DNA of 64,000 nucleotides, from the NCBI GenBank assembly GCA_020444545.1, contig JAHLKT010000001.1, forward strand, positions 868,001 to 932,000, written 5' to 3'. The position numbers and the translations under genes are program-made. Position 1 is the stretch's first letter, and each line of letters begins with the position of its first letter. The notes beneath the pieces are model-generated. The model did no database searches, had not been told where the DNA came from, and worked only from the letters and a program-made list of their open reading frames with translations. This stretch comes from Desulfarculaceae bacterium (GTDB taxonomy: Bacteria > Desulfobacterota > Desulfarculia > Desulfarculales > Desulfarculaceae). Shown here in pieces: positions 1 through 64,000 of this stretch.

Positions 1-725
1 ATCAATTCGGGAAGCAGTTCTTCCAGCAGCTCCTGGCGGCTGGTCATTTGGCTGAACACCGGCAGGTTGAGCGCCCCCTCCAGCTTGCCGCCCTTGCCCA
101 TAACCGGCACGGCCACCGAGCTGAGGCCGGTCTGGAACTCGTCCTCCATCAGGGCGTAGCCCTGGCGGCGCACCGCGGCCAGCTTGTCGCGCAGGGCCGC
201 GCCACGGGGTCCGATCTCCTCGGCCACGGCGGGGTCGGCGGACAGGGCCGCGATCACCCGGTCCAGGGCCTCGGGCTCCAGATAGGCCAGCAGGGCCCGT
301 CCGATGGCCGAGTTGTGCGCCGGCAGCCGGCTGCCCACCGCCAGGTCTATGTTCAGGATGCGCTTGGCCTTCACCCGGATGATGTAGACCACCTTGGCGC
401 CGTCCAAGACCCCCAGGTTCACGTTCTGGTCGATGCGGGCCGAAAGCTCCCTGAGATAGGGCTCGCTGGATTCGGCCAGGGCCATGCCCATCAGAGTGCC
501 GTAGCCCAGGGAGAGCACCCGGGGACCGGGCCGGAAGGTGGCGGTCTCGGTGAAGTAGTGCACGTATTCCTGGTCGATGAGGGTCTGCAGGATACGGTAG
601 ACCGTGGCCTTGGGCAGGCCGCTGAGTTGAGTAATCTCTTGCAGTTTCAGGGAGGGCCCGTGCTGGGCCAGGATGCTCAGGACCTCGAGCCCCTTTCTGA
701 GCGCCTCGACTTTTTTTACCGCCAT
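1..725 (-). CDS. IclR-family transcriptional regulator, 3'-truncated by the window edge
   Basis: The minus strand is open from an ATG at 723-725 to the window edge, giving about 241 residues with no stop. The N-terminus is a winged helix-turn-helix typical of IclR (LQEITQLSGLPKATVYRIL, then LQTLIDQEYVHY). It is followed by the effector domain, with the family features LGVLDGAKVVYI, GSRLPAHNSAIGRALLAYL and a late AVPVMGKGGKLEGALNL segment. IclR proteins are usually about 250-270 residues, so only a short C-terminal tail is missing. Members act as dimers controlling catabolic or transport genes, often next door. The target here is unknown, because the gene on its upstream side is an unrelated envelope gene and the downstream side is outside the window. 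Confidence 0.9.
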   Translation of the reverse strand, partial: MAVKKVEALRKGLEVLSILAQHGPSLKLQEITQLSGLPKATVYRILQTLIDQEYVHYFTETATFRPGPRVLSLGYGTLMGMALAESSEPYLRELSARIDQNVNLGVLDGAKVVYIIRVKAKRILNIDLAVGSRLPAHNSAIGRALLAYLEPEALDRVIAALSADPAVAEEIGPRGAALRDKLAAVRRQGYALMEDEFQTGLSSVAVPVMGKGGKLEGALNLPVFSQMTSRQELLEELLPEL

Positions 726-738
726 ATGTGTCTCACCG

Positions 739-764
739 TGTGATATATTGTATTACATTGTGAT
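739..764. promoter_or_regulatory. Possible IclR operator region upstream of the truncated regulator
   Basis: An AT-rich patch lies 14-39 bp upstream of the regulator start. It contains a direct repeat TGTGAT at 739-744 and 759-764, about two helical turns apart, bracketing the small palindrome TGTATTACA at 749-757. Such symmetry next to an autoregulated gene suggests a binding site, but no family consensus was matched. Confidence 0.3.
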
Positions 765-935
765 TTTTATAGCCCCATGGCGGGCCCTTGTCAATCGAAA
801 AGCACGGCCCTTCCCCGGGAAATAACCCTACTTTCTCACCGGAATTTTTGCCTTTTTAAGAATGATTTTTTATAATTGGTTTCCACCCGGCGGCTCGCCG
901 CCGAGACCCTACCTCTGCCCGGGGGGATCTTACTT

Positions 936-3900
936 ATGCGGCTTCGCCTGCCTGCCTGCGCCTGGTTGCTGACTGCCCTGCTCCTTTGTCCGGCCGTTGC
1001 CAACGCCGCCGCGTACAAGGTGCTGAACCTGCCCTCCCTGGGCTGCTCCCTGGAGCTGCCCGCCGCCTGGGTGGGTCACAAAAAGGGCAAGGCCCTGGTC
1101 TATTCCGGGGCCAAGGGCACAGATGAGTACCGCACCACCATCAGCCTTCAGGTTGTGAACCAGCGGGCCTACCCCAGCCTGCAAGCGGTGGCCGCCGATT
1201 ACATAAAACAATGGAAGAGCGGAGGGCGCTTTCAGCTGCTCACCCAGCAGAGCGGGACCGTGGGCGGGAGGCAGTCCGTGCTCCTGGCCGCGCGCTACAC
1301 CTACCAGGGCCGGACCTTCCACCAAGAGCAGATCATCATCTCGCGGCCGCCCTACTACTATTTGTTGGGCTACACCTCGCCCGAGGAGATACGCTCCCTG
1401 GGCAAGCCCCACATCCTGCACGCGGTGAAGACCTTCCGCTTCTTGCCCCTGCCCGCGCCCGGTTCCGCCGTTGCCAAGGCCCCCACCCCGGCAGCCGCTC
1501 GGCTGCGCCAAGAGCAGGCCAGCGTGGCCGCCTACGGCCCGGCCCTGCTCAAGCAGCTGGAGGGGCCGCTGTATTCCCACGCCTTTAACAACGGCACCCC
1601 CCAGGGCCGGGAGGTGGCCTCGGCCCACAACCTGATCGTGGCCGAGCTGGCCAAGACCCTGGCCGCCCAGGCCACGGCCCAGAAGCCTGCCCTGGAGTGG
1701 CTGGCCAAGCTGGGCGATTTGCAGCTCAAGCAGATGGCCCTGTTGGAGCAGGCCAAGGGCAAGTCCCCGGCCACGGCCGCCTGGTGGGCCAAGGCCAAGG
1801 CCCTGCTCAAGCAACAGATGGACTACACCGTGGTGCGCACCACCCAGCGGGGGGCGGTGGAAGGGGCGCTGATCGGCCAGGCCAAGCCCGCCGAGGCCAG
1901 CCTGAGCCTGGCCGGAGTGCAGATGCTGGCCAAACTGCAACTGGCGGTGAGCGACCAGCTGGCCCTGTTGCTCCAGGAGAACGACCGGCTCTGGGCGCCC
2001 TCGCTCAAGCTGTGGGAGGCCGTTAGCGCCGACCCGGCCCTGCCCGCCTCCTTCCGCCTGCAACTGGCCCAGCTCAACCAAGAGCAGCGCGAGCTGGCCC
2101 TGGGCCTGACCCGGGCCACCATCGAGGCCAACGGGGCCATGGCCGCCACGGTGCTGGTGATCGGCAACCTGGAGGGCTTCTACGACGAGGTGTCGCGCAC
2201 CTACGGCGCGGCCATCGCCGCCGCCCTGCCCCGCCTGCGCCGGGACGCCCGCCGCCTGGCCGCCGCCCGCCCGGGCGACCCGGCGGTGGCCTCGCTGGAG
2301 TTCATCATCGCCAACCTGGAGAAGACCGCCGAGCAGGCGCGCCTGGCCGCCGGGCCCGCCCCGCGCCCGCCCCTGGGCCGGCGCATCGCCGATGCCCTGG
2401 TGCCCCCGGCCCAGGCCGGGGCCTGGCAGTTCACCAAGGACTTCGTGTACAACGCGGGCTACTCGGTGGCCATCGCGGGCAAGGCGGTGCAGAACGCGGG
2501 GCGCTTCATCGCCAGCGGGGTGGAGACCTCCTCCCAGCGGGCGGCCCAGGTGCTGGCCTACGGCACCTACTCGCCCTTCAAGGTGACCAGCGACCCCAAG
2601 GCCATCCTGGCCACGGCCGACGAGATCATCAAGAAGAACCCGGAGATGGCCAAGCACCGCGCGGTGCTGGAACAGCGCCTGGGGCGGATCGCCACCCGCC
2701 ACCAGAGCGAGAACGCCCAGGACTACCTGAAGCTCAAGAAGCAGACCGTGGACGCGGCGGTGAAGGAGTACGCCACCGGGCAATACGGGGTGCGCGCCCT
2801 GAAGACCGGGGTGCAATACATCGACGACGTGAGCAACATGAAGGTAAAGCCCGCCGCCGCCTGGGTGGCCGGCAAGGTCTCCAAGGAGGTGTTGGGCCAT
2901 GAGATCGGCGGGGCGGTGAGCCCGGCCACCAAGGGCATGGCCTCCTGGTTCGCGGGCAGCGCCTACAACGTGGTGGCCGATCTGCCCAAGAACACCATGA
3001 TCCTCCTGAACCCCTCGACCTCCTACGCCGAGAAGGCCACCGCCACCTACGGCCTGGCGGGCAATGTGGGGGTCACCGTCTTGTGCTACGGCGGCACCGC
3101 CGCCGCGGTGGCGGGCAAGGCGGCCCGCGCCGGCAAGGGGGTTGCCGGTTGGGTGGCCGGCAAGGTGGCCCCCGCAGCGGCCGCGGCCAAGGAGGCCCTG
3201 CTCAAAAAAGGCAGCCAGCTGGTGAGCCGCATGTTGCCCGCCGGGGCCAAGGCCGCCGCCCAGGCCACGGCCCAGATGGTCAAGCCGGTGGCCGCCCAGG
3301 TGAGCAAGCAGGTGGCCCGCGAGGCCGCCGCGCTCATGCCCCTGGAGGCCCAGGCGGCGAACTACATGGCCACCGCCCTCAAGGTGGGGGTGAACAGGCT
3401 GAAGGACATGTCCGCCAAGCCGGTGCTGGCCACCTTGGGCACCGAGACCAAGGCCATGCTGAGCACGGCTTGGCGCAACCTGACCAAGGAAATGGTCTCC
3501 CAGAAGACCATCCCCGAGGCGCTCAAGGCCTTTGCGGGCAACTTCGCCTTCAAGGAGGTGCTGCAAAGCGGGGCCAACGACAGCTTCCAGGCCGAGGTTA
3601 TGCAGCCCACCTTGCAGGCGGTGGAGGACCACGCACCCCCGGCCTGGCAGACGGCCCAAAAGGGGTGGGCCGGGCCCGGGCCCCAGCCCGGCGGGCCGTT
3701 CCCGGGCAAGGTGGAGCGCAGCTTCGACAACCAGAACCTGCTCAAGGCTGATCAGGGCAAGAACGATGGCTTCAGTGCCAAGGCAGCCACCTCCGCCAAG
3801 GACGAAGACAAGAAGGCCGAGGCCAAGCCCAAGCCCGTTGCCAAGAAAAAAGCCAAGCCGCGCAAGGAGACCGCCGAGGAGCGCCGGGCCCGTAAGAAGG

Positions 3901-4562
3901 CGCTCATGGACAAGGCCAAGCGCCTGGCCGCCCGCGACGAGAGCGTCTACGGCAAGCAGGAGAGCGACGCCACCCAGGTGATCCCCTCCACCTGCACCAT
4001 CGACATGATCACCTGGACCGAGGGGCACGCCAAAGACAAGTGGCCGACTACCTTCTACGTAAGGGGCGGCCAGGTGAGCGCCACCCTTGACAGCACCTAT
4101 AACTACCAGAAGCACTGCACCGACAAGTTCTGCTGCTCCAATCCGCGCACCACCGGGGTGTTCAGCGGCACCCTGATGAACAACGTGATCAGCGGGGACT
4201 GGAAGATGAAGCACCACACCCAGCAGTGCTGGCATATCTGGACCGAGAGCATCAAGGGCGGCGACGGTAAATACACCCGGCACCAGCGGCGCTGCAACTA
4301 CAGCACGACTTCGGAAACCACCTTCCACATCGAGACCAAGCTGGGCATGAACGGCAGGGTCGAGGCGACCTATAGCGGCACCAGCCACGGCAGCACCACC
4401 TGGGGGCCCACCTGCTATAAAAGTGTGGCGGGCACCACCAAAACCTACAGCAACAGCTTCAGGTGGGACGACCCCAAATACCCCGAAGAGTACCGCAACA
4501 AGCTCACTATCGGCGTGTGGGAGATACGCAAACGGCCCGAGGCCGAGGAGAAGCAGGAGTGA
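936..4562 (+). CDS. Large exported protein with N-terminal DcrB/PsbP-like domain, function unknown
   Basis: I start the 1208-aa protein at the ATG at 936 and not at the in-frame ATG at 876. A GGGGGG stretch sits just upstream, and this start gives a clean signal peptide (MRLRLPACAWLLTALLLCPA, cleavage near ANA-AAY). Residues 27-173 form a DcrB/PsbP-like fold (LGCSLELPAAW, HAVKTFRFLPL), resembling the C-terminal domain of the lipoprotein at 5776-6780. A long Ala/Leu/Lys-rich, mainly helical region follows, with glycine/alanine-rich segments around residues 690-760. Next comes a Lys/Arg-rich stretch near residues 960-1010 and a C-terminal domain of about 190 residues with seven cysteines that looks beta-rich. 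Its stop overlaps the next start by one base, so the two are probably translationally coupled. I do not recognise the whole protein; a secreted or surface role is inferred. Confidence 0.75.
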   Translation: MRLRLPACAWLLTALLLCPAVANAAAYKVLNLPSLGCSLELPAAWVGHKKGKALVYSGAKGTDEYRTTISLQVVNQRAYPSLQAVAADYIKQWKSGGRFQLLTQQSGTVGGRQSVLLAARYTYQGRTFHQEQIIISRPPYYYLLGYTSPEEIRSLGKPHILHAVKTFRFLPLPAPGSAVAKAPTPAAARLRQEQASVAAYGPALLKQLEGPLYSHAFNNGTPQGREVASAHNLIVAELAKTLAAQATAQKPALEWLAKLGDLQLKQMALLEQAKGKSPATAAWWAKAKALLKQQMDYTVVRTTQRGAVEGALIGQAKPAEASLSLAGVQMLAKLQLAVSDQLALLLQENDRLWAPSLKLWEAVSADPALPASFRLQLAQLNQEQRELALGLTRATIEANGAMAATVLVIGNLEGFYDEVSRTYGAAIAAALPRLRRDARRLAAARPGDPAVASLEFIIANLEKTAEQARLAAGPAPRPPLGRRIADALVPPAQAGAWQFTKDFVYNAGYSVAIAGKAVQNAGRFIASGVETSSQRAAQVLAYGTYSPFKVTSDPKAILATADEIIKKNPEMAKHRAVLEQRLGRIATRHQSENAQDYLKLKKQTVDAAVKEYATGQYGVRALKTGVQYIDDVSNMKVKPAAAWVAGKVSKEVLGHEIGGAVSPATKGMASWFAGSAYNVVADLPKNTMILLNPSTSYAEKATATYGLAGNVGVTVLCYGGTAAAVAGKAARAGKGVAGWVAGKVAPAAAAAKEALLKKGSQLVSRMLPAGAKAAAQATAQMVKPVAAQVSKQVAREAAALMPLEAQAANYMATALKVGVNRLKDMSAKPVLATLGTETKAMLSTAWRNLTKEMVSQKTIPEALKAFAGNFAFKEVLQSGANDSFQAEVMQPTLQAVEDHAPPAWQTAQKGWAGPGPQPGGPFPGKVERSFDNQNLLKADQGKNDGFSAKAATSAKDEDKKAEAKPKPVAKKKAKPRKETAEERRARKKALMDKAKRLAARDESVYGKQESDATQVIPSTCTIDMITWTEGHAKDKWPTTFYVRGGQVSATLDSTYNYQKHCTDKFCCSNPRTTGVFSGTLMNNVISGDWKMKHHTQQCWHIWTESIKGGDGKYTRHQRRCNYSTTSETTFHIETKLGMNGRVEATYSGTSHGSTTWGPTCYKSVAGTTKTYSNSFRWDDPKYPEEYRNKLTIGVWEIRKRPEAEEKQE

Positions 4563-5335
4563 TGAAACGCATCGGTGTGACGACAGCCGCGATCTTGGCC
4601 GCCCTTTGCCTGGGCGCGGCCCCGGCCTTGGCTCAGTTCGGGCCCATGGGCGGGCCCCCCAGCCCGCCCGCCGGAACGCAGACCCAGAGCGCCCCGGCCT
4701 CGGACAAGCCCGTGGCCAAGGAGGCCTCGCCCTTCAGCCTGCCCAGCGGGCAAAAGAGCCAAAGCGCCCCGGCCGCCTCGGACCAGAAGAGCCCCTTCGC
4801 CCTGCCCGGCAAGCAGGGCGGCCAGGCCCAGGCTCCGGCGGCCTCGGGGGAAAAGTCGCCCTTCAGCCTGCCCGGCAAGAGCGGCCAGGGCCAGCCCGCC
4901 GGGGGCAGCGACAAGAGATCCTTCGCCCTGCCCTCGGCCCAGCCCAAGAAGGGCGGCCCCAGCGCCCAGGAGCTGATGGACCGGGGCGTGGCCCTGGCCC
5001 GGGAGGGTAAGCTGAAACAGGCTCAGGACGCCTTCTGGCAAGCGGTGCAGACCGAGCCCACCAACGCGGTGGCCTGGAACAACCTGGGCCTCACCCTGCG
5101 CCAACAGGGCAAGCTCAACCAGGCCGTGGGGGCCTATAAGCGGGCCATCGAGGCGGACAAGAACTACGCGGTGCCCTACAAGAACCTGGGGGTGCTTTTA
5201 GAAAAGGCGGGCGAGAACGCCCTGGCGGCCAAGGCCTACCGCCGCTACGCCAAGCTGGCCCCGGACGCTACCGATGCGGCCACGGTGAACAAGCGCGCCG
5301 CCTGGCTGGAGGCGCGGGGGAACAAAACCAAATGA
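4562..5335 (+). CDS. Exported TPR-repeat protein with FSLP-type linker repeats
   Basis: The protein has 257 residues and starts at the ATG that overlaps the preceding stop (TGATG). A signal peptide (MKRIGVTTAAILAALCLGAA, cleavage near ALA-Q) is followed by a Pro/Gly/Ser-rich linker containing four copies of an F-[SA]-L-P motif (PFSLPSGQK, PFALPGKQG, PFSLPGKSG, SFALPSAQP). About three tetratricopeptide repeats span residues 134-240 (AWNNLGLTLRQQGKLNQAVG, PYKNLGVLLEKAGENALAAK). TPRs mediate protein-protein contacts, and in an exported protein this suggests an envelope assembly or scaffold role. It sits in a tight three-gene group with overlapping starts and stops. No catalytic domain was seen. 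Confidence 0.8.
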   Translation: MKRIGVTTAAILAALCLGAAPALAQFGPMGGPPSPPAGTQTQSAPASDKPVAKEASPFSLPSGQKSQSAPAASDQKSPFALPGKQGGQAQAPAASGEKSPFSLPGKSGQGQPAGGSDKRSFALPSAQPKKGGPSAQELMDRGVALAREGKLKQAQDAFWQAVQTEPTNAVAWNNLGLTLRQQGKLNQAVGAYKRAIEADKNYAVPYKNLGVLLEKAGENALAAKAYRRYAKLAPDATDAATVNKRAAWLEARGNKTK

Positions 5336-5772
5336 GAGAATCCATCATGCGAGCAAAGCGTCTCTGGGCCGGGCTGGCCGTGGCGGCCCTGATGCTGGGC
5401 CTGGCCGGCTGCGCCGAGGTTAGCAAGCCCATGCCCCAGGAAGTCAGCGCGACCTTCAACGACGGCAGCAAGCTATACGTATTGCCCAGCGGCCTGAACC
5501 TGCGCGAGTGCCCGCGCAACGACTGCAAGATTCTCAGCGTGCTCAAGCACGGCGACATCGTGCTCAGCACCGGCGACCGCAAGGGCTGGTCCAAGGTGGA
5601 GACCGCCTCGGGCGGCCTGCGCGGCTGGGTGGCCACCCGCTATTTGGGCAGCGACCCCCAGCAGCCGGTGCCCGCCGCCAAGAGCGCCAGCGAGCCGCCC
5701 CCCCTGCCCAAGGAGCAATGGGGCCGCCCCGACGGCGTGCCGCCTCCGGTCAAGGAGCAATACGGGCAGTAG
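5332..5772 (+). CDS. Small SH3-domain lipoprotein
   Basis: The 146-aa protein has its ATG overlapping the stop of the TPR gene (ATGA). A second in-frame ATG at 5347 is possible, but 5332 has the better upstream GGGGGAA and the overlap. The lipoprotein signal ends in LAGC (Cys27 from the first Met). Residues of about 45-105 form a bacterial SH3 domain (LYVLPSGLNLRECPRNDCKI, GWSKVETASGGLRGWVATRY). A Pro-rich tail with two KEQ-G repeats follows. Bacterial SH3 domains commonly bind cell wall or partner peptides. A role with the two upstream exported proteins is inferred from operon structure only. Confidence 0.82.
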   Translation: MRESIMRAKRLWAGLAVAALMLGLAGCAEVSKPMPQEVSATFNDGSKLYVLPSGLNLRECPRNDCKILSVLKHGDIVLSTGDRKGWSKVETASGGLRGWVATRYLGSDPQQPVPAAKSASEPPPLPKEQWGRPDGVPPPVKEQYGQ

Positions 5773-5775
5773 CCC

Positions 5776-6780
5776 TTATTTGGTGAACCGCCAGGAGTCC
5801 ACCACGCGCTGGAAGGCGTTTAGGTTGGCCTGGTACACCGCCGTGGGCGCGCTGTAGCTGATCAGGAAAATGTAGCCGCCGTGTTCCAGCCCCACCTGGG
5901 CGTGGCCGTACTCCGCGGCCAGGCCCCGGGTGTCCTTGGTCTCGTAGGAGGCCAGGAAGTAGGGGGCCGGGCCACCGGCCATGTTCACCTCGCCCTTTTT
6001 GAGGATCTTGCCCTGGGGCACGTTGGCGATCTGGCGCAGCAGCCGCTTCATCTGGTCGATCAGGCTGGTGTTGCCCTGGCTCTTGGCGATGATCTGGATG
6101 ATCAGCGAGACCTCGCCCCCCGGGGTGCCCGCCGGTCCGCTGATCAGGTAGTCCTTGCTCTTGGTCAGGCGCGCGTTCCAGCTCTGGGGCACCTGTAGCG
6201 AGAAGCCGAAGTTGTTCTCGCTCATCACCTTGTAGCCCTGGGGCACCGCCGGTGCCGGGGCCGGAGCCGGGGCGGCGGGCTGCTGGGCCCGAGGCGCGGG
6301 GGCCGGGGCGGGCGTGGGGGCCGGAGCCGGAGCGGGCTTAGGCGCGGCGGCCGTCTTGTCCGCCACCACGCTGAAGCCCAGCTTCTTGGCTTCCTTGTCG
6401 TTCAGATAGAACACCACCTCGTACTTGCCCAGGGGCCATCCGCTGGCCGGGGGCGAGAGCTGGAAGCTCACGTAGGCCCCTTCCTTGAGGGTGATCTCGT
6501 CCTGGGCGATCTGGCGGCGCTCGCCTTCCAGATAAAAGAACAGCGCCTTGACCTTGGTGCCCGGTGGGGCGGCGGTCACCTTGGCCGTAGCGAACAAGGG
6601 CCCGGTGCTGGGCGGCACCTCGCTAACCACCTGGGTGGGGGCCTGGGTCTTGGGGTCCACCGCCGTGGCCATCTTGGGCTCGCTGAGCTCGGCGGTGCTC
6701 ACCGAGAAGGAGCCCTCGCAGCCATAGGCGGCCAGGGCCGCCAGCAGCGCGGCAAACACGATCCAGCGCGACAGTTTCAT
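5776..6780 (-). CDS. Exported Pro/Ala-linker protein with C-terminal DcrB/PsbP-like domain, probable lipoprotein
   Basis: The 334-aa protein begins MKLSRWIVFAALLAALAAYG followed by Cys21. This is an imperfect lipobox, with Tyr at -2, so lipidation is likely but not certain. Residues of about 60-145 look like a beta-sandwich (VKALFFYLEGERRQIA, LGKYEVVFYLNDKE). A low-complexity (AP)n linker near 150-190 precedes a domain of about 145 residues starting YKVMSENNFGFSLQVPQSW and ending VVDSWRFTK. That pattern matches the N-terminal domain of the protein at 936-4562 and DcrB-like families. The gene is convergent with the SH3 lipoprotein gene, leaving only three bases between them. It probably belongs to the same envelope system although it is on the other strand. 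Confidence 0.75.
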   Translation of the reverse strand: MKLSRWIVFAALLAALAAYGCEGSFSVSTAELSEPKMATAVDPKTQAPTQVVSEVPPSTGPLFATAKVTAAPPGTKVKALFFYLEGERRQIAQDEITLKEGAYVSFQLSPPASGWPLGKYEVVFYLNDKEAKKLGFSVVADKTAAAPKPAPAPAPTPAPAPAPRAQQPAAPAPAPAPAVPQGYKVMSENNFGFSLQVPQSWNARLTKSKDYLISGPAGTPGGEVSLIIQIIAKSQGNTSLIDQMKRLLRQIANVPQGKILKKGEVNMAGGPAPYFLASYETKDTRGLAAEYGHAQVGLEHGGYIFLISYSAPTAVYQANLNAFQRVVDSWRFTK

Positions 6781-6890
6781 CACTCCCCTCCCATTGGCAA
6801 TCACCAGGTGTTTCCGAGAATGCATCTCAGGGAATCTTATAACAGGCCCGGGCGCGGGGGTTAGGGAAAAAGCGATCCCAAGGGGTGGGC

Positions 6891-9800
6891 CTAGAAGCTC
6901 AGGCGCAGGCCCAGGTTGATCATCTGGGCTTGGAAGTCGTCGCCCAGGGCCAGGGACAGCTCCAGGCCGGCCTCCAGACGTTGGCTCATGCGGGCGCTCA
7001 GCCCGGCGCTGATCGCCAGGTAGTCCGAGGGCAGGCCCAGGCCCGTCACGGTGAAGGGGGCCGAACCGTAGCCCTGGAAGGCCGCGTCGACCTGCAAGGG
7101 ATCGTCCTTGAACTCGTGCCACCAGGCCAGGGAGGCCCGGGGCAACAGACTCAGCCCGCCCGCCGACCAGGCCGCCGCCGCTTCCAGGCCCAGGGCGCTT
7201 TGCAGCGACTCGGCGCTCCGCCGCCCCACGGCCAGGCCCAGGGAGCCCGCCCCGGACTCGTCGAAGCTCTCCAGTTCGGCCTGGGCGTAGCGCAGCGCGG
7301 CCAGGGGCCCCAGCCGCACCCCGCCCAAATGGAAGTCGTAGCCGCCCTCCAGACCGGCCAGGCCGCTGTAGCCGTCGAAGTCGGCCGTGGCGGTGAGGCC
7401 CCGGTGGGCCAGCGCCAGGGAGCGGTGGGCCTGGGCCTCCTGGCGGGTGAAGGCCAGGGTGGCCCGGCCGTGCCAGGCTCCCCGCCGGGCCCGGCCGTAG
7501 AGCGCGGCGTGCAGGTTTTCCGCGCGGCCCCAATAGGAAGGCGCGTCCCAGGAGAGATCGCCCCGGCTGATGCCGAAGGCCCCGCCCAGCTCCAGCCAGG
7601 AGGCCGCCCGGCCCTGGCCGCCCAGGAGCAGGCCGTAAAGCTCCTGGCCGTAGCCCAGGTTGTTTCCCGAGCCGTCGCGCTCGGCCTTGGCCTCCAAGAG
7701 GCGCACCCACAGCGCGCCACGGTCCGGCGCGGCCCCGGCCGGCTCCAGGCCGCGGTCCCGCTGCTGGTCCAGCTCCAGGCCGATGGCCTCGGCCACGGTC
7801 TGGCTGCCGCGCAAGGCGGCCCAGGTGAAGGCGCCGTACATCTCCGGGCTGAGCTGTCCCAAGGCGCGGGTGATCTGCCCCGCGCTGTAGGAGAAGTCCA
7901 TGGCCGCGATGAGATCGGGCATCTCGCCGCTTTGCCCCAAGGCCAGGGGCACGATGGCGTCCAGGGAGGCGGCCACGGCGCGGGTGTCGGCGCTGTCGGC
8001 GAAGCGGGTGTAGGAGGCGCGGTCCAGGCGTAGGGACACCGAATCGGCCCCGCTGCTCATGGCCAGGGACAAGACCACCGAGTCGAGCACGAACTCCAGG
8101 CTGCTGAAGCCGCCCACCAGGCTGCCCGCGCTGAGCACGGTCCAGGACTCGCTGCCCAGGTACACCCCCGGGCGCAGGGAGGCGCGCAGGGTGCCGCCGT
8201 TCAGGGTGGCCGTGCCGCTGACCGCCAAGAGGTCGCTCCGCCCCCGGGCCAGCTCCACGGCCAAGACCCCGCTGGGGCTGTTGGTGAAGTTGCCAACGAT
8301 GCTGATGGTGCCGATGCTGTTGCCCGGCGAGACGGTGCCGCTGTTGACCACGTCGCCGGTGATGGTGCCGCCCCCGGCCAGGGTGCCGCTGTTGACCAGG
8401 CTGGCCGCGTTCAAGGCGCCGCCTACGTTCAGCACACCCGAGTTGTCCAGGCTGGTGGTGCTCACCGACCCGCCTACGGCCAGGTCGCCGCTGTTGACCA
8501 GGCTGGTGGTGTTCAAGATGCCGCCCACGCCCAGGTTGCCGGTGTTGGTCAAGCTGGTCGTATTCAGGGTGCCGCCCACGGCCAGCTCGCCGCTGTTGGC
8601 CAGGCTGCTGGTGTTCAAGGTGCCGCCCAGGCCCAGGTTGCCCGCGTTGGTGGTGGCCCCGTTCACCGTGGCCGTGCCGCCTATGCTGGCCGCGCCGCCG
8701 GATTCGATATTCAGGCCGGCGGTGGTGAAGGTGGCGGCGGAATCTACCTTGAGGGTGGCGCCTGGTCGCACCCCGGTGGTTCCGCTGACCGCCCAGGTGC
8801 CGGTGAGGATGGTGCTTCCGCTGCCGCCCGTTTCCAGGTTTTCAAAATTCAGGTAGGTGCTTCCCCAAAGGCTGCCGTCCTGGGCGCCCATGTTGTTCAG
8901 GCCCAGGGTGTCGTCTCCCGTGCCGCCGTCGGCCACCCCGCCCAGGGAACAGCCGCCCACCAGGACTATCTTGTCGTCGCCGTCGGCCCCGTGGATGCCG
9001 CCGCCCACCGTGCCGGAGTTGGTTATGGTGTCGTCGCCCCCGCTGCTGCCCGCCCCGCTGTTCACCGAGCCGTACACGCCGCCGCTCACCGTGCCGCTGT
9101 TGACGATGGTGTTGCCGGTGCTGGAGGTGTTCGCCCCGGTGTTGTTGGAGCCGATGAGGTCCAGGCCCACCGTGCCGCGGTTGACCACGGTGTTGCCGCC
9201 GCCGCTGGTGTTGTCGCCGTGGTTGTCCGTGCCCATGACGTAGCCGGCCACCGTGCCGCTGTTGCTCACGGTGTTGCCCCCGCCGCTGGCCCCGTCGCCG
9301 TCGTTCGCGCTGCCGTAGAGGTCGATGAGGATGCGGCCGGTGTTGCTCACGGTGTTGGAGCCGCCGGCGGAGTTGGCTCCCTGGTTGTAGCTGCCGATCA
9401 CCGGGAACCAGACCCGGCCGCTGTTGGTGACTGTGTTGGAGCCGCCGCTGGTGTTGTCCCCGTAGTTGTCGGTGCCCATGAGGAAGCCTTGCACCGTGCC
9501 GCTGTTGCTCACGGTGTTGCCCCCGCCGCTGGCCCCATCGCCGTCGTTCACGCTGCCGTAGAGGTCGGTCACCAGGTGCCCCGAGTTGGTCACCGTGTTG
9601 GAGTCGCCGCTGGAGTTGTCCCCCTCGTTGTGGGAGCCGATGAGCGGGAAGAACACCCAGCCGCTGTTGCTCACGCTGTTGGAGCCCCCGTTACTGCCCG
9701 TGCCCAGGTTGTGGCTGCCTATGAGCAGGCCCAGGTCGCGTCCGGTGTTGCCCACCGTGTTGGAGCCGCCGCTGCTGTAGTCCCCCTGGTTGCTGCTGCC

Positions 9801-10262
9801 CACGATGTCGCCCATCACCAGGCCGCTGTTGCTCACCTGGTGGGAGCCGCTCGTGGCCCTTTCGCCCAGGTTGGCCCCGCCGAAGAGATTCCAGCCCACC
9901 TCGCCGGTGTTGACCACCCGGTTGGCCTGGCCGCTGCCGTCGTCGGCGGCGTTGTGGCTGCCGTGGATCGAGACGCCCACTGTGCCGCTGTTGACCACCA
10001 GGTTGCCGCCCTCGGCGCTCATGAGCACGTCCCCGGCCACCTCGCCCGAGTTGCTCAGGGTGTCCTGGCCGCCCTGGGTCATGTCCACGTCGCCGAGGAC
10101 CATGCCCTGGTTGTCGTAGTTGTCGTCGGCGGTGGTGCCGTCCCAGTTGCCGCTGATGATGCCGCCGGCAGGGTTCACCGCGTCGGCGGCCGGGGAAGGC
10201 GCCGCCGCGCAGAGGGTCAGGATGAGCAGGGCGCAGAGGACAACGGAAGTCCGGCGGAGCAT
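6891..10262 (-). CDS. Type V autotransporter with tandem-repeat passenger
   Basis: The 1123-aa protein starts at the ATG at 10260-10262, which gives a good signal peptide (MLRRTSVVLCALLILTLCAA). Residues 91-414 are twelve exact-length 27-residue repeats of the type NSGxVxxxLxGSxNxGDxxS. Residues of about 539-623 are five 17-residue repeats of the type NSGxLxVGGxLNTTSL. Such repeats form the beta-helix passenger of AT-1 autotransporters. The junction LLAVSGTATLNGGTL is followed by a C-terminal beta-barrel of about 280 residues that ends in a typical LRLSF with terminal Phe, recognised by the BAM machinery. The passenger is Gly/Ser/Asn-rich with one Cys and no recognised catalytic motif, so an adhesin-like or surface-layer role is inferred. 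No autotransporter protease motif was seen. Confidence 0.9.
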   Translation of the reverse strand: MLRRTSVVLCALLILTLCAAAPSPAADAVNPAGGIISGNWDGTTADDNYDNQGMVLGDVDMTQGGQDTLSNSGEVAGDVLMSAEGGNLVVNSGTVGVSIHGSHNAADDGSGQANRVVNTGEVGWNLFGGANLGERATSGSHQVSNSGLVMGDIVGSSNQGDYSSGGSNTVGNTGRDLGLLIGSHNLGTGSNGGSNSVSNSGWVFFPLIGSHNEGDNSSGDSNTVTNSGHLVTDLYGSVNDGDGASGGGNTVSNSGTVQGFLMGTDNYGDNTSGGSNTVTNSGRVWFPVIGSYNQGANSAGGSNTVSNTGRILIDLYGSANDGDGASGGGNTVSNSGTVAGYVMGTDNHGDNTSGGGNTVVNRGTVGLDLIGSNNTGANTSSTGNTIVNSGTVSGGVYGSVNSGAGSSGGDDTITNSGTVGGGIHGADGDDKIVLVGGCSLGGVADGGTGDDTLGLNNMGAQDGSLWGSTYLNFENLETGGSGSTILTGTWAVSGTTGVRPGATLKVDSAATFTTAGLNIESGGAASIGGTATVNGATTNAGNLGLGGTLNTSSLANSGELAVGGTLNTTSLTNTGNLGVGGILNTTSLVNSGDLAVGGSVSTTSLDNSGVLNVGGALNAASLVNSGTLAGGGTITGDVVNSGTVSPGNSIGTISIVGNFTNSPSGVLAVELARGRSDLLAVSGTATLNGGTLRASLRPGVYLGSESWTVLSAGSLVGGFSSLEFVLDSVVLSLAMSSGADSVSLRLDRASYTRFADSADTRAVAASLDAIVPLALGQSGEMPDLIAAMDFSYSAGQITRALGQLSPEMYGAFTWAALRGSQTVAEAIGLELDQQRDRGLEPAGAAPDRGALWVRLLEAKAERDGSGNNLGYGQELYGLLLGGQGRAASWLELGGAFGISRGDLSWDAPSYWGRAENLHAALYGRARRGAWHGRATLAFTRQEAQAHRSLALAHRGLTATADFDGYSGLAGLEGGYDFHLGGVRLGPLAALRYAQAELESFDESGAGSLGLAVGRRSAESLQSALGLEAAAAWSAGGLSLLPRASLAWWHEFKDDPLQVDAAFQGYGSAPFTVTGLGLPSDYLAISAGLSARMSQRLEAGLELSLALGDDFQAQMINLGLRLSF
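8394..8648 (-). repeat. Five 51-bp coding repeats (17-aa units) in the autotransporter
   Basis: Five in-frame units of 51 bp encode NSGxLxVGGxLNTTSLx variants; a partial sixth follows on the 3' coding side. Unit length is constant, which argues for recent tandem expansion or strong structural constraint. They form a second repeat family in the passenger, distinct in length from the 81-bp family. Confidence 0.85.
9021..9992 (-). repeat. Twelve 81-bp coding repeats (27-aa units) with a 243-bp higher-order duplication
   Basis: Twelve contiguous units of exactly 81 bp (972 bp) encode NSGxVxxxLxGS-type rungs. Units 5-7 (9426-9668) and 8-10 (9183-9425) correspond one to one (WVFFPLIG/RVWFPVIG, HLVTDLYG/RILIDLYG, TVQGFLMG/TVAGYVMG), so a three-unit block of 243 bp was duplicated after the units had diverged. 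These are coding repeats, not a CRISPR array. Confidence 0.88.
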
Positions 10263-10520
10263 GTCGATTGGACCCGGCTTTCTTCGCCTAAGGGCGCGCC
10301 GGGGCTTTGGGCTCCATGGGCGGCGGTCCCCGAAGGCGGTTGTTCCGTGGCTGAGCGCCCCCACCGGACGGGGAATCCGCGCCGTGCGCGGCGGGGCGGT
10401 GGGGGGCAGGGCTACCAAGGCGGGAACATAGCACCCATACCCATGGGCTGTACAGGGGTTGTTCGTCCGGGCACGGGGAGGCCGGAGGGCGGATGCGCCG
10501 CCCTCCGGCCGGGGGATCGC
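10263..10520. other. Intergenic region between TIGR04076 gene and autotransporter
   Basis: This 258-bp gap holds the hairpin listed at 10480-10510 and must contain the autotransporter promoter, which I could not place with confidence. Open frames running through it from the autotransporter lack a signal peptide and were not accepted as a longer start. Confidence 0.5.
10480..10510 (-). terminator. GC-rich hairpin after the TctCBA/flavoprotein operon
   Basis: A perfect 13-bp stem (GGCCGGAGGGCGG, loop ATGCG, and its complement) lies 11 bases past the stop of the last minus-strand gene. There is no T-run on the minus strand, so this may be a 3'-end stabiliser or a weak or Rho-assisted terminator. 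Confidence 0.5.
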
Positions 10521-10796
10521 CTAGTCGATGCGGCTCAGCTCGAAGACCACCTTGCCTCCGTCGGGGCAGGCAAGGGGGACCGGGGCGTCGGGGTCCTTGA
10601 ACCAGGGGAACACCCCGCCGTAGCACAGGGTGTGCACCGTGGCCAGCATGGAGCACATGGAGTCGAAGCAGAGCTTGCCCTCCACGCGGTTGTTTTCGAA
10701 GACCACCTCGTCGCCCACCCGGTGGCCGGCGTCGCAGTGGTTCTTCACCTCCACCACCTTCACCTTCACCCGGTGGAGCTTGGGCTTGTCGGACAT
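10521..10796 (-). CDS. TIGR04076-family small protein
   Basis: This 91-aa protein has the layout of the TIGR04076 family: a beta-strand-rich start (VKVKVVEVKNHCDAGHRVGD), a central CFDSMCSMLATVHTLCYGG segment and a C-terminal acidic strand (ACPDGGKVVFELSRID). Several cysteines (Cys21, Cys43, Cys48, Cys58, Cys77 approximately) could bind metal or a cluster. It lies ten bases after the ferredoxin gene with a GAGGAGGC ribosome-binding site, so it is co-transcribed with the flavoprotein and ferredoxin. The family has no assigned function known to me. Members often sit beside redox enzymes, which fits here. Confidence 0.8.
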   Translation of the reverse strand: MSDKPKLHRVKVKVVEVKNHCDAGHRVGDEVVFENNRVEGKLCFDSMCSMLATVHTLCYGGVFPWFKDPDAPVPLACPDGGKVVFELSRID

Positions 10797-10806
10797 GGCC
10801 GCCTCC

Positions 10807-11049
10807 TCAGCGGATCAGGTAGGGCAACTCTTCCATGACGATGGCCTGGCGGGGGCACATGAAGGTGCACACGTCGCAATACCAACAATCATCACGATAG
10901 CGCATGTAGGGATAGCCTTGCGAGCCGAAATGGATCACGTCCATGGGGCACATGTCCACGCAGACCCCGCAGCGCACGCAGCGCTCGCGGTCGAACTTCA
11001 GCCAGGAGAAATCCTTCTCGCCGTACTCCACTCCGTTTACCTGGCTCAT
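10807..11049 (-). CDS. Two-cluster [4Fe-4S] ferredoxin partnering the flavoprotein
   Basis: The 80-aa protein starts at ATG 11047-11049, two bases after the flavoprotein stop. Two cluster-binding motifs are present: CVRCGVCVDMCP, and CWYCDVCTFMCP with aromatic residues around it. A short C-terminal tail (YLIR) follows. The pairing of an AprA/FrdA-type flavoprotein with a small dicluster ferredoxin resembles the AprA-AprB arrangement, but the long AprB C-terminal tail is missing. It most likely passes electrons to the flavoprotein's FAD; the donor is unknown. Confidence 0.88.
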   Translation of the reverse strand: MSQVNGVEYGEKDFSWLKFDRERCVRCGVCVDMCPMDVIHFGSQGYPYMRYRDDCWYCDVCTFMCPRQAIVMEELPYLIR

Positions 11050-11051
11050 GA

Positions 11052-12917
11052 TCAGTTCTCCTCCTTGGCCATGAAGCGGCGCGGGGTGGCCATGCCCTGC
11101 GCGTCCAGATGGGCTTTCATCCAGGGATCGTCCTTGGGATTTTTCCACTCCGGCCCCTTCTGGAACATGGGCCCGGTGTCGAACTCCAGGTCAGGGTAGG
11201 CGTACTCCATGGAGGTGGGGTACTCCCACTGGTGGGCCGGGCTCTGGCGCTTGGCCAGGGTCATCTCGCCGCCCTCGCCCTTTTTGATCACCACCCAGAC
11301 GCCTTCCCACTCCGGCTTCTTGGCCGGCATGTCCACCCGCCAGTGCTGGTAGCCCCAGCGGCTCTCCTCGCGGAACAGGCTGGAGCGGGCCATCATCTCG
11401 CCCACGGTGAGGATGCTCTTGATCTCCTGCACCTTGAACAGGTCGTGCAGGCTCACCGCCTGGATGCGGGGCAGATCCTCCTGGCGGATGCGCTCCATCC
11501 ACCAGGCGGCCTTTTCCAGGAACACGGGGTTCTTGGGGGGCTTGAGGTAATACTGCACCCGGGCGCGGGCCTTGAACTCCACCAGGCTGGTGGGCAGGCC
11601 GCCCTCGCGGCCCAGGGGGGCCTCGAACTCCGCGGCCTCCTTGCGCAGCCAGGCCTTGAGGCCGGTGCGCTGCTCGGGCTCGGGGATGCCGGAGGCGTAG
11701 TGGGCCGCCTCCTCGCCGATGAGCCCGCCCATGGCCAGCGCGCCACCCAGGTAGCTATGGGGCAGGCCGCCGTCCACGTCGCCGGCCACGTAGAGGCCGG
11801 GCACGTTGCTCACCCCGGTGGTGTCGCTGAGCACCCCGGAGCTGCTGTGGCCGCCGCACACCCCGACCTCCTCGGCAAAGGCCAGCTCCACCGCGTGGGC
11901 GTTGCGGTAGTTCTGCTCGCGGCTCTGGTGGAACAGGCCCCGGCTGGTGCGCTCGTTGCCCCACTGGATCTTCTCGATGATCTGGATCATCTGCTCGTCC
12001 AGGTGGTCCATCTTCAGGTAGATGGGGCCCCTGCCCTGGGTGAAGCGCTTCCAGGCGCCCATCTTGCTGTCGCCCGAGGAATAGCCGTGGCTCCAGGTGC
12101 GCTCGTCCCAGGGGTTGACGGTGTAGGCCCCGCGCGGCGCGGCCACGTAGCCGCAGGAGGGTCCCTGGTGGTCCTTGAGCAGGGTGTTGGCCTGGAAGCA
12201 CTCCATGTTCACCAGCTCGGCCCCGGCCTCGTAGGCCATGGCGTAGCCGTCGCCGGAGCAGCCGGGGAACTCGTAGGTGCCGGCCAGATAGCCCGAGCTG
12301 GCCAGGCCCATGCGGCCGGCCGCGCCGGTGGTCAGGCACACCGCCTTGGTCTTTATATAGTAGTAGTGCCCGGTGCGGATGTTCACCGCCAGCACGCCGC
12401 AGACCTTGCCCCCGCTGGTGACGATCTTGATGGCCGGGGTGCGGTCCATGACCTCGGCCCCGGTCTGGCGCACCGCGTGGGCCAGGGCCCGTTTCATCTC
12501 CTCGCCGTCCATGGGCAGCAGAAGCGGCTTGTCGATGGGGTGCAGGTACATCAGGCGGTAGTTGCCGTTTTCGTCCACCGGGAACAGGTCGCCCTTTTCC
12601 CGCTCCATGATCTGCTCCAGATCGGCCACCATGCGTGGGCAGATCTCCCCGAAGCGGTAGGCCACCTGTTGGTCCAGGATGCCCTCGGTGACCTTGGTCA
12701 TCAGCTCCACCACGTCCTCGGGCTGGCTGTAGGGCGGCAGGGCCACGGTGTTGAGCGCGTCCATGCCCCGGCCGGCTCCGCCCGAGGTCTCCATCTTGCT
12801 CTTGTCCAGCACCACGACCTTCAGGCCCGGGTCCGCGCGGTGGGCGTAGATGGCGCTCATGGTGCCGGCGGCTCCGGAGCCGATGATTACGATGTCCGCT
12901 TGCTTGACGTGATACAT
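11052..12917 (-). CDS. AprA/fumarate-reductase-type FAD flavoprotein
   Basis: The 621-aa protein has an N-terminal dinucleotide fold (ADIVIIGSGAAGTMSAIYA), a GGAGRG FAD/substrate segment and the C-terminal FAD signature VPGLYVAGDVDGGLPHSYLG. There is no signal peptide or Tat motif, so it is cytoplasmic. The family (succinate dehydrogenase/fumarate reductase/APS reductase alpha) transfers hydride from FAD to small oxidised substrates. The capping region contains GVCGGHSSSGVLSD, closer in look to AprA-like paralogues than to classical FrdA. It lies 16 bases after tctA and two bases before the ferredoxin gene. The substrate is probably what the TctCBA transporter imports, plausibly an unsaturated or hydroxylated carboxylate. 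Dissimilatory APS reductase itself is less likely, because the transporter context points to an organic acid and a short AprB is present. Confidence 0.85.
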   Translation of the reverse strand: MYHVKQADIVIIGSGAAGTMSAIYAHRADPGLKVVVLDKSKMETSGGAGRGMDALNTVALPPYSQPEDVVELMTKVTEGILDQQVAYRFGEICPRMVADLEQIMEREKGDLFPVDENGNYRLMYLHPIDKPLLLPMDGEEMKRALAHAVRQTGAEVMDRTPAIKIVTSGGKVCGVLAVNIRTGHYYYIKTKAVCLTTGAAGRMGLASSGYLAGTYEFPGCSGDGYAMAYEAGAELVNMECFQANTLLKDHQGPSCGYVAAPRGAYTVNPWDERTWSHGYSSGDSKMGAWKRFTQGRGPIYLKMDHLDEQMIQIIEKIQWGNERTSRGLFHQSREQNYRNAHAVELAFAEEVGVCGGHSSSGVLSDTTGVSNVPGLYVAGDVDGGLPHSYLGGALAMGGLIGEEAAHYASGIPEPEQRTGLKAWLRKEAAEFEAPLGREGGLPTSLVEFKARARVQYYLKPPKNPVFLEKAAWWMERIRQEDLPRIQAVSLHDLFKVQEIKSILTVGEMMARSSLFREESRWGYQHWRVDMPAKKPEWEGVWVVIKKGEGGEMTLAKRQSPAHQWEYPTSMEYAYPDLEFDTGPMFQKGPEWKNPKDDPWMKAHLDAQGMATPRRFMAKEEN

Positions 12918-12933
12918 GCTTTAACTCCGCTTG

Positions 12934-14463
12934 CTAATCCGCGGTGGATTCAGAGGTTGGGGTTTCGACGCCGGGCTTCTTGCCGCGCCGGTTGCGCAGG
13001 GTGGTCCAGATGACGGCCGCCACGGCCAGGGCCAGGAACAAGGCGGCCAGGGGCTTGGTTACGAAGATGCTGGGGTCGCCGCCGGATATCTTGAGGGCCT
13101 GGCGGAGATACACCTCGGCCATGGGCCCCAGGATGAAGGCGATGAGCAGGGCGGCGGGGCTGAGCTCCCACTTTTTGAGCAGATAGCCCACCACCCCGAA
13201 GAAGACCATCACCTTCACGTCGAAGAGGTTCTGGTGGGTGCCGAAGGCCCCGATGACGCACAGGGCCAGGATCACCGGGAACAGGTAGGCCCGGGGCACC
13301 GAGATGACCCACTGGCCCAGCCTCAACAGGGGCAGGGGGATGATGAGCATGAAGAAATCCGAGATGATCAAGAGCATGAACAGGCCGTAGATCGTCTCGG
13401 GGTGCTCCATCATCAGCATGGGGCCCGGGGCCAGGCCGTGGATCATGAAGGCGCCCATGATCACCGCCGCGCTCAGCGCGCCGGGGATGCCCAGGGTCAC
13501 CAGGGGTATCAGGCCCGCGCCGCACACCGCGTTGTTGGCCGCCTCGGGCGCGGCCACGCCATTTAGATCGCCCTTGCCGAAGCGCTCGGGGTGCTTGCTC
13601 AGGCGGCGCGCCTGGTCATAGCCCATGAAGGCGGCGGTGATGCTGCCCACTCCGGGCAGAGCCCCGCAGAAGGAGCCCAGCAGGCTGGAGCGGAAAATGG
13701 TCCCCAGGCTGCCCTTGAGCTCGGGCCAGGTGACCCGGGAGGCGTTGGGGTCGTCGGAGCGCACCGTGGCCTCGGCGTGGGCGTCCTTCCAGCCCTCCTC
13801 CATCTGCACCAAGACCTCGGACATGACCAGCAGGCCGATGAGCATGGCCAACAGGCCGATGCCCGCGTCCAGGTCGATGGAGCCGAAGGTGAAGCGCTGC
13901 TGGGTGGTGATGGGGTCCAGGCCCACCGTGGCCAGGAGCATTCCCAGGGCGGTGGAGATGAGCCCCTTGAGCTGGGACTTGGCCCCGGTGCCCGCCACCA
14001 CCACCAGGGCGAAGAGGATGAGCATGGCCAGCTCGGCCGGCCCGAACATCAGGGCCATGGCCGCGATGGGCGGCGAGGCCACCATGAGCAGGGCGTCGCT
14101 GAACAGCGCCCCGATCACCGAGGCGTAGAGCGCCATCTTCAGCGCCTTGCCCGCCTTGCCTTGTTTGGTCAGCGGGTAGCCGTCCAGGGCGGTGGCCGCC
14201 GACTCCGGGGTGCCCGGCGCGTTCAGGAGCACCGCCGAGATGGAGCCGCCGTACACGCTGCCCTTCCAACAACCCACCAGCATGGCGATGGCGAAAAGGG
14301 GAGACCAGGTATAGGTCACCGGGATCAAAAGCGCGATGGCCATGGTGCCGTTGAGGCCGGGGATGGCCCCCAAGAGCGAACCCAGGAAGATGCCCAGGGC
14401 CGCGCCGAAGAAGTTGTTCAGGGTGAGGGCCTGGGAGGCCGCGGTTGCGAGTGTCTCCAGCAT
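12934..14463 (-). CDS. tctA: Tripartite tricarboxylate transporter, large permease TctA
   Basis: The 509-aa integral membrane protein has about 12 hydrophobic segments. It carries the family motifs GAIPGLNGTMAIALLIPVTY near the N-terminus and YGGSISAVLLNAPGTPESAA, plus a repeat of the glycine/proline-rich motif (FCGALPGVGSI) in the second half. TctA forms the transport channel with TctB and is fed by the periplasmic receptor TctC, using ion-coupled uptake. Its start is six bases after the tctB stop, and it runs into the flavoprotein gene 16 bases later. The substrate is unassigned; the family carries citrate and other carboxylates. Confidence 0.95.
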   Translation of the reverse strand: MLETLATAASQALTLNNFFGAALGIFLGSLLGAIPGLNGTMAIALLIPVTYTWSPLFAIAMLVGCWKGSVYGGSISAVLLNAPGTPESAATALDGYPLTKQGKAGKALKMALYASVIGALFSDALLMVASPPIAAMALMFGPAELAMLILFALVVVAGTGAKSQLKGLISTALGMLLATVGLDPITTQQRFTFGSIDLDAGIGLLAMLIGLLVMSEVLVQMEEGWKDAHAEATVRSDDPNASRVTWPELKGSLGTIFRSSLLGSFCGALPGVGSITAAFMGYDQARRLSKHPERFGKGDLNGVAAPEAANNAVCGAGLIPLVTLGIPGALSAAVIMGAFMIHGLAPGPMLMMEHPETIYGLFMLLIISDFFMLIIPLPLLRLGQWVISVPRAYLFPVILALCVIGAFGTHQNLFDVKVMVFFGVVGYLLKKWELSPAALLIAFILGPMAEVYLRQALKISGGDPSIFVTKPLAALFLALAVAAVIWTTLRNRRGKKPGVETPTSESTAD

Positions 14464-14469
14464 GGCTCC

Positions 14470-14952
14470 CTACTCCAGGAAATTTTCCACCAGGGTGCCC
14501 ACCGGCAGGGGAGCCCCCAGGATTATGTCGAAGCACAGATAGAGACCGCCCAGGGTGCCCAGGGTGATGGCCGTGATGGGCAGCCAGCGGCGCACCCCAA
14601 AGACCAGGAACAGGGCGATCATGGCCCCGGCCGAGGTGAGCACGAAGCCGGTGAGCTCCAAGAGCCAGGCGTAGGCGGACATGATGATGATCACGATGAG
14701 GATGGCCCACCAGGGCGAGCGGTGCTCGGGCGCCACCTCCTCGGCGTGCTCGCCGGGCTTGGGCGCGCGGCGCACCGCCTGGATGGTCAAGAGGATGCTG
14801 AGTAGCATGATGAAGCAGGTGACCAACACCGGCATCAGGGCGTCGGCCTCGGTGAGCGGCCCCACCTGATAAGGGATGACGGCCAGCAGCAGCAGGAGAC
14901 AGAAGGCGACGAGGCCCAGGCCCAGCTTGAAGTCTTTTCGATTGGCGATCAT
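14470..14952 (-). CDS. tctB: Tripartite tricarboxylate transporter, small permease TctB
   Basis: The 160-aa protein has four hydrophobic segments (LGLGLVAFCLLLLLAVIPY, MPVLVTCFIMLLSILLTIQA, WAILIVIIIMSAYAWLLEL, ITAITLGTLGGLYLCFDIIL), as expected for TctB/DUF1468. TctB sequences are poorly conserved, so the call rests on topology and on its place between tctC and tctA. A GC-rich hairpin separates it from the upstream receptor gene. Confidence 0.9.
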   Translation of the reverse strand: MIANRKDFKLGLGLVAFCLLLLLAVIPYQVGPLTEADALMPVLVTCFIMLLSILLTIQAVRRAPKPGEHAEEVAPEHRSPWWAILIVIIIMSAYAWLLELTGFVLTSAGAMIALFLVFGVRRWLPITAITLGTLGGLYLCFDIILGAPLPVGTLVENFLE

Positions 14953-14973
14953 GGGCGGCTCCTGGGTTGAGGA

Positions 14974-15019
14974 GGGCGGGGGCGGGGGGCACCGCCAGGG
15001 GCAGCGACCGCCCCCGCCC
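14974..15019 (-). other. Intercistronic hairpin after tctC
   Basis: A perfect 12-bp stem (GGGCGGGGGCGG at 14974-14985 and CCGCCCCCGCCC at 15008-15019) lies between the tctC stop and the tctB start on the minus strand. There is no T-run. It is placed like other receptor-distal hairpins in this window and may protect the receptor message or reduce downstream expression. Confidence 0.6.
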
Positions 15020-15024
15020 GGGGT

Positions 15025-15996
15025 TTACTTCTTAACCTTCACGCCCAGCTCGGGCAGCAGGGCGCCCCACTCGGCCGAAAGCTTCTCGAGCAGGGCCTGA
15101 TACTGCTTGCCGGCCATGAACTTGGGATGCAGGTCCAGCTTGTTGCAGGCCTTGACCACGCCCTTGTCGGCGCAGGCCGCCTGGAAGGCCGCCGAGAGCT
15201 TGTCCAGGGCCGCCTGGGGGGTGCCGGCCGGGGCCACGATGGACATGTAGGAGATCTGGCTGAACTTGAAGCCCTTGTCCTTCATGGTGGGCACGTCGGG
15301 CACCATGGCCAGGCGATCCTCGCTGGTCACCAACAGCACCCGGATCTTGCCGGCCTTGATGGAGGAGGCCACCGAAGCGGTGGTGTTGTTGATCACGTCC
15401 ACGTGGCCGCCCAAGAGCGCCGCGGTTTCCTTCACACCGCCCTGGAAGGGCACGTGCTTCCAGTCCAGGCCCAGCTCCTTGCCGATGCGGGCGGTGACCA
15501 GGTGGTTGGTGGTGCCGGTGCCCACGCTGCCGTAGGTCACCTTGCCCGGGTTCTTCTTCACGTAGGCCACGAACTCGTCCCAGGTTTTCCAGGGAGCGTC
15601 GCCGCGCACCATGAGGGCGTACTCGTAGGGCATCACCGCGCAGACCTGCACCAGGTCCTTGAAGGGCTTGTAGGGCACCGGGCGGATCAGGGGGATGATG
15701 GCCACGGCGGGCATATTGCAGGTGCCGATGGTGTAGCCGTTGGCCTTGGCCCGGGCCACCTGGCTCACCCCCAGGGTGCCGCCGGCGCCGGGCTTGTTCA
15801 TGCAGATCAGGGCCTGCTGGATCACCTCGTTGGCCTTGGAGCTCATGAGGCGGGCGGCGGTGTCGGTGGTGCCGCCGGCCGAGAAGTTGATGATGAACTT
15901 GACCGGCTTGCTGGGATAGGCGCCCGCCAGGGCCGGCACGGCGACGGCCAACATAAGGGCCATGGCCATTATGGCCGCTAAAACTTTCTTACCCAT
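15025..15996 (-). CDS. tctC: Tripartite tricarboxylate transporter substrate-binding protein TctC
   Basis: The 323-aa protein has a signal peptide (MGKKVLAAIMAMALMLAVAV, cleavage near ALA-GAYPSKP). The BugR/TctC hallmarks are present: YPSKPVKFIINFSAGGTTD at the mature N-terminus, NKPGAGGTLG, and YGSVGTGTTNHL followed by HVPFQGG. It binds a carboxylate in the periplasm and delivers it to TctAB. AAGGAGG precedes the start by eight bases. The gene follows the IclR gene by 39 bases, so the regulator probably heads the operon. Confidence 0.95.
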   Translation of the reverse strand: MGKKVLAAIMAMALMLAVAVPALAGAYPSKPVKFIINFSAGGTTDTAARLMSSKANEVIQQALICMNKPGAGGTLGVSQVARAKANGYTIGTCNMPAVAIIPLIRPVPYKPFKDLVQVCAVMPYEYALMVRGDAPWKTWDEFVAYVKKNPGKVTYGSVGTGTTNHLVTARIGKELGLDWKHVPFQGGVKETAALLGGHVDVINNTTASVASSIKAGKIRVLLVTSEDRLAMVPDVPTMKDKGFKFSQISYMSIVAPAGTPQAALDKLSAAFQAACADKGVVKACNKLDLHPKFMAGKQYQALLEKLSAEWGALLPELGVKVKK

Positions 15997-16035
15997 CTTA
16001 GGTTCCTCCTTGCGTCGTTCGGGCGGGCTCCAGGG

Positions 16036-16839
16036 TCAGAGCCCTATGATTTCCGGCTTGGTTTGCTCTTTGACCAGCTCCACGATCTCTTCGCGGCGCT
16101 TGGGTTTCATGCGGGAGCGGATGGCCGAAACGGTGACCGCGCAGATCACCTTGCCGTCTTCATCCATCACCGGCACCCCCACCGAGACCGCGTCCTTGTG
16201 GAACAGGCCGTCGGAGAGCACATAGCCGTTCTTCAGGGCCTTTTTGGCCATGGCCCTGATCTCCTTTTCGGTGCGCCCCTGGAACTGGCTGAAGCGGGGG
16301 GCGTTGGTTTTCATCACCTGCTCGAACTCCTCGGGGCCGGAGAAGGCGATGAGGGCCAGGCTGCCGGCCCCGATGCCCAGGGGCCGCCGCGAGCCGACGT
16401 TGATCAGGATGGTGCGGATGGGGTACTCCCCCTCGATCACGTCGGCGCAGAGCACGTCGTTGCCCAGGCGGATGAGCAGAAACACGGTGTCCTGGGTTTC
16501 CTGGGCGATGCGCTTGAGGGCTGGGTGGAAGCGGTTGCGGATGGCGTACTGCTGGGCCTGGTTGCCCAGGCGGAACAGCTCCAGCCCCAGGTGGTAGAGC
16601 TTAGTCACTGGATCGTAGGTCACCACGCCCTCCTCGGCCATCACCTGCAACAGGCGGCGGGCCGTGGCCACGTGCAGCCCCACCCGCCGGGCCAGGGGAG
16701 ACAGCCGCGCCCCTTTCTGGTTGTGCTCGGCCACGGCCCTGAGCAGGGCCATGGCCCGCTGCACGCTCTGGGCCCCGCCTGGGGACCGGGCGCTTTTCTT
16801 GTCCGCGCTTTCTGGGCCGCCGCTTCCGGTGGTCGCCAT
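16036..16839 (-). CDS. IclR-family regulator of the tct-flavoprotein operon
   Basis: The 267-aa protein has an N-terminal winged helix (LSPLARRVGLHVATARRLLQ, VTYDPVTKLYHLG) and an IclR effector domain (DVLCADVIEGEYPIRTILIN, GSRRPLGIGAGSLALIAF, VGVPVMDEDGKVICAVTVSA). It is first in the minus-strand run ahead of tctCBA, which suggests local control of carboxylate uptake and reduction. AT-rich repeats at 16901-16936 are candidate operators. The effector is probably the transported acid or a derivative (inference). Confidence 0.9.
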   Translation of the reverse strand: MATTGSGGPESADKKSARSPGGAQSVQRAMALLRAVAEHNQKGARLSPLARRVGLHVATARRLLQVMAEEGVVTYDPVTKLYHLGLELFRLGNQAQQYAIRNRFHPALKRIAQETQDTVFLLIRLGNDVLCADVIEGEYPIRTILINVGSRRPLGIGAGSLALIAFSGPEEFEQVMKTNAPRFSQFQGRTEKEIRAMAKKALKNGYVLSDGLFHKDAVSVGVPVMDEDGKVICAVTVSAIRSRMKPKRREEIVELVKEQTKPEIIGL

Positions 16840-17131
16840 GAATAACTCCTCGGTGTGGGTGGATTGTTAGCAAGGACCCGAACGACAGGTCAACGGTTTT
16901 ATATCATCATACGATTTTTTCTTATCATATTATGATCTATTCAAACAAGACCTATTATTGCCTCGCACTTTTTCGGCGCGGCGGTTTTCTGGTTTTTCGT
17001 TTTTTTATAGCATGTTATGCCGAAAGGCTGTTGGCTGGCCGAACGTGAAAAGGAGTGCCAAGGCGGTGCGCCGGTTTACAAAAAAGTAACCCAGTTTTCG
17101 GCCACCCGGAGGCGCGGCGCGGGCCTTTTAT
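16840..17131. other. Divergent intergenic region between IclR and MarR operons
   Basis: Nearly 300 bp without a credible gene and markedly AT-rich around 16895-17010. It should contain the minus-strand promoter of the IclR-tct operon; the candidate operator is annotated separately. No other structure was recognised. Confidence 0.5.
16901..16936. promoter_or_regulatory. Candidate IclR operators: repeated ATCATA palindromes
   Basis: ATCATATTATGAT at 16924-16936 is a near-perfect 13-bp palindrome. A related half-site cluster (ATATCATCATACGAT, 16901-16915) lies about two turns away. They sit 62-97 bp upstream of the IclR start, where autoregulation or activation would be expected. Confidence 0.4.
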
Positions 17132-17167
17132 TTGACAATATACTGTCATGTTGTTAGCATATTGTCA
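17132..17167 (+). promoter_or_regulatory. MarR promoter/operator with inverted repeats reaching the start codon
   Basis: TGACAATATACTGTCA (17133-17148) is a near-perfect 16-bp palindrome. A third half-site, ATATTGTCA (17159-17167), is the exact inverse of TGACAATAT and ends on the A of the MarR start codon. A -35-like TTGACA at 17132-17137 and a weak -10, TAGCAT, at 17155-17160 with a 17-bp spacer would start the transcript at the ATG. No ribosome-binding site precedes it. The layout indicates autorepression and possibly a leaderless message. Confidence 0.55.
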
Positions 17168-17619
17168 TGAGCAAGAAGCCACCAGCCCCCATGACCCCGG
17201 CCGCCGAGGCCTTCACCGACCTGGTTCTGGAAAGCTTCCGTTTCCACGGAATCCTCTTGGCCGCCGGCGACCGCTTGACCAAGGACCTGGGCCTGACCAG
17301 CGCCCTGTGGCAGGTGCTGGGGGCCGTGGACGACGATCCCCTGACCATGGCCCAGATCGGCCGCAACATGGGCCTGACCCGCCAGGGCGTGCGGCGCAGC
17401 GTGGGCGTGTTGGAGGGCAAGGGCATGGTGGAGCCCCGGGACAACCCGGACCACCAGCGGGCCAAGCTCATCGCCCTGACCCCCGCTGGACGCCGCGCCC
17501 TGGACGAGATGTCGCGGCGCAACGCGCTCTGGGCCAACCGCCTGACCAAGGGCCTTAGCCGGGATTCCCTGGTCCGGGCCCTCAAGACCCTGCGCGCCCT
17601 GGAAGAAAGAATGCAATAA
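17167..17619 (+). CDS. MarR-family transcriptional regulator
   Basis: The 150-aa protein has a MarR winged helix (MAQIGRNMGLTRQGVRRSVG, then VEPRDNPDHQRAKLIALTPAGR, the wing hairpin with the characteristic D-x-R). I use the ATG at 17167, which agrees with the family's usual N-terminus; no ribosome-binding site is visible. MarR dimers usually repress their own operon until a phenolic, lipophilic or oxidising signal binds. The two following genes, DUF169 and ABM, are co-directional at 14 and 30 bases, so the regulator probably controls them. The inducer cannot be deduced. Confidence 0.92.
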   Translation: MSKKPPAPMTPAAEAFTDLVLESFRFHGILLAAGDRLTKDLGLTSALWQVLGAVDDDPLTMAQIGRNMGLTRQGVRRSVGVLEGKGMVEPRDNPDHQRAKLIALTPAGRRALDEMSRRNALWANRLTKGLSRDSLVRALKTLRALEERMQ

Positions 17620-17633
17620 ACGGGAGGACGAGC

Positions 17634-18461
17634 ATGCCCGAGCAGACATACCCGAAGTTGGACGGTTTTTTGGAGACCCTGGGCCTGGGCGAGGAGCCCC
17701 TGGGCCTGTTCTACACCGACCAGGAGCCCGCCGAGGGCTTCACCCCCAAGCCCCTGGACCAGCCCACCCGCCAGAAGGAGATCGACCAGCGGATCAACTG
17801 GCAGGAGGTCTTCGGCGGCTTCTCCTGTGTGCTGGGCCACATCTGGCGCGCCCGCAAGAAGCACCGGCCCGCCTACTTCAGCGCCGAGCAGTTCGGCTGT
17901 CCCGGCGGCTCCTTTTGGCTGGGCTTCCACAAGCCCCAGACCGAGACCATCATCGCCTATGTCTCCTCGGGCATCCCCGGGGCCATGGAGGGCGAGTTCT
18001 ACTGCGAGTCGCCGGACGAGCTGCGGCGCGCCTTCGAACAAATAGACCCCCCGCCCGCCCCGGCCAAGTACTGCGTGGTCAAGCCCCTGAGCCTGTTCAC
18101 CGCCGGGGAGACCCCGGAGCTGGTCATCTTCTTCGGCCGCCCCGAGTCCCTGAGCGGCCTGCACCAGCTGGCCTATTTCGTGACCAACGACCCCGAGGTG
18201 GTGGCCTCTCCCTGGGCGGCGGCCTGCGGCGGCCTGGCCGCCTGGCCCTTGCGCTACCTCGCCAAGGGCCAGAGCCGCGCGGTGCTCGGCGGCTGGGACC
18301 CCTCGGCCCGCAAGTTCTTCAACACCGACGAGCTCTCCTTCACCGTGCCCCTGGCCATGTTCCAGGAAATGCTGGCGCGCTACGAGGAGTCCTTCCTGCA
18401 CACCAAGACCTGGAAGACGGTGCAAAAGAAGATCGCCCGCAGCAACAAGGCCTGGAGCTGA
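17634..18461 (+). CDS. DUF169-family protein
   Basis: The 275-aa protein matches the pattern of DUF169 (COG2043-type): an N-terminal LGLGEEPLGLFYTDQEPAEG, a central FSCVLGHIWRARKK and GCPGGSFWLGF, and a C-terminal GCGGLAAWPLRYLAKG-like core (AAACGGLAAWP). Conserved Cys and Gly residues suggest metal or redox binding, but the family has no established activity known to me. A GGGAGG site lies just upstream. It is common in anaerobes, often beside MarR-like or transporter genes. Confidence 0.85.
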   Translation: MPEQTYPKLDGFLETLGLGEEPLGLFYTDQEPAEGFTPKPLDQPTRQKEIDQRINWQEVFGGFSCVLGHIWRARKKHRPAYFSAEQFGCPGGSFWLGFHKPQTETIIAYVSSGIPGAMEGEFYCESPDELRRAFEQIDPPPAPAKYCVVKPLSLFTAGETPELVIFFGRPESLSGLHQLAYFVTNDPEVVASPWAAACGGLAAWPLRYLAKGQSRAVLGGWDPSARKFFNTDELSFTVPLAMFQEMLARYEESFLHTKTWKTVQKKIARSNKAWS

Positions 18462-18491
18462 GAAGCCGCCCGCCGGCAAAGGAGCCGCGTC

Positions 18492-18788
18492 GTGTCCAAG
18501 GTGATTTTGATCAACCCCTTCGAGGTGCCGCCGGGCCGGGAGGAAGAGGCCCTGGCTTTCTGGGACGAGGTGGCCGCCTACATGCGCCGCCAGCCGGGCT
18601 TTGTCTCCACCCGCCTGCACCGCGCCCTCATGCCCGGGGCCCGCTTCGGGCTGGTTAATGTGGCCGAATGGGAGTCGGCCGGGGACTTCGCCCGGGCCAC
18701 CAACGCCCCCGATTTCCAGGAGATGGTCGCGCCCTACATGGAGAGCTTCCCGCACTACCCGGCCCTGTACGAGGTGGTGCGGAGCTAG
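18492..18788 (+). CDS. ABM-family (antibiotic biosynthesis monooxygenase-like) protein
   Basis: The 98-aa protein starts at GTG 18492, preceded by AAAGGAG seven bases upstream. The ferredoxin-like fold of the ABM superfamily is visible: ILINPFEVPPGREEEALAFW, MRRQPGFVSTRLHRAL, and FGLVNVAEWESAGDFARATN ending FPHYPALYEVV. Members include small monooxygenases, haem-degrading proteins and signal-response proteins. In a presumed anaerobe it may detoxify or sense quinones. It is the last gene of the MarR operon. Confidence 0.88.
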   Translation: MSKVILINPFEVPPGREEEALAFWDEVAAYMRRQPGFVSTRLHRALMPGARFGLVNVAEWESAGDFARATNAPDFQEMVAPYMESFPHYPALYEVVRS

Positions 18789-18806
18789 AAGCCCCGCGCG
18801 CAGGCA

Positions 18807-18847
18807 GAAAAAAGGGCCCGGCCGGGAATGGCCGGGCCCTTGCTGTT
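18807..18847. terminator. Bidirectional intrinsic terminator
   Basis: A 12-bp perfect stem (AAGGGCCCGGCC at 18812-18823, GGCCGGGCCCTT at 18830-18841) has a six-base loop. An A-run at 18807-18813 gives a T-tract for minus-strand transcripts, and CTGTTTTC follows on the plus strand. It separates the convergent ABM and acyl-CoA ligase genes. Confidence 0.88.
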
Positions 18848-18867
18848 TTCAGACAGGCGGCGGGGCC

Positions 18868-20514
18868 TCAAGCCTCGGGCCAGAGCTCGGCCGCTTGGTC
18901 CACCAGCTTGTACTTCTGGATCTTGCCGCTGGCGGTCATGGGATACTCCTCCACGATGGCCACGTACTTGGGGATTTTGTAGCGCGATATCTGGCCCCGG
19001 CACAGGTCGCGCACGTCCTCGGGCATCAGGTCGGCGCCCTCTTCCAGGCGCACGAAGGCCCCCACCTGCTCGCCGTACTTCTTGCTGGGCACCCCCACCA
19101 CCTGCACGTCCATGATGCCTTCCATGCGCCGCACGAACTCCTCGATCTCCAGGGGGTAGATGTTCTCCCCGCCCCGGATGATCATGTCCTTGTGGCGGCC
19201 GGTGATGGCCAAATAGCCGTGCTCGTCCATGACCCCCAAATCGCCGCTGTGCAGCCAGCCCTCGTCGTCGATAGCCTCGGCCGTGGCCTCGGGCATGTTG
19301 TAGTAGCCCTTCATCAGGCTGTAGCCCCGGCAGCAGACCTCGCCGATGCTGCCCACGGGCAGCTCCCGGCGGGTCTTGGGGTCCACGATCTTCACCTCGA
19401 TGCCGGGCATGGCCTTGCCCACCGTCTCGGTGCGGCGGCGCACGTCGTCGTCGGCCAGGGTCTGGGTCATCACCGGCGAGTTCTCGGTGAGCCCGTAGCA
19501 GATCGTCACCTCGGACATGTTCATCTTGTCCATCACCTCGCGCATGGTCTTGATGGGACAGGGGCTCCCGGCCATGATGCCGGTGCGCAGGCTGGAGAAG
19601 TCGAACTTGTCGAACAAGGGATGGGCGAGCTGGGCGATGAACATGGTGGGCACGCCGTAAAGCGCGGTGCAGCGCTCCTGCTCCACCGAGGCCATCACCT
19701 GCACCGGGTCGAACTCCTCCAGGATGACCATGCAGGCGCCGTGGTTCACCGCGGCCAAGACCCCCAGCACGCAGCCGAAGCAGTGGAACAGAGGCACCGG
19801 CAGGCAGACGCGGTCGTTGGGCCCCAGGTTCTGGTTCTTGCCGATCCAGTAGCCGTTGGTGCCGATGCTCTTGTGGGTGAGCATCACGCCCTTGGGGAAG
19901 CCGGTGGTGCCTGAGGTGTACTGCATGTTCACCACCGCGTCCGGGTCCTGGGCCGCCTCCACCCGGGCCAGCTCGGCGTCGCTCACCATGCGGCTCATGT
20001 CCAGGATCTCGGGCATGGAGAACATGCCCCGGTGCTTCTCCTGGTCCAGGAAGAACACCCGCTTGAGATGCGGGAAGCGCGGGGTGTTTAGGTGGCCGCG
20101 CTCCTGGGAGCGCAGCTCGGGGATGAGATCGTAGACCGTGGCCAGGAAATCGTTGTCCCGGAAGCGGTCGGCCACCATCAGGTTCTCGGCCTCGGACTGC
20201 TGGAGCAGATACTCCAGCTCGGCCCGCTGATAGTGAGTGTTCACGGTGAGCAGGATGGCCCCGATCTTGGCCGTGGCGAACTGGAGGGCCACCCAATAGG
20301 GAAGGTTGGAGGCCCAGACCGCCACCTTCTGGCCCGGCTCCACCCCCAGGGCCATGAGCCCCTTGGCCATGTCGTCCACCACCGCGCGGAACTCGCGCCA
20401 GCTCAGGCGGTAGTCGCGGTCCACGTAGACCACCGCCGGGTTGTCGGGATACTTCTCGGCGGTTTGGTTGAGTATTTGCCCCAGGGTCTTGTCGATGACG
20501 ATGGAATCGGCCAT
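18868..20514 (-). CDS. AMP-forming acyl-CoA ligase
   Basis: The 548-aa adenylate-forming enzyme has the P-loop YTSGTTGFPKGVMLTHKS (about residues 187-204), CYGLTENSPV and the core GWLHSGDLGVMDEHGYLAIT. The hinge GRHKDMIIRGGENIYPLEIE is present, as is the C-terminal catalytic lysine in TASGKIQKYKL. It converts a carboxylic acid to its CoA thioester via an acyl-adenylate, the entry step for medium/long-chain or aromatic acid degradation. It starts four bases after the HTH-cupin regulator gene, a pairing often seen in deltaproteobacteria. The chain-length preference cannot be read from sequence. Confidence 0.93.
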   Translation of the reverse strand: MADSIVIDKTLGQILNQTAEKYPDNPAVVYVDRDYRLSWREFRAVVDDMAKGLMALGVEPGQKVAVWASNLPYWVALQFATAKIGAILLTVNTHYQRAELEYLLQQSEAENLMVADRFRDNDFLATVYDLIPELRSQERGHLNTPRFPHLKRVFFLDQEKHRGMFSMPEILDMSRMVSDAELARVEAAQDPDAVVNMQYTSGTTGFPKGVMLTHKSIGTNGYWIGKNQNLGPNDRVCLPVPLFHCFGCVLGVLAAVNHGACMVILEEFDPVQVMASVEQERCTALYGVPTMFIAQLAHPLFDKFDFSSLRTGIMAGSPCPIKTMREVMDKMNMSEVTICYGLTENSPVMTQTLADDDVRRRTETVGKAMPGIEVKIVDPKTRRELPVGSIGEVCCRGYSLMKGYYNMPEATAEAIDDEGWLHSGDLGVMDEHGYLAITGRHKDMIIRGGENIYPLEIEEFVRRMEGIMDVQVVGVPSKKYGEQVGAFVRLEEGADLMPEDVRDLCRGQISRYKIPKYVAIVEEYPMTASGKIQKYKLVDQAAELWPEA

Positions 20515-20518
20515 GACC

Positions 20519-21088
20519 CTACTCCGGGAAATAGAGCACGGCGTAGATGGAGGCCTTCTCGCCGTCCAAGGCCGTCAGGTGGTGGGGCACCACCGAGTTG
20601 TAATACATGCTGTCGCCCGGCTCCAGCACCGTGGTCTCCCGGCCGTAGGTCAGCTCCACCCGGCCCTGGGTCACCACGATGAACTCCTCGCCCTCGTGGG
20701 AGCTGAGCTTGGCCGGCTCGCCGGAAGCGGGGCCGATCTCCACGAAAAAGGGCTCCATGTGCCGGTCGGTCTTGCCCCGGCCCAGGGAGTAGAACACCGT
20801 GTCCACCGGGCCCTGGTCGCCCCGGTGGGTGACCAGCTCCTGCTCCCGCTCGCTCAGGCGCACGATGAGCGGGTCGCGGCTCACCTTATCGTCCAAGAAG
20901 GTGCCCAAACGCACGCCCAGGGCGCGGGCGATCTTGAGCAGGGGCCCCAGAGAGGGGTAGAGGTCCTGCTCTTCCACCGCGCGCAGGAAGGACTCTTCCA
21001 GCCCGGTGCGCTCGGCCATTTGTCGCAGGGAGATGTCGTTGCTTTGGCGGAAGGAGGCGATGCGCGCCCCCAGGCTTTTCTGGCTCAT
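20519..21088 (-). CDS. HTH_XRE-cupin transcriptional regulator
   Basis: The 189-aa protein starts at ATG 21086-21088 with AGGGA nine bases upstream; an in-frame TTG at 21115 is less convincing. Residues 1-60 form an XRE helix-turn-helix (SLRQMAERTGLEESFLRAVE), and residues of about 110-185 form a cupin (GEEFIVVTQGRVELTYGRET, LEPGDSMYYNSVVPHHL). Such regulators bind a small ligand in the cupin and often control adjacent acyl-CoA ligase or amine/polyamine genes. The ligase begins four bases downstream, so it is the likely target. Confidence 0.92.
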   Translation of the reverse strand: MSQKSLGARIASFRQSNDISLRQMAERTGLEESFLRAVEEQDLYPSLGPLLKIARALGVRLGTFLDDKVSRDPLIVRLSEREQELVTHRGDQGPVDTVFYSLGRGKTDRHMEPFFVEIGPASGEPAKLSSHEGEEFIVVTQGRVELTYGRETTVLEPGDSMYYNSVVPHHLTALDGEKASIYAVLYFPE

Positions 21089-21386
21089 GGTCTCGTCCCT
21101 AGCTAAGTTGATCAATCAGGTTGTCCTGCTTTCTTTACCGAAAATGCCCGGTTCATGCACTAATTCATGCAAGGACCAGCCGCCCGGGGCTTATGCGCCC
21201 AAAGGCCCCAAGGCCCGTGAATAGCGGCGAAACGCCGACGGCCGCCGCGCCATCCCGCCGTGTTTGGGCTTCCTGATATCGCCCATGGGACCAGTTGACT
21301 TTTGGCGAAGCGATCACTTATAAATATCGTTCACACCATGAATTGCATTCAGCAAAACCCTTTCCGGGAGGCTGCAATACACGATC
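21089..21386. other. Divergent intergenic region between HTH-cupin and TetR operons
   Basis: This 298-bp gap holds both divergent promoters. Direct repeats TTCATGCA at 21152-21159 and 21164-21171, with a 12-bp period, lie 64-83 bp upstream of the HTH-cupin gene. A palindrome near the TetR start is listed separately. No gene is apparent. Confidence 0.5.
21339..21351. promoter_or_regulatory. Candidate TetR operator
   Basis: TGAATTGCATTCA is a 13-bp palindrome (TGAAT-TGC-ATTCA) 35 bp upstream of the TetR ATG. It resembles the TGAAT/ATTCA half-sites used by TetR-type FadR repressors of fatty-acid degradation, consistent with the acyl-CoA ligase at the end of this operon. Confidence 0.45.
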
Positions 21387-22016
21387 ATGGGCGTGGTGGA
21401 GCGCAGGGCAAGGGAGAAGGAGCAGCGCCGGGAGGCGATCCTGGACGCGGCCAAGGAGGTCTTCTCCCGCAAGGGGTACCAAGGCGCCACCATGGAGGAG
21501 ATCGCCGCCCGGGCCGAGCTTAGTCCGGCCACCCTGTACCTCTATTTCAACAACAAGAGCGAGCTGTACGCCTCGCTCAACGTGAAAATGCTGGCCCTTC
21601 TCTGCGCGAAGGTGGAGCAGGTGGCCGGGCAAAGCGGGCTGGAGCCGCCGGAGAAAGTGCGGCGCCTGGCCCGGGCCATGCACGACGTCTACATCTTCGA
21701 CCCTCTCATCGTGACCAACGTCCTGCACATGCAGGCCAGCCAGGAGCTGACCGAGCTGTCCCCGGAGTTGAAAGAGCAGATCAACTCCATGGCCGCTCAC
21801 GCGCTCCGGATGATGGCCGGCATCTTCCAGCAAGGCATCGAGGCGGGGCAGTTCAAGCCCCACCACCCCGTGGCCCTGGCCGACCTGGTCTGGTCGGTGT
21901 TCAGCGGCCTGGTGCTTTGGGAAGAAAGCAAGCGCGGTTTCGCGCCGGACAAGGACTATCTCCAGGACACCCTGGAGTTGGCCATAGATATAGTGGCTCG
22001 GGGCATAAGCAACTAG
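21387..22016 (+). CDS. TetR-family regulator heading the Liv/acyl-CoA ligase operon
   Basis: The 209-aa protein has an N-terminal HTH (RREAILDAAKEVFSRKGYQG, TMEEIAARAELSPATLYLYF) with the FNNK-E turn typical of TetR. The ligand domain is alpha-helical and contains LTELSPELKEQINS. It resembles FadR/RutR-type TetR regulators by length. The livG start is 70 bases downstream in the same direction, so it probably regulates the importer and ligase in response to an acyl-CoA or the free acid (inference). Confidence 0.92.
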   Translation: MGVVERRAREKEQRREAILDAAKEVFSRKGYQGATMEEIAARAELSPATLYLYFNNKSELYASLNVKMLALLCAKVEQVAGQSGLEPPEKVRRLARAMHDVYIFDPLIVTNVLHMQASQELTELSPELKEQINSMAAHALRMMAGIFQQGIEAGQFKPHHPVALADLVWSVFSGLVLWEESKRGFAPDKDYLQDTLELAIDIVARGISN

Positions 22017-22086
22017 CTCCCCGGCGCCATCGGCTCCGCGAACGCGGCGGGGCAGCCCCTCACCCTATACAGCCCGCGGGAGGCGC

Positions 22087-22866
22087 ATGGCGGACCAGCC
22101 TATTCTCAGCATGGAGGGAGTTTACCTGTCCTTCGGGGGACTTACGGTTCTTTCCGAGGTCAGTTTCCAGGTCAACCCGGGCGAGATATTCGCCATCATC
22201 GGCCCCAACGGGGCGGGCAAGACCTCCATCCTCAACTGCATCGGCGGCTTCTACCGCCCCAGCTCGGGGCGTATCACTTTTCAGGGCAAGGACGTGACCC
22301 GCACCAGCCCCGACCGGCGGGCGGCCATGGGCCTGGCCCGCACCTTCCAGAACATCGCCCTGTTCCGGGGCATGACCGTTTTGGACAACATAAAGCTGGG
22401 GGCCCACGCCCACCTGAAGACCGGCCTCTTGTCGGCCCTGATGTATTGGGGCTCGGCCCACCACGAGGAGATGGCCCTTCGGGAACAGGTGGAAAACGAG
22501 GTCATCGACTTTTTGGAGATAGAGCCCATCCGCAAGCAGGCGGTGGGCTCGCTGGCTTACGGCCTGCAAAAGCGGGTGGAGCTGGCCCGGGCCCTGGCCA
22601 TGGAGCCCAAGGTGCTCTTGATGGACGAGCCGGTGGCGGGCATGAACGCCGAGGAGACCGAGGACATGGCCCGCTTCGTCCTGGACATCAAGGAGGAGCG
22701 CGACATGACCATCGTGCTCATCGAGCACGACATGAACGTGATCATGGACATCAGCGACCGGGTGATGGTCTTGAACTTCGGCCAGAAGATAGCCGAGGGC
22801 ACCCCCGAGGAGATGCAGCACCATCCCGAGGTGATCAAGGCCTACCTGGGCGAGAAGAGGGGCTAG
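22087..22866 (+). CDS. livG: Branched-chain-amino-acid-type ABC transporter ATPase LivG
   Basis: The 259-aa ATPase has Walker A GPNGAGKTS (about residues 40-48), the LAYGLQKRVELARAL signature in place of LSGGQ (usual in LivG), Walker B VLLMDEP and the switch His in VLIEHDM. The LivG insertion (RTFQNIALFRGMTVLDNIKL) is present. It energises uptake with LivF, LivH, LivM and LivK. A GGGAGG site lies just before the start, and livH begins four bases after the stop. Confidence 0.95.
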   Translation: MADQPILSMEGVYLSFGGLTVLSEVSFQVNPGEIFAIIGPNGAGKTSILNCIGGFYRPSSGRITFQGKDVTRTSPDRRAAMGLARTFQNIALFRGMTVLDNIKLGAHAHLKTGLLSALMYWGSAHHEEMALREQVENEVIDFLEIEPIRKQAVGSLAYGLQKRVELARALAMEPKVLLMDEPVAGMNAEETEDMARFVLDIKEERDMTIVLIEHDMNVIMDISDRVMVLNFGQKIAEGTPEEMQHHPEVIKAYLGEKRG

Positions 22867-22870
22867 GGCG

Positions 22871-23755
22871 ATGGACATCCTGCTGCAACTGATCGTCAGC
22901 GGCATCGCGGTGGGCGGGGTCTACGCCCTCATCGCCCTGGGCTTCGTCCTGATCTACAAGGCCACCAGCATCATCAACTTCGCCACCGGCGAGTTCATGA
23001 TGATCGGGGCCTACTTCTTCTACACCGCCATGGTGATGATCGGCCTGCCGCCCATACCCTCGTTCCTGCTGGTCATGGTCTGCTCGGCCCTGCTGGGGCT
23101 TTTCGTGGAGCGGGCCATCCTGAGGCACATGCTGGGCCAGCCCACCATCAGCATCGTGATGGTCACCATCGGCCTGAGCTCCATCCTCATGGGCCTGGCC
23201 GAGATCATCTGGTCCACCGACTTCAAGAGCTTCCCGCCCCTGTTCCCCCGCGCGCCCATAATCATCGGCGACATCATCGTGCGCTCCAATTTGTTCTGGG
23301 GCTTCGTGGTGGCCATGATCACGGTGATCCTGTTCGCCCTGCTGTTCAAGTACGCCAAGGTGGGGGTGGCCATGCGGGCCACCGCCGGGGACCAGATGGC
23401 CGCCTTTTCCATGGGCATCAACGTGCGCAGCATGTTCACCGTGGCCTGGTCCCTGGGGGCCATCGCCGCGGCCCTGGGCGGGGTGATCATCGGCAACATG
23501 GGCGGCATCCAGCCCACCCTGGGGGGCATCGGCCTCAAGATCTTCCCGGTGGTGATCCTGGGAGGCCTGGACTCCATCGCCGGGGCGGTGGTGGGCGGGT
23601 TCATCGTGGGCCTGGTGGAGAACATCGCCGGGGGCTATTTGGACCCCTACGTGGGCGGCGGGGTCAAGGATTTGGCCCCCTTCGTGGTTCTGGTCCTGAT
23701 CCTCCTGATAAAGCCCTACGGGCTTTTCGGCAAAGAAGACATCGAGCGGTTGTAG
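22871..23755 (+). CDS. livH: Liv-type ABC transporter permease LivH
   Basis: The 294-aa protein has about eight membrane segments and the LivH hallmarks: GGVYALIALGFVLIYKATSI and NFATGEFMM near the N-terminus, MRATAGDQMAAFSMGINVRS in the EAA-like cytoplasmic loop, and VVILGGLDSIAGAVVGGFIV. With LivM it forms the transmembrane pore. It lies between livG and livM with four- and 21-base gaps. Confidence 0.95.
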   Translation: MDILLQLIVSGIAVGGVYALIALGFVLIYKATSIINFATGEFMMIGAYFFYTAMVMIGLPPIPSFLLVMVCSALLGLFVERAILRHMLGQPTISIVMVTIGLSSILMGLAEIIWSTDFKSFPPLFPRAPIIIGDIIVRSNLFWGFVVAMITVILFALLFKYAKVGVAMRATAGDQMAAFSMGINVRSMFTVAWSLGAIAAALGGVIIGNMGGIQPTLGGIGLKIFPVVILGGLDSIAGAVVGGFIVGLVENIAGGYLDPYVGGGVKDLAPFVVLVLILLIKPYGLFGKEDIERL

Positions 23756-23776
23756 CGGGAGGGAATCGGCACAGCC

Positions 23777-24820
23777 ATGCGCATAGGCGACTTCAAGCAG
23801 TCCTACGCCGCCGACGAGGCGGTGTTCCGCAGCAACACGGTACGGGTTTGGCTGGTGGTGCTCTTCGCGGCCATGGCCGCCTTCCCCTTCATGGTGGGGC
23901 CCTACCTGCTCTACATGGCCAACCTCACCGGGGTGGCCATCATCGCGGCGGTGGGCCTGAACATCCTCACCGGGGCGGCGGGCCAGATATCGCTGGGCCA
24001 CGCCGCCTTCGTGGGCATCGGGGCCTACACCAGCGCCATCCTCACCACCAGCCTGGGCCTGCCCTTCTTTCTCTGCCTGCCCCTGAGCGGCATCTCGGCT
24101 GCCTTCTTCGGGATCATCGTGGGCGCGCCCTCCATGCGCATGAAGGGGCTCTACCTGTGCATCGCCACCCTGGCCGCCCAGATGATCTTCGACTTCATCT
24201 TCGTGCACTGGAACTCGGTGACCGGCGGCATCCGGGGCATCAACGTGCCCGCGCCGGATTTGTTCGGCCTCAAGCTGGACACCGAGTTCAAGATGTACTT
24301 CGTCACCGTGCCCATCATGATCATCGCGGTGACCGCGGCCCGCAACCTGTTCCGCACCCGGGTAGGCCGGGCCTTCATCGCCATCCGCGACCGCGACATC
24401 TCCGCTCAGCTGATGGGCATAAACCTGTTCCAGTACAAGCTCTACGCCTTCGCCACCTCCAGCTTCTTCGCCGGGGTGGCCGGCTGCCTGCAAGTCTATT
24501 TGCTCAAGATCGTCACCCCGGAACACTTCCCCCTGCACGAGTCCATCCGATACCTGGCCATGATCATCGTGGGCGGGCTGGGCTCGGTGCTGGGCTCCAT
24601 CTTCGGGGCCATCTTCATGACCATGGTCCCCGAGGCGCTGCAAAGCGGCCTGGCCCTTTTCCAGGGCCTGGACGACAAGGTAATGAGCTACCTCTACCCG
24701 TTGCAGACCGTGGTCTTCGGCCTGCTGATCGTGGTGTTTCTGGTTTTCGAGCCCCACGGCCTGGCCGAGATGTGGCGGCGCTTGAAGGATTATTTCCGGC
24801 TTTGGCCTTTCGAGCACTAG
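23777..24820 (+). CDS. livM: Liv-type ABC transporter permease LivM
   Basis: The 347-aa protein has about ten hydrophobic segments, the conserved GLNILTGAAGQISLGHAAFV and GIGAYTSAIL motifs, and the EAA-like loop FIAIRDRDISAQLMGIN. It is the second pore subunit beside LivH. The last cytoplasmic residues are basic (RRLKDYFRLWPF). The binding-protein gene follows after 105 bases. Confidence 0.95.
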   Translation: MRIGDFKQSYAADEAVFRSNTVRVWLVVLFAAMAAFPFMVGPYLLYMANLTGVAIIAAVGLNILTGAAGQISLGHAAFVGIGAYTSAILTTSLGLPFFLCLPLSGISAAFFGIIVGAPSMRMKGLYLCIATLAAQMIFDFIFVHWNSVTGGIRGINVPAPDLFGLKLDTEFKMYFVTVPIMIIAVTAARNLFRTRVGRAFIAIRDRDISAQLMGINLFQYKLYAFATSSFFAGVAGCLQVYLLKIVTPEHFPLHESIRYLAMIIVGGLGSVLGSIFGAIFMTMVPEALQSGLALFQGLDDKVMSYLYPLQTVVFGLLIVVFLVFEPHGLAEMWRRLKDYFRLWPFEH

Positions 24821-24925
24821 GGGCTCGGGGCCCGGCCAAGGCCGGAGGAACCGATGGAGGGATGTCCGGACCGGGCGCCATCGCGCCGGGCGGACTTGGG
24901 TTTCACTGATGCCGAGGAGGGATAG

Positions 24926-26110
24926 ATGAAATCGTTACGGGTTACCTTGGGGCTATTGTTGACCCTGTGCCTGGTGCTGGGGGCCGGGATGGCGCTGGCG
25001 GCGGACACCATCAAGATCACCGCCCAGCAGCCTCTGACCGGCCGCTTCGCCTTCGCGGGCAAGCACATCCACCAGGGCCTGGCCGATTCCATCGCCTATG
25101 CCAACGAGCAGGGCGGGGTGGACGGTCAGAAATTCGAATACATTTATGAGGACACCGGCTACGACCTCAAGCGCGCGGTGGCCAGCTTCAAGAAGATGGT
25201 GGCCAAGTACAGCCCGGTGATGAACTACGGCGAGTCCACCGGCGAGGGCAAGGCCCTGGCCCCGGAGATCAACAGCCGCTACCACCTGGTCTACGGCTCC
25301 ACCAGCTTCTCCCAGGAGCTGGCCGACCGGGCCAAGAACCCCTACTTCTTCGTTTCCGGGCCCACCTACGCCCAGCAGTTCGGCATCCTGCTCAAGTACA
25401 TCGCGGCCCACCCCAAGACCAAGGGACAGGCTCCCACGGTGGCCTTCTTCCACTCGGACACCGAGTTCGGCCGCGACCCCGTCCCCTACGCCCGCGAGAT
25501 GGCCAAGAAGTTGGGCGTCAAGGTGGTGGCCGAGGAAGTGACCGCGGTGGGCGCGGTGGACATCACCAGCCAGCTCTTGGACCTGAAGCGCCACAACCCC
25601 GACTACTGCATCTTCCAAGGCTACGTGGTCCCGCCCATCCCGGCGGTGATCCGCGGGGCCAAGGACTTCGGGCTCAAGACCACCTTCATGGGCACCTTCT
25701 GGACCATGTCCAAGATGCTCCTGGACAAGCTGGGCGCCGACGGCGACGGCTACATGGGCGTGATGCCCTATGCCTACTGGTACCACACCGACGTACCCAT
25801 GATTAAGATCATCCAGGACTTCAACAAGCGGCACCATCCGGACGTGAAGTACCGCCCCAACAGCTACATGCAGGGCTGGTTCACCGGCATGGTCTACGTG
25901 AAGCTGGCCAAGATGTGCAAGGCCAAGGGCCTGCCCATCACCGGGCCCAACCTGAAGAACATGATCCCCCAGGTCAAGGACTGGGACACCCAGGGCTTCG
26001 CGGGCATCGTGAGCTTCAAGCACAGCAACGCCACCGCGGTGGGCAAAGTCTACATCGGCAAGGGCGGCAAGTTCATGCCGGCCTCGGACTGGATCTACCT
26101 GGACAAGTAA
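24926..26110 (+). CDS. Liv-type ABC transporter periplasmic binding protein LivK-like
   Basis: The 394-aa protein has a signal peptide (MKSLRVTLGLLLTLCLVLGA, cleavage near ALA-ADT) and a type I periplasmic binding fold (IKITAQQPLTGRFAFAGKHI, NYGESTGEGKALAPEIN, ALEITSQ-like VDITSQLLDLKRHNPDY). A GAGGAGGGAT site precedes the start. In operons that end with an acyl-CoA ligase, the ligand may be an aromatic or other carboxylic acid instead of a branched-chain amino acid. That is an inference from context, and the binding-site residues do not settle it. Confidence 0.93.
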   Translation: MKSLRVTLGLLLTLCLVLGAGMALAADTIKITAQQPLTGRFAFAGKHIHQGLADSIAYANEQGGVDGQKFEYIYEDTGYDLKRAVASFKKMVAKYSPVMNYGESTGEGKALAPEINSRYHLVYGSTSFSQELADRAKNPYFFVSGPTYAQQFGILLKYIAAHPKTKGQAPTVAFFHSDTEFGRDPVPYAREMAKKLGVKVVAEEVTAVGAVDITSQLLDLKRHNPDYCIFQGYVVPPIPAVIRGAKDFGLKTTFMGTFWTMSKMLLDKLGADGDGYMGVMPYAYWYHTDVPMIKIIQDFNKRHHPDVKYRPNSYMQGWFTGMVYVKLAKMCKAKGLPITGPNLKNMIPQVKDWDTQGFAGIVSFKHSNATAVGKVYIGKGGKFMPASDWIYLDK

Positions 26111-26123
26111 CCCCCACGGCCGA

Positions 26124-26146
26124 GGCGGGGCCCTCGCGGCCCCGCC
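26124..26146 (+). other. Intercistronic hairpin after the Liv binding-protein gene
   Basis: A perfect 9-bp stem (GGCGGGGCC, loop CTCGC, GGCCCCGCC) starts 14 bases after the binding-protein stop and lies before livF. No T-run follows. It is positioned like the hairpins after the other receptor genes in this window. Confidence 0.55.
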
Positions 26147-26193
26147 CGGCCCCACATGAATTTACTAAAGGGAAGCGGGGCGGCCCGATACCT

Positions 26194-27015
26194 ATGGCGG
26201 AACACAACGACGAGCAGGCCATCCTCAAGGTCAACAACATCGAGGTGGTCTACAACCACGTGGTGCTGGTGCTCAAGGGGCTGAGCCTGGTGGTGCCCCA
26301 GGGCCGCATCGTGAGCCTGCTGGGCTCCAACGGGGCGGGCAAGAGCACCACCCTCAAGGCCATCAGCGGTCTGTTGCCTCTCGAGGACGGCGAGATGACC
26401 GACGGGTGGATCGATTTCGAGGGCCAGAGGCTGGGCCAGGACCTGCCCCACGTCCTGGTGCGCAAGGGCATCTTCCAGGTCATGGAGGGGCGGCGCATCT
26501 TCGAGGACCTTACCGTGGAGGAGAACCTCGCCTGCGGGGCCTACACCCGGCGGGACCGGAGCGGGGTCAAGGCCGACCTGGAAAAGTGCTTCACCTACTT
26601 CCCGGTGCTCAAAAGCCGCCTGGGGCGCCTGGCCGGCTACCTGAGCGGCGGCGAGCAGCAGATGCTGGCCATCAGCCGGGCCCTGTTGGCCCGGCCCAAG
26701 CTGATGATGCTCGACGAGCCCTCCCTGGGACTGGCCCCCCTGTTGGTGGAGGAGATTTTCGCCATCATCCAGGAGATCAACCAGAAGGAAGGCACCAGCA
26801 TCCTCCTGGTGGAGCAGAACGCCCAGGTGGCCCTGAGCGTGAGTTCCTACGGCTACATCATGGAAAACGGCCGGGTGGTTTTGGACGGCCCGGTGGAGCG
26901 CCTTTTGGCCGACCAGGACGTGCAGGAGTTCTACCTGGGCCTGGGCCAGGGCGGAGGCCGCAAAAGCTACCGCGAGGTCAAGCATTACAAGCGGAGGAAA
27001 CGGTGGTTGAGCTGA
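26194..27015 (+). CDS. livF: Liv-type ABC transporter ATPase LivF
   Basis: The 273-aa protein starts at ATG 26194; the longer open frame upstream reads through the preceding gene and hairpin. Walker A is GSNGAGKST, the signature YLSGGEQQMLAISRALLARP and Walker B LMMLDEPSLGLAP, with the switch His replaced by Gln in VEQNA, which is normal for LivF. Its last 13 bases overlap the next gene. It is the second nucleotide-binding subunit of the importer. Confidence 0.95.
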   Translation: MAEHNDEQAILKVNNIEVVYNHVVLVLKGLSLVVPQGRIVSLLGSNGAGKSTTLKAISGLLPLEDGEMTDGWIDFEGQRLGQDLPHVLVRKGIFQVMEGRRIFEDLTVEENLACGAYTRRDRSGVKADLEKCFTYFPVLKSRLGRLAGYLSGGEQQMLAISRALLARPKLMMLDEPSLGLAPLLVEEIFAIIQEINQKEGTSILLVEQNAQVALSVSSYGYIMENGRVVLDGPVERLLADQDVQEFYLGLGQGGGRKSYREVKHYKRRKRWLS

Positions 27016-28826
27016 GCGGCAAGACCCTGGGGCAATTTTTCCTGGGGCAGGTGGCCCGGCTCGGTGAGCAGGTGGCCCTGCGCGAGAAGGAATTCGGCAT
27101 CTGGCAGGAGGTGACCTGGAACGGCTACCGTGACCACGTGCAGCACTTCGCCCTGGGGATAAGCGCCCTGGGCTTCGGGCGCGGCGACCACCTGGCCATC
27201 ATCAGCGAGAACTGCCGGGAGTGGCTCTACGCCGACCTGGCGGCGATCTGCCTGGGCGGGGTGTCGGTGGGGGTCTATCCCACCAGCCCCTATCCCGAGG
27301 TCCACTACGTGGTCAAGCACTCGGACAGCAAGCTGGTGGTGGCCGAGGACCAGGAGCAGACCGACAAGATCCTGGAGGTCTGGGACGACCTGCCCCTGGT
27401 GGAAAAGATCATCGTCAAGGACATGAAGGGCCTTAGGCACTACCCCAAAGACATCATCATCTCCTTCGAGGAGGTGGAGGAGCTGGGGCGGGAGCTGGCC
27501 AAGGAGCGGCCCGGCTGGTTCGAGGAGCAGGTGGCCCTGGGCAAGGCCGAGGACGTGAGCATCATGGTCTATACCTCGGGCACCACCGGCAAGCCCAAGG
27601 GGGCCATGATCAACCACGTGAACATCGAGGCCATGACCCTGGGGACCATCGAGGCCATCGGGGCCACGGAGAACGACTCGGTGGTGTCCTATCTGCCCCT
27701 GTGCCACGTGGCCGAGAAGATCTTCAGCCTGTTTTTGCCCATGTACGTGGGCTATCCGGTGAACTTCGCCGAGAGCATCGCCACCATCCAGAGCGACCTT
27801 CGGGAGATCGCGCCCTCGGTGTTTCTGGGCGTGCCGCGCATCTGGGAAAAGCTGCAATCGGCCATCTACATCAACATCAAGGACTCCAGCCGCCTGAAGC
27901 GGTGGCTGTTTAAGCGCTGCTACGCGGTGGGCCGGAAGATGGCCGGCGAGCGTCTGGAGGGCCGGCGGCCGGGCCCGGGCCTTCGGCTGGCCTTCTGGGC
28001 GGCCTACTGGCTCATGCTGCGGGCCCTGCAAAACTTCGTGGGTCTAAGGAAGGTGCGCTTCTGCTTCTCGGCCGCGGCCAAGGTGAGTCCCGACGTGCTG
28101 CGCTTCTTCCACGACCTGGGCATCCGGGTGAAGGAAGGCTACGGCATGACCGAGTCCACCGGCCTGAGCTTCATCCACATGGATGAGGACATCCGCATGG
28201 GCACGGTGGGCAAGCCCATCTCCTGTGTGGAGTTCGCCATCGCCCCGGACGGCGAGCTCTTGAAAAAGGGCCCCCTGATCTTCGTGGGCTACTACAAGAA
28301 CGAGCAGGCCACCGCCGAGGCCATCATCGACGGCTGGCTGCACACCGGCGACGTGGCCGAGGTGGACCAGGCGGGGCACCTGTGCATCGTGGACCGCAAG
28401 AAGGACATCATCATCACCAGCGGCGGCAAGAACATCGCGCCCAGCGAGATCGAGAACGCCCTGAAGGTGAGCCCCTACATCAAGGAGGCCATCGTGATCG
28501 GAGAGGGGCGCAACTACATCGCCGCCCTGATCCAGATCGACTTCGACAACGTGGGCAAGTGGGCCACGGACAACCACATCGCCTACACCAACTTCAAGAA
28601 CCTCTCGCAGAACCCCGAGGTGAACCGCCTGGTGCAGGCCGAGGTGGACCGGGTCAACGCCCAGTTCGCCCGGGTGGAAAACGTGCGCAAGTTCCTGTTG
28701 CTGACCAAGGAGCTGGACCACGACGACGACGAGCTCACCGCCACCATGAAGGTGCGGCGGGCCAACATCTACCAGAAGTTCGCCGAGGAGATCGAGGTGG
28801 TCTACGGCAAGCAGGCCAGGGCCTAG
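27003..28826 (+). CDS. Long-chain-type acyl-CoA ligase (FadD-like)
   Basis: The 607-aa protein starts at GTG 27003, with GGAGGAAA ideally spaced upstream and a 13-base overlap with livF. Motifs: P-loop VYTSGTTGKPKGAMINH, KEGYGMTEST, GWLHTGDVAEVDQAGHL, and DRKKDIIITSGGKNIAPSEI. The basic and aromatic linker around residues 300-345 (RLKRWLFKRC) is typical of the long-chain, membrane-associated branch. It would trap the imported acid as a CoA thioester. As the last gene of the TetR-Liv operon it strongly suggests that the importer carries a carboxylic acid. Confidence 0.92.
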   Translation: MVELSGKTLGQFFLGQVARLGEQVALREKEFGIWQEVTWNGYRDHVQHFALGISALGFGRGDHLAIISENCREWLYADLAAICLGGVSVGVYPTSPYPEVHYVVKHSDSKLVVAEDQEQTDKILEVWDDLPLVEKIIVKDMKGLRHYPKDIIISFEEVEELGRELAKERPGWFEEQVALGKAEDVSIMVYTSGTTGKPKGAMINHVNIEAMTLGTIEAIGATENDSVVSYLPLCHVAEKIFSLFLPMYVGYPVNFAESIATIQSDLREIAPSVFLGVPRIWEKLQSAIYINIKDSSRLKRWLFKRCYAVGRKMAGERLEGRRPGPGLRLAFWAAYWLMLRALQNFVGLRKVRFCFSAAAKVSPDVLRFFHDLGIRVKEGYGMTESTGLSFIHMDEDIRMGTVGKPISCVEFAIAPDGELLKKGPLIFVGYYKNEQATAEAIIDGWLHTGDVAEVDQAGHLCIVDRKKDIIITSGGKNIAPSEIENALKVSPYIKEAIVIGEGRNYIAALIQIDFDNVGKWATDNHIAYTNFKNLSQNPEVNRLVQAEVDRVNAQFARVENVRKFLLLTKELDHDDDELTATMKVRRANIYQKFAEEIEVVYGKQARA

Positions 28827-28876
28827 GGCCGCGCCGCTCCGAATCTTTCCCTAATTTTTGGCTGGAATCTTGCCCA

Positions 28877-28901
28877 CCCCGCGCGGAGCGCCGCGCCGGG
28901 G
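28877..28901. terminator. Hairpin between convergent ligase and IclR genes
   Basis: CCCCGCGCGG at 28877-28886, a four-base loop AGCG and CCGCGCCGGGG form a strong stem with one bulged C. It lies between the convergent stops. T-tracts are poor on both sides, so its efficiency is uncertain. Confidence 0.5.
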
Positions 28902-28911
28902 TTGGGCGGGC

Positions 28912-29682
28912 TCACATGACGGCTTGGCCCATGCTCTGGGAGACTTCCCGGGCGCCCTTGCGGATGATCGCCGCCAGCTCGTCCTGCTTGCTGGAGGTGA
29001 TGCGCGAGATGGGCACCGAGATGCTCATGGCCGCGACCATCTTGCCGGTGTGGCTGTACACCGGGGCCGAGACGCAGCGGATGTCGGTGTTGGACTCGCA
29101 GTCGTCGTAGGACAGGCCCCGCCTGCGGATGACCGCCAGCTCGTGCTTAAGCTGGGCCAGGGAGACGATGCTGTTCTCGGTCATCCTCTCCAGCTGGTCC
29201 CGGCCGTGGTAGAGCTCGTCGATCTCCTGGTCGGAGAGGCTCGATAGCATCATCTTGCCCACGGCGGTGCAATGGGCCGGCAGCCGGGAGCCCACCCGCG
29301 AGACCAGGCGCACCATCTTGGAGCAGTCCACCTTGGCCACGAACACCGCCTCGATGCCGTCCAGGATGGCCATCTGCACCGTCTCGTCGCAATTGGCCAC
29401 GATCTCCTCGGCCACCTTGCGCCCTTCGCTGATCAGATCCAGCTTGGCCGCGTAGACGTTGCCCAGCTCCAGGACCTTGGGGCCCAGGAACACCTTGTTG
29501 GATTGCTTCTCGTCCCGCCGCAGATAGCCCACGTGCAACAAGGTGTTCACCAGCTCGTGGGCGGTGGTGCGCGGAAAGCCCAGACGTTCGACTATCTCCG
29601 GGACCGACAGGGGGCACTGCTCGGCCAGGAAAAGCTCCAGAACGCTGAGGGCGCGGGCTACCGAGGGGATTACGCGCGGCAA
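28912..29682 (-). CDS. IclR-family regulator divergent from the 2-oxoacid oxidoreductase operon
   Basis: The 256-aa protein has a winged helix (LSVPEIVERLGFPRTTAHELV) and an effector domain (AIDGIEAVFVAKVDCSKMVR-like AILDGIEAVFVAKV, GSRLPAHCTAVGKMMLSSL, SYDDCESNTDIRCVSAPVYS). The length is normal for IclR. It is divergent from the gene at 30019 across a 336-bp AT-richer gap, so it most likely controls the oxidoreductase-TRAP operon and itself. Confidence 0.92.
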   Translation of the reverse strand: MPRVIPSVARALSVLELFLAEQCPLSVPEIVERLGFPRTTAHELVNTLLHVGYLRRDEKQSNKVFLGPKVLELGNVYAAKLDLISEGRKVAEEIVANCDETVQMAILDGIEAVFVAKVDCSKMVRLVSRVGSRLPAHCTAVGKMMLSSLSDQEIDELYHGRDQLERMTENSIVSLAQLKHELAVIRRRGLSYDDCESNTDIRCVSAPVYSHTGKMVAAMSISVPISRITSSKQDELAAIIRKGAREVSQSMGQAVM

Positions 29683-30018
29683 TTAATCATCCATTTTAAG
29701 TAGATATTCCCGGCGGACGGTCTAGCAACCATATCAGGCCGCCGTGGCCCAGTAAAGCACGCTCATGTGCGAAATGTCAAACGGCGTACCAAATGCCGAA
29801 ATTCATTTGCCAATCGGGTTTACAGCAAAAAAAGCGGTTAATCAAGCAGATTGTGGTTTACACCCGATCAAGGGATTTGTTAGTTTGTCTGAAATGCGGG
29901 GCAACGTTCAGAATACCGAACAATAGCCAAGCGGGGGTGGGGGCCACTGGCCGGCCGCTTCCGCCAAGGCTTTGCGGACTTGAGGCGAAACGGCCGCGCA
30001 TCAACAAGGGGTCTTTCG
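29683..30018. promoter_or_regulatory. Divergent regulatory region upstream of the 2-oxoacid oxidoreductase operon
   Basis: This 336-bp gap is AT-rich compared with its flanks. It contains inverted repeats AAATG...CATTT (29791-29795, 29804-29808) and GTTC-N8-GAAC near 29909-29924, which are candidate sites for the divergent IclR protein. An 81-codon open frame crosses it but lacks a ribosome-binding site and has unusual composition, so I do not call it a gene. Confidence 0.45.
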
Positions 30019-30570
30019 ATGCATGGAATAAGGATTGACGGCCGGGGGGGCCAAGGGGCGGTCTTGGCATCCAAGATGCTGGCCCAGGCCTTTTACCGTC
30101 AGGGTTTCTGGGTGCAGGCCTTTCCCGCCTTTGGCATGGAACGGCGCGGCGCCCCGGTTTCGGCCTACGTCCGGGTGGACGAAAAGCCGATCCTCAGACG
30201 AGGCCGCATCGAGACCGCCCAGACGGTCATCGCGCTGGACCCCGCCCTGCTGGAGATGATCGAGGTAACCCACGGCTTGGCCGAGGGCGGGCTGCTCTTG
30301 CTCAACCACACCGAGAAGCCCCAGGACGTGGGCCTGGCGGGCTCCTTCCGCATGGCCACCCTGGACGCCACCAAGCTGGCCCTGGCCCACCGCCTGGGCT
30401 CCAGCTCCTCGCCCATCGTGAACACCGTGGTGCTGGGCGCCTTTGCCAAGCTCGACCCGGACCTGGAGCTGCAAAACGTCCTGGGGGCCATCGAGCAATA
30501 CACCCCGGCCAAGGTCGAAGCCAACGTTGAGGCGGCCCGGCAGGCCTTCGACGCCGTGGTCAAAGGGTAG
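30019..30570 (+). CDS. 2-oxoacid:ferredoxin oxidoreductase, gamma subunit
   Basis: The 183-aa protein starts at ATG 30019 with AAGGGG eight bases upstream. The gamma-subunit fold is clear: HGIRIDGRGGQGAVLASKML, FPAFGMERRGAPVSAYVRV, and VNTVVLGAFAKL. Gamma subunits bind CoA and complete the alpha-beta catalytic core of pyruvate-type oxidoreductases. It heads a tightly packed four-gene operon, with the next start seven bases on. Confidence 0.93.
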   Translation: MHGIRIDGRGGQGAVLASKMLAQAFYRQGFWVQAFPAFGMERRGAPVSAYVRVDEKPILRRGRIETAQTVIALDPALLEMIEVTHGLAEGGLLLLNHTEKPQDVGLAGSFRMATLDATKLALAHRLGSSSSPIVNTVVLGAFAKLDPDLELQNVLGAIEQYTPAKVEANVEAARQAFDAVVKG

Positions 30571-30577
30571 GCGCGCC

Positions 30578-31768
30578 GTGAACCACAAAAACGATATAAC
30601 CACCATGGCCGCCCTGCCCAAGGTGCCCATCACCAGCGGGGACATGGATTTCAACCGCACCGGGCTCTGGCGCTACCTGATGCCCGCGGTGCAGGAGCGG
30701 ACGGCTCCCTGCCAGGCAGCCTGCCCCCTGGGAATGCCCTCCCCGGACTTCATCAACGATCTGCTCCGCCAGGACGGCGCCCAGGCCCTGGGCCGGGTGC
30801 TGGCGGTGAACCCCCTGCCCGGGGTGACCGGGCGGCTGTGCTACCACCCCTGCCAGGCCAAGTGCCTGCGCAAGGAACTGGACCATAACCTGAAGATTCA
30901 GATGCTGGAGCGGCACCTGGCCGACACCGCGTCGGAGCCGGCAACGGCCGGCCGCAACCAGACGGGGCCCGCGGCGGCGGTTTTGGGCGCGGGGCCTCTG
31001 GGCCTGGCCGCGGCTTACTTCCTGGGCCTGGCCGGGCTAACGGTGAGCCTGATCGATCCCCTGGAGCAGCCGGGCGGTTTCCTTACCAGCCTGGAGCCGG
31101 GCAAGCTGAGCCCCGAGGCCCTGGGCCGCGAGAGCGCGCGCCTTATCCGCCTGGCCGGGCTCAAGCCGGTCATGGGCGCGGAGTTCGCCGCCCTGGCCGC
31201 CGAGGGCCCGGGCGACGGCTGGGCCCTGGTCATCCACGACCAGAGCGCCCACGCCCCCGATAGCACCCCCGGCCAAAGCCTGGCCGATTTGGCGACGCGG
31301 CTTGTCCCGGGCCCCATCCGGCTGGACAGCGCCGCGCTGTGCCCCAACGGGGCCTACAAGGCCAGCCAGGTGGCCCTGGCCCTGGCCGCCGGACGCGAGC
31401 TGGCGGCCCTGGCCCTGAGCGACCTGGGCATGGCCGCGCAAAGCCAAGAGCTGCAGGAGTTGGGCGAGGGCCCCCGGGCCGGGGAGCCCGTAAAGGCCGA
31501 GGAGATCCGTTACGACCTGTTCGAGGCCGCCGGGCCCGGGCCGGAGGGGGACGCCTTTGCCAGCGAGGAGCAGGCCCTGGCCGAGGCCGGGCGCTGCCTC
31601 TCCTGCGGCCACTGCAACCTCTGCGGCCGCTGCATGGTTTTCTGTCCGGACGTGTCACTGAGCGTGAACCCGCAAGGAACCGCGCCGGAGGTGGATGAGA
31701 TGCACTGCAAAGGCTGCGGAATCTGCGCCCACGAATGCCCCCGGCGGGCGCTGGTGATGACGCGATGA
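30578..31768 (+). CDS. GltD-like protein fused to a two-cluster ferredoxin; delta-like subunit of the oxidoreductase
   Basis: The 396-aa protein starts at GTG 30578 (GGGTAGG just upstream). An N-terminal Cys-rich domain (APCQAACPLGMPSPDFINDL, YHPCQAKCLRKELD) matches the cluster-binding N-terminus of GltD-type proteins. A Rossmann FAD-binding motif follows (VLGAGPLGLAAAYFLGLAGL), and the C-terminus has two [4Fe-4S] motifs (CLSCGHCNLCGRCMVFCP, CKGCGICAHECP) as in PorD. The segment between is shorter than in GltD. I see no second Rossmann GxGxxA for NAD(P)H and only a degenerate FAD signature (LCPNGAYKASQVALALAAGR). It probably works as a ferredoxin-like electron outlet with a reduced or reorganised flavin module. 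Its stop overlaps the alpha-subunit start (ATGA). Confidence 0.8.
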   Translation: MNHKNDITTMAALPKVPITSGDMDFNRTGLWRYLMPAVQERTAPCQAACPLGMPSPDFINDLLRQDGAQALGRVLAVNPLPGVTGRLCYHPCQAKCLRKELDHNLKIQMLERHLADTASEPATAGRNQTGPAAAVLGAGPLGLAAAYFLGLAGLTVSLIDPLEQPGGFLTSLEPGKLSPEALGRESARLIRLAGLKPVMGAEFAALAAEGPGDGWALVIHDQSAHAPDSTPGQSLADLATRLVPGPIRLDSAALCPNGAYKASQVALALAAGRELAALALSDLGMAAQSQELQELGEGPRAGEPVKAEEIRYDLFEAAGPGPEGDAFASEEQALAEAGRCLSCGHCNLCGRCMVFCPDVSLSVNPQGTAPEVDEMHCKGCGICAHECPRRALVMTR

Positions 31769-32934
31769 GCACCAACAAGCTGCTGACCGGGACCGAAACC
31801 GCCGCCCAGGCCGCGCTGCTGGCCAGGGTGGACGTGGTGCCCGCCTATCCCATCACTCCCCAGACCGTGATCGTGGAGACCCTGGCGGAGATGATCGGGA
31901 GCGGCGAGCTGGACGCCGCCTACATCAACGTGGAATCCGAGCACTCGGCCATGGCCAGCTGCATCGGAGCCGCCGCTGCCGGGGCCCGGGCCTTCACCGC
32001 CACCTCGTCCCAGGGCCTGGCCCTGATGCACGAGGTGCTGCACTACGCGGCCAACGGCCGGATGCCCATCGTGATGGTAAACGCCAACCGCGCCCTGGCC
32101 CCGCCCTGGAACCTCTACTGCGACCAGTCCGACTCCCTGGCCCAGCGGGACACCGGCTGGCTCCAGTACTACTGCGCCGATTGCCAGGACGTCCTGGACT
32201 CCATCCTGGTGGCCTACAAGGTGGCCGAAGAGGTCTCCCTGCCGGTGATGATCAACCTGGACGCCTTCTACCTGACCCACACCTCCGAGGCGGTGGAGCT
32301 GCCGGACCAGGAGGCGGTGGACGCCTTCATCCCCAAACAGATCAAGGCCGTCATGGACACCGAGCACCCCGCCACCTACGGCAACGTGTGCGGGCCCGAG
32401 CTCTACACCTCCATCCGCTACAACCGGCACTACGACGCAGTGGGGGCCCTGGAAAGCTGGCAGCGGGCCTCCCAGGCCTATGCCCAGGCCTTCGGGCGCT
32501 CCTGCCCCCCGGTGCAGACCTACAAGACCGAGGACGCCGAGACGATCCTGGTGGTGGCCGGTTCGGCCTCCGGCGCCCTGAGGCTGGCCGTGGACCAGAT
32601 GCGCGAGCAAGGCCACGCCGCCGGGATGCTGCGCCTGGCCATGCTGCGCCCCTTCCCCGGGGAGATGATCGCCCGGGCGGTGGGCGGCGCCAAGCGCCTG
32701 GTGGTGGTGGAGCGGGGGGTTTCCAGCGGCATGGGCGGCATCGTGGGCCAGGAGCTCAAGGCCGCCCTGTTCGGCCGCCCCGGCGGCCTGGATATCTGGA
32801 GCCTGTTCGCGGGGTTGGGCGGCAAGGACATCGTGCCCGAAGAGATAGCCGCCGAAGCGCTGGCCATCGCGGCCGGAAAGCCCAGCGGCCCCGAGCATGG
32901 GGATCACTGCATATGGACGGGGCTACTGCCATGA
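31765..32934 (+). CDS. 2-oxoacid:ferredoxin oxidoreductase, alpha subunit
   Basis: The 389-aa protein starts at the ATG overlapping the previous stop. Domain I carries VVPAYPITPQTVIVETLAEM and the conserved IGAAAAGARAFTATSSQGLA. Domain II ends with LRPFPGEMIARAVGGAKRLV and VVERGVSSGMGG. This is the PorA fold, which binds the 2-oxoacid and CoA together with beta and gamma. The RxxDSxxA-type region reads CDQSDSLAQRDTGWLQYYC. Pyruvate is one possible substrate; branched-chain or other 2-oxoacids are equally possible. Confidence 0.93.
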   Translation: MSTNKLLTGTETAAQAALLARVDVVPAYPITPQTVIVETLAEMIGSGELDAAYINVESEHSAMASCIGAAAAGARAFTATSSQGLALMHEVLHYAANGRMPIVMVNANRALAPPWNLYCDQSDSLAQRDTGWLQYYCADCQDVLDSILVAYKVAEEVSLPVMINLDAFYLTHTSEAVELPDQEAVDAFIPKQIKAVMDTEHPATYGNVCGPELYTSIRYNRHYDAVGALESWQRASQAYAQAFGRSCPPVQTYKTEDAETILVVAGSASGALRLAVDQMREQGHAAGMLRLAMLRPFPGEMIARAVGGAKRLVVVERGVSSGMGGIVGQELKAALFGRPGGLDIWSLFAGLGGKDIVPEEIAAEALAIAAGKPSGPEHGDHCIWTGLLP

Positions 32935-33812
32935 CCAATACGGCGCTCACGCAAGACATCATGGGGCCGGGCCACCTGGCCTGCGCCGGTTGCGGCGCGG
33001 CCATCGCCATGCGCCACGCCATGGAGGCCCTGGGCCCCAAGACCAACATCGTGGTGCCGGCGGGCTGCTGGTCCACCTTCATCGGGGTCTACCCCAACAG
33101 CTGCCTCAGGGTGCCGGTGATGTCGGTGGCCTTCGCCACCACCGCCGCCACGGCCTCGGGCCTCAAGGCCGGGCTGGAACGGATGGGACGGGGCGAGGAG
33201 ACCGTGCTGGCCTGGGCCGGCGACGGCGGCACCTTCGACATCGGCATCCAGGCGCTGTCCGGCGCGGCCGAGCGCAACGAGGACATCATCTTCGTGTGCT
33301 ACGACAACGAGGCCTACATGAACACCGGCATCCAGCGCTCCTCGGCCACCCCGCCGGGAGCCTGGACCACCACCACGCCGGAAAGCGCCCTGAAGAGCCA
33401 GCGCAAGAAGAACATGGTGGCCATCATGGCCGCCCATGGGGTGCCCTACGCCGCCACCGCGTCCATCGCCTACCCCGAGGACTTCATGGCCAAAATGGCC
33501 AAGGCCAACTCCATCCGGGGCACCAAGTTCATCCACCTGTTCGCCTCTTGCCCCACCGGCTGGCGGCACGGGTCGGAGCTTTCGGTGGAGGTGGCGGCCC
33601 GGGCGGTGAAAAGCCGGGTGTTCCCGCTCTACGAAGTGATGGACGGCGAAGAGTGGCGGATGAGCCCAATGCCCGCCAAGGAGCCGGTCTCGGAATATCT
33701 GAGGATGCAAGGCAGGTTCAAGGCCATGGGACCTGAAATCGAGGCGGAGTTCCAGCGCGGGGTCGACCGAAGCTGGAAGAGCCTGGCCCGGAAATGCGCG
33801 CCCAGCGCCTGA
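32931..33812 (+). CDS. 2-oxoacid:ferredoxin oxidoreductase, beta subunit (TPP-binding)
   Basis: The 293-aa protein starts at ATG 32931 (ATGA overlap with alpha). The thiamine-diphosphate motif is GDGGTFDIGIQALSGAAERN followed by YDNEAYMNTGIQRS. The N-terminal HLACAGCGAAIAMRH supplies cysteines for the proximal [4Fe-4S] cluster, and VPAGCWSTF contributes another. With alpha, gamma and the ferredoxin-bearing delta-like protein it should oxidatively decarboxylate a 2-oxoacid to acyl-CoA and reduced ferredoxin. Confidence 0.94.
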   Translation: MTNTALTQDIMGPGHLACAGCGAAIAMRHAMEALGPKTNIVVPAGCWSTFIGVYPNSCLRVPVMSVAFATTAATASGLKAGLERMGRGEETVLAWAGDGGTFDIGIQALSGAAERNEDIIFVCYDNEAYMNTGIQRSSATPPGAWTTTTPESALKSQRKKNMVAIMAAHGVPYAATASIAYPEDFMAKMAKANSIRGTKFIHLFASCPTGWRHGSELSVEVAARAVKSRVFPLYEVMDGEEWRMSPMPAKEPVSEYLRMQGRFKAMGPEIEAEFQRGVDRSWKSLARKCAPSA

Positions 33813-33940
33813 GGCATGGGAGCCCCGGGGCCCTCACGCCAAGCGCGGCGAATTTTTCCTTAACGGCAACGCCTATAAATGTTAACCATTGACGACTTAG
33901 CAACTGTGGATACCTAAAACCAGGGAAGGGGAGGAGAAGT

Positions 33941-35011
33941 ATGTCTCTTAAGAAAAAGATCATGACCCTTGGGGTGTGCGGGATGGCCCTGGCCGCCGTT
34001 CTGCTGATGGTTCCCGGGGGCGCCGCCGCCGAGGACGAGGTCATCAAGATGACCATGGCTCACGCCGACGTGGCCGACCCCACCCAGTACGTGCACGCGG
34101 GCGCGGTGGCTTTCAAGGAGTACGTGGAGAAGGCCTCCAACGGCAAGATCCAGGTGACCATCAGCGCGGGCGGCGCCTTGGGCAACACCGCCTCGCTGCA
34201 AGAGATGACCATGACCGGCGAGGTGGAGGCTTCCACCTCCCACACCGAAGGCACCATCGCCATCATCTATCCCAACATCCAGTGCCTCTCCGTCCCGTAT
34301 CTGTTCCAGAACGTGGACCAGGCCCTGGAGGTCTTCCGGGGTGATTTCGGCCAGGCGCTGTTCGAGGACATGCGCAAGCAGACCGGCATCCGGGTGATCG
34401 GCATCTGGGACAACGGCGGCTTCCGCAACTTCACCAACAACAAGCGCGAGGTGCGCTCGCCCAAGGACATGAAGGGCCTGACCATCCGCACCATGGACAA
34501 CCCGGCTCACATGGAGATCGTGCGCTCTCTGGGCGCCAAGCCCATCCCCATCTCCTGGGCCGAGCTCTACACCGCCTTGCAGACCGGCGTGGTGGACGGC
34601 GAGGAAAACTCCATCCCCACCTTCCTTTTGGGTTCCCTGCAAGAGGTGCAGAAGTATATGGTTATGGACGGTCACGTCTACAGCCAGCTGCACATGTTCG
34701 TCAACGACAAGTGGTTCAACGGCCTGCCCAAGAAGTATCAGGAGATCATCCTGCAGGGCGGCCAGGCGGCGGGTTACGCCGGCCAGCGGGCCAACCGCGT
34801 CTACCGCGACATCGGCCGCAACATCTGCATCAAGGCCGGCGTGCAGTTCTATGATCCCACCCCGGCCGAGCTGGCCGAGTTCAAGGCCCTGGCTCAGCCG
34901 CCGGTGACCAAGTTCATCCGCGAGAAGGGCGTCAAGGACCCCAAGTGGGTGGACGGCGTGCTCAAGGCCTCCGACGAGGCTCTGGTCAAGTTGGGCTACA
35001 AGAAGAAGTAA
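33941..35011 (+). CDS. dctP: TRAP transporter substrate-binding protein DctP
   Basis: The 356-aa protein has a signal peptide (MSLKKKIMTLGVCGMALAAV, cleavage near AAA-EDE) and an excellent ribosome-binding site (GGGGAGGAGAAGT). Family features: MAHADVADPTQYVHAGAVAF, LPYLFQNVDQ-like VPYLFQNVDQALEVFRGD, GIWDNGGFRNFTNNKREVRS, GLTIRTMDNPAHMEIVRSLG with the carboxylate-binding Arg, and VVDGEENSIPTF. It binds an organic acid, and the adjacent oxidoreductase suggests a 2-oxoacid or a precursor. The gene follows the beta subunit by 128 bases and is separated from dctQ by a strong hairpin. Confidence 0.95.
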   Translation: MSLKKKIMTLGVCGMALAAVLLMVPGGAAAEDEVIKMTMAHADVADPTQYVHAGAVAFKEYVEKASNGKIQVTISAGGALGNTASLQEMTMTGEVEASTSHTEGTIAIIYPNIQCLSVPYLFQNVDQALEVFRGDFGQALFEDMRKQTGIRVIGIWDNGGFRNFTNNKREVRSPKDMKGLTIRTMDNPAHMEIVRSLGAKPIPISWAELYTALQTGVVDGEENSIPTFLLGSLQEVQKYMVMDGHVYSQLHMFVNDKWFNGLPKKYQEIILQGGQAAGYAGQRANRVYRDIGRNICIKAGVQFYDPTPAELAEFKALAQPPVTKFIREKGVKDPKWVDGVLKASDEALVKLGYKKK

Positions 35012-35019
35012 TTGCCTTC

Positions 35020-35058
35020 GGCCTGCCCGGCCGCCCCGCTCGGGCGGCCGGGCAGGCC
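35020..35058 (+). other. Long intercistronic hairpin after dctP
   Basis: A perfect 17-bp stem (GGCCTGCCCGGCCGCCC at 35020-35036, complement at 35042-35058, loop CGCTC) starts nine bases after the dctP stop. No T-tract follows. It is the longest stem in the window and is placed to stabilise the upstream receptor mRNA or reduce readthrough into dctQM. Confidence 0.7.
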
Positions 35059-35160
35059 CGGCTCCCAGACCTCGACCCAAGGCGGATTTAACCCGGGGCC
35101 CTCGCTTTTTTTTCACGGCTTAACTGGTTAAAGCATTCTAGGTGTTTGCCGGAGGGCGGA

Positions 35161-35703
35161 ATGAAGTTACCCCGCGTTCTTCAATTGGTGGGCTCGGTGG
35201 CCAACAAGGTGGCCGCCAACATTTCCATCACCTTTTTTTTCGCCATGACCCTGATCGTGTGGGCCCAGATCTTCTTCCGCTACGTTCTGGGCGACGGCAT
35301 CGTCTGGGCCGAGGAAATCGCCAAGTTCATGATGGTGTGGATGGCCCTTTTGGGGGCCGCGGTGGTCTATTACGAAGGCGGCCACATCGCCATCACCTTT
35401 TTCATCTCGCGGCGCCCGGGCCTGCGCTACATCCAGATGTTCCACACCTTGCTGGGCGCGGTGCTCTTCGGCCTGCTCATCTTCTACGGCATCAAATACG
35501 CCTCCTTCGGCCTGATGTCCATTTCGCCCGCCAGCGGGATCAAGCGCTTCTGGCCCTATCTGGCCATTCCGGTGGGCGGAGGGTTCCTGTTCATCCAAAG
35601 CATCATCCGCCTGCTGCAAATGGCCCTGGGTTATGACCAGGGGCTCCCGGCCGAGGAATACACCCGGGAGCAGGAACGCGCGGACAAGGAGTTGGCCCGA
35701 TGA
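35161..35703 (+). CDS. dctQ: TRAP transporter small permease DctQ
   Basis: The 180-aa protein starts at ATG 35161, preceded by GGAGGGCGGA. Four hydrophobic segments and the DctQ motif IFFRYVLGDGIVWAEEIAKF (with the MVWMALLGAAVVYYEGGHI segment) are visible. It anchors DctM and assists transport. Its stop overlaps dctM (ATGA), so the pair is translationally coupled. Confidence 0.93.
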   Translation: MKLPRVLQLVGSVANKVAANISITFFFAMTLIVWAQIFFRYVLGDGIVWAEEIAKFMMVWMALLGAAVVYYEGGHIAITFFISRRPGLRYIQMFHTLLGAVLFGLLIFYGIKYASFGLMSISPASGIKRFWPYLAIPVGGGFLFIQSIIRLLQMALGYDQGLPAEEYTREQERADKELAR

Positions 35704-36986
35704 CCGCCATAATCATGTTCAGCATCATGGTGTTCCTGCTCCTGGCCGGACTGCCCGTGGCCATCATGCTGGGGGTGGTCTCCACCGCCTGGGTGATGTC
35801 GGCCGGCAGCTCCATCCAGATGGTCGCCTCGCGCATGTACGCGGGGATCGACATGTTCGTGCTCATGGCCATCCCCTTCTTCTGCCTGGCCGGGGAGATC
35901 ATGAACCGCTGCGGCATCACCGACCGCCTGATCAAGTTCGTGGATTTTATGATCGGGCGGGTGCGGGGCGGTCTGGCCCAGGCCAACATCTACAGCAGTC
36001 TTTTGTTCGCGGGCATCACCGGCGCGGCGGTGGCCGACGTTTCGGCCCTGGGATCGATCTTCATCCCGGCCATGGAAAAGCAGGGCTACACCCGTAAGTT
36101 CTCGGCCATGATCACCGCGGCCAGCTCCATCATCGGGCCGATCATTCCGCCCAGCATCATCGTGGTGGTATACGGCGCGGTGACCGGGCTTTCGGTGGGC
36201 ACTCTTTTCGCGGCCTGCATGATTCCGGGCGTCATCGTGGGCTTGAGCATGAGCGCCTTCGTGGCGATCATCGCCCGCAAGCGCAAATTCCCCAAGATCG
36301 AGGAGCCCTTCGAGATGAAGGCCTTCGTGGTGTGCTTCAAGGACTCCATCCTGGCCCTGATCATGCCCGTGATCATCATCGGGGGCATCTTCTCCGGGGC
36401 GTTCACCCCCACCGAGGCCGCGGCGGTGGCCGTGTTCTACGCCCTGCTGGTGGGCCTGGTGGTCTACCACACCGTCACGGTGCGCAACGTGCTGCAGTCG
36501 GCCCGCAACGCCATGCGCACCTCGGCCATGCTCTTTTTCATCATCGGCTTCGCCAACATCCTGGGCTGGATCATCGCCAGGGTGCAGCTTCCCGAAACCA
36601 TCGCCAAGTTCATGCTCACCCTGAGCAGCAACCCCACCATCCTGCTGCTGTTGGTGCTGGTCCTGCTGCTGTTCGTGGGCACCTGGCTGGAGATCACCGC
36701 CAGCTGCATCATCCTGGCCCCCATCCTCTCGCCGGTCATGGTGCAGGTGGGGGTGCATCCGGTGCACTTCGCGGTGGTGATGGTGGTGGCGCTCAACGTG
36801 GGCCTGATCACCCCGCCCCTGGGGGTGGCGCTGTTCGCCGCGGTGGGCGTGGGCAAGGTGCCCTTCGAGGACCTGGTGGCCGAGCTGTGGCCCTTCTTCG
36901 CCCTGGACGTGCTGGTGCTGCTGCTCCTGGTTTTCATCCCGGAGCTTTCCCTGGCTGTCCCCAGGGCGCTGGGGTTCATACAATAG
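35700..36986 (+). CDS. dctM: TRAP transporter large permease DctM
   Basis: The 428-aa protein has about 12 membrane segments. DctM motifs include GLPVAIMLGVVSTAWV, MAIPFFCLAGEIMNRCGITD, GAAVADVSALGSIFIPAMEK, IIGPIIPPSIIVVVYGAVTG and NVGLITPPLGVALFAAVGVG. It forms the sodium-coupled transport path fed by DctP. The gene is followed at 138 bases by a protein I do not recognise. Confidence 0.95.
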   Translation: MTAIIMFSIMVFLLLAGLPVAIMLGVVSTAWVMSAGSSIQMVASRMYAGIDMFVLMAIPFFCLAGEIMNRCGITDRLIKFVDFMIGRVRGGLAQANIYSSLLFAGITGAAVADVSALGSIFIPAMEKQGYTRKFSAMITAASSIIGPIIPPSIIVVVYGAVTGLSVGTLFAACMIPGVIVGLSMSAFVAIIARKRKFPKIEEPFEMKAFVVCFKDSILALIMPVIIIGGIFSGAFTPTEAAAVAVFYALLVGLVVYHTVTVRNVLQSARNAMRTSAMLFFIIGFANILGWIIARVQLPETIAKFMLTLSSNPTILLLLVLVLLLFVGTWLEITASCIILAPILSPVMVQVGVHPVHFAVVMVVALNVGLITPPLGVALFAAVGVGKVPFEDLVAELWPFFALDVLVLLLLVFIPELSLAVPRALGFIQ

Positions 36987-37124
36987 AGTAGATTCCCCCG
37001 CGGCCAAAAGCGGCCGGGACCGGCGTACTCTCCGGCCCGGCGCGGGCCCGTGGCCCGGCTGCAAGAACGACTTAATAGACCCCACCGAACGCTTGCCAGC
37101 GCAAGCGGAAGGGAGATCCCAAGC

Positions 37125-38003
37125 ATGTTCTACCCCGTGGAAGTGCCCGGCCCCAGCCCGGACAAGAAGCAAGCCGCCGCCATGGTGGTGTTGAGCCCCT
37201 CCCAGTCCCGCCGCCTGGTGGCCAAGGGAGCGGTGGCCAGCCCCATCTTCCAGAAGGCCTACCAGGACGGCATGGTCATCATCGGCCGGGGCATCACCAA
37301 CGCCTACGTGTGCGAGGAGCTGTTCGACATCTCCATCGCCAACAAGGCCAACCAGACCGTGGGCCTGGTTTGCGACGGGGGCACCAACAACGCGCGCACT
37401 CCCCCGCCCTGCACCTGGCACGTCATCGAGAAGGGCAAGGTGCTCGAAGACGCCGACTCCAACGCCGAGGTGGCCAAGTTCCGCCAGGGCGACGTGGTGG
37501 TCAAGGGAGCCAACGCCATCGACCACACCGGCCTGACCGGCACCTACGCCTCTTCCCTGAAGTGCGGCACCATGGGCGCCATGTGGCCCTATGTCACCCC
37601 CCGGGGCGGCGAGTTCATCGTGCCGGTGAGCCTGGAGAAGATGGTGCCCTGCGTGATGACCGCGGCCCAGCACAGCGGGGTCTATCACTTCGACAAGTCC
37701 ACCGGCATGCCCGCCAAGATCGTCATGCTGCCCGAGGCCAAGGCCATCACCGAGATCGAGGCCCTGGGCATCCTGTGCGGGGTGAAGGCCTATCAAATCG
37801 GGGCCGGCGGCGTGGCGGGCTCGGAAGGCTCGGTGCACCTGGCCATCGAGGGCGACGCGGACAAGGTGGACCAGGCCTTTGAGCTCTGCGTCTCCCTGAA
37901 GGACGAGCCGCCGGTGGGCATGCCCGACGTGTACCTGATCGACGATCCGGCCGAGAAGGACTACGACGCGCGCGCCCTGCTGGAGATGGGCGGAGGGGTC
38001 TAG
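37125..38003 (+). CDS. Conserved protein of unknown function downstream of a TRAP transporter
   Basis: The 292-aa cytoplasmic protein has no signal peptide or membrane segment. The start at ATG 37125 follows GGAAGGGAGATCC. Glycine-rich and acidic motifs recur: VVLSPSQSRRLVAKGAVASP, VIIGRGITNAYVCEEL, FRQGDVVVKGANAID, GGEFIVPVSLEKM, and ITEIEALGILCGVKAYQIGA with GGVAGSEGSVHLAI. The Gly-rich loops and the S-P-S-Q-S-R-R start suggest nucleotide, phosphate or CoA binding, but I cannot name the fold. It is the last gene before a terminator in the oxidoreductase-TRAP stretch, so it may process or sense the imported acid. It is well formed and clearly coding. Confidence 0.75.
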   Translation: MFYPVEVPGPSPDKKQAAAMVVLSPSQSRRLVAKGAVASPIFQKAYQDGMVIIGRGITNAYVCEELFDISIANKANQTVGLVCDGGTNNARTPPPCTWHVIEKGKVLEDADSNAEVAKFRQGDVVVKGANAIDHTGLTGTYASSLKCGTMGAMWPYVTPRGGEFIVPVSLEKMVPCVMTAAQHSGVYHFDKSTGMPAKIVMLPEAKAITEIEALGILCGVKAYQIGAGGVAGSEGSVHLAIEGDADKVDQAFELCVSLKDEPPVGMPDVYLIDDPAEKDYDARALLEMGGGV

Positions 38004-38047
38004 CCAGGGGGGCGACCCCGTCATCGCGTAACCACCGAATCTATCGC

Positions 38048-38080
38048 GGCAGCCGGCCCTCGGGTCGGCTGCCTCTTTTT
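38048..38080 (+). terminator. Intrinsic terminator ending the TRAP operon
   Basis: GGCAGCCG (38048-38055) pairs with CGGCTGCC (38066-38073) through a GC-rich inner part, directly followed by TCTTTTT. It lies 45 bases past the stop of the unknown protein and isolates it from the riboswitch operon. Confidence 0.88.
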
Positions 38081-38246
38081 AGGCCCCCTTTTCATCGCCC
38101 CTACCGGCCGCCCTCCCCAGAGCCCCATCGCGCCGGGCGCGCGGAGGAGCGATGATCAAAAGAACAGGGCTCTGACATGGGTAATTTCCCTGAAACGCGA
38201 GAAGAACAAATTAGGGGGTTCGCCTAGAATCCCGCGGCTTCAATGC

Positions 38247-38275
38247 TTGACACCAACCCCGGGGTGCCCTTTAAT
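38247..38275 (+). promoter_or_regulatory. Sigma70-type promoter of the riboswitch operon
   Basis: TTGACA at 38247-38252 and TTTAAT at 38270-38275 are separated by exactly 17 bp. Initiation would fall near 38282, immediately before the aptamer P1 strand, so the 5' leader begins with the riboswitch. Confidence 0.75.
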
Positions 38276-38283
38276 GGCCCAGC

Positions 38284-38437
38284 TACCGGCGCCCATTGGG
38301 CTTAATAGGGAAGACGGTGAAAGGCCGTCACGGACCCGCCGCTGTAACCGGTGACAAAGGCCGCAGTTTTGCCACTGCCCCATAGGGCGGGAAGGCGCGG
38401 CCCGAGGACGACCCGGGAGTCAGAAGACCTGCCGGCC
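38284..38437 (+). ncRNA. Cobalamin (B12) riboswitch aptamer
   Basis: The conserved elements appear in order: TTAATAGGGAA (about 38302-38312), the GGTGAAA...CCGTCACGG arm, GACCCGCCGCTGTAACC (about 38333-38349), GCCACTGCC (38371-38379), GGGCGGGAAGGC (about 38384-38396), GACGACCCGGGAGTCAGAAG (about 38407-38426) and GACCTGCCGGCC ending the domain. The 5' strand ACCGGC can pair with the terminal GCCGG to close P1. Adenosyl- or other cobalamin binding to such RNAs normally switches off downstream expression. Here it precedes an intrinsic terminator and a three-gene operon. Confidence 0.96.
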
Positions 38438-38538
38438 AAATACGGACCCCACCAGCCGCCGCGGATTGCGGCAAGGGATGTTTCGCATCGCTCTTTGGTG
38501 GTCCGGCCTGGGGCGAAGAAGTAAACCAGGGTGCATTC

Positions 38539-38568
38539 CCCCAGCCCGTTTTGGGCTGGGGTTTTTTT
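38539..38568 (+). terminator. Riboswitch expression-platform terminator
   Basis: CCCCAGCCC (38539-38547), loop GTTTT, GGGCTGGGG (38553-38561), then seven T residues: a textbook intrinsic terminator. An upstream CTGGGG at 38508-38513 can pair with the CCCCAG at 38539-38544, giving a candidate antiterminator. Cobalamin binding would favour the terminator. Confidence 0.9.
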
Positions 38569-38607
38569 GTGGGCTTGCGCGGCTAGCGAGCAAAGACAAG
38601 GAAGCCG

Positions 38608-39498
38608 GTGATTCAACTTCGTCGGGACATATGCAAAATCCTTGCAGCCTTCGCCGTCCTGGCCGGGGCGCTTTATCCAGGCCCGTCCTGGTGCGGCCAG
38701 CCCGCCGATTCCTTGTGCCCTGCTTATATTTGTATTGCCTACGGCCCGAGGATCAAGGAAAAGGACGGCTCCCTGACCCAGCGTTTTTACATCCAGGTCC
38801 CAAACGGCTGCCTGACCGGGCCGCGCGCCAAGAAAATGAAGCTGTCGGCCTTTTACCTGTCCCGCCGCGCCAGGGCCAAGGGACCGCGCTTCGCCCGGCC
38901 GCTGGCCATCAAATACCAAGCCGGCGCGCCTTGCGTGGATATCAACACCGGCCGGTTTTCCCGCATAGAGCTCCATGTGTCCGCCACCTGCGGCAAGCGG
39001 CGCTACCGGGCGGCCACGGTCATCTTTATGTTCGGCAAATCAAAAAAGGAAACCACCAACCCCCTGCCGCCCTCGCCCGGCCTGCGGCCCCCCCAGCCCT
39101 CCATCCATCTGCGGCCCAATCGGGGGCACTACTGGATGCAGACCGGTCAAACCTTTCGTTTCGTGTATCAGGGGAGCGCCAAGGTCCCGGGCGTGGCCCG
39201 GGTCATGGAAAACCAGCGGACCGAGGGCTCCCTCGCGATCGATCCCCAGGGCGCCTTCAGCTACATTCCGCCTCACGACCCCGAGCTGGACCGCGCCGAA
39301 CCCAGCGCCTTTAAACAGACCGTGCTGCTGGTCAACGACGCCACGCCCCAGGGCATGGTCGCCTCCACCTTCACCCTGCTGCTGCACCGCTCGCGCTATG
39401 GCCGGCACCAGATGCTGCCCGGGCTGGCCCTGTTCGCCTTGGTGGGGCTTGTGGTGCTTTGCGGCGTGCTCCGCAGGAGAAGGAGGCCCTTGTTTTGA
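38608..39498 (+). CDS. Membrane-anchored periplasmic protein of unknown function under B12 riboswitch control
   Basis: The 296-aa protein starts at GTG 38608 with AAGGA five bases upstream. An N-terminal signal segment (ICKILAAFAVLAGALYPGPS) is followed by a periplasmic region. A C-terminal membrane helix (MLPGLALFALVGLVVLCGVL) and a basic cytoplasmic tail (RRRRRPLF) end the protein. The lumenal part looks beta-rich, with cysteines near the start (SLCPAYICIAYGP) and pairs that may form disulfides (PNGCLTG, APCVDIN, SATCGKR). A second beta-domain (HYWMQTGQTFRFVYQGSA, GSLAIDPQGAFSYIPPHD) follows. I do not recognise a family. First gene of the operon, it may be a periplasmic electron-transfer partner or ligand receptor for the membrane ferredoxin encoded next (inference). 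Confidence 0.75.
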   Translation: MIQLRRDICKILAAFAVLAGALYPGPSWCGQPADSLCPAYICIAYGPRIKEKDGSLTQRFYIQVPNGCLTGPRAKKMKLSAFYLSRRARAKGPRFARPLAIKYQAGAPCVDINTGRFSRIELHVSATCGKRRYRAATVIFMFGKSKKETTNPLPPSPGLRPPQPSIHLRPNRGHYWMQTGQTFRFVYQGSAKVPGVARVMENQRTEGSLAIDPQGAFSYIPPHDPELDRAEPSAFKQTVLLVNDATPQGMVASTFTLLLHRSRYGRHQMLPGLALFALVGLVVLCGVLRRRRRPLF

Positions 39499-40457
39499 CG
39501 GTCAAGGCGCTTCGTTTGATCACCCAACACACCATGTTCCTGGTGCTGACCTATGGCGGGCGCCTGGGCATCAGCCTGGGCAGCGCCTTGCCCTGCCTTT
39601 CCTGCCCCTATGTGTCCGGCTGCGGAGGCTACTGCTATCTGATGGCCCTGCAGAGCGGGGTGTGGGGCCTGGCCATGCCCCTGGGGGACATGGTCTCGGC
39701 CCAGGGCCTGGAGGCGCTTTATTACCTGGGGATCTTCGTCCTGCTGGCCGCCTTGTTCAACAAGCTCTGGTGCGGCTGGATCTGTCCCTTCGGCCTGATT
39801 CAGGACTGGCTGACCATGCTGCGCAAAAAGCTGGGCATCCGCGAGGCGCGGCTTTCCTGGCGCAACCGGGAGCGGCTCAAGCCGGTCAAGTATATCCTGC
39901 TGGCCTATCTGGTGGTGGTGCCCCTGCTGATCGCCCATGCCGGCCTTTCCGGCGATTTCGGCCTGCCGTTTTGCCAAATTTGCCCGGCCAAGCCCATCAT
40001 GCCTCTGTTCGCCGGCATCACCCACCACCTGGCCCTGGACCTAACCAACACCATCACCCTGGTGTTTTCCATTCTGTCGGTGGGCATCGCCGGGGGCATG
40101 CTGGTGGGCATGTTTTACAAGGAGCGTTTCTTCTGCATCTTCTGCCCCATGTTGATCCTGATCCACGTGCTGAAAAAAATCAGCCCCATCCGCTTTGAAA
40201 AAGAGGTCGATGGTTGCCTGGGCTGCGGCAACTGCCACCGTATGTGCCCGGTGGACATCCGGGATGTGCAGGAGCAAAAGACCAAGAAAGACGTGCTGAG
40301 CGAGGATTGCATGCTGTGCCTGACCTGCGTCGAGTCCTGCCCCCAAGACAAGGTGCTCAGACTCAAGTTTTTGCAATGGCCCCTGTTTGCCTCGTCGCGC
40401 AAATACGTGGCGCGCCATTTCCCCATGAAAAAGAGAGCTCATGCCTCAGACGAATAA
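39495..40457 (+). CDS. NapH/FixG-type membrane ferredoxin under B12 riboswitch control
   Basis: The 320-aa protein starts at TTG 39495, overlapping the previous stop by four bases, with GGAGAAGGAGG nine bases upstream. About six hydrophobic segments carry paired cysteine motifs at the membrane faces (LWCGWICPFGLIQDW, FFCIFCPMLILIHV, and an extra CLSCPYVSGCGGYC near the N-terminus). Two cytoplasmic [4Fe-4S] motifs follow (CLGCGNCHRMCP, CLTCVESCP). Such proteins pass electrons between the quinone pool or periplasm and cytoplasmic clusters. The next gene overlaps it by 17 bases and encodes a dehydratase/reductase-like protein, the likely electron acceptor. Confidence 0.87.
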   Translation: MTVKALRLITQHTMFLVLTYGGRLGISLGSALPCLSCPYVSGCGGYCYLMALQSGVWGLAMPLGDMVSAQGLEALYYLGIFVLLAALFNKLWCGWICPFGLIQDWLTMLRKKLGIREARLSWRNRERLKPVKYILLAYLVVVPLLIAHAGLSGDFGLPFCQICPAKPIMPLFAGITHHLALDLTNTITLVFSILSVGIAGGMLVGMFYKERFFCIFCPMLILIHVLKKISPIRFEKEVDGCLGCGNCHRMCPVDIRDVQEQKTKKDVLSEDCMLCLTCVESCPQDKVLRLKFLQWPLFASSRKYVARHFPMKKRAHASDE

Positions 40458-41682
40458 TCCGCCCAATCAGGCGGGGCAACACCTCTTGGATCAGGTCAGG
40501 GCCCAGGTGCTGGCCGAGCACCAGGCCCAGGCGGACGCCCTGCGCCAACGATCCGACTACATCCCGGCCCTGGATTACTTCCTCGATCTGCTGGCGCGGC
40601 CCCTGTCTTTGGAAAAGATGCGCGCCGCGATTGGCCGGCCGGTCATGGAGCAGCTGTGCAACCTGGCCCCATATGAGCTGTTTCACGCCTTTGGGGTGCA
40701 TCCCGTGCGCATGGGCTGCGGGTGCAATTCAGTGCAACGTCTGGTCGCCTCCGGCAATCCGGTGCTCATGTGCCCGGTGATGAAATCCAACCTGGGCATG
40801 CAACGGCTGCACGGCCAAGCCGGGGAAGAGGGGGCCGTCCGGGTGGTGCCCACCTCCTGCGACTGGGTGGTCAAGTACCCGGAAATGGCGCGGCAGGACG
40901 GTCGGGAGACCCATTTCCTGGAGCTGCCCCACTCGCGCCAGTCCGAAAAAGGCCAGCAACGCTGGCTGGAAGAGATATACGGCTTCGCGGCCTTGCTGGA
41001 AAAAAAGACCGGCAAGAAGCTCAAGCGGCAGCGCCTGCTGGCCTCCATCGAGGCCTTCATGCGGGCCTGGCGGGCGCTCCAGGAGCTGGCTGATCTTCGC
41101 AGGCGCCGCCTGATTCCCGGCATCTTTTTCATGGTGGTGGCCAACAGCTTTATGCTCGACGCGGTAGAGCCCTGGACCGAGCACCTGGGCCAACTGCTGG
41201 AAGAGGCAGCCTCGCGCCGGGCGGCCGCCACGGGCCGGGGCATTTTTCTGGCCGGGTCGCCCATCGCCTTTCCCAACTACAAGTTGCCCCACCTGATAGA
41301 AGAGGCGGGCATGGATGTATGCGCGGATGACCTGTGCACCTCGGAGCGGGTGTTGCCCGGCGCGGTCTGTTACGACGACCCCTCGGAGCACGGCCTGTTG
41401 CGGGCCTTGTCCGAACGCTATCACCGGGGATGCATCTGCCCCACTTTTGCCGATAATGAGCGCCGGGTGAACAGTATCCTCAACACCTGCCGGCAAAACG
41501 ATATCCAGGGCGTGGTGTACCACGTGCTCAAGGGCTGCCACCCCTGTGACATTGAAAGCGTCACCATGGGCGAAACTCTGAAGCAACACGGGTACAAGTT
41601 TCTAAGGATCGAGACGGACTTCGCCAAGGAGGACAGCCAAAACCTCCTCACCCGCTTGGAGGCCTTTGGCGAAATCCTCTGA
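40441..41682 (+). CDS. 2-hydroxyacyl-CoA dehydratase D-component-like (HgdB/BcrC-type) protein under B12 control
   Basis: The 413-aa protein has the HGD-D layout. An N-terminal helical region ends in YELFHAFGVHPVRMGCGCNS, followed by PVLMCPVMKSNLGMQ and VVPTSCDWVVKY, which supply cluster cysteines. The C-terminal half reads CICPTFADNERRVNSILNTC and VYHVLKGCHPCDIESVTMGE, ending with LRIETDFAKEDSQNLLTRLE. Known relatives hold a [4Fe-4S] cluster and use very low potential electrons from an ATP-dependent activator (HgdC-like) to reduce thioesters or break C-O bonds; others have unrelated uses. No activator and no partner subunit is encoded here. The only electron-transfer neighbour is the membrane ferredoxin. 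The substrate is unknown. Confidence 0.85.
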   Translation: MPQTNNPPNQAGQHLLDQVRAQVLAEHQAQADALRQRSDYIPALDYFLDLLARPLSLEKMRAAIGRPVMEQLCNLAPYELFHAFGVHPVRMGCGCNSVQRLVASGNPVLMCPVMKSNLGMQRLHGQAGEEGAVRVVPTSCDWVVKYPEMARQDGRETHFLELPHSRQSEKGQQRWLEEIYGFAALLEKKTGKKLKRQRLLASIEAFMRAWRALQELADLRRRRLIPGIFFMVVANSFMLDAVEPWTEHLGQLLEEAASRRAAATGRGIFLAGSPIAFPNYKLPHLIEEAGMDVCADDLCTSERVLPGAVCYDDPSEHGLLRALSERYHRGCICPTFADNERRVNSILNTCRQNDIQGVVYHVLKGCHPCDIESVTMGETLKQHGYKFLRIETDFAKEDSQNLLTRLEAFGEIL

Positions 41683-41865
41683 CCTGGATGGGTTGCCCCT
41701 TTAAAACTGATCCAGCCCCTTTTTATGGCATCGCACGCGCCCAACGACAGGAGCGCGGCGAACGCCTCATAATCTGATATTTTATAGGCCCGTGTAACCG
41801 AACTCGATTTGCTTTACCTCAAGTGCGCGTCGGGAACGGCTCTAATCCGGACGAGGGCTAGCTCA

Positions 41866-43044
41866 ATGATCTATGATTTCGACAAGATAATAGACCGAAA
41901 CCAGACGAATTCGGTCAAGTGGGAGTTTGTGGGACGCCATGTGGCCGGAGCCAGAGACGACGCCCTGCCGCTCTGGGTGGCGGACATGGATTTCCCTTGC
42001 GCCCAGCCGATCATCGATGCCCTCCATGCCCGGGCGGATCGCCTCATTTTCGGCTACAGCGACCCCTACACCGTTGAATACTTATCCGCCGTGACCAACT
42101 GGTTTGAACGAAGGTTTAACTGGCTTATCGATCCGGAGCACCTTGTCGTAGCCCCCGGGGTGGTCCCGGCCATCGGCATCCTGCTTCGCATCCTGACCCA
42201 ACCCGGCGAGGGAGTTATCATCCAGCGGCCGGTCTACTACCCCTTCACCCACATGATCACGGCCAACGGCCGCCGGGTGGTCAACAATCCGCTGTCTCTG
42301 ACTGACGGCCACTACGCCATGGACTTCGTTGACCTGGAGGCCAAGGCGGCTGATACGGCCAACACCATGATGATCCTGTGCAGCCCCCACAACCCGGTTG
42401 GCAGGGTATGGACTCCGGAGGAGTTGACCCGGACGGCCGAGATTTGTCAAAAGCACAACGTGGTGCTGGTCTCCGATGAGATTCATTGCGACCTAGTACG
42501 CCGGGGCGTGACCCACACCCCGACAAGACTGCTGAGCGAAAACGACAAGATCATCACTTGCACCTCGGCCAGCAAGAGCTTCAACCTGGCCGGGCTTCAC
42601 AACTGCAACTGCATTGTGGCCAGCGAAAAGATCAGGCAAGAGTGGCAGGCTGAGCAGCGGGGCCGCATGGGACTGTCCGGCGGTAACGCCATGGGCATAG
42701 CGGCCACTCAGGCGGCCTACAACCATGGGGAGGACTGGCTGGAGCAGGTCCTCGCTTACCTGGACGCCAACCTGCGGTTCATGGCCGAGTTCATTGCCAA
42801 GCGCTTGCCCAAGGCTTCCTTTGCCATTCCGCAGGGAACCTACCTGCCCTGGGTCGATCTGCGCGGCTACGGGCTGCCAGGGGCCGAGTTGGAGGACAGG
42901 ATCCTCCGGCAGGCCAACATTGCTCTGGACCAGGGCTACATCTTCGGTCCCGAGGGCGAAGGCTTCGAGCGGATCAACGCCGCCTGCCCCAGAAGTATTC
43001 TGGCCGACTGTCTGGAGCGTATGGCCCAGGTTCTGGAGGGCTGA
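41866..43044 (+). CDS. MalY/PatB-type PLP-dependent C-S lyase
   Basis: The 392-aa protein starts at ATG 41866; the earlier in-frame start adds residues unlike the family. MalY/PatB features: MIYDFDKIIDRNQTNSVKWE, PLWVADMDFPCAQPIIDAL, VAPGVVPAIGILLRILTQPG, and LCSPHNPVGRVWTPEEL. The Schiff-base lysine is in CTSASKSFNLAGLHNCNCIV. The enzyme cleaves cystathionine or cysteine S-conjugates to a thiol, pyruvate and ammonia. It lies 183 bases after the riboswitch operon with its own spacing, so it may be separate. Confidence 0.92.
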   Translation: MIYDFDKIIDRNQTNSVKWEFVGRHVAGARDDALPLWVADMDFPCAQPIIDALHARADRLIFGYSDPYTVEYLSAVTNWFERRFNWLIDPEHLVVAPGVVPAIGILLRILTQPGEGVIIQRPVYYPFTHMITANGRRVVNNPLSLTDGHYAMDFVDLEAKAADTANTMMILCSPHNPVGRVWTPEELTRTAEICQKHNVVLVSDEIHCDLVRRGVTHTPTRLLSENDKIITCTSASKSFNLAGLHNCNCIVASEKIRQEWQAEQRGRMGLSGGNAMGIAATQAAYNHGEDWLEQVLAYLDANLRFMAEFIAKRLPKASFAIPQGTYLPWVDLRGYGLPGAELEDRILRQANIALDQGYIFGPEGEGFERINAACPRSILADCLERMAQVLEG

Positions 43045-43125
43045 ACCCCTTGACGGGGAGGTACGGCGGCCCGGAGAAGCCGTGGTAATGATGCAAGCCT
43101 AAGAATCGCGTATCCCGCCTAAGCC

Positions 43126-43151
43126 TAAAACGAGTGGCACCTTACGTTTTA
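43126..43151. terminator. Weak hairpin between convergent genes
   Basis: TAAAACG (43126-43132) and CGTTTTA (43145-43151) can pair across a 12-base loop. The second arm overlaps the stop codon of the CoA-transferase beta gene. The stem is short and AT-rich, so termination is only possible. Confidence 0.35.
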
Positions 43152-43925
43152 AGCTCTCTTGATTATATAGCCCTCTGGGTCCACCTCGCGGCGGAGCACC
43201 TCGAGCGCATCCGTTTGGGGTGGGGAGGTCTGAGTTATCTCCGGCGCCTCCAGCAGCTCGAAGCCGGTGTTCTCGCGCACCGTTTCCAGGGTCACCCCAG
43301 GGTGCACCGACTCCACCCGCATGGCCTTGCTTTCGGGGTCGAATCCCAGGATGGCCAGGTCGGTGATGATCTTGTAAGGTCCGGTGTTCGGCGGCAGGCC
43401 CGCCTCCTCGCGCGCCCCGGCCCCGTCCAGGTAGCCGGGCGAAGTGAGGAACTCCACCTTTTCCACGAAACGCGAGCGGTTGTGCATGGTCATGATCATG
43501 GTGCGCCAGCAAAGGGAGGCGAAGTCATTGGCCCCGCCGCTGCCGGGAAAGCGCACCTTGGGCTTATTATAATCGCCCACCGAGGTGGAGTTGAGGTTGC
43601 CGTATTTGTCTATCTGGGCGCCGCCCAAAAAGGCGTAATCGACCATGCCCCGGGCGCAGGTGGTCATCATCTCGGCCATGCCGGCGGCGCAGTTGGCCTG
43701 GAAAAAGGTGCGCGAGTCGCCCACGGATATGGGCATTTTGCGTAGGCGGGGGGCCAGGCCGCCGGCCTCGAAGGCGATCACCAGGTTGGGGGCGTGGGTC
43801 TTCTGGGCCAGCATGGCCGCCGCGCAGGGCGCGCCGGTGCCCACGGCCACGGTCTTGCCGTCTTGCAAAATGCGCGCGGCGGCGCAGATCATCATTTCCA
43901 TCATGTTGTACGAGGCGCTCATCAC
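43149..43925 (-). CDS. CoA-transferase, beta subunit (glutaconate CoA-transferase-like)
   Basis: The 258-aa protein shows the beta-subunit pattern: ARILQDGKTVAVGTGAPCAA, LVIAFEAGGLAPRL with the catalytic-type Glu, SVGDSRTFFQAN, VDYAFLGGAQIDKYGNLNST and VRFPGSGGANDFASLCW. With the alpha subunit it moves CoA between acids through a glutamyl-CoA intermediate. It lies 48 bases downstream of alpha, in the same direction. The partner genes suggest that CoA moves to or from products of the beta-keto acid cleavage reaction. Confidence 0.9.
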   Translation of the reverse strand: MMSASYNMMEMMICAAARILQDGKTVAVGTGAPCAAAMLAQKTHAPNLVIAFEAGGLAPRLRKMPISVGDSRTFFQANCAAGMAEMMTTCARGMVDYAFLGGAQIDKYGNLNSTSVGDYNKPKVRFPGSGGANDFASLCWRTMIMTMHNRSRFVEKVEFLTSPGYLDGAGAREEAGLPPNTGPYKIITDLAILGFDPESKAMRVESVHPGVTLETVRENTGFELLEAPEITQTSPPQTDALEVLRREVDPEGYIIKRA

Positions 43926-43973
43926 GGGCTCCCTTGAGGAAAAAGCAGGCCGAAAAGTTGCCGGGCGGCTCGG

Positions 43974-45008
43974 TTAGTCCGCCAGGCACTCCATTTCGCG
44001 CAGCTCGCGCAGGCGGTCCAACCCGCCGCACAGTTGCAGGTACTCGTTGAAGTCGGCCACCTGGTAGATGTACTTGTCCAAAAAGCGCGCGAACTCCTCG
44101 GGGTCCTTCTCGGCAGTCAGCCACTCGCGCAGGTGATCCTCATCAGAGAAATATTCATAGGGCATGTTGCCCGGGTAGCTGCCGAAGGGAGTGTGCACCA
44201 CCGCGTCCACCAGGTAATAGGGAATGGCGGTGCGGTCGGGGTCCTGACGGATGGCCAAGTTGTCCACTAGGCGCTCGGCGGTGATGATCAGCCGCTTGGA
44301 GGCGCGGGCCAACTCCAGGTCGGCGATGGAGATGCCCTTTATACGGGCGTTGCCGAAGATATCGGCTTCGTGCACGTGGATGACCGAGACATCCGGCCAG
44401 AGGGCCGGCAGGGCTGCGTATTTCTTGCCGGTGAAGGGGCAGGTCACCACCTTGGCCGCCGAGCGGGCAAAGGTGTCGGTGCCCAGCATGGAGCGCACCA
44501 GGCCGTAGGACAGCCCCGCTGCCGCGGCCGACAGGCGCACCGACAGGGCGTGGTTGGTCCACTCGCAAAGCTCCACTTCGCCGGACTGCACCACCCGGCG
44601 GGCGTTGGCCGAAAGCCCCCTGGCCTCCAGGCCCACGATATAGGCGGCGTCCACTCGGTCCAGGCAGTGGCCCGCGCACAAGAGCTGGAAGTCGTGGGTG
44701 GAGGTGTGCCCCAAAAAGGCCATGTCCTTGCGCCTGGCCCGCAGGATTTCGTGGAGCACCGCGGTGGGGATGCGGTTGGCCCCGAAGCCGCCGATGGCCA
44801 GGTAGCTGCCGTCGGGGATGAATCGCTCCACCGCCTCCTTGGCACTCATGCGCTTGTCCGCCCCGCCGCGGGACTTATTTGCGAAAAATGTCCTGGCCGC
44901 GTCAGGGTCGGGATCTGTAAAAAGCGGCCCCTCTCCATGCGTCACACATGTTGGGGGTTCACCTTTTACTAGTTGATCCATGACCTTTTCCGTAAATCCA
45001 CTTTGCAT
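43974..45008 (-). CDS. CoA-transferase, alpha subunit (glutaconate CoA-transferase-like)
   Basis: The 344-aa protein starts at ATG 45006-45008 with GAAGGTG upstream. The alpha-subunit features are FIPDGSYLAIGGFGANRIPT, AVLHEILRARRKDMAFLGHT, AHCLDRVDAAYIVGLEARGL, AALWPDVSVIHVHEADIFGN and AERLVDNLAIRQDPDRTAIP. It pairs with the beta subunit encoded next. The gap of 145 bases to the BKACE gene may hold a secondary promoter. Confidence 0.92.
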   Translation of the reverse strand: MQSGFTEKVMDQLVKGEPPTCVTHGEGPLFTDPDPDAARTFFANKSRGGADKRMSAKEAVERFIPDGSYLAIGGFGANRIPTAVLHEILRARRKDMAFLGHTSTHDFQLLCAGHCLDRVDAAYIVGLEARGLSANARRVVQSGEVELCEWTNHALSVRLSAAAAGLSYGLVRSMLGTDTFARSAAKVVTCPFTGKKYAALPALWPDVSVIHVHEADIFGNARIKGISIADLELARASKRLIITAERLVDNLAIRQDPDRTAIPYYLVDAVVHTPFGSYPGNMPYEYFSDEDHLREWLTAEKDPEEFARFLDKYIYQVADFNEYLQLCGGLDRLRELREMECLAD

Positions 45009-45153
45009 TTTGGCACCTTCGCACTCGATATATTGCCATCGCACAGCTAGCTGCTACTCAGTTGCCTCAGAGCCGGGGCGATAGGGGCGTGGCCGGTCCC
45101 CAATGGATAAAAGGGGAGACACCATGGGGACCGGCCCGGCCCAGGGAGGTAGT

Positions 45154-46089
45154 CTAGTAGCCGACCTTGCCCAGGCCCTTCAGGCCCAATATCTCGCGGG
45201 CCTCGGCCGGGGTGGCCGGTTCGATGCCCAGCTCGCGGGCGATGCGTATGATTTTGGCCACTTGCTCGCCGCTGTTTTTGGCCAGGACCCCTTTTTCCAA
45301 GTAGAGGTTGTCCTCCAGGCCTACCCGGGCGTTGCCGCCCAGGAGCAGGGCGTGAGTGGTCAGGGGGAACTGGAAACGTCCCGCGGCGCAGACCGACCAA
45401 TGGAATTCGCCCAACTGGCGGCGGGCGGTATCCAACAAGTGGATCAGGTGCTCAACCGTGGCGGGTATGCCGCCCATGATGCCCAGCACGAATTGCAGAT
45501 ACACCGGGGTCTTGATGTGTCCGTCGTGGATCAACTGGGCTAGGTTGTTGATCATGCCCACGTCGTACACCTCGAACTCGGGCCTGGTTTCATGCTGGGC
45601 CATGACCTCGACGAACTTGCGGATGGTGTAGAAGGTGTTGGGGAAGATGAAATCCTCGGTGCCGCGCAGGTAGTCTTCCTCCCAATCGTGCCGCCACTCA
45701 TGATAATTATCGGCCACGTGCGACAGGACGAAGTTCAGGGAGCCGGCGTTGAGCGAGGCCAGCTCGGGCCGCAGGTTGGTCACCACCTTGGAGCGGTTCT
45801 CCACGGGCTCTCCCAAGCGGCCGCCGGTGGTGGGGCAGAGCACTATGTCGCAGCGCTTTTTCACCTCGCCGAGGATGCGGCGGTAGATATCCTGGTCCGC
45901 GTTGGGCCGGCCGGTATTCTCCTCGCGCACGTGCACGTGGGCCACCGCGGCGCCGGCTTCGTAGGCGGTCATGATGTCGTCGATAATCTGCTGGGCGGTG
46001 ACCGGCAGATGGGGCGACATGGTGGGAGTATGCACCGAGCCGGTCACGGCCGCGGTTATGATGGCCTTGTTCTTGGGTATATCCGACAT
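45154..46089 (-). CDS. Beta-keto acid cleavage enzyme (BKACE/Kce family)
   Basis: The 311-aa protein starts at ATG 46087-46089 (AGAAGGAA upstream). BKACE motifs are present: IITAAVTGSVHTPTMSPHLP, the metal-binding AVAHVHVREENTGRPNADQD, LCPTTGGRLGEPVENRSKVV, and GNARVGLEDNLYLEKGVLAK near the C-terminus. The family uses zinc to condense a beta-keto acid with acetyl-CoA, giving acetoacetate and a CoA ester. Substrates range from 3-keto-5-aminohexanoate to dehydrocarnitine. The upstream SDR and downstream CoA-transferase define a plausible pathway for an unknown beta-hydroxy/keto acid. Confidence 0.92.
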   Translation of the reverse strand: MSDIPKNKAIITAAVTGSVHTPTMSPHLPVTAQQIIDDIMTAYEAGAAVAHVHVREENTGRPNADQDIYRRILGEVKKRCDIVLCPTTGGRLGEPVENRSKVVTNLRPELASLNAGSLNFVLSHVADNYHEWRHDWEEDYLRGTEDFIFPNTFYTIRKFVEVMAQHETRPEFEVYDVGMINNLAQLIHDGHIKTPVYLQFVLGIMGGIPATVEHLIHLLDTARRQLGEFHWSVCAAGRFQFPLTTHALLLGGNARVGLEDNLYLEKGVLAKNSGEQVAKIIRIARELGIEPATPAEAREILGLKGLGKVGY

Positions 46090-46113
46090 GACAGGTTTCC
46101 TTCTGATCATTGC

Positions 46114-47070
46114 TTAGCTTGCTTGTATTGCCTTGAAATCGGCCATGAACTGGCGCACCATGCCCGGCAGGTCGCACGGCGGCCGCCAGCCCCATTCGTC
46201 GCCGGCGTTCGAATCGTCCAGATCCAGCCTGGCCACCCCGCTTATCATGCGGTTGATCCGGGCGTCCGGCGTAAAACTGAGCTGGGCGCCGGGGACGGCT
46301 CCGCGCACCTGTTCGACCAGCTCCTCGGCCGAGTAAGGCGGGTGAACCCCATTGACGTTGTAGACTCTGGTCTTGATGGCGCTCTCGGGCGCTTGCGATA
46401 GCTGCAACATGGCCTGGGCCGCGTCCCGGTAATAAATCACCGGGCAGCGGGTCTGGGGCTCCACCAGAATTTGGTAGGGCTGGCCCAGCAGAGGCTTCTC
46501 GATGGCCCAGCAGTTGTAGATGGACATATGCGCCACCTTGGAGCCGGGGCCCACCACCGAAGACAGGCGCAGCGCCCTGAAATCCAGACCGAAGCGGCGC
46601 TGGTAGTGCTTGCCCATCTGCTCGCCGAAAATCTTGCACACGCCGTACATGCTGGCCGGGTGCTCCACGGTGGCCTCGGTCACCGGTCCGTCGGGGATAT
46701 CCTCGCCGTAGACCGCGATGCTGCTGGCCAGCACGAATTGCTTCACCCCGCTCAGGCGGGCCGCCTCCAGCAAGCGGTAAGTGCCGTGGATGTTCACCTC
46801 AAAGGCGCTCCAGGGGTCTTCCTCCGAAGGGACCGAGAGCATGCCCCCCAGGTGGAACACCGTATCCACCTCATGGCTGCGCATGTTCTCCACCAGCGCC
46901 GAGAGGCTCAGCATGGAGGAACGGACGTAGGCATACTTGCCCGCGATATCGGCCAGGGAGGGGCCGGGAGGGGCCGGGTCCAACAGCACGGGGCGATGCC
47001 CCTCGGCCAGGGCCAGCCGGGCCACCTGCGATCCTATGAAGCCGGTGCCGCCGGTAATCAGGATGGTCAT
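46114..47070 (-). CDS. Extended SDR, epimerase/threonine-3-dehydrogenase-like
   Basis: The 318-aa protein has NAD-binding GGTGFIGSQVARLALAEGH, active-site SSIAVYG and catalytic YGVCK (Y-x3-K). The stretch FHLGGMLSVPSEEDPWSAFE...NIHGTYRLLEAARLSGVK and the segment TRCPVIYYRDAAQAMLQL resemble bacterial SDR-type L-threonine 3-dehydrogenases more than sugar epimerases. It lies 24 bases upstream of the BKACE gene. I infer that it oxidises a beta-hydroxy acid to the beta-keto acid used by BKACE. A sugar-nucleotide role is an alternative but has no support nearby. Confidence 0.85.
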   Translation of the reverse strand: MTILITGGTGFIGSQVARLALAEGHRPVLLDPAPPGPSLADIAGKYAYVRSSMLSLSALVENMRSHEVDTVFHLGGMLSVPSEEDPWSAFEVNIHGTYRLLEAARLSGVKQFVLASSIAVYGEDIPDGPVTEATVEHPASMYGVCKIFGEQMGKHYQRRFGLDFRALRLSSVVGPGSKVAHMSIYNCWAIEKPLLGQPYQILVEPQTRCPVIYYRDAAQAMLQLSQAPESAIKTRVYNVNGVHPPYSAEELVEQVRGAVPGAQLSFTPDARINRMISGVARLDLDDSNAGDEWGWRPPCDLPGMVRQFMADFKAIQAS

Positions 47071-47292
47071 GAAACTACTCCTCCGGACCTCTGACCAGCC
47101 CGCCGTTTTCCGGCGGCGGTGGGTCAGGGGATTGATTTATTGGTATGGGGCCAGGCCGTTCCAGCCGGCCGGAACCCAGTTGCCGGTTTGTGACTAAGGG
47201 CCGTTGATCGCGGCCTGGCATTTGCCAAGGCCTGATAATTTCGGCTGGGTGCTCCCGGGCGTTAATCCGCCGTGTGGCGATATCGGGTCAGG

Positions 47293-48522
47293 TCACGCAT
47301 CGCTCAGTTGCGACATGAGGCCCTCCCTGTCCACCGCGCAGTCCAGGCGTCGCAGCTCCCGCCCCTTGTCCAGGACCAGCACGGAAGGCACGCGGCCCAC
47401 GTCGTATCTCTGGGCGAGGTTTTTCCGGGTGGCTATGTCGACGGTTAAAATTTGATACCTGTCCGCGAGGCTGTGGTTCACCTCTTCCAGGAGGGTGCCG
47501 AAGGCCAAGCTCTTATTATCCATGGCATCCAAGAAAAGGAGCAGGACCTGTTTTTCGCTTTGCAAGACCTGGGTGTTGAAGGTGTGCAGCTCGTCGATAT
47601 ACCTCTCGGCGGCAACCGCCGCGGTGGCGCCGTCACCCGCCGCCGTGACCACCTGCCGCAAATATTTGATCCGGCTGTCCCCCGCGGCGTACACGCCTTC
47701 CAGATTGGTTTCCATCATTTCGTTGGTGGCGATATAGCCCCGCGAATCCATTTTCAGCCCACTGTCCGTCAGCCAGCGGGTGCAGGGCACCATCCCCACA
47801 AAGAAGAACACGCCCTGGCAGTCGCAAAGGGTGGACTCGCCGGTCTTCAAATTCTTTATCTTCACCGCGCTGACCGCCTGGTCGCCCACCACTTCTTCCA
47901 CGGTGGAGTTCCACACGAACTTCATTTTCTCGTGGCGCAGGGCGCGCTCCCGGCTCACCTTGTTGCAGTCCAGAACGCCCTCGTCGTGGAGCACGATCAC
48001 CGTGACCTGGCTGGCGTATTTGGCGATAACCATGCCCTCTTCAATGGCCTGGTCGCCGCTGCCCACCACCACCACGTGGTCCCCTTCATAAGACTCCGCG
48101 TCGCAGGTGGCGCAGTAGGAAACCCCGCTGCCCCGGAGTTCTTCTTCGCCCGGGATATTGAGAACCCTTGGTTCGCTGCCGACGGCTATAATCACCGCCT
48201 TTGCCGACAACTCTCTATTTTTCTTGGTGGTAAGCCTTTTTATTTCTCCGGCAAAATCGGTGGCAACGACTTCACCCCTTAGGAACTCGACGCCAAAGCT
48301 TTCGGCATGGCTTATGAAGTCAGCCATCAGCTCCGGGCCGCTGGTCCTGATGTATCCGGGGTAGTTGACCAGCTCTTGGGTGGCATCCACCGTGCCTCCG
48401 AGCACGCCCTTGTTGATGACCAGGGTCTTGAGCTTGGCCCTGCCGCCGTAAATCGCGGCGGCAAGGCCGGCAGGTCCGCCGCCGATGATGATCAAGTCGT
48501 AAGCCTGGTTGAGTGCCGCCAT
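47293..48522 (-). CDS. Thioredoxin reductase-like flavoprotein with C-terminal redox-inactive thioredoxin domain
   Basis: The 409-aa protein starts at ATG 48520-48522 with GAGGA upstream. Residues 1-315 are a TrxB fold: FAD motif LIIIGGGPAGLAAAIYGGRA, redox motif CATC (Cys137, Cys140), and GVYAAGDSRIKYLRQVVTAA. At the nucleotide site (150-182) it has VVGSGDQAIEEG but VIVLHDEG where NADPH enzymes carry HRR, so the arginines that bind the 2'-phosphate are absent. Residues of about 318-409 are a thioredoxin-like fold (LLLFLDAMDNKSLAFGTLLE, YDVGRVPSVLVLDKGRELRR) without a CxxC. The donor may therefore be NADH, ferredoxin or another cofactor. The gene is 20 bases downstream of the thioredoxin gene. 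Confidence 0.88.
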   Translation of the reverse strand: MAALNQAYDLIIIGGGPAGLAAAIYGGRAKLKTLVINKGVLGGTVDATQELVNYPGYIRTSGPELMADFISHAESFGVEFLRGEVVATDFAGEIKRLTTKKNRELSAKAVIIAVGSEPRVLNIPGEEELRGSGVSYCATCDAESYEGDHVVVVGSGDQAIEEGMVIAKYASQVTVIVLHDEGVLDCNKVSRERALRHEKMKFVWNSTVEEVVGDQAVSAVKIKNLKTGESTLCDCQGVFFFVGMVPCTRWLTDSGLKMDSRGYIATNEMMETNLEGVYAAGDSRIKYLRQVVTAAGDGATAAVAAERYIDELHTFNTQVLQSEKQVLLLFLDAMDNKSLAFGTLLEEVNHSLADRYQILTVDIATRKNLAQRYDVGRVPSVLVLDKGRELRRLDCAVDREGLMSQLSDA

Positions 48523-48542
48523 GTCGATCCTCTTCGCCCTGC

Positions 48543-48869
48543 CTACGCGGCCAGAACGCCGGCTATTTTCTCTTCGATCTGGTCGTCGTCCAGGTTGCCC
48601 ACCTGTTTGCCGCGGAAGTCGCCCTCGTTGAAGTAGAGAATCTGGGGAACCCCCTTCAGGGAAAACCGCTGTTGCAGCTGCGGGTCTTCTTCCACATCCA
48701 CGTAATAGAACCCGAATTTGCCTTGATAGTTGGGCTGTAGTTCTTCTAGGAGCGGAACCACCTGGCGGCAGACGTGGCATCCCTTGCGGGAGAATATGAC
48801 CAGGCAAGGTTCGCCGTTGTCATAGACCACCTCTTCAAAAGAATCATCGTTGAGTTTCTGTAGCGCCAT
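48543..48869 (-). CDS. Thioredoxin with CHVC active site
   Basis: The 108-aa protein has the thioredoxin fold: LVIFSRKGCHVCRQVVPLLE with redox Cys31 and Cys34, FYYVDVEEDPQLQQRFSLKG, and the cis-Pro loop GVPQILYFNEGDFRGKQVG. The active site is CHVC in place of the usual CGPC, which would raise the redox potential toward that of more oxidising relatives. It is directly upstream of the reductase gene, so the pair forms a dedicated redox couple. Its target is unknown. Confidence 0.92.
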   Translation of the reverse strand: MALQKLNDDSFEEVVYDNGEPCLVIFSRKGCHVCRQVVPLLEELQPNYQGKFGFYYVDVEEDPQLQQRFSLKGVPQILYFNEGDFRGKQVGNLDDDQIEEKIAGVLAA

Positions 48870-48968
48870 TGTCCGATCTTCCTATGCTGGTTCGCTATTG
48901 GTGCGATACCAATCCGATATCCGGGGAACTGCTTGCCGTGCCCCGGCAGGCAGTTCCCCGGCTGATGA

Positions 48969-51026
48969 TCAATCCTCGATGATCTGGTAAACCGGCGCGC
49001 CCTCGCACTGGGCGGGCATCCTGACGCCGGTAAGGGTCGCGATGGTGGGAGCCACGTCCACCTCTCTGATGACCCGTTCGGTGACGCAGTGTTCCTTGAT
49101 ACCCGGGCCGGCGGCCACGAATATGGGCGAAACCGAAGTGTCGGCGTAGCCACATTGGGTGGCGAGCGAGTCGGCGTGAATCTTGTTGAAGCCCTCTTCG
49201 GTGAAATAGATGATGTCACCGCATTCAGGACCGTTCATGCCCAGGACCACGGCATCCTTGTTGCGCATGGCGATGGAGATCACCCTGCGGCCGGTCTTGG
49301 GATCGCGGTAGTTGTACAGGTCGGAGATGATCTGAAGCTCCAACTCGTACTGGTCCTCGGGGTCCACGATGCCGTGGGGATTGCGGCCCTTCAGGTTCAC
49401 ATAGATGTGATCACCACGCACCGCCACCGCCCGGGTCTTGCTCCAGTCGATTTCCTTGGTGTCGTTGCCATTCTCGTCCTTGACCATGACGGTGTAGCCC
49501 AGCTGGGCCATTACCGGCACGTTGACCCCGTGGATCTCGCCGAGGATTACCCCGTGGTACTCCTGGGTGATGAGGCCGTGGTCCGAGGTGATGATGATGG
49601 TCCAGCCTTGGTCCAGGAAGGGCAGGAACTTGGCCAAGTAGCGGTCCGTCTGGCGGTAGGCCTCTTCCTGGAAGCCCTGGTACTCGACCTCGTCGTTTTC
49701 CTTCCAGTCGTCCTGGTTGCAGGCGTAATGCCAGTAGTAATGGCCCACCCCGTCGAGGTTGTGCAGATGGGAGAAAATAATGTCGTACTTATTGTTCTCC
49801 ATGAAATAGGTCAGGCAGTTGGCCTGCCAATCGCAGTAATGATCCCAGGAGGGAATCATGGTCTCGCGCACCAGGGTGGCGTTGGCGCCGTTGACCCGGA
49901 AGTTCACCGGAATGTTGCCGATATTTTCCACCACCTCTTTGTAGAGGCTCTTGGGGTGGAAATAATCATCGCGGCCCACCGGCGAGGCGTTGTTGATGAT
50001 TATGGTGAGGTTGGAACCGTCCTCGGCCAACTCCAGCAAATGGTAGTTGCGGTTGCAGGGGATGTTTTCGCCCTCGTTGTCCTTGACGGTGTCGCTGACG
50101 TCGAACCTGATCTCACCCTTTTGCAAGGTGAGATAGGGGGATGCGTCCTTTTTGGATTTATAGAACTGCACGGTGTCATAGACGCCGTCTTGGTTTTTCA
50201 AGATGAGGCCCGGACGCCGTTCCAACCCATTGGAGACGATGAAGACAAACTCCTTGGCATCCTCGGGCGCCTCAGCCCAGCCGTCGGCCGGTTTGATCGC
50301 CGCCTTGCAGGTGTCGCAGATCATATTGCCCAGGGCTTCGATCTCGCACTCGTTGTCCTCCATGATGGAGAAAGAGAAGCCGGTGGACTTGTCGCCCGCC
50401 GCAATGGCCTTGCGGAACTCCGAGGTTTCAGCCCCCCCGCCGGCGTCTTCCATCAACTCTTCGGTGTTGTCGATGATGCAGCCTTGCCCCGGAGCCACAT
50501 GGGAGGTGTTGGGCAGGTACTCGCTTTTGGCGAATTTCTCCGAGCCGGTCACCACCTTGAGGATATCTAGAAAGGGGATGCCGTTGTTGATGCCCGAAGG
50601 CTGGGTGCCGTCGACCACATGGAGGTTGGGACTATCGGAAGTCGGCGGCCAGGAAGAGCCGGGCCAGTGCCAGACCAAAGTTTTTTTGTCGGCCTCTTCG
50701 GCGAAGACATTCCAAAGCGGTTCGGCTTTGGATTTCCGGGAATCCAAGTTGTAGTGCAGGACATCCAGCTTCACCGGGTCTGAAGCGAAAAAGCAGGTGA
50801 TGCCGTGGGTCCCGGGGTTGGCGCCCGTGGCCAAGGTGGTCCACATCGGGGGCGTAACCGTCGGGACACCGCCCAACATGACCAGATCCTCTCTGGCCGC
50901 GCCCCTGACGGTAAATTCTTTCAGGGCGGGCATATCACCCTTGTCCATCATCTTTTTGGCGAACCTGGGGTCAAACCCGTCCACGCCAAGAACTATTACT
51001 TTTTCAGTCAGGGCTTTTCTTTCCAT
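48969..51026 (-). CDS. Alkaline-phosphatase-superfamily phosphodiesterase/phosphomutase-like enzyme
   Basis: The 685-aa protein has no signal peptide. N-terminal IVLGVDGFDPRFAKKMMDKG supplies the first metal Asp, and GVPTVTPPMWTTLATGANPG has the nucleophile-type Thr. Metal ligands follow in HLHNLDGVGHYYWHYA, WTIIITSDHGLITQEYHGVI and the C-terminal DVAPTIATLTGVRMPAQCEG. This is the type I phosphodiesterase/nucleotide pyrophosphatase branch, about 150-200 residues longer than common members, with an insertion around residues 190-330. It lies between the TRAP permease and thioredoxin genes, suggesting hydrolysis of a phosphate, phosphonate or sulfate ester of an imported compound. Confidence 0.87.
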   Translation of the reverse strand: MERKALTEKVIVLGVDGFDPRFAKKMMDKGDMPALKEFTVRGAAREDLVMLGGVPTVTPPMWTTLATGANPGTHGITCFFASDPVKLDVLHYNLDSRKSKAEPLWNVFAEEADKKTLVWHWPGSSWPPTSDSPNLHVVDGTQPSGINNGIPFLDILKVVTGSEKFAKSEYLPNTSHVAPGQGCIIDNTEELMEDAGGGAETSEFRKAIAAGDKSTGFSFSIMEDNECEIEALGNMICDTCKAAIKPADGWAEAPEDAKEFVFIVSNGLERRPGLILKNQDGVYDTVQFYKSKKDASPYLTLQKGEIRFDVSDTVKDNEGENIPCNRNYHLLELAEDGSNLTIIINNASPVGRDDYFHPKSLYKEVVENIGNIPVNFRVNGANATLVRETMIPSWDHYCDWQANCLTYFMENNKYDIIFSHLHNLDGVGHYYWHYACNQDDWKENDEVEYQGFQEEAYRQTDRYLAKFLPFLDQGWTIIITSDHGLITQEYHGVILGEIHGVNVPVMAQLGYTVMVKDENGNDTKEIDWSKTRAVAVRGDHIYVNLKGRNPHGIVDPEDQYELELQIISDLYNYRDPKTGRRVISIAMRNKDAVVLGMNGPECGDIIYFTEEGFNKIHADSLATQCGYADTSVSPIFVAAGPGIKEHCVTERVIREVDVAPTIATLTGVRMPAQCEGAPVYQIIED

Positions 51027-51175
51027 GACTATCCCTTCTCATCCAACAGGATGTATTAACGAGTCTTGGTCGGTCTCAGATGTTTGCCGCCAAGCGATCT
51101 CTTGCTCGTGGTTGAAAGATCCGGCTAGCGCCAAGTGTCCCGGCCAGCGGCCAGGCGCATCGGCTTTCACGTCTT

Positions 51176-53071
51176 TCACTTCATAAGGTTCGGCAAGAAA
51201 GTCGCGATTTGCGGGAAGATGGTCAAAACGATCATCATGAATATTTGCATCAATATGAAGGGTATGACTCCCTTGAAAATCTTCACCATGGGAATGTCTG
51301 GAGCACAACCTGATATGACGAAAACGTTGATCCCCACGGGCGGGGTTATCTGTCCCATTTCCATCATTATCACCATCATCACGCCGAACCAGATGGGGTC
51401 GAAACCCGCCTGGATAACCGCCGGATAAATGATCGGAAGGGTGAGAATCATCATGGGGATGATGTTCATCAAACATCCCAGGATCAGGTAAAGGACGAGA
51501 ATGAGGAGAAGGATCCAGTAGGGAGAAAGACTGTAGGATACGATTAGGTTGGGCAGCAGGAAAGGTATCTTGGTCAGGGCGATAAAGTAGGACAAGACCT
51601 TCACGCACATCAGAATCATGAAAATCATTGCCGTCAGTTCGCCCGTGGCCAGCAATGACAGCTTGATTTTTTCCCAGGACAACCGCCGCGACATCAGACC
51701 GATGAAAAGAGCGCCGATAGCTCCCACGGCTCCCGCCTCGTTGGGGCCGAACACCCCGAAGTACAACCCGCCGATCACCACCATGAACAGGAGCAACATC
51801 TGCCAGGTGTTGCGCAGGCCGCGGATCTTCTGCTTGAGGTTGAAGGCGGGGCCGCAGGGCCCCAGCGCCGGGTTTATCTTGCAGCGGACGTATATGGAGG
51901 AGAGGAAAAGGGCCATGAGGAGCAAGCCGGGGATGAAGCCCGCCATAAAGAGCTCACCGATGGATTGCTCGGTCATGACCCCGTAGATCATAAAGCCGAT
52001 GCTGGGAGGTATAAGGATGCCCAAGGTGCCGCCGGCCGCTATGGTGCTGGCGCTCAGGGAGTCCTTATAGTTGAACCTGCGCATTTCCGGCAGGGCAATG
52101 GTGGACATGGTCGCGGCCGTGGTGGTGCTGCAGCCGCAGATGGCCGCGAACCCGCCACAGGCGGTGATGGTGGTCAGGGCCAACCCTCCCGGCTGGTGGC
52201 CGAGCCACTTGTATCCCGAATCGAACAAGTCCTTGCTGATCCCGGAATAGAAGGCGAACATGCCCATTAGGATAAAGGCGGGTATGACGGCGAAATTCCA
52301 TTCGCTGGCCGCCATCCAGGGGCCCATTCCCACCAGCGGGAGGGTGCTCGCAATTCCCTTCAGATACCAAAGGCCCTGCAGGCCGGTAATGGCCATGCAG
52401 TAGGCAATCGGCATCCGCAGAAACATGAGCAGCAACATAAGGCCCACGAAAAGCAGGCCCGTGGCCAGGTTGGAAAGATACAGCTCAAAAGAATCCATGA
52501 GCCAAGGAAGCATAATGAAAAACAATGCGGCCACGCCTGCCACCACGGTCCAGTAGCGGCAGACATGACCGAATTGCAACGCTTCGCCGACGGCTCTTAA
52601 GGCTTGGGTAATAAGCACCAGAACCAGGATCACGCACCCCAACACGCCGATCATTATGGCCGGCCAGTGAGGCAGCCCCAGGATGTCTCCAGCCTCGCCG
52701 GAGGCATACTGCTCCATGCCGTAGACAAACAGCCGCCAGGTGATGACGCTGAGTATGTATACGCTCAAGGTGGAGGTGAAGACGTTGACGATGGCGCGGG
52801 CACGGGGTCCGAGATGTTCGTAGAAGAGATCGATACCCACGTGGCGCTGTTCAACGGCCGCATAGGCCACCGAGAGGAAAACCACCAGAGGTAAGACGAA
52901 TTCCGTGAGCTCGACGGTACCGGGTATCGGGTAGTTCAGAAGGTACCGCATGCAAACATCGGTAGCGATGATGCCGACGAACAGCAGTATCAGTCCCGCC
53001 CCAATGCGATTGATGACGGTGGCCAAAGGGTAGACACCCTTTTCGAGCAGGTGCGCTACGTGGTTGAGCAT
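51176..53071 (-). CDS. Fused TRAP transporter permease (DctQ-DctM)
   Basis: The 631-aa protein starts at ATG 53069-53071 with AGGGA upstream; an in-frame earlier start adds nine residues. The N-terminal 170 residues are a DctQ unit (DVCMRYLLNYPIPGTVELTE), and the rest is DctM (MFLRMPIAYCMAITGLQGLW, GCSTTTAATMSTIALPEMRR, GGTLGILIPPSIGFMIYGVM, and GQITPPVGINVFVISGCAPD). Fused QM proteins occur in many TRAP systems. It follows the receptor gene by 11 bases, with no hairpin between them. Confidence 0.93.
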   Translation of the reverse strand: MLNHVAHLLEKGVYPLATVINRIGAGLILLFVGIIATDVCMRYLLNYPIPGTVELTEFVLPLVVFLSVAYAAVEQRHVGIDLFYEHLGPRARAIVNVFTSTLSVYILSVITWRLFVYGMEQYASGEAGDILGLPHWPAIMIGVLGCVILVLVLITQALRAVGEALQFGHVCRYWTVVAGVAALFFIMLPWLMDSFELYLSNLATGLLFVGLMLLLMFLRMPIAYCMAITGLQGLWYLKGIASTLPLVGMGPWMAASEWNFAVIPAFILMGMFAFYSGISKDLFDSGYKWLGHQPGGLALTTITACGGFAAICGCSTTTAATMSTIALPEMRRFNYKDSLSASTIAAGGTLGILIPPSIGFMIYGVMTEQSIGELFMAGFIPGLLLMALFLSSIYVRCKINPALGPCGPAFNLKQKIRGLRNTWQMLLLFMVVIGGLYFGVFGPNEAGAVGAIGALFIGLMSRRLSWEKIKLSLLATGELTAMIFMILMCVKVLSYFIALTKIPFLLPNLIVSYSLSPYWILLLILVLYLILGCLMNIIPMMILTLPIIYPAVIQAGFDPIWFGVMMVIMMEMGQITPPVGINVFVISGCAPDIPMVKIFKGVIPFILMQIFMMIVLTIFPQIATFLPNLMK

Positions 53072-53082
53072 TTGTATTTTCC

Positions 53083-54153
53083 CTAGTTGTTCCACCAAGA
53101 AGCGGCAGGATAATCAGCCTTCTCGTACTTCGCGGTCGCCTTCTTGAGTTCGGCGATGATCTTGTCGCCGTTCAGCCCCTTCTTGGCGACCATTTCCCGC
53201 CAATCTTTGGCAATGGGCTGGACTGCATTGATCCATTTTGCCCGTTCGGCAGGCGGCAGGACGTAAATCTCTTCGTTGCGGGCCGCTTCCTCCTCGGCTA
53301 TGCGTTGGCTGTAGTTTTCCAAGGAGACGCCGCAAAGCGCGGAAGCGGAGTGCGCCAGCTCCTCAAAAACCTTCTGAACTTCGGGGGGAAGGGATTTCCA
53401 CGTATTGAGGTTCATGATGACGGCAACGGGCACCACGGCCATGTTGGCGATGGTATGGCAGGAAAGAAGATCCGTCATTTTGAGAGACTTGAGGATAGCC
53501 CAGGGATAGTAGACCCCATCCACCGTGCCCTTTTCCAAGGCGAGATAGGTGTTGGAAAGGCTGGCGTTCTGCACCGGGGTCGCGCCCAGGTCCTGCAGCA
53601 CCTTCACGTCCAGGCCGGCGCCGCACCCGATACGCAGCCCATCCAGGTCCTTGAGGGTTTTAACCGGTTTGTCGGTGGTATGGATGTTCTTGATGTCACC
53701 AGTGAACATCATTATGGGTTTCACTTTGGCGTACTCGGCCTTCATTTCCGGGGAGCTCTGATAAAAGCTCCACACGGCGGCGCCACCTTGGCGCGGCCCT
53801 TGGAACATGAAGGGGATGTTCACCGCCGAGCTCACCGGGAAGACCGCCGCCTGATAGGTGGGGATAAAGGAGCCGATATCAGCCGAGCCGGTCCTGACCA
53901 TGTTGTAGACCTCGGGCATCTTGGCCAGGCTGGAGCCGTTGAAGAAGGTAATCTTGACTTTGCCATTGGTGCGCTTGGCAACCTCGGCGGCCCACTTTTC
54001 GAACACCTTGGTAACCAGGTGGGTCGAGCTGTAGAAGTTGGAAAAATTGAGCTCGATGACTCGCGAGCTCCTGGCTTGAACCATGGTCGACGAGACCATC
54101 GCCAAGGCGAAAGCGCACAGCAGTACCGCAACACCCCTGACAGTCTTTTTCAT
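53083..54153 (-). CDS. TRAP transporter substrate-binding protein
   Basis: The 356-aa protein has a signal peptide (MKKTVRGVAVLLCAFALAMV, cleavage near VQA-RSS). DctP-family features include ELNFSNFYSSTHLVTKVFEK, WAAEVAKRTNGKVKITFFNG, VNIPFMFQGPRQGG, DLDGLRIGCGAGLDVKVLQD with the binding Arg, and ALEKGTVDGVYYPWAIL. It is the first gene of the catabolic island. Motifs near 54298 resemble sites upstream of the GntR gene. Confidence 0.93.
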   Translation of the reverse strand: MKKTVRGVAVLLCAFALAMVSSTMVQARSSRVIELNFSNFYSSTHLVTKVFEKWAAEVAKRTNGKVKITFFNGSSLAKMPEVYNMVRTGSADIGSFIPTYQAAVFPVSSAVNIPFMFQGPRQGGAAVWSFYQSSPEMKAEYAKVKPIMMFTGDIKNIHTTDKPVKTLKDLDGLRIGCGAGLDVKVLQDLGATPVQNASLSNTYLALEKGTVDGVYYPWAILKSLKMTDLLSCHTIANMAVVPVAVIMNLNTWKSLPPEVQKVFEELAHSASALCGVSLENYSQRIAEEEAARNEEIYVLPPAERAKWINAVQPIAKDWREMVAKKGLNGDKIIAELKKATAKYEKADYPAASWWNN

Positions 54154-54975
54154 CCCTAACCCTCCAGTTGCTATTTCAGGCTCACCGCTCCGCGGACCCT
54201 CTTCCGCCGACCCCCGGCAATTCAGCCAAACGATGCCAAGAGAAAGACGCGGTTTTCAGACAGACAGCTTTCGCCCGCCGGAATCGCCCTGTTTTGTTTA
54301 AGTGCACTTAAGCACTTTTGGCACTAGTAGCACGCACGGCGCTTTTATGTCAATGCATATAAATTACGCACTGAGACCCAAAGCAAGGGGCAGCTTGGCC
54401 CAAGCAGCATGGGCTCGCGTGCCCCCCGTCCCACCAGCGGAAGGCCGAGAGGAAGTAAGCTTGCAGCCAGCCAATTGAATCAATACGGTCGTTTATAATT
54501 AAAATTAAATTACAATGGGTTATCGGTGGTGCACGCTGCCTGGCGGGAGCACCGGAAGGCGTTTGGAAAACACCCTGTCGAGATTATGGCGGATCAGTTG
54601 TCGGCTTCCCCTTGCCCACATGTAGAACCAACGGGAGCCGGTTGAACCAGTGCCTTGCCGGAGCACATTGACGGCTCAAGATATTTTGCTCCTGATTTGC
54701 AACTCTCTCGGGATTAGGGGAGCAGTTTTAGCGGGTTACCATGGTGAATACTGAAGAGGCCGCTCCAGGGATCGCTGCCACTATTGGGTTTCTCCTGCCT
54801 TGGGAAGGGCACGGACTTATCTCCAAGGCGTCCCGGGAGACACGAGCGTACACGTCCACCGGGGTTGGTGGGCACGCTCCAGATGGATTCGTCCCGGGAG
54901 TCCGGTCGGAGGCCTTTGGCTGGCCTAAGCAGCAGAGCAGTGTATAGGCGCCACACCAATCGAAGCAGATCTACC
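54154..54975. other. Long intergenic region between GntR and the TRAP receptor
   Basis: The 822 bp are AT-richer than the flanks, especially 54340-54380 and 54490-54530. They hold the candidate operator at 54298-54316 and the promoter for the TRAP operon, but no credible gene. Several open frames of 60-120 codons overlap on both strands without ribosome-binding sites or family resemblance. Confidence 0.5.
54298..54316. promoter_or_regulatory. Candidate GntR operator upstream of the TRAP catabolic operon
   Basis: TTAAGTGCACTTAA (54298-54311) is a perfect 14-bp palindrome, overlapping the broader symmetric AGTGCACTTAAGCACT (54301-54316). Read on the opposite strand, the second element gives GTGCTTA, the same half-site as GTGCTTATAAGC upstream of the GntR gene. 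It is 145 bp from the receptor start. Confidence 0.5.
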
Positions 54976-55737
54976 CTAGCTTCCAGACTCTCTGATACCG
55001 GTGGTCCACATCCCGCCACTGCGAACCATTCTGAGGCGGAAACTATATATGTCTCCCCGGTAGGCGGTGCGGCCAAAAAGGATGGGACGTCCGCTGACCG
55101 AATAGTTGGTTCTGAGCATTATTAGCATGGGGCTGTTTTCTTCAATCCCAATCAATTTTGCTTCTTCTTGGGTCGCAAGCGCTGCTTTGAAATCAGCCTC
55201 GGCTTCGCCCAAGCTAATTCTTAATTTATTTTCCACCGTATCAAATAAATTGTGATTCAAATCATACTTAGCCAAACGCTCGCCAATATCGTATTGCCAA
55301 TAACTTTCCCATACGCCTATTGGTCTTGAATTTGTCTCCAAAAGTTTTTTGACAGTATAGACGGTGCTTGACTTGGATACTTCCAGCTTCTGGGCGATCA
55401 GTTCGTTGGCCTTCATGGTGTTGATAGCCAGGACGTGGGTCTTCGGCTTCAATCCAAGCAGTTCCATTTCCTCTATAAAGCTGTACAGCGGGCTGCTGTT
55501 TTCATCTGCATTTACCCGCCGTATAAAAGTTCCTTTTCCCGCTTTTCGATAGACGTATCCAGACTGCACCAAGCTTTGCATGGCTCGCCTCAAAGTCGTG
55601 CAGCTGACTCCATATTCCTCCATCAGCGACTTTTCAGTGCCTAAAAAATCTCCCGCCTCAAATTTGCCGGAAACAATCTGGTCCTTGATTTCCTTAAACA
55701 GTTGAAAATGCAACGGTACAAAAGACCCTTTATTCAT
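54976..55737 (-). CDS. GntR-family regulator with UTRA domain (HutC subfamily)
   Basis: The 253-aa protein has an N-terminal GntR winged helix (EIKDQIVSGKFEAGDFLGTE, YGVSCTTLRRAMQSLVQSGY, YRKAGKGTFIRR) and a UTRA effector domain (KPKTHVLAINTMKANELIAQ, PIGVWESYWQYDIGERLAKY, LMILRTNYSVSGRPILFGRT). It is notably AT-rich next to GC-rich neighbours, with A/T-ending codons, which suggests acquisition by transfer. It is the likely regulator of the TRAP-phosphatase-BKACE island. Confidence 0.9.
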   Translation of the reverse strand: MNKGSFVPLHFQLFKEIKDQIVSGKFEAGDFLGTEKSLMEEYGVSCTTLRRAMQSLVQSGYVYRKAGKGTFIRRVNADENSSPLYSFIEEMELLGLKPKTHVLAINTMKANELIAQKLEVSKSSTVYTVKKLLETNSRPIGVWESYWQYDIGERLAKYDLNHNLFDTVENKLRISLGEAEADFKAALATQEEAKLIGIEENSPMLIMLRTNYSVSGRPILFGRTAYRGDIYSFRLRMVRSGGMWTTGIRESGS

Positions 55738-56445
55738 CGGGATATCTCCGCCACTGAACGATAATGTGCTTATAAGCTTTTAACATAGCACGCAACAGCA
55801 TAATTACCAAGTTAATTTATAAGCTTAGAACCAATCTGCCCATTTTTCAGCATGAGAAATTCATTTCCAAGATACGCTTTGGTGTTAAACGGCTCCCTAC
55901 GCAAAGGCGTAGCCGCTGTGTCATAACGCCATCCCCGCACAAAGCGATCAGTGCTCACGCCTTCATTTGATCCTACCCCAACCCCCTAGGGACCGTACCT
56001 CCAAGACACGGTCCCTTGATACCTGCGTTTCGGGACTCTTTACAAATGCGTCCTGGCCCATTCAACCGGGTTTATCCCAGCCTTTCCCCAAAGCATAAGG
56101 GCCCAGACATCTTGCCTAACCACTTGTAATCATTGGGTCTGAAGTGCATGGGAGCGCCTCAAACCGCTGGAGCGGGAAAACTGGAAGCTTCGGCGGGCCA
56201 GCGAGACACTACGCAAGTCATCGGCATATTTCGCCCAGGCGGAGCTCCACCGCCGACCGAAATGATGGTGTCTTTCGTATACGCCCAGTGCCAGGCTCAC
56301 GGGGTCGTGCCGATCTGCGCTGTACTGCCCATCGCCCTGTCGACCTGCTATGAGCCTTGGGGCATTTTTGCATGCCGATTCCCACGGAAGGCCGATGATC
56401 GCTGCTCATATTAGGTTAGGCGCGGGAAGCGGCTTTGGGGCTGGG
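55738..56445. other. 708-bp region without a recognised gene, with two hairpins
   Basis: The region is AT-rich up to about 55930 and GC-richer after it. Hairpins: CTACGC-AAAG-GCGTAG (55897-55912) with a GGC/GCC outer pair, and GGGACCGT...ACGGTCCC (55989-56015, 11-base loop). Open frames of up to 93 codons after 56130 overlap on both strands and have no family features. An unannotated small RNA is possible, but I see no promoter-terminator pair that would prove one. Confidence 0.4.
55766..55826. promoter_or_regulatory. Candidate GntR autoregulatory sites
   Basis: GTGCTTATAAGC (55766-55777) contains the perfect palindrome GCTTATAAGC. TTATAAGCTT recurs as a direct repeat at 55770-55779 and 55817-55826, 47 bp apart. 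The first lies 29 bp upstream of the GntR start codon. Confidence 0.5.
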
Positions 56446-57021
56446 CTAGGCGTCGTCCTCCACGGGAAGGCACACCAGGACGTTCCTTTCGTCCATCTCA
56501 AAGGCGCACTCCCGCGCCAGGATTTCCTTGAGCGCCTTGCGGGCGCGGTGCAGGCGCACCTTGACCGTGCCCTCCTTTTCCTCCAGCACCTCGGCCACCT
56601 CCTGGTGGCTCATGCCGGCCAGGTCGAATAGGATCAGCACCGTGCGGTAGGCCTCGGGCAGCTTGTCGATCTTCTCCCGCACGCAGGAGCTCATCTCGCC
56701 GCGCTCCAGCTGGAGCTGGACCAGGTGCTGCTCGGGGTCGGCCCCCTCCCCGGCCCGCTCGTCGGCCTGCTCGCGGGAGGCCGCCACCCGGCGGAAGTGA
56801 TCCAGGCTCTTGTTGCGGGCGATGCGGTAGAGCCAGGGCTTCAGCTTGCCCGGCTCCTTGAGGGAGGCCAGGTTCTGCTCGGCACTGAGAAAGGTCTCCT
56901 GGGCCAGGTCGTCGGCGGCCCACTGGTCGCGGACCATGGCCGCGATGAAGGAACGCACCGGCTGGTAATACCGATGGTAGACCTCCCTAAAGTCGGGCGG
57001 CATCAGCTCTTCATCAATCAC
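56446..57021 (-). CDS. ECF-type RNA polymerase sigma factor
   Basis: The 191-aa protein has sigma-2 region features (FREVYHRYYQPVRSFIAAMV, DDLAQETFLSAEQNLASLK, KPWLYRIARNKSLDHFRRVA) and a sigma-4 HTH (LPEAYRTVLILFDLAGMSHQ, EVAEVLEEKEGTVKVRLHRA). The C-terminus is short, with a CLPVEDDA tail. It is a solitary ECF sigma; no anti-sigma gene is adjacent on either side. Its regulon is unknown. Confidence 0.93.
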   Translation of the reverse strand: MIDEELMPPDFREVYHRYYQPVRSFIAAMVRDQWAADDLAQETFLSAEQNLASLKEPGKLKPWLYRIARNKSLDHFRRVAASREQADERAGEGADPEQHLVQLQLERGEMSSCVREKIDKLPEAYRTVLILFDLAGMSHQEVAEVLEEKEGTVKVRLHRARKALKEILARECAFEMDERNVLVCLPVEDDA

Positions 57022-57225
57022 AACAGCACCCTCCCCGGGGGTCGCAGCAGCAGTGACGTCCTTCCTGAATCAAGGTCTACCCGTGGGGCTAGGATTTGGC
57101 AAAACCTAAGTTGCTGAGGCCGGAGAGGATTCGCCTTAGCAATTTACTGATTTGGCCGGGTGCCAAGCAAACCTGGGCCGGATCACACCGGGCAGGCGAC
57201 ACCCTGCCGTCGTGCACCTCGAGGA
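57022..57225. other. Divergent intergenic region between ECF sigma and lactate permease genes
   Basis: This part of the 288-bp gap contains the presumed sigma-factor promoter on the minus strand and no gene. The plus-strand permease promoter and operator follow and are listed separately. Confidence 0.45.
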
Positions 57226-57278
57226 TTGACACGGCCCCCCCGCCCAATTACAATTGGTCCAACCAATCATAATTGGCC
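57226..57278 (+). promoter_or_regulatory. Lactate permease promoter overlapped by a FadR/LldR-type operator
   Basis: TTGACA (57226-57231) and TACAAT (57249-57254) are spaced by exactly 17 bp, a near-consensus sigma70 promoter. AATTGGTCCAACCAAT (57252-57267) begins inside the -10 box. Its AATTGGT-N3-ACCAATT type is the known LldR/PdhR-class operator. Further CAATTA/TAATTG half-sites at about 57245-57256 and 57266-57275 extend the symmetry. The FadR/LldR-like regulator is encoded two genes downstream. Confidence 0.85.
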
Positions 57279-57309
57279 TGGCGGCCTTTCATCAAAAAAC
57301 GCAGGCAAC

Positions 57310-58863
57310 ATGAAACCGACACTAATCACTTGGCTCTTGGCTTTCTCACCCATTGGGGTGGTTTTGGTGCTGATGATCTGGCGCAATTGGGGCGGCGGAA
57401 AGGCCGGCGTGGCCGGCTGGTTCACCGCGCTCGTCGTCTCCTTGCTGGCCTTTGGGGCCAGCCCGCGCATCATCGCCTATGCCCAGATGAAGAGCGTTTT
57501 GCTCTCTCTAAACGTCCTCTACATAATCTGGGCCGCTTTGCTGCTCTACAACGTGGTCAAGGAAACCGGGGCCATCAGCGCGATAGGCAACAGCATTCAT
57601 CGCTTCAGCAGCGACAAGGTGCTGCAACTGCTTTTATTCGGTTGGGTCTTCGGCTCCTTTCTTCAGGGGGTGGCCGGTTATGGCATACCCATAGCCGTGG
57701 TGGCCCCCTTGCTGGCGGGCATGGGCTTCACCCCGGTGGTGGCGGTGGCGGTGCCGGCCATTGCCCACAGTTGGTCGGTCACCTTCGGCTCCATGGGCGC
57801 CTCCTTCCAGGCCCTGGTCTCGGTCACCGGCCTGGGGGTCGATGCCCTGGCTCCCTGGTCCGCGCTGTACCTGGGCGTGGCCGCCTATCTCTGCGGCCTG
57901 GCCTCCATCCACGTGTACGGAGGATGGCGCTCGCTCCTGCGCGGCCTGACCGCGGTGCTGATCATCGGCACCGTAATGGCCGGGGTGCAGTATCTCCTGG
58001 CCACCAACGACATGTGGACCATGGGCGGTTTTGGGGGCAGCCTCGCCGGCCTGGGGGCCTGCCTGCTGGTGGCCCGCCTGCCTTTTTACCGCTCCAACGG
58101 CGATAGCGGGGCGGAGCAAGCGGCCGGGATGGGGCTGGGCTGGGCCTTGTCGGCCTATTTCATCCTCATCGTGGTGGTGTTGGCGGTGCAGCTGGTCGGC
58201 CCGCTGCATTCCCTGGCCAATCAGGTAAAGCTGGTCATGAGCTTCCCCGAGCTGCAGAGCGCGGCCGGCTGGGTGGTGGAAGCGGGCTTCGGTAAAAAGA
58301 TAAGCCTCTTCGGCCATGGGGGGGCGCTGTTGGTTTACGCCTCCATAATCAGCTTCCTGCTTTCCAGCTCGCGGGGGTTCTACACCGACGGCGCCTTTAA
58401 ACGAATCATCAAGCAAACCGTAAAGAGCGGGGTGCCCACCAGTCTGGGCATCGTATCCATGGTGGGTTTCGCCATCATCATGGACCAATGCGGCATGATC
58501 TACCTGCTGGCCGAAGGCATCAGCCTGGTATTCGGCGGGGCTTTCCCCTTCTTCGCCCCTTGGATAGGGCTGCTGGGGGCCTTCATGACCGGCAGCAACA
58601 CCAACTCCAACGTGGTGTTCGCGGTGCTGCAACAGCAGACCGCCGTCTTGGCCGGGCTCAACGTGGCGGTCATCCTGGCCGCCCAGACCACCGGCGGCGC
58701 CTTGGGCAGCATGATCGCCCCGGCCAAGATACTGGTGGGCTGCTCCACCGTGGGCCTGGCCGGAAAAGAGGCCCCGGTTCTGAAGGCCACCATCATGTAT
58801 GGATTGATCATCACCGCCATATTCGGTTTGCTCACCGTCTTGGCTTGTGCTCTGTTCAGCTAG
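57310..58863 (+). CDS. L-lactate permease (LctP) family transporter
   Basis: The 517-aa protein starts at ATG 57310; upstream in-frame residues are unlike membrane protein. About 12-14 hydrophobic segments are present with LctP family motifs: VLYIIWAALLLYNVVKETGA, GWVFGSFLQGVAGYGIPIAV, VAVPAIAHSWSVTFGSMGAS, VGFAIIMDQCGMIYLLAEGI, and the C-terminal GAFMTGSNTNSNVVFAVLQQ. The family imports lactate or glycolate with protons. The length is slightly below LctP's 550. The operator type and the FCD-domain regulator agree with lactate-like control. Confidence 0.93.
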   Translation: MKPTLITWLLAFSPIGVVLVLMIWRNWGGGKAGVAGWFTALVVSLLAFGASPRIIAYAQMKSVLLSLNVLYIIWAALLLYNVVKETGAISAIGNSIHRFSSDKVLQLLLFGWVFGSFLQGVAGYGIPIAVVAPLLAGMGFTPVVAVAVPAIAHSWSVTFGSMGASFQALVSVTGLGVDALAPWSALYLGVAAYLCGLASIHVYGGWRSLLRGLTAVLIIGTVMAGVQYLLATNDMWTMGGFGGSLAGLGACLLVARLPFYRSNGDSGAEQAAGMGLGWALSAYFILIVVVLAVQLVGPLHSLANQVKLVMSFPELQSAAGWVVEAGFGKKISLFGHGGALLVYASIISFLLSSSRGFYTDGAFKRIIKQTVKSGVPTSLGIVSMVGFAIIMDQCGMIYLLAEGISLVFGGAFPFFAPWIGLLGAFMTGSNTNSNVVFAVLQQQTAVLAGLNVAVILAAQTTGGALGSMIAPAKILVGCSTVGLAGKEAPVLKATIMYGLIITAIFGLLTVLACALFS

Positions 58864-58888
58864 TATCTTAAGCGAAAGAGATTGGGCT

Positions 58889-59059
58889 ATGAGCTTCTTG
58901 AAGCAGCATAAAAGCACGGTGCAGGGATGGTCCCTGCTGGCCATCCTGGCCGCTCCCTTTGGCGCCTACCTGGCCGCCCAACACGCCTGGAACCCGGCCA
59001 TGTACGCGATGCTGGGGGTGCTTTGCCTGGGAATGGCCGCCATATTGTTTTCGGACTAA
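58889..59059 (+). CDS. 56-aa two-helix membrane protein downstream of the lactate permease
   Basis: The 56-aa protein starts at ATG 58889, 25 bases after the permease stop, with AAGCGAAAGAG upstream. It has two hydrophobic segments (GWSLLAILAAPFGAYLAAQH, MYAMLGVLCLGMAAILFSD) and a basic, polar N-terminus (MSFLKQHKSTV). It is too small for a transporter. Its place between permease and regulator suggests an accessory role, such as stabilising the permease. I do not recognise the family. Confidence 0.65.
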   Translation: MSFLKQHKSTVQGWSLLAILAAPFGAYLAAQHAWNPAMYAMLGVLCLGMAAILFSD

Positions 59060-59078
59060 AGCCTGGGAGGTCGGCGCC

Positions 59079-59807
59079 ATGGTCCAGGGACGCGACGCCA
59101 TCAACGAACTGAAGGCGGTCAAGAAAAAGAGCCTGCATGAGTTGATCGTCCAGCAGATCCAAGGGCTGATCGACGGGGGCAAGCTCAAGGCCGGAGACCG
59201 CCTGCCCACCGAGCGGGAGCTGGCCGAGGTGTTCAAGGTCTCCCGCCACACGGTGCGCGAGGCCATCCGGACCCTGGAAGAGAAGAAAATACTGCGCAGC
59301 CGGGTGGGCAGCGGCACTTACGTTGTCCTGGGGGAGGAGCAGGCCCTAAGCGAGGTGCTGGCCGGCTTCATCGCTGGAGAACGGGGCAAGCTGGCCGAGA
59401 TATTCGAATTCCGCCGCCTGGTGGAGCCGCAGATCGCCTCCCTGGCCGCCCAAAACGCCACGGCGGAGGACATAGAGGCGCTGGAGAGCATCGTCGCCGA
59501 GCAAAGGGCACGAGCCCTCAAGAACGACGCAAGCCGTTGGGGAGAGCTGGACGCGCGCTTCCACCGGCTCGTGGCCCAGGCCACGGGCAACAGCGTGCTG
59601 ATCAAGGTGGTGGCGGCGTTCGACGATATTTTGGAGGTATGCCGGGAAGATGTTTATCTAAGCCGTGACCGCCTGCGCCATTCGGCCAAGGGGCACGCCG
59701 CCCTGGTCAAGGCCATAAAAGGCCATTCCCCCTCGGAGGCCGTTCAGGCCATGACCGATCACCTGCGGTTCATCGAAAAGCTGATCAGCGACCAGATAGG
59801 AGCCTGA
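59079..59807 (+). CDS. FadR/LldR-type GntR regulator with FCD domain
   Basis: The 242-aa protein starts at ATG 59079. The GntR winged helix (IQGLIDGGKLKAGDRLPTER, ELAEVFKVSRHTVREAIRTL, LRSRVGSGTYVVL) is followed by an FCD domain (LAEIFEFRRLVEPQIASLAA, WGELDARFHRLVAQATGNSV, HAALVKAIKGHSPSEAVQAM). The Asp/His residues typical of metal-dependent ligand binding are present. It most likely binds the AATTGGT-N3-ACCAAT site upstream of the permease and responds to the permease substrate. Confidence 0.93.
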   Translation: MVQGRDAINELKAVKKKSLHELIVQQIQGLIDGGKLKAGDRLPTERELAEVFKVSRHTVREAIRTLEEKKILRSRVGSGTYVVLGEEQALSEVLAGFIAGERGKLAEIFEFRRLVEPQIASLAAQNATAEDIEALESIVAEQRARALKNDASRWGELDARFHRLVAQATGNSVLIKVVAAFDDILEVCREDVYLSRDRLRHSAKGHAALVKAIKGHSPSEAVQAMTDHLRFIEKLISDQIGA

Positions 59808-59858
59808 CTCCCCCGCCCGGTTCTTTGGGCCCCCGCCAAATCGCGCCCGCAACAAAAA

Positions 59859-59884
59859 CGCCTCGGCCCCATGGGGCCGAGGCG
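59859..59884. terminator. Perfect GC-rich hairpin, terminator for the gamma-glutamyltransferase gene
   Basis: CGCCTCGGCCCC, AT and the exact complement form a 26-bp palindrome between convergent genes. The A-run at 59854-59858 gives a T-tract on the minus strand, as expected for termination of the minus-strand gene. Confidence 0.85.
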
Positions 59885-59904
59885 CGAGCAATGGGAAAGG
59901 CTTA

Positions 59905-61524
59905 TCAGTAGCCCAGGGCCATGCCGTCTTTTCTGCGGTCCGAGGCCCCCAGCAAGGTATCTTGCTCCCGGTCCAGGAATATGGCCTGGCCCCCGCCCAC
60001 GGCGTTGACCGCGGCCTGCCGGGTCACCTGATGGCCCATGCCGCTCAGGACCTCGGCGGTTTCCTGGGTGATGCCGTCTTCCAAGTAGATCTCCATATCC
60101 TTCATGTGCCTGGCCCGCGGAGCGTCCACGGCTTCCTGGAGATTCATATCAAAGTCGATCAGGTTCACCAGGAATTGGGTGTGGCCTTGGGGCTGCATGT
60201 CGCCGCCCATGACCCCGAAGCTCATCAGGAAGCGGTCTTCCTTGAACAGCATGGCCGGGATGATGGTGTGCATGGTGCGCTTGCCCGGCTCGATGCGGTT
60301 GGGATGGCTGGGGTCCAGGGAGAAGGAGCATCCCCGGTTTTGCAGGACGATGCCCGTTTCCGGCACCACCATCACCGAGCCGAAATGCTCGTAGATGCTG
60401 CTGATGAAGGAGACGGCGTTGCGGTCCTGATCCACGGCGCACACATAAACCGTTTCCGAGCCCTGGGGCAGCGGGGGCTGCGCGCTCAAGGGCTTGGCCC
60501 GCTCCGGATCGATCAGGCCGCGGCACTCCTCGGCGTATTCCGGGGACAGCAGGTGCTCAACCGGTATGTCGGAGAACTGGGGGTCGGTGATATAGCGGGC
60601 CCGGTCCCTGAAGGCGATCTTCTTGGCCTCCATGAGCCGGTGGATGTACTCCGGGCTGTTGTGCCCCATGCCCCTCACATCGTAGCCTTCCATGATGTTG
60701 AGCATCTCCAGGGCCACCAGGCCCTGGCCGTTGGGGGGCAGCTCCACCACGGTGTATCCGCGGTAATCGCTGGCAATGGGCTCAACCCACGAGGTGGTGT
60801 GCCGCTCCAGGTCTTCCACGGTCAACAGGCCGCCGTTGTCTTTGGCGAAGGACGCGATGGCCTGACCGATGCTGCCGCCGTAAAAGGCGCCCACCCCCTG
60901 CTCGGCGATGGTCTCAAAGGTGCGGGCCAGGCCGGGATTTTTGAAAACCTCGCCCGGCATGGGCGCCTTGCCGTCCACCAGGTAGGCCGCCGCCGAGGGC
61001 TGGGTCTCCAGCTTGGCCTGGGCGTTGCGCCACTCCCCTGAGATCACCTCGGTGACCGGGAAGCCGTCGCGGGCGTAATGAATGGCGTCGGCGAACACCT
61101 CTCCCAGGCTCAGGCGGCCGTATTTCTCCACGGCCTCGGCCCAGCCCATGAGGGCTCCCGGCACGGTCACCGTGAGGATGCCGTTGCCGGGCATCTCGGT
61201 CATGCCCTGCTTGCGGAACCAGGCGATGTCCGCCTTGGCCGGAGCCCGGCCGCTGGCGTTCATGCCGATCACCTTGTCTTCCCCGGCCAGTTTGATCAGG
61301 GCGAAGGCATCGCCCCCAATACCCACCGAGTGGGGCTCCACCACGTTGAGGGTGGCCACCATGGCCACGGCAGCGTCGACCGCGTTGCCCCCCTTGGCCA
61401 ATATCTTGTAGCCGGCCAGGGTCGCGAGCTGCTGGGAGGAGGCCACCATGGCCTTGGGGGCCATGGTCACCGAACGTTGGGCGAAAGCTTCGCGCCGGCG
61501 CATAAAGTCGTAGTTGAATTGCAT
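59905..61524 (-). CDS. Gamma-glutamyltransferase-family Ntn-hydrolase
   Basis: The 539-aa protein shows GGT family features: LAGYKILAKGGNAVDAAVAM, NVVEPHSVGIGGDAF, TSWVEPIASDYRGYTVVELP with PPNGQGLVALEML, and a self-cleavage-type Thr358 in GSETVYVCAVDQDRNAVSFI, aligned with the catalytic Thr of GGT. IIPAMLFKEDRFLMSFGVMG and GHTQFLVNLIDFDMNLQEAV follow. Unlike classical GGT there is no signal peptide, so it should be cytoplasmic. In this family the activity may be a hydrolase for gamma-glutamyl or other amides, and not glutathione transfer. It lies beside a TAXI-TRAP transporter and may act on its substrate. Confidence 0.9.
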   Translation of the reverse strand: MQFNYDFMRRREAFAQRSVTMAPKAMVASSQQLATLAGYKILAKGGNAVDAAVAMVATLNVVEPHSVGIGGDAFALIKLAGEDKVIGMNASGRAPAKADIAWFRKQGMTEMPGNGILTVTVPGALMGWAEAVEKYGRLSLGEVFADAIHYARDGFPVTEVISGEWRNAQAKLETQPSAAAYLVDGKAPMPGEVFKNPGLARTFETIAEQGVGAFYGGSIGQAIASFAKDNGGLLTVEDLERHTTSWVEPIASDYRGYTVVELPPNGQGLVALEMLNIMEGYDVRGMGHNSPEYIHRLMEAKKIAFRDRARYITDPQFSDIPVEHLLSPEYAEECRGLIDPERAKPLSAQPPLPQGSETVYVCAVDQDRNAVSFISSIYEHFGSVMVVPETGIVLQNRGCSFSLDPSHPNRIEPGKRTMHTIIPAMLFKEDRFLMSFGVMGGDMQPQGHTQFLVNLIDFDMNLQEAVDAPRARHMKDMEIYLEDGITQETAEVLSGMGHQVTRQAAVNAVGGGQAIFLDREQDTLLGASDRRKDGMALGY

Positions 61525-61548
61525 GGCTTCAAACCTCGTGAGTTGCGA

Positions 61549-63519
61549 TTAACCGGCCTGCGGAGCCGGGTTGCCGGGTTGCGGGGTGCGGCCTTTGGCG
61601 CGCTGTATGAACAAAACGCATCCGAACAGGAGCAAGCCGATCACTTGCACCGCGAAATACGGCACCACCAACATAACCGCGCTGGCGCCGGCCATCAGGC
61701 GCGTCATCAAGTTCAGGCGCACTACGATCCAGCCCTGCAGGGTGGAGGCAAGGGCGATGACGCTCACAACGGCAAAGGAAATGGAGGTGGTTATTTCCCA
61801 CAGCGAGCCCTGTAACAAGATGCCGGTGGAAAAGACGAACATGTAGGGTATCAACAACGTGGCCATGCACACTTTGAAGCCGGTCAATGCGGTTTTTAAG
61901 GGATCGCCTCCCGATACGCTGGCCGCGGCATAGGCGGTCACCGCAACCGGAGGAGTGACGTTGGAGAAGATGGCGAAGTAGAACACGAACAAGTGGGCGG
62001 CCAGGGGATGCACCCCCATCTGCTCCAGGGCCGGCACCCCGAGCACGCCCAAAATGACATAGGCCGAAATGGTAGTCATGCCCATGCCCAGGATCATGGA
62101 GGCGATCATGATGAAGAACAGCCCCAGCATGATATTGCCCGCCGAGGCCTCCAGCACCAGGCGCGAGAGTTTGAGGCCCAGGCCGGTCATGACCACCGAG
62201 CCCACGATTATGCCCGAGCAGGCGCACACCGCGGTGATCCCGATGGCGTTGCGGGCACCGGTCTCCAAGGCCGCGAGGATGGTGGTCCACTTCATCCTGG
62301 TTTGTTTTTTTGTCGCGGTCAGCACCAACACCGAGAGGATGGCCCAGAAACCGGCTTTTTGAGGCGTGTAACCGGAAACCAGGAAGAAGATGATCACGAA
62401 CACCGGCAAGATCAAATGGCCTTGCCTTTTGACAATGTCCCAGGGGTTTTCCAACTGATCCCGGGGAATGACCGCCATGTGATGGCGCTGGGCCTCAAAG
62501 TGGACCATGACTCCGATGGCCAAAAAGTGCAGCAGAGCCGGGGTGAGGGCGTAAAGACACAGGTCAATGTAGGGCATACGCAGGTGTTCGGCGATCAGAA
62601 AGGCGGCGGTGCCCATGATGGGAGGCATGAACTGCCCCCCCATGGACGCGCCGGATTCCACGGCCCCCGCGAACTCCGGGCTGTAGCCCACCTTTTTCAT
62701 CAGGGGGATGGTGAAGGTTCCGGTGGTCACCACGTTGGAGGCAGCGGCGCCGGAGACCATGCCCATGAAGCCGCTGGCCACCACCGACACCTTGGCGGGG
62801 CCGCCGATGCGGTGGCCGGTGAGCGCGTAGGAAATGTTGATGAAAAATTTGCCCGCCTCGGAACGCATCAGGAACGCGCCGAAGATTACGAAAATCATGA
62901 TGAAAGTGGACATCACCCCCAGGATGATGCTGAACACTCCGAAGGTGGAGTTGAACATGGTGTCGATGATCTTGATCTCACTGATCTTGGGGATGCCCAT
63001 GGGGCCCGGGATGTAATGGCCGAATATCACATATAGCAAAAAGCACAAAGCCAGAATCGCCATCCCGTTGCCCACGGTGCGCCGGGTTATCTCAAGGGTG
63101 ACGATTATGGCTATCCAACCGAAGATCTGGTCGTTTAGGTCGGGAATGCCCAGGCGGTCGATAATGCCTTCATAAGCGAAGTACATGTAGCCGCCCAGGG
63201 CCAGGGTGGCCACCAGCCAAATATTGTCGTAGACGAGCAGAATCCATTTTTTGGGGGAGTTTGAATTTCTTCCCTTGGTCGGAAAATACAGAAAGGCCAG
63301 GGTGGCGCAGAAAGTGAAAGTGATCGCCCGGTGGAGCCAAGCCTCAAGGATCCCGAAATAGGATGTGTAAACATGGAAAAACGCCCAGGCGATCGCCACA
63401 ATGGCGGGAAGCCCAAGGCGTAGCCTGTCCTTGATGGACAGGTCCTTGTCTAAGATGACTTTTTCAATGCTGCTTGGAAGCTTCGGTTTTGCATCCTGGG
63501 GTTTAATGTCGGCGTCCAC
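61549..63519 (-). CDS. TAXI-TRAP transporter fused permease (4TM/12TM)
   Basis: The 656-aa integral membrane protein has about 16-18 hydrophobic segments. TAXI-permease motifs are present: YPTKGR-like YFPTKGRNSNSPKKWIL, IVTLEITRRTVGNGMAILAL, FFINISYALTGHRIGGPAKV, GASMGGQFMPPIMGTAAFLI and PVAVTAYAAASVSGGDPLKT. It combines the small and large TRAP subunits and works with the TAXI receptor encoded next to it. The GGT gene follows at 24 bases, so the three genes are probably one operon. Confidence 0.93.
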   Translation of the reverse strand: MDADIKPQDAKPKLPSSIEKVILDKDLSIKDRLRLGLPAIVAIAWAFFHVYTSYFGILEAWLHRAITFTFCATLAFLYFPTKGRNSNSPKKWILLVYDNIWLVATLALGGYMYFAYEGIIDRLGIPDLNDQIFGWIAIIVTLEITRRTVGNGMAILALCFLLYVIFGHYIPGPMGIPKISEIKIIDTMFNSTFGVFSIILGVMSTFIMIFVIFGAFLMRSEAGKFFINISYALTGHRIGGPAKVSVVASGFMGMVSGAAASNVVTTGTFTIPLMKKVGYSPEFAGAVESGASMGGQFMPPIMGTAAFLIAEHLRMPYIDLCLYALTPALLHFLAIGVMVHFEAQRHHMAVIPRDQLENPWDIVKRQGHLILPVFVIIFFLVSGYTPQKAGFWAILSVLVLTATKKQTRMKWTTILAALETGARNAIGITAVCACSGIIVGSVVMTGLGLKLSRLVLEASAGNIMLGLFFIMIASMILGMGMTTISAYVILGVLGVPALEQMGVHPLAAHLFVFYFAIFSNVTPPVAVTAYAAASVSGGDPLKTALTGFKVCMATLLIPYMFVFSTGILLQGSLWEITTSISFAVVSVIALASTLQGWIVVRLNLMTRLMAGASAVMLVVPYFAVQVIGLLLFGCVLFIQRAKGRTPQPGNPAPQAG

Positions 63520-63588
63520 TTCGGTTACTTTCTTAAGGTAGATGGTGGTGCTACGTGGTTATTCCGTGCCGCATGATACTGAGCGAAG

Positions 63589-63623
63589 AAGCTTGGAGGC
63601 CGGCGGGACCGGCCTCCAAGCTT
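63589..63623 (-). other. Long intercistronic hairpin between TAXI receptor and permease
   Basis: A perfect 15-bp stem (AAGCTTGGAGGCCGG at 63589-63603, complement at 63609-63623, loop CGGGA) follows the receptor stop by ten bases on the minus strand. No T-run follows, so it may act as a stabiliser or processing site that lets the receptor mRNA exceed the permease mRNA. Confidence 0.65.
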
Positions 63624-63633
63624 GGATCATGGA

Positions 63634-64000
63634 TTATTTGATCACGCCGATTTCTTTAAAGTATTTAATGACTCCGGGGTGCACGTTTTTAAGGTCAAAG
63701 CCCTCCAAGGCGGTTTCCTTGGTCAGGTAACGCACCACCGGGTGAGCCTTGTGCACCTCGTCCAGGTTTTCCATGACCGCCTTGGTCATGCCGTAAACCG
63801 TTTCCACCGGCAGGTCCTTGTTGACCATGGTGATGGTGTACACGGCCAGGGTATCAACCGGTTTGTCCTGCTGCTTGTAGGTATTGGCCGGAATCTGGTC
63901 GTAGGTGAAGCCGGGATTCTTGGCCATGATCTCTTCGGCGTGCTTCTTGTCGATCTGCAGGAAGCGGATTTCGTGGGTGGCCATGAGGTCCATGAGCATG
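63634..64000 (-). CDS. TAXI-family TRAP receptor, 5'-truncated by the window edge
   Basis: The open frame of 121 codons ends at TAA 63634-63636 and continues past the right edge, so only the C-terminal third is seen. The segment reads IRFLQIDKKHAEEIMAKNPG, FTYDQIPANTYKQQDKPVDT, LAVYTITMVNKDLPVETVYG, MTKAVMENLDEVHKAHPVVR, then LEGFDLKNVHPGVIKYFKEI. This is the C-terminal half of TAXI (TRAP-associated extracytoplasmic) proteins. The internal Met at its apparent start is not the true start. Confidence 0.88.
   Translation of the reverse strand, partial: MLMDLMATHEIRFLQIDKKHAEEIMAKNPGFTYDQIPANTYKQQDKPVDTLAVYTITMVNKDLPVETVYGMTKAVMENLDEVHKAHPVVRYLTKETALEGFDLKNVHPGVIKYFKEIGVIK

Follow-up and report, generated by a model that had tools for sequence, protein, structure and literature searches.

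The three-gene operon at positions 38608 to 41682 of the window, the 64,000-nucleotide stretch of Desulfarculaceae DNA analyzed here, may well be a redox module that serves B12 uptake and salvage and is induced by corrinoid scarcity. It would probably act as an ATP-boosted reductase for imported corrinoids, with the periplasm as the probable site of action and with substrate and electron direction inferred. The riboswitch, the gene order, the sets of cysteines and the conserved association with genes for uptake and salvage are seen directly. In the open-access literature no published description of the module was found, nor any link between a cobalamin riboswitch and 2-hydroxyglutaryl-CoA dehydratase or double-cubane cluster protein (DCCP)-type proteins. 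An 'ardX-frdX' B12 regulon was considered and discarded, as the frdX that was located encodes an unrelated HcpR-regulated ferredoxin.

The operon consists of the overlapping genes P1, P2 and P3, downstream of a riboswitch and a terminator:

38048..38073, forward strand: intrinsic terminator of the upstream transcription unit, an 11-pair stem followed by TCTTTTT
38247..38275, forward strand: candidate promoter, TTGACA - 17 nt - TTTAAT, read directly from the sequence
38270..38451, forward strand: cobalamin riboswitch aptamer RF00174, covariance model match over the full length (1-189)
38539..38568, forward strand: intrinsic terminator of the operon leader, stem CCCCAGCCCGTTTTGGGCTGGGG followed by TTTTTTT
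38608..39498, forward strand: P1, signal peptide, two Ig-like beta-sandwich domains and a C-terminal transmembrane helix
39495..40457, forward strand: P2, NapH-like membrane ferredoxin with 16 near-invariant cysteines
40441..41682, forward strand: P3, DCCP-like member of the HGD-D family with six conserved cluster cysteines

The terminator at 38048-38073 forms the boundary between the operon and the upstream gene. A complete B12 aptamer and an intrinsic terminator had been claimed in a first-pass annotation of this DNA, and both were recovered. The RF00174 match is full length and scores 115.3 bits (E 3.4e-28), above the gathering score of 31.5 bits, and the terminator stem (38539-38561) contains 10 pairs, of which 8 are G-C, with a run of seven T after it. 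This terminator is presumed to be the expression platform of the riboswitch. Of the sigma70-type promoter claimed, the hexamers are readable, but the consensus promoter scan did not report them because the second hexamer carries a T at position 2; the site is a plausible candidate, not a proven promoter. The three genes, described earlier as overlapping or near-adjacent, do overlap, by 4 nt between the P1 stop and the P2 start and by 17 nt between P2 and P3. The TTG start codon of P2 is backed by alignment.

P1 is predicted to be a membrane-anchored periplasmic partner. It had been assigned to no known family, and indeed it has no Pfam or NCBIfam match. A fold search with its AlphaFold2 model (pLDDT 85.8) returned generic Ig/FN3-like matches at low TM-scores, none naming a function, the best local matches being CrdA and DUF4426. 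A transporter signature in P1, proposed beforehand as an argument against a B12-related redox operon, was not found; the nearest to it is a weak likeness to DUF4198 in some relatives.

The description of P2 as a NapH-like membrane ferredoxin holds: profile searches identified Fer4_5 and a dicluster ferredoxin domain, while the NCBIfam NapH scores stay below their cut-offs (68.7 vs 213.05 bits and 64.9 vs 234 bits). With NapH and YccM of E. coli P2 shares four predicted helices and all 12 cytoplasmic-side cysteines, four at the cytoplasmic face and eight in the ferredoxin domain. Unlike these proteins, P2 carries four further cysteines, Cys37, 47, 160 and 163, that are predicted to face the periplasm, and unlike NapH it has no adjoining NapG or nitrate reductase. 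The 12 shared cysteines and the additional periplasmic-face quartet therefore suggest that P2 is a transmembrane Fe-S wire, a predicted electron conduit. Only the four helices were taken from its structure model, which is of low confidence (pLDDT 64.6), and matches in a PDB profile search were confined to the ferredoxin part. A nitrate or quinol NapGH function was rejected since Nap genes are absent, and HgcAB mercury methylation since the dicluster ferredoxin domain is the sole common part.

P3 had been called HgdB-like. Membership of the HGD-D family is clear (PF06050, E 2.3e-67), but P3 is not HgdB proper: by sequence it is DCCP-like and closer to DCCP than to the dehydratases (NCBIfam double_cubane, 3.9e-60; PDB 6eno, 1.2e-38), although it stays below the double_cubane NF040772 equivalog cut-off (203.9 vs 350 bits). 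Six cysteines of P3 (C73, C111, C140, C299, C333 and C366) align with those of 6eno, the ligands of the [8Fe-9S] cluster in DCCP, and are kept in 49-50 of 50 sequences. Five of them align in BzdN, with the sixth shifted by one residue, whereas HadC lacks equivalents of C299 and C333. HgdAB and HadBC need two different subunits, while the operon, like every relative, has a single HGD-D gene; with the second subunit missing, a 2-hydroxyacyl-CoA dehydratase identity was rejected. In nearly all relatives P3 is followed by a gene for an HgdC-type ATPase, P4, which had escaped the first-pass annotation and which neither the window operon nor the sister locus L038 contains. The two P4 cysteines are kept in 51/51 sequences; these and the six of P3 are the sets required by double-cubane proteins and their activators. 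The nearest solved relative of P3 is the DCCP of Carboxydothermus with its HgdC-type ATPase (PDB 6ENO, 7YYL), which has the same six cysteines; a neighbouring ATPase with two conserved cysteines likewise occurs in the P3 relatives. The module differs from it by fixed membrane Fe-S and periplasmic partners, by its B12 riboswitch and, in the window operon, by the missing ATPase. The biological function of double-cubane proteins has been stated to be unknown (PMC11971306, 2025).

The P1-P2-P3 triad is conserved among relatives, and module relatives span six bacterial phyla. Homologues mostly lacking a riboswitch had been named as an argument against a B12-related redox operon. In the main lineage the opposite was found: 20 of the 25 main-lineage and related loci have a riboswitch upstream in the same orientation, less than 500 nt from P1 at 12 of these 20. 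Such loci occur in Desulfobacterota, Negativicutes, Spirochaetota, Synergistota and Planctomycetota; at an Omnitrophota locus outside the main lineage the riboswitch precedes the adjoining receptor gene. With 7 riboswitches in the 4.38 Mb of the window genome, the probability that riboswitch and module are linked by chance is well under 1%. The argument does apply to two more distant lineages of the P2-P3-P4 core, which have no riboswitch and lie next to TonB systems and to DUF4198 or DsbD-like genes; the core chemistry may therefore concern other metal complexes.

Neighbours at the examined loci were dominated by the TonB-dependent receptor family (32), followed by CobN (10) and CbiZ (7); BtuF, CbiK, RACo, TonB and ExbB/D were also found. 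These lists comprise recurrent families and Pfam matches, because simple ORF calling cannot be relied on in DNA of high GC content. Riboswitch control and physical linkage, the marks of a B12 uptake and salvage regulon, are thus both present in relatives, and since these carry the module beside uptake and salvage genes, it probably reduces imported B12-type molecules. In the window genome the module is joined to such genes by common riboswitch control only, not by adjacency. Other riboswitches there stand before a TonB receptor gene, before a gene for an exported BtuF-CbiZ fusion accompanied by BtuF, BtuC and BtuD, and before a ThiC/BzaF-like gene accompanied by CobT. CbiZ was present in 8/14 genomes with P2 and in 73/381 without it (Fisher p 0.0023), a test that ignores the relatedness of genomes and is taken as a hint only. 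In four genomes of the same genus CbiZ occurs without P2, so salvage of the CbiZ type can do without the module.

At low adenosylcobalamin the riboswitch would allow read-through of the terminator and P1, P2 and P3 would be made. The HgdC-type ATPase, P4 in the relatives, would push electrons of very low potential into P3 and its double-cubane cluster. As P4 is lacking in the operon and in L038, the ATP boost there comes from elsewhere or is unused; the window organism, which has four generic BcrAD-type ATPases encoded outside the operon, probably borrows one of these. Electrons from P3 or a ferredoxin would enter the cytoplasmic ferredoxin domain of P2 and pass from its cluster at the cytoplasmic face to the one at the periplasmic face; P1 would receive them and present the corrinoid. 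Reduction of the cobalt towards Co(II)/Co(I) would lead to loss of the upper ligands and a base-off form, to be processed or imported by exported CbiZ and BtuF/BtuCD or, in other species, by exported CobN. BtuM likewise reduces a corrinoid chemically during uptake, by reductive decyanation, but it is a single small membrane protein that works by a cysteine and has no Fe-S clusters (PMC6072759).

The same proteins could operate towards the other side, P2 drawing on quinol or a periplasmic donor and feeding P3 for the reduction of cytoplasmic corrinoid to Co(I) for adenosylation. P3 and P4 lack signal peptides, RACo adjoins the module in one Sporomusa and NapH-type proteins are known quinol dehydrogenases. 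This direction is nevertheless unlikely: P1 is periplasmic, the neighbouring CobN and CbiZ are often exported, with signal peptides on several copies, quinol as a donor has a potential much too positive to serve a double-cubane cluster, and the periplasmic cysteine quartet of P2 would be left without an obvious role.

Somewhat more doubtful is the reduction or mobilisation of a metal at the membrane during TonB-dependent uptake (cobalt, or iron and nickel in other lineages), with the corrinoid not the direct substrate. DUF4198, which P1 of some relatives weakly resembles and which adjoins riboswitch-less lineages, has been linked to Ni/Co uptake. CcoG (RdxA/FixG), a cupric reductase compared here by architecture and not by sequence, reduces metal with a membrane ferredoxin and a periplasmic part that has an Ig-like fold, as P1 has. 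In CcoG this part is the FixG_C domain of a single chain, while P2 ends after its ferredoxin domain with no such Pfam match; the Ig-like part of the module is the separate protein P1, and a double-cubane protein with ATPase is added. However, the partners that recur in the main lineage, CbiZ and BtuF, are specific to corrinoids and do not transport cobalt, and Co(II) uptake needs no super-reductant.

Electron supply to exported CobN-like dechelatases (BtuS/HmuS), for reductive metal removal from tetrapyrroles, is very unlikely as the general function. In Bacteroidota the HmuS/BtuS haem and corrinoid systems combine TonB uptake with periplasmic tetrapyrrole processing that needs a reductant (PMC13227078, PMC6460266), and HmuS requires periplasmic reducing equivalents from a source left unresolved (PMC13227078). 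CobN lies in the cluster or divergent to it at L038, where DUF2162 and ExbB genes also adjoin the module, and at L044, L045, L052, L103 and L126-L128. Most loci have no CobN, however, and no HmuS system is known to include P1-P4. CobN, exported or otherwise, is absent from the whole window genome, so the module cannot have this function in the window organism.

The first-pass annotation had offered two readings, of which cobalamin or cobalt reduction and salvage at the membrane is supported by the neighbours and the P2 cysteines. The other, a B12-independent enzyme standing in when B12 is scarce, follows the classical rationale for placing non-B12 genes under a riboswitch, as for NrdDG in delta-proteobacteria (PMC545781), but is highly improbable, as no B12-dependent enzyme, isozyme or other metabolic neighbour recurs beside the module in relatives, transport and salvage genes being found instead, and a periplasmic partner and TonB linkage fit a metabolic isozyme badly.

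Beyond the proposed role in corrinoid uptake, it is possible, and put forward tentatively, that P1-P4 form a class of accessory to TonB uptake that has not been described before: a transmembrane Fe-S super-reductase, driven by ATP, that sends electrons of very low potential out to the periplasm for the reduction of imported metal-tetrapyrroles, the riboswitch lineage acting on corrinoids and sister lineages on other metal complexes. The module is also a candidate source of periplasmic reducing power for HmuS-type tetrapyrrole dechelatases (PMC13227078). It is directly testable in the cultivable Sporomusa ovata and may provide a branch of the DCCP family with a regulated physiological setting and a predicted substrate class. 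If the proposed function is true, it would give a DCCP-type double-cubane cluster a physiological role for the first time and would add an ATP-paid reductive step to the textbook B12 uptake route of BtuB, BtuF and BtuCD.

The three window genes follow a complete cobalamin riboswitch in this arrangement:

38048-38073, terminator separating the P1-P3 unit from the gene upstream
38270-38451, complete cobalamin riboswitch (RF00174, 115.3 bits, E 3.4e-28)
38539-38568, strong intrinsic terminator between riboswitch and P1
38608-39498, P1, overlapping P2
39495-40457, P2, overlapping P1 and P3
40441-41682, P3, overlapping P2

The window genome carries seven RF00174 sites per 4.38 Mb, and it is therefore very unlikely that one precedes this operon by chance. 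A candidate promoter (TTGACA-17-TTTAAT) is visible by reading the sequence and failed a stricter scan. P3 is followed by an aminotransferase gene, P4 being absent from the window. At 33941-38003, genes that we take to encode the periplasmic, small and large membrane subunits of a TRAP-type transporter are followed by a gene for a 317-aa protein without Pfam match, with its own terminator at the end. Elsewhere in the window an ALIL pseudoknot was found (RF01497, 56223-56339, 80.4 bits), a frameshift element usually of IS3-type transposases; a quick ORF inspection around it revealed no clear transposase frame.

When genome contigs were searched by a P2-based pattern scan, 18 loci emerged, belonging to Desulfobacterota, Negativicutes (Sporomusa), Spirochaetota, Omnitrophota, Synergistota, Planctomycetota (Anammoxibacter) and Bathyarchaeia, and additional copies were found in the class of the window organism. 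The distribution is sparse and patchy, with positives in 14/395 Desulfobacterota, 7/250 Sporomusa-class and 3/345 Spirochaete-phylum genomes. Nearly all copies have the gene order P1-P2-P3-P4, in which P4 encodes a BcrAD/HgdC-type ATPase that keeps two cysteines in 51/51. The sister locus L038 has no P4 in the 349 nt remaining on its contig, and the four BcrAD ATPases of the window genome share only 31-43% identity with P4. In one family of the window's class some genomes have up to five P3-type copies (L010-L037, L107-L113); those linked to DUF4198 and TonB have no riboswitch and may target another metal complex.

RF00174 lies upstream on the same strand at 20 of 25 loci from the main lineage and its closest relatives, a set partly picked for likeness to the window's P2, so that no unbiased rate is obtained. 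It is within 500 nt of P1 in 12 of these 20; at the others it heads a gene string beginning with TonB receptor, BtuF, CbiZ or NifHDK-like genes. The less biased Desulfobacterota scan showed RF00174 in 5 of the 14 positive genomes, several of the remainder being on short contigs. Two lineages in the P2+P3 tree have no riboswitch. One comprises paralogues from a family of the window's class and is accompanied by TonB, ExbB and DUF4198; the other, the L095-L097/L129/L130 group, occurs with TonB and, in most cases, DsbD-like genes. In Sporomusa ovata (L041:1681-5072) a cobalamin riboswitch is separated from P1-P4 by one NifH-like gene and two nitrogenase-component-1-like genes, a second ATP-dependent reductase within the operon.

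P3 is an HGD-D protein (2.3e-67). Among NCBIfam models the double-cubane cluster reductase fits it best, at a score under the curated threshold (203.9 vs 350), and its closest solved structure is the double-cubane cluster protein DCCP (6eno). Among 50 homologues, 49 to 50 retain C73, C111, C140, C299, C333 and C366. DCCP has cysteines aligned to all six; BzdN, the other known double-cubane protein, aligns five, with the sixth off register by one residue. HadC, in contrast, lacks equivalents of C299 and C333, having lost the second cubane (PMC11971306). P3 should therefore, by its cysteine pattern, carry a double-cubane cluster. On the same grounds P3 is not a subunit of a dehydratase, the type of protein to which it was likened in the first-pass annotation.

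P2 contains Fer4_5 and dicluster ferredoxin domains, NapH models matching below cut-off, with 16 near-invariant cysteines among 50 homologues. Two loops have mean K+R of 9.1 and 6.0, vs 1.0 and 1.8 in the others, and a low-confidence model has four helices. From the positive-inside rule and this model, C93, C97, C214, C217 and the eight ferredoxin cysteines are predicted to be cytoplasmic, and C37, C47, C160 and C163 periplasmic. E. coli NapH and YccM have exactly the twelve predicted cytoplasmic cysteines but not the four periplasmic ones. We infer one four-cysteine cluster site per membrane face, forming an electron path across the membrane. P1 had no match in Pfam and NCBIfam searches. Its AlphaFold2 model (pLDDT 85.8) shows two beta-sandwich domains flanked by an N-terminal helix, which fits a signal peptide, and by a transmembrane helix at the C-terminus; comparison with solved structures gave generic Ig-like matches only.

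Neighbours of the module include the TonB-dependent receptor family (32 loci), CobN (10) and CbiZ (7), as well as BtuF, BtuR-like, CbiK, RACo, TonB, ExbB and ExbD. Several neighbouring CobN and CbiZ copies start with signal peptides; CobN is absent from the window genome. Other cobalamin riboswitches in this genome stand before a TonB receptor, before an exported BtuF-CbiZ fusion accompanied by BtuF-FecCD-ABC genes, and before a ThiC/BzaF-like gene with CobT. Periplasmic processing of corrinoids is therefore likely in this organism, and P1-P3 share the regulon of these genes. A small unnamed protein family, which may be an additional component of the system, occurs behind yet another cobalamin riboswitch of the window genome. 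The loci of the exported fusion and of this family are:

L068:1024-3066 (window genome), exported BtuF-CbiZ fusion, 680 aa, under a cobalamin riboswitch
L067:11448-11780 and L067:12085-12555 (window genome), minus strand, two tandem copies of the ~110-aa family after another cobalamin riboswitch
L038:4132-4473, plus strand, ~110-aa homologue located within the riboswitch-P1-P2-P3 unit at the sister locus

With regulatory element, gene order, cysteine sets and linkage established, an ATP-driven electron donor would charge P3, P2 would carry the electrons outward and P1 would deliver them to imported corrinoid. Cobalt reduction would remove the upper ligands, giving base-off corrinoids. CbiZ reportedly discriminates among cobamides, and the base-off form could, speculatively, therefore broaden its range. 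The main rival is the same pathway on the opposite side, with cytoplasmic reduction for adenosylation. The second rival takes a metal as substrate. A B12-independent isozyme, one of two options in the first-pass annotation, is a weak candidate.

Riboswitch, DCCP, HgdC-type ATPase and NapH-like protein are each of a known kind. For their constant association with a periplasmic protein within B12 uptake regulons, and for the additional periplasmic cysteines of P2, a search of the open-access literature gave no description; subscription journals may hold earlier mention. The module bears on two questions: what double-cubane proteins do, called unknown in PMC11971306, and where the reductant for tetrapyrrole processing in the periplasm comes from, reported as unresolved in PMC13227078.
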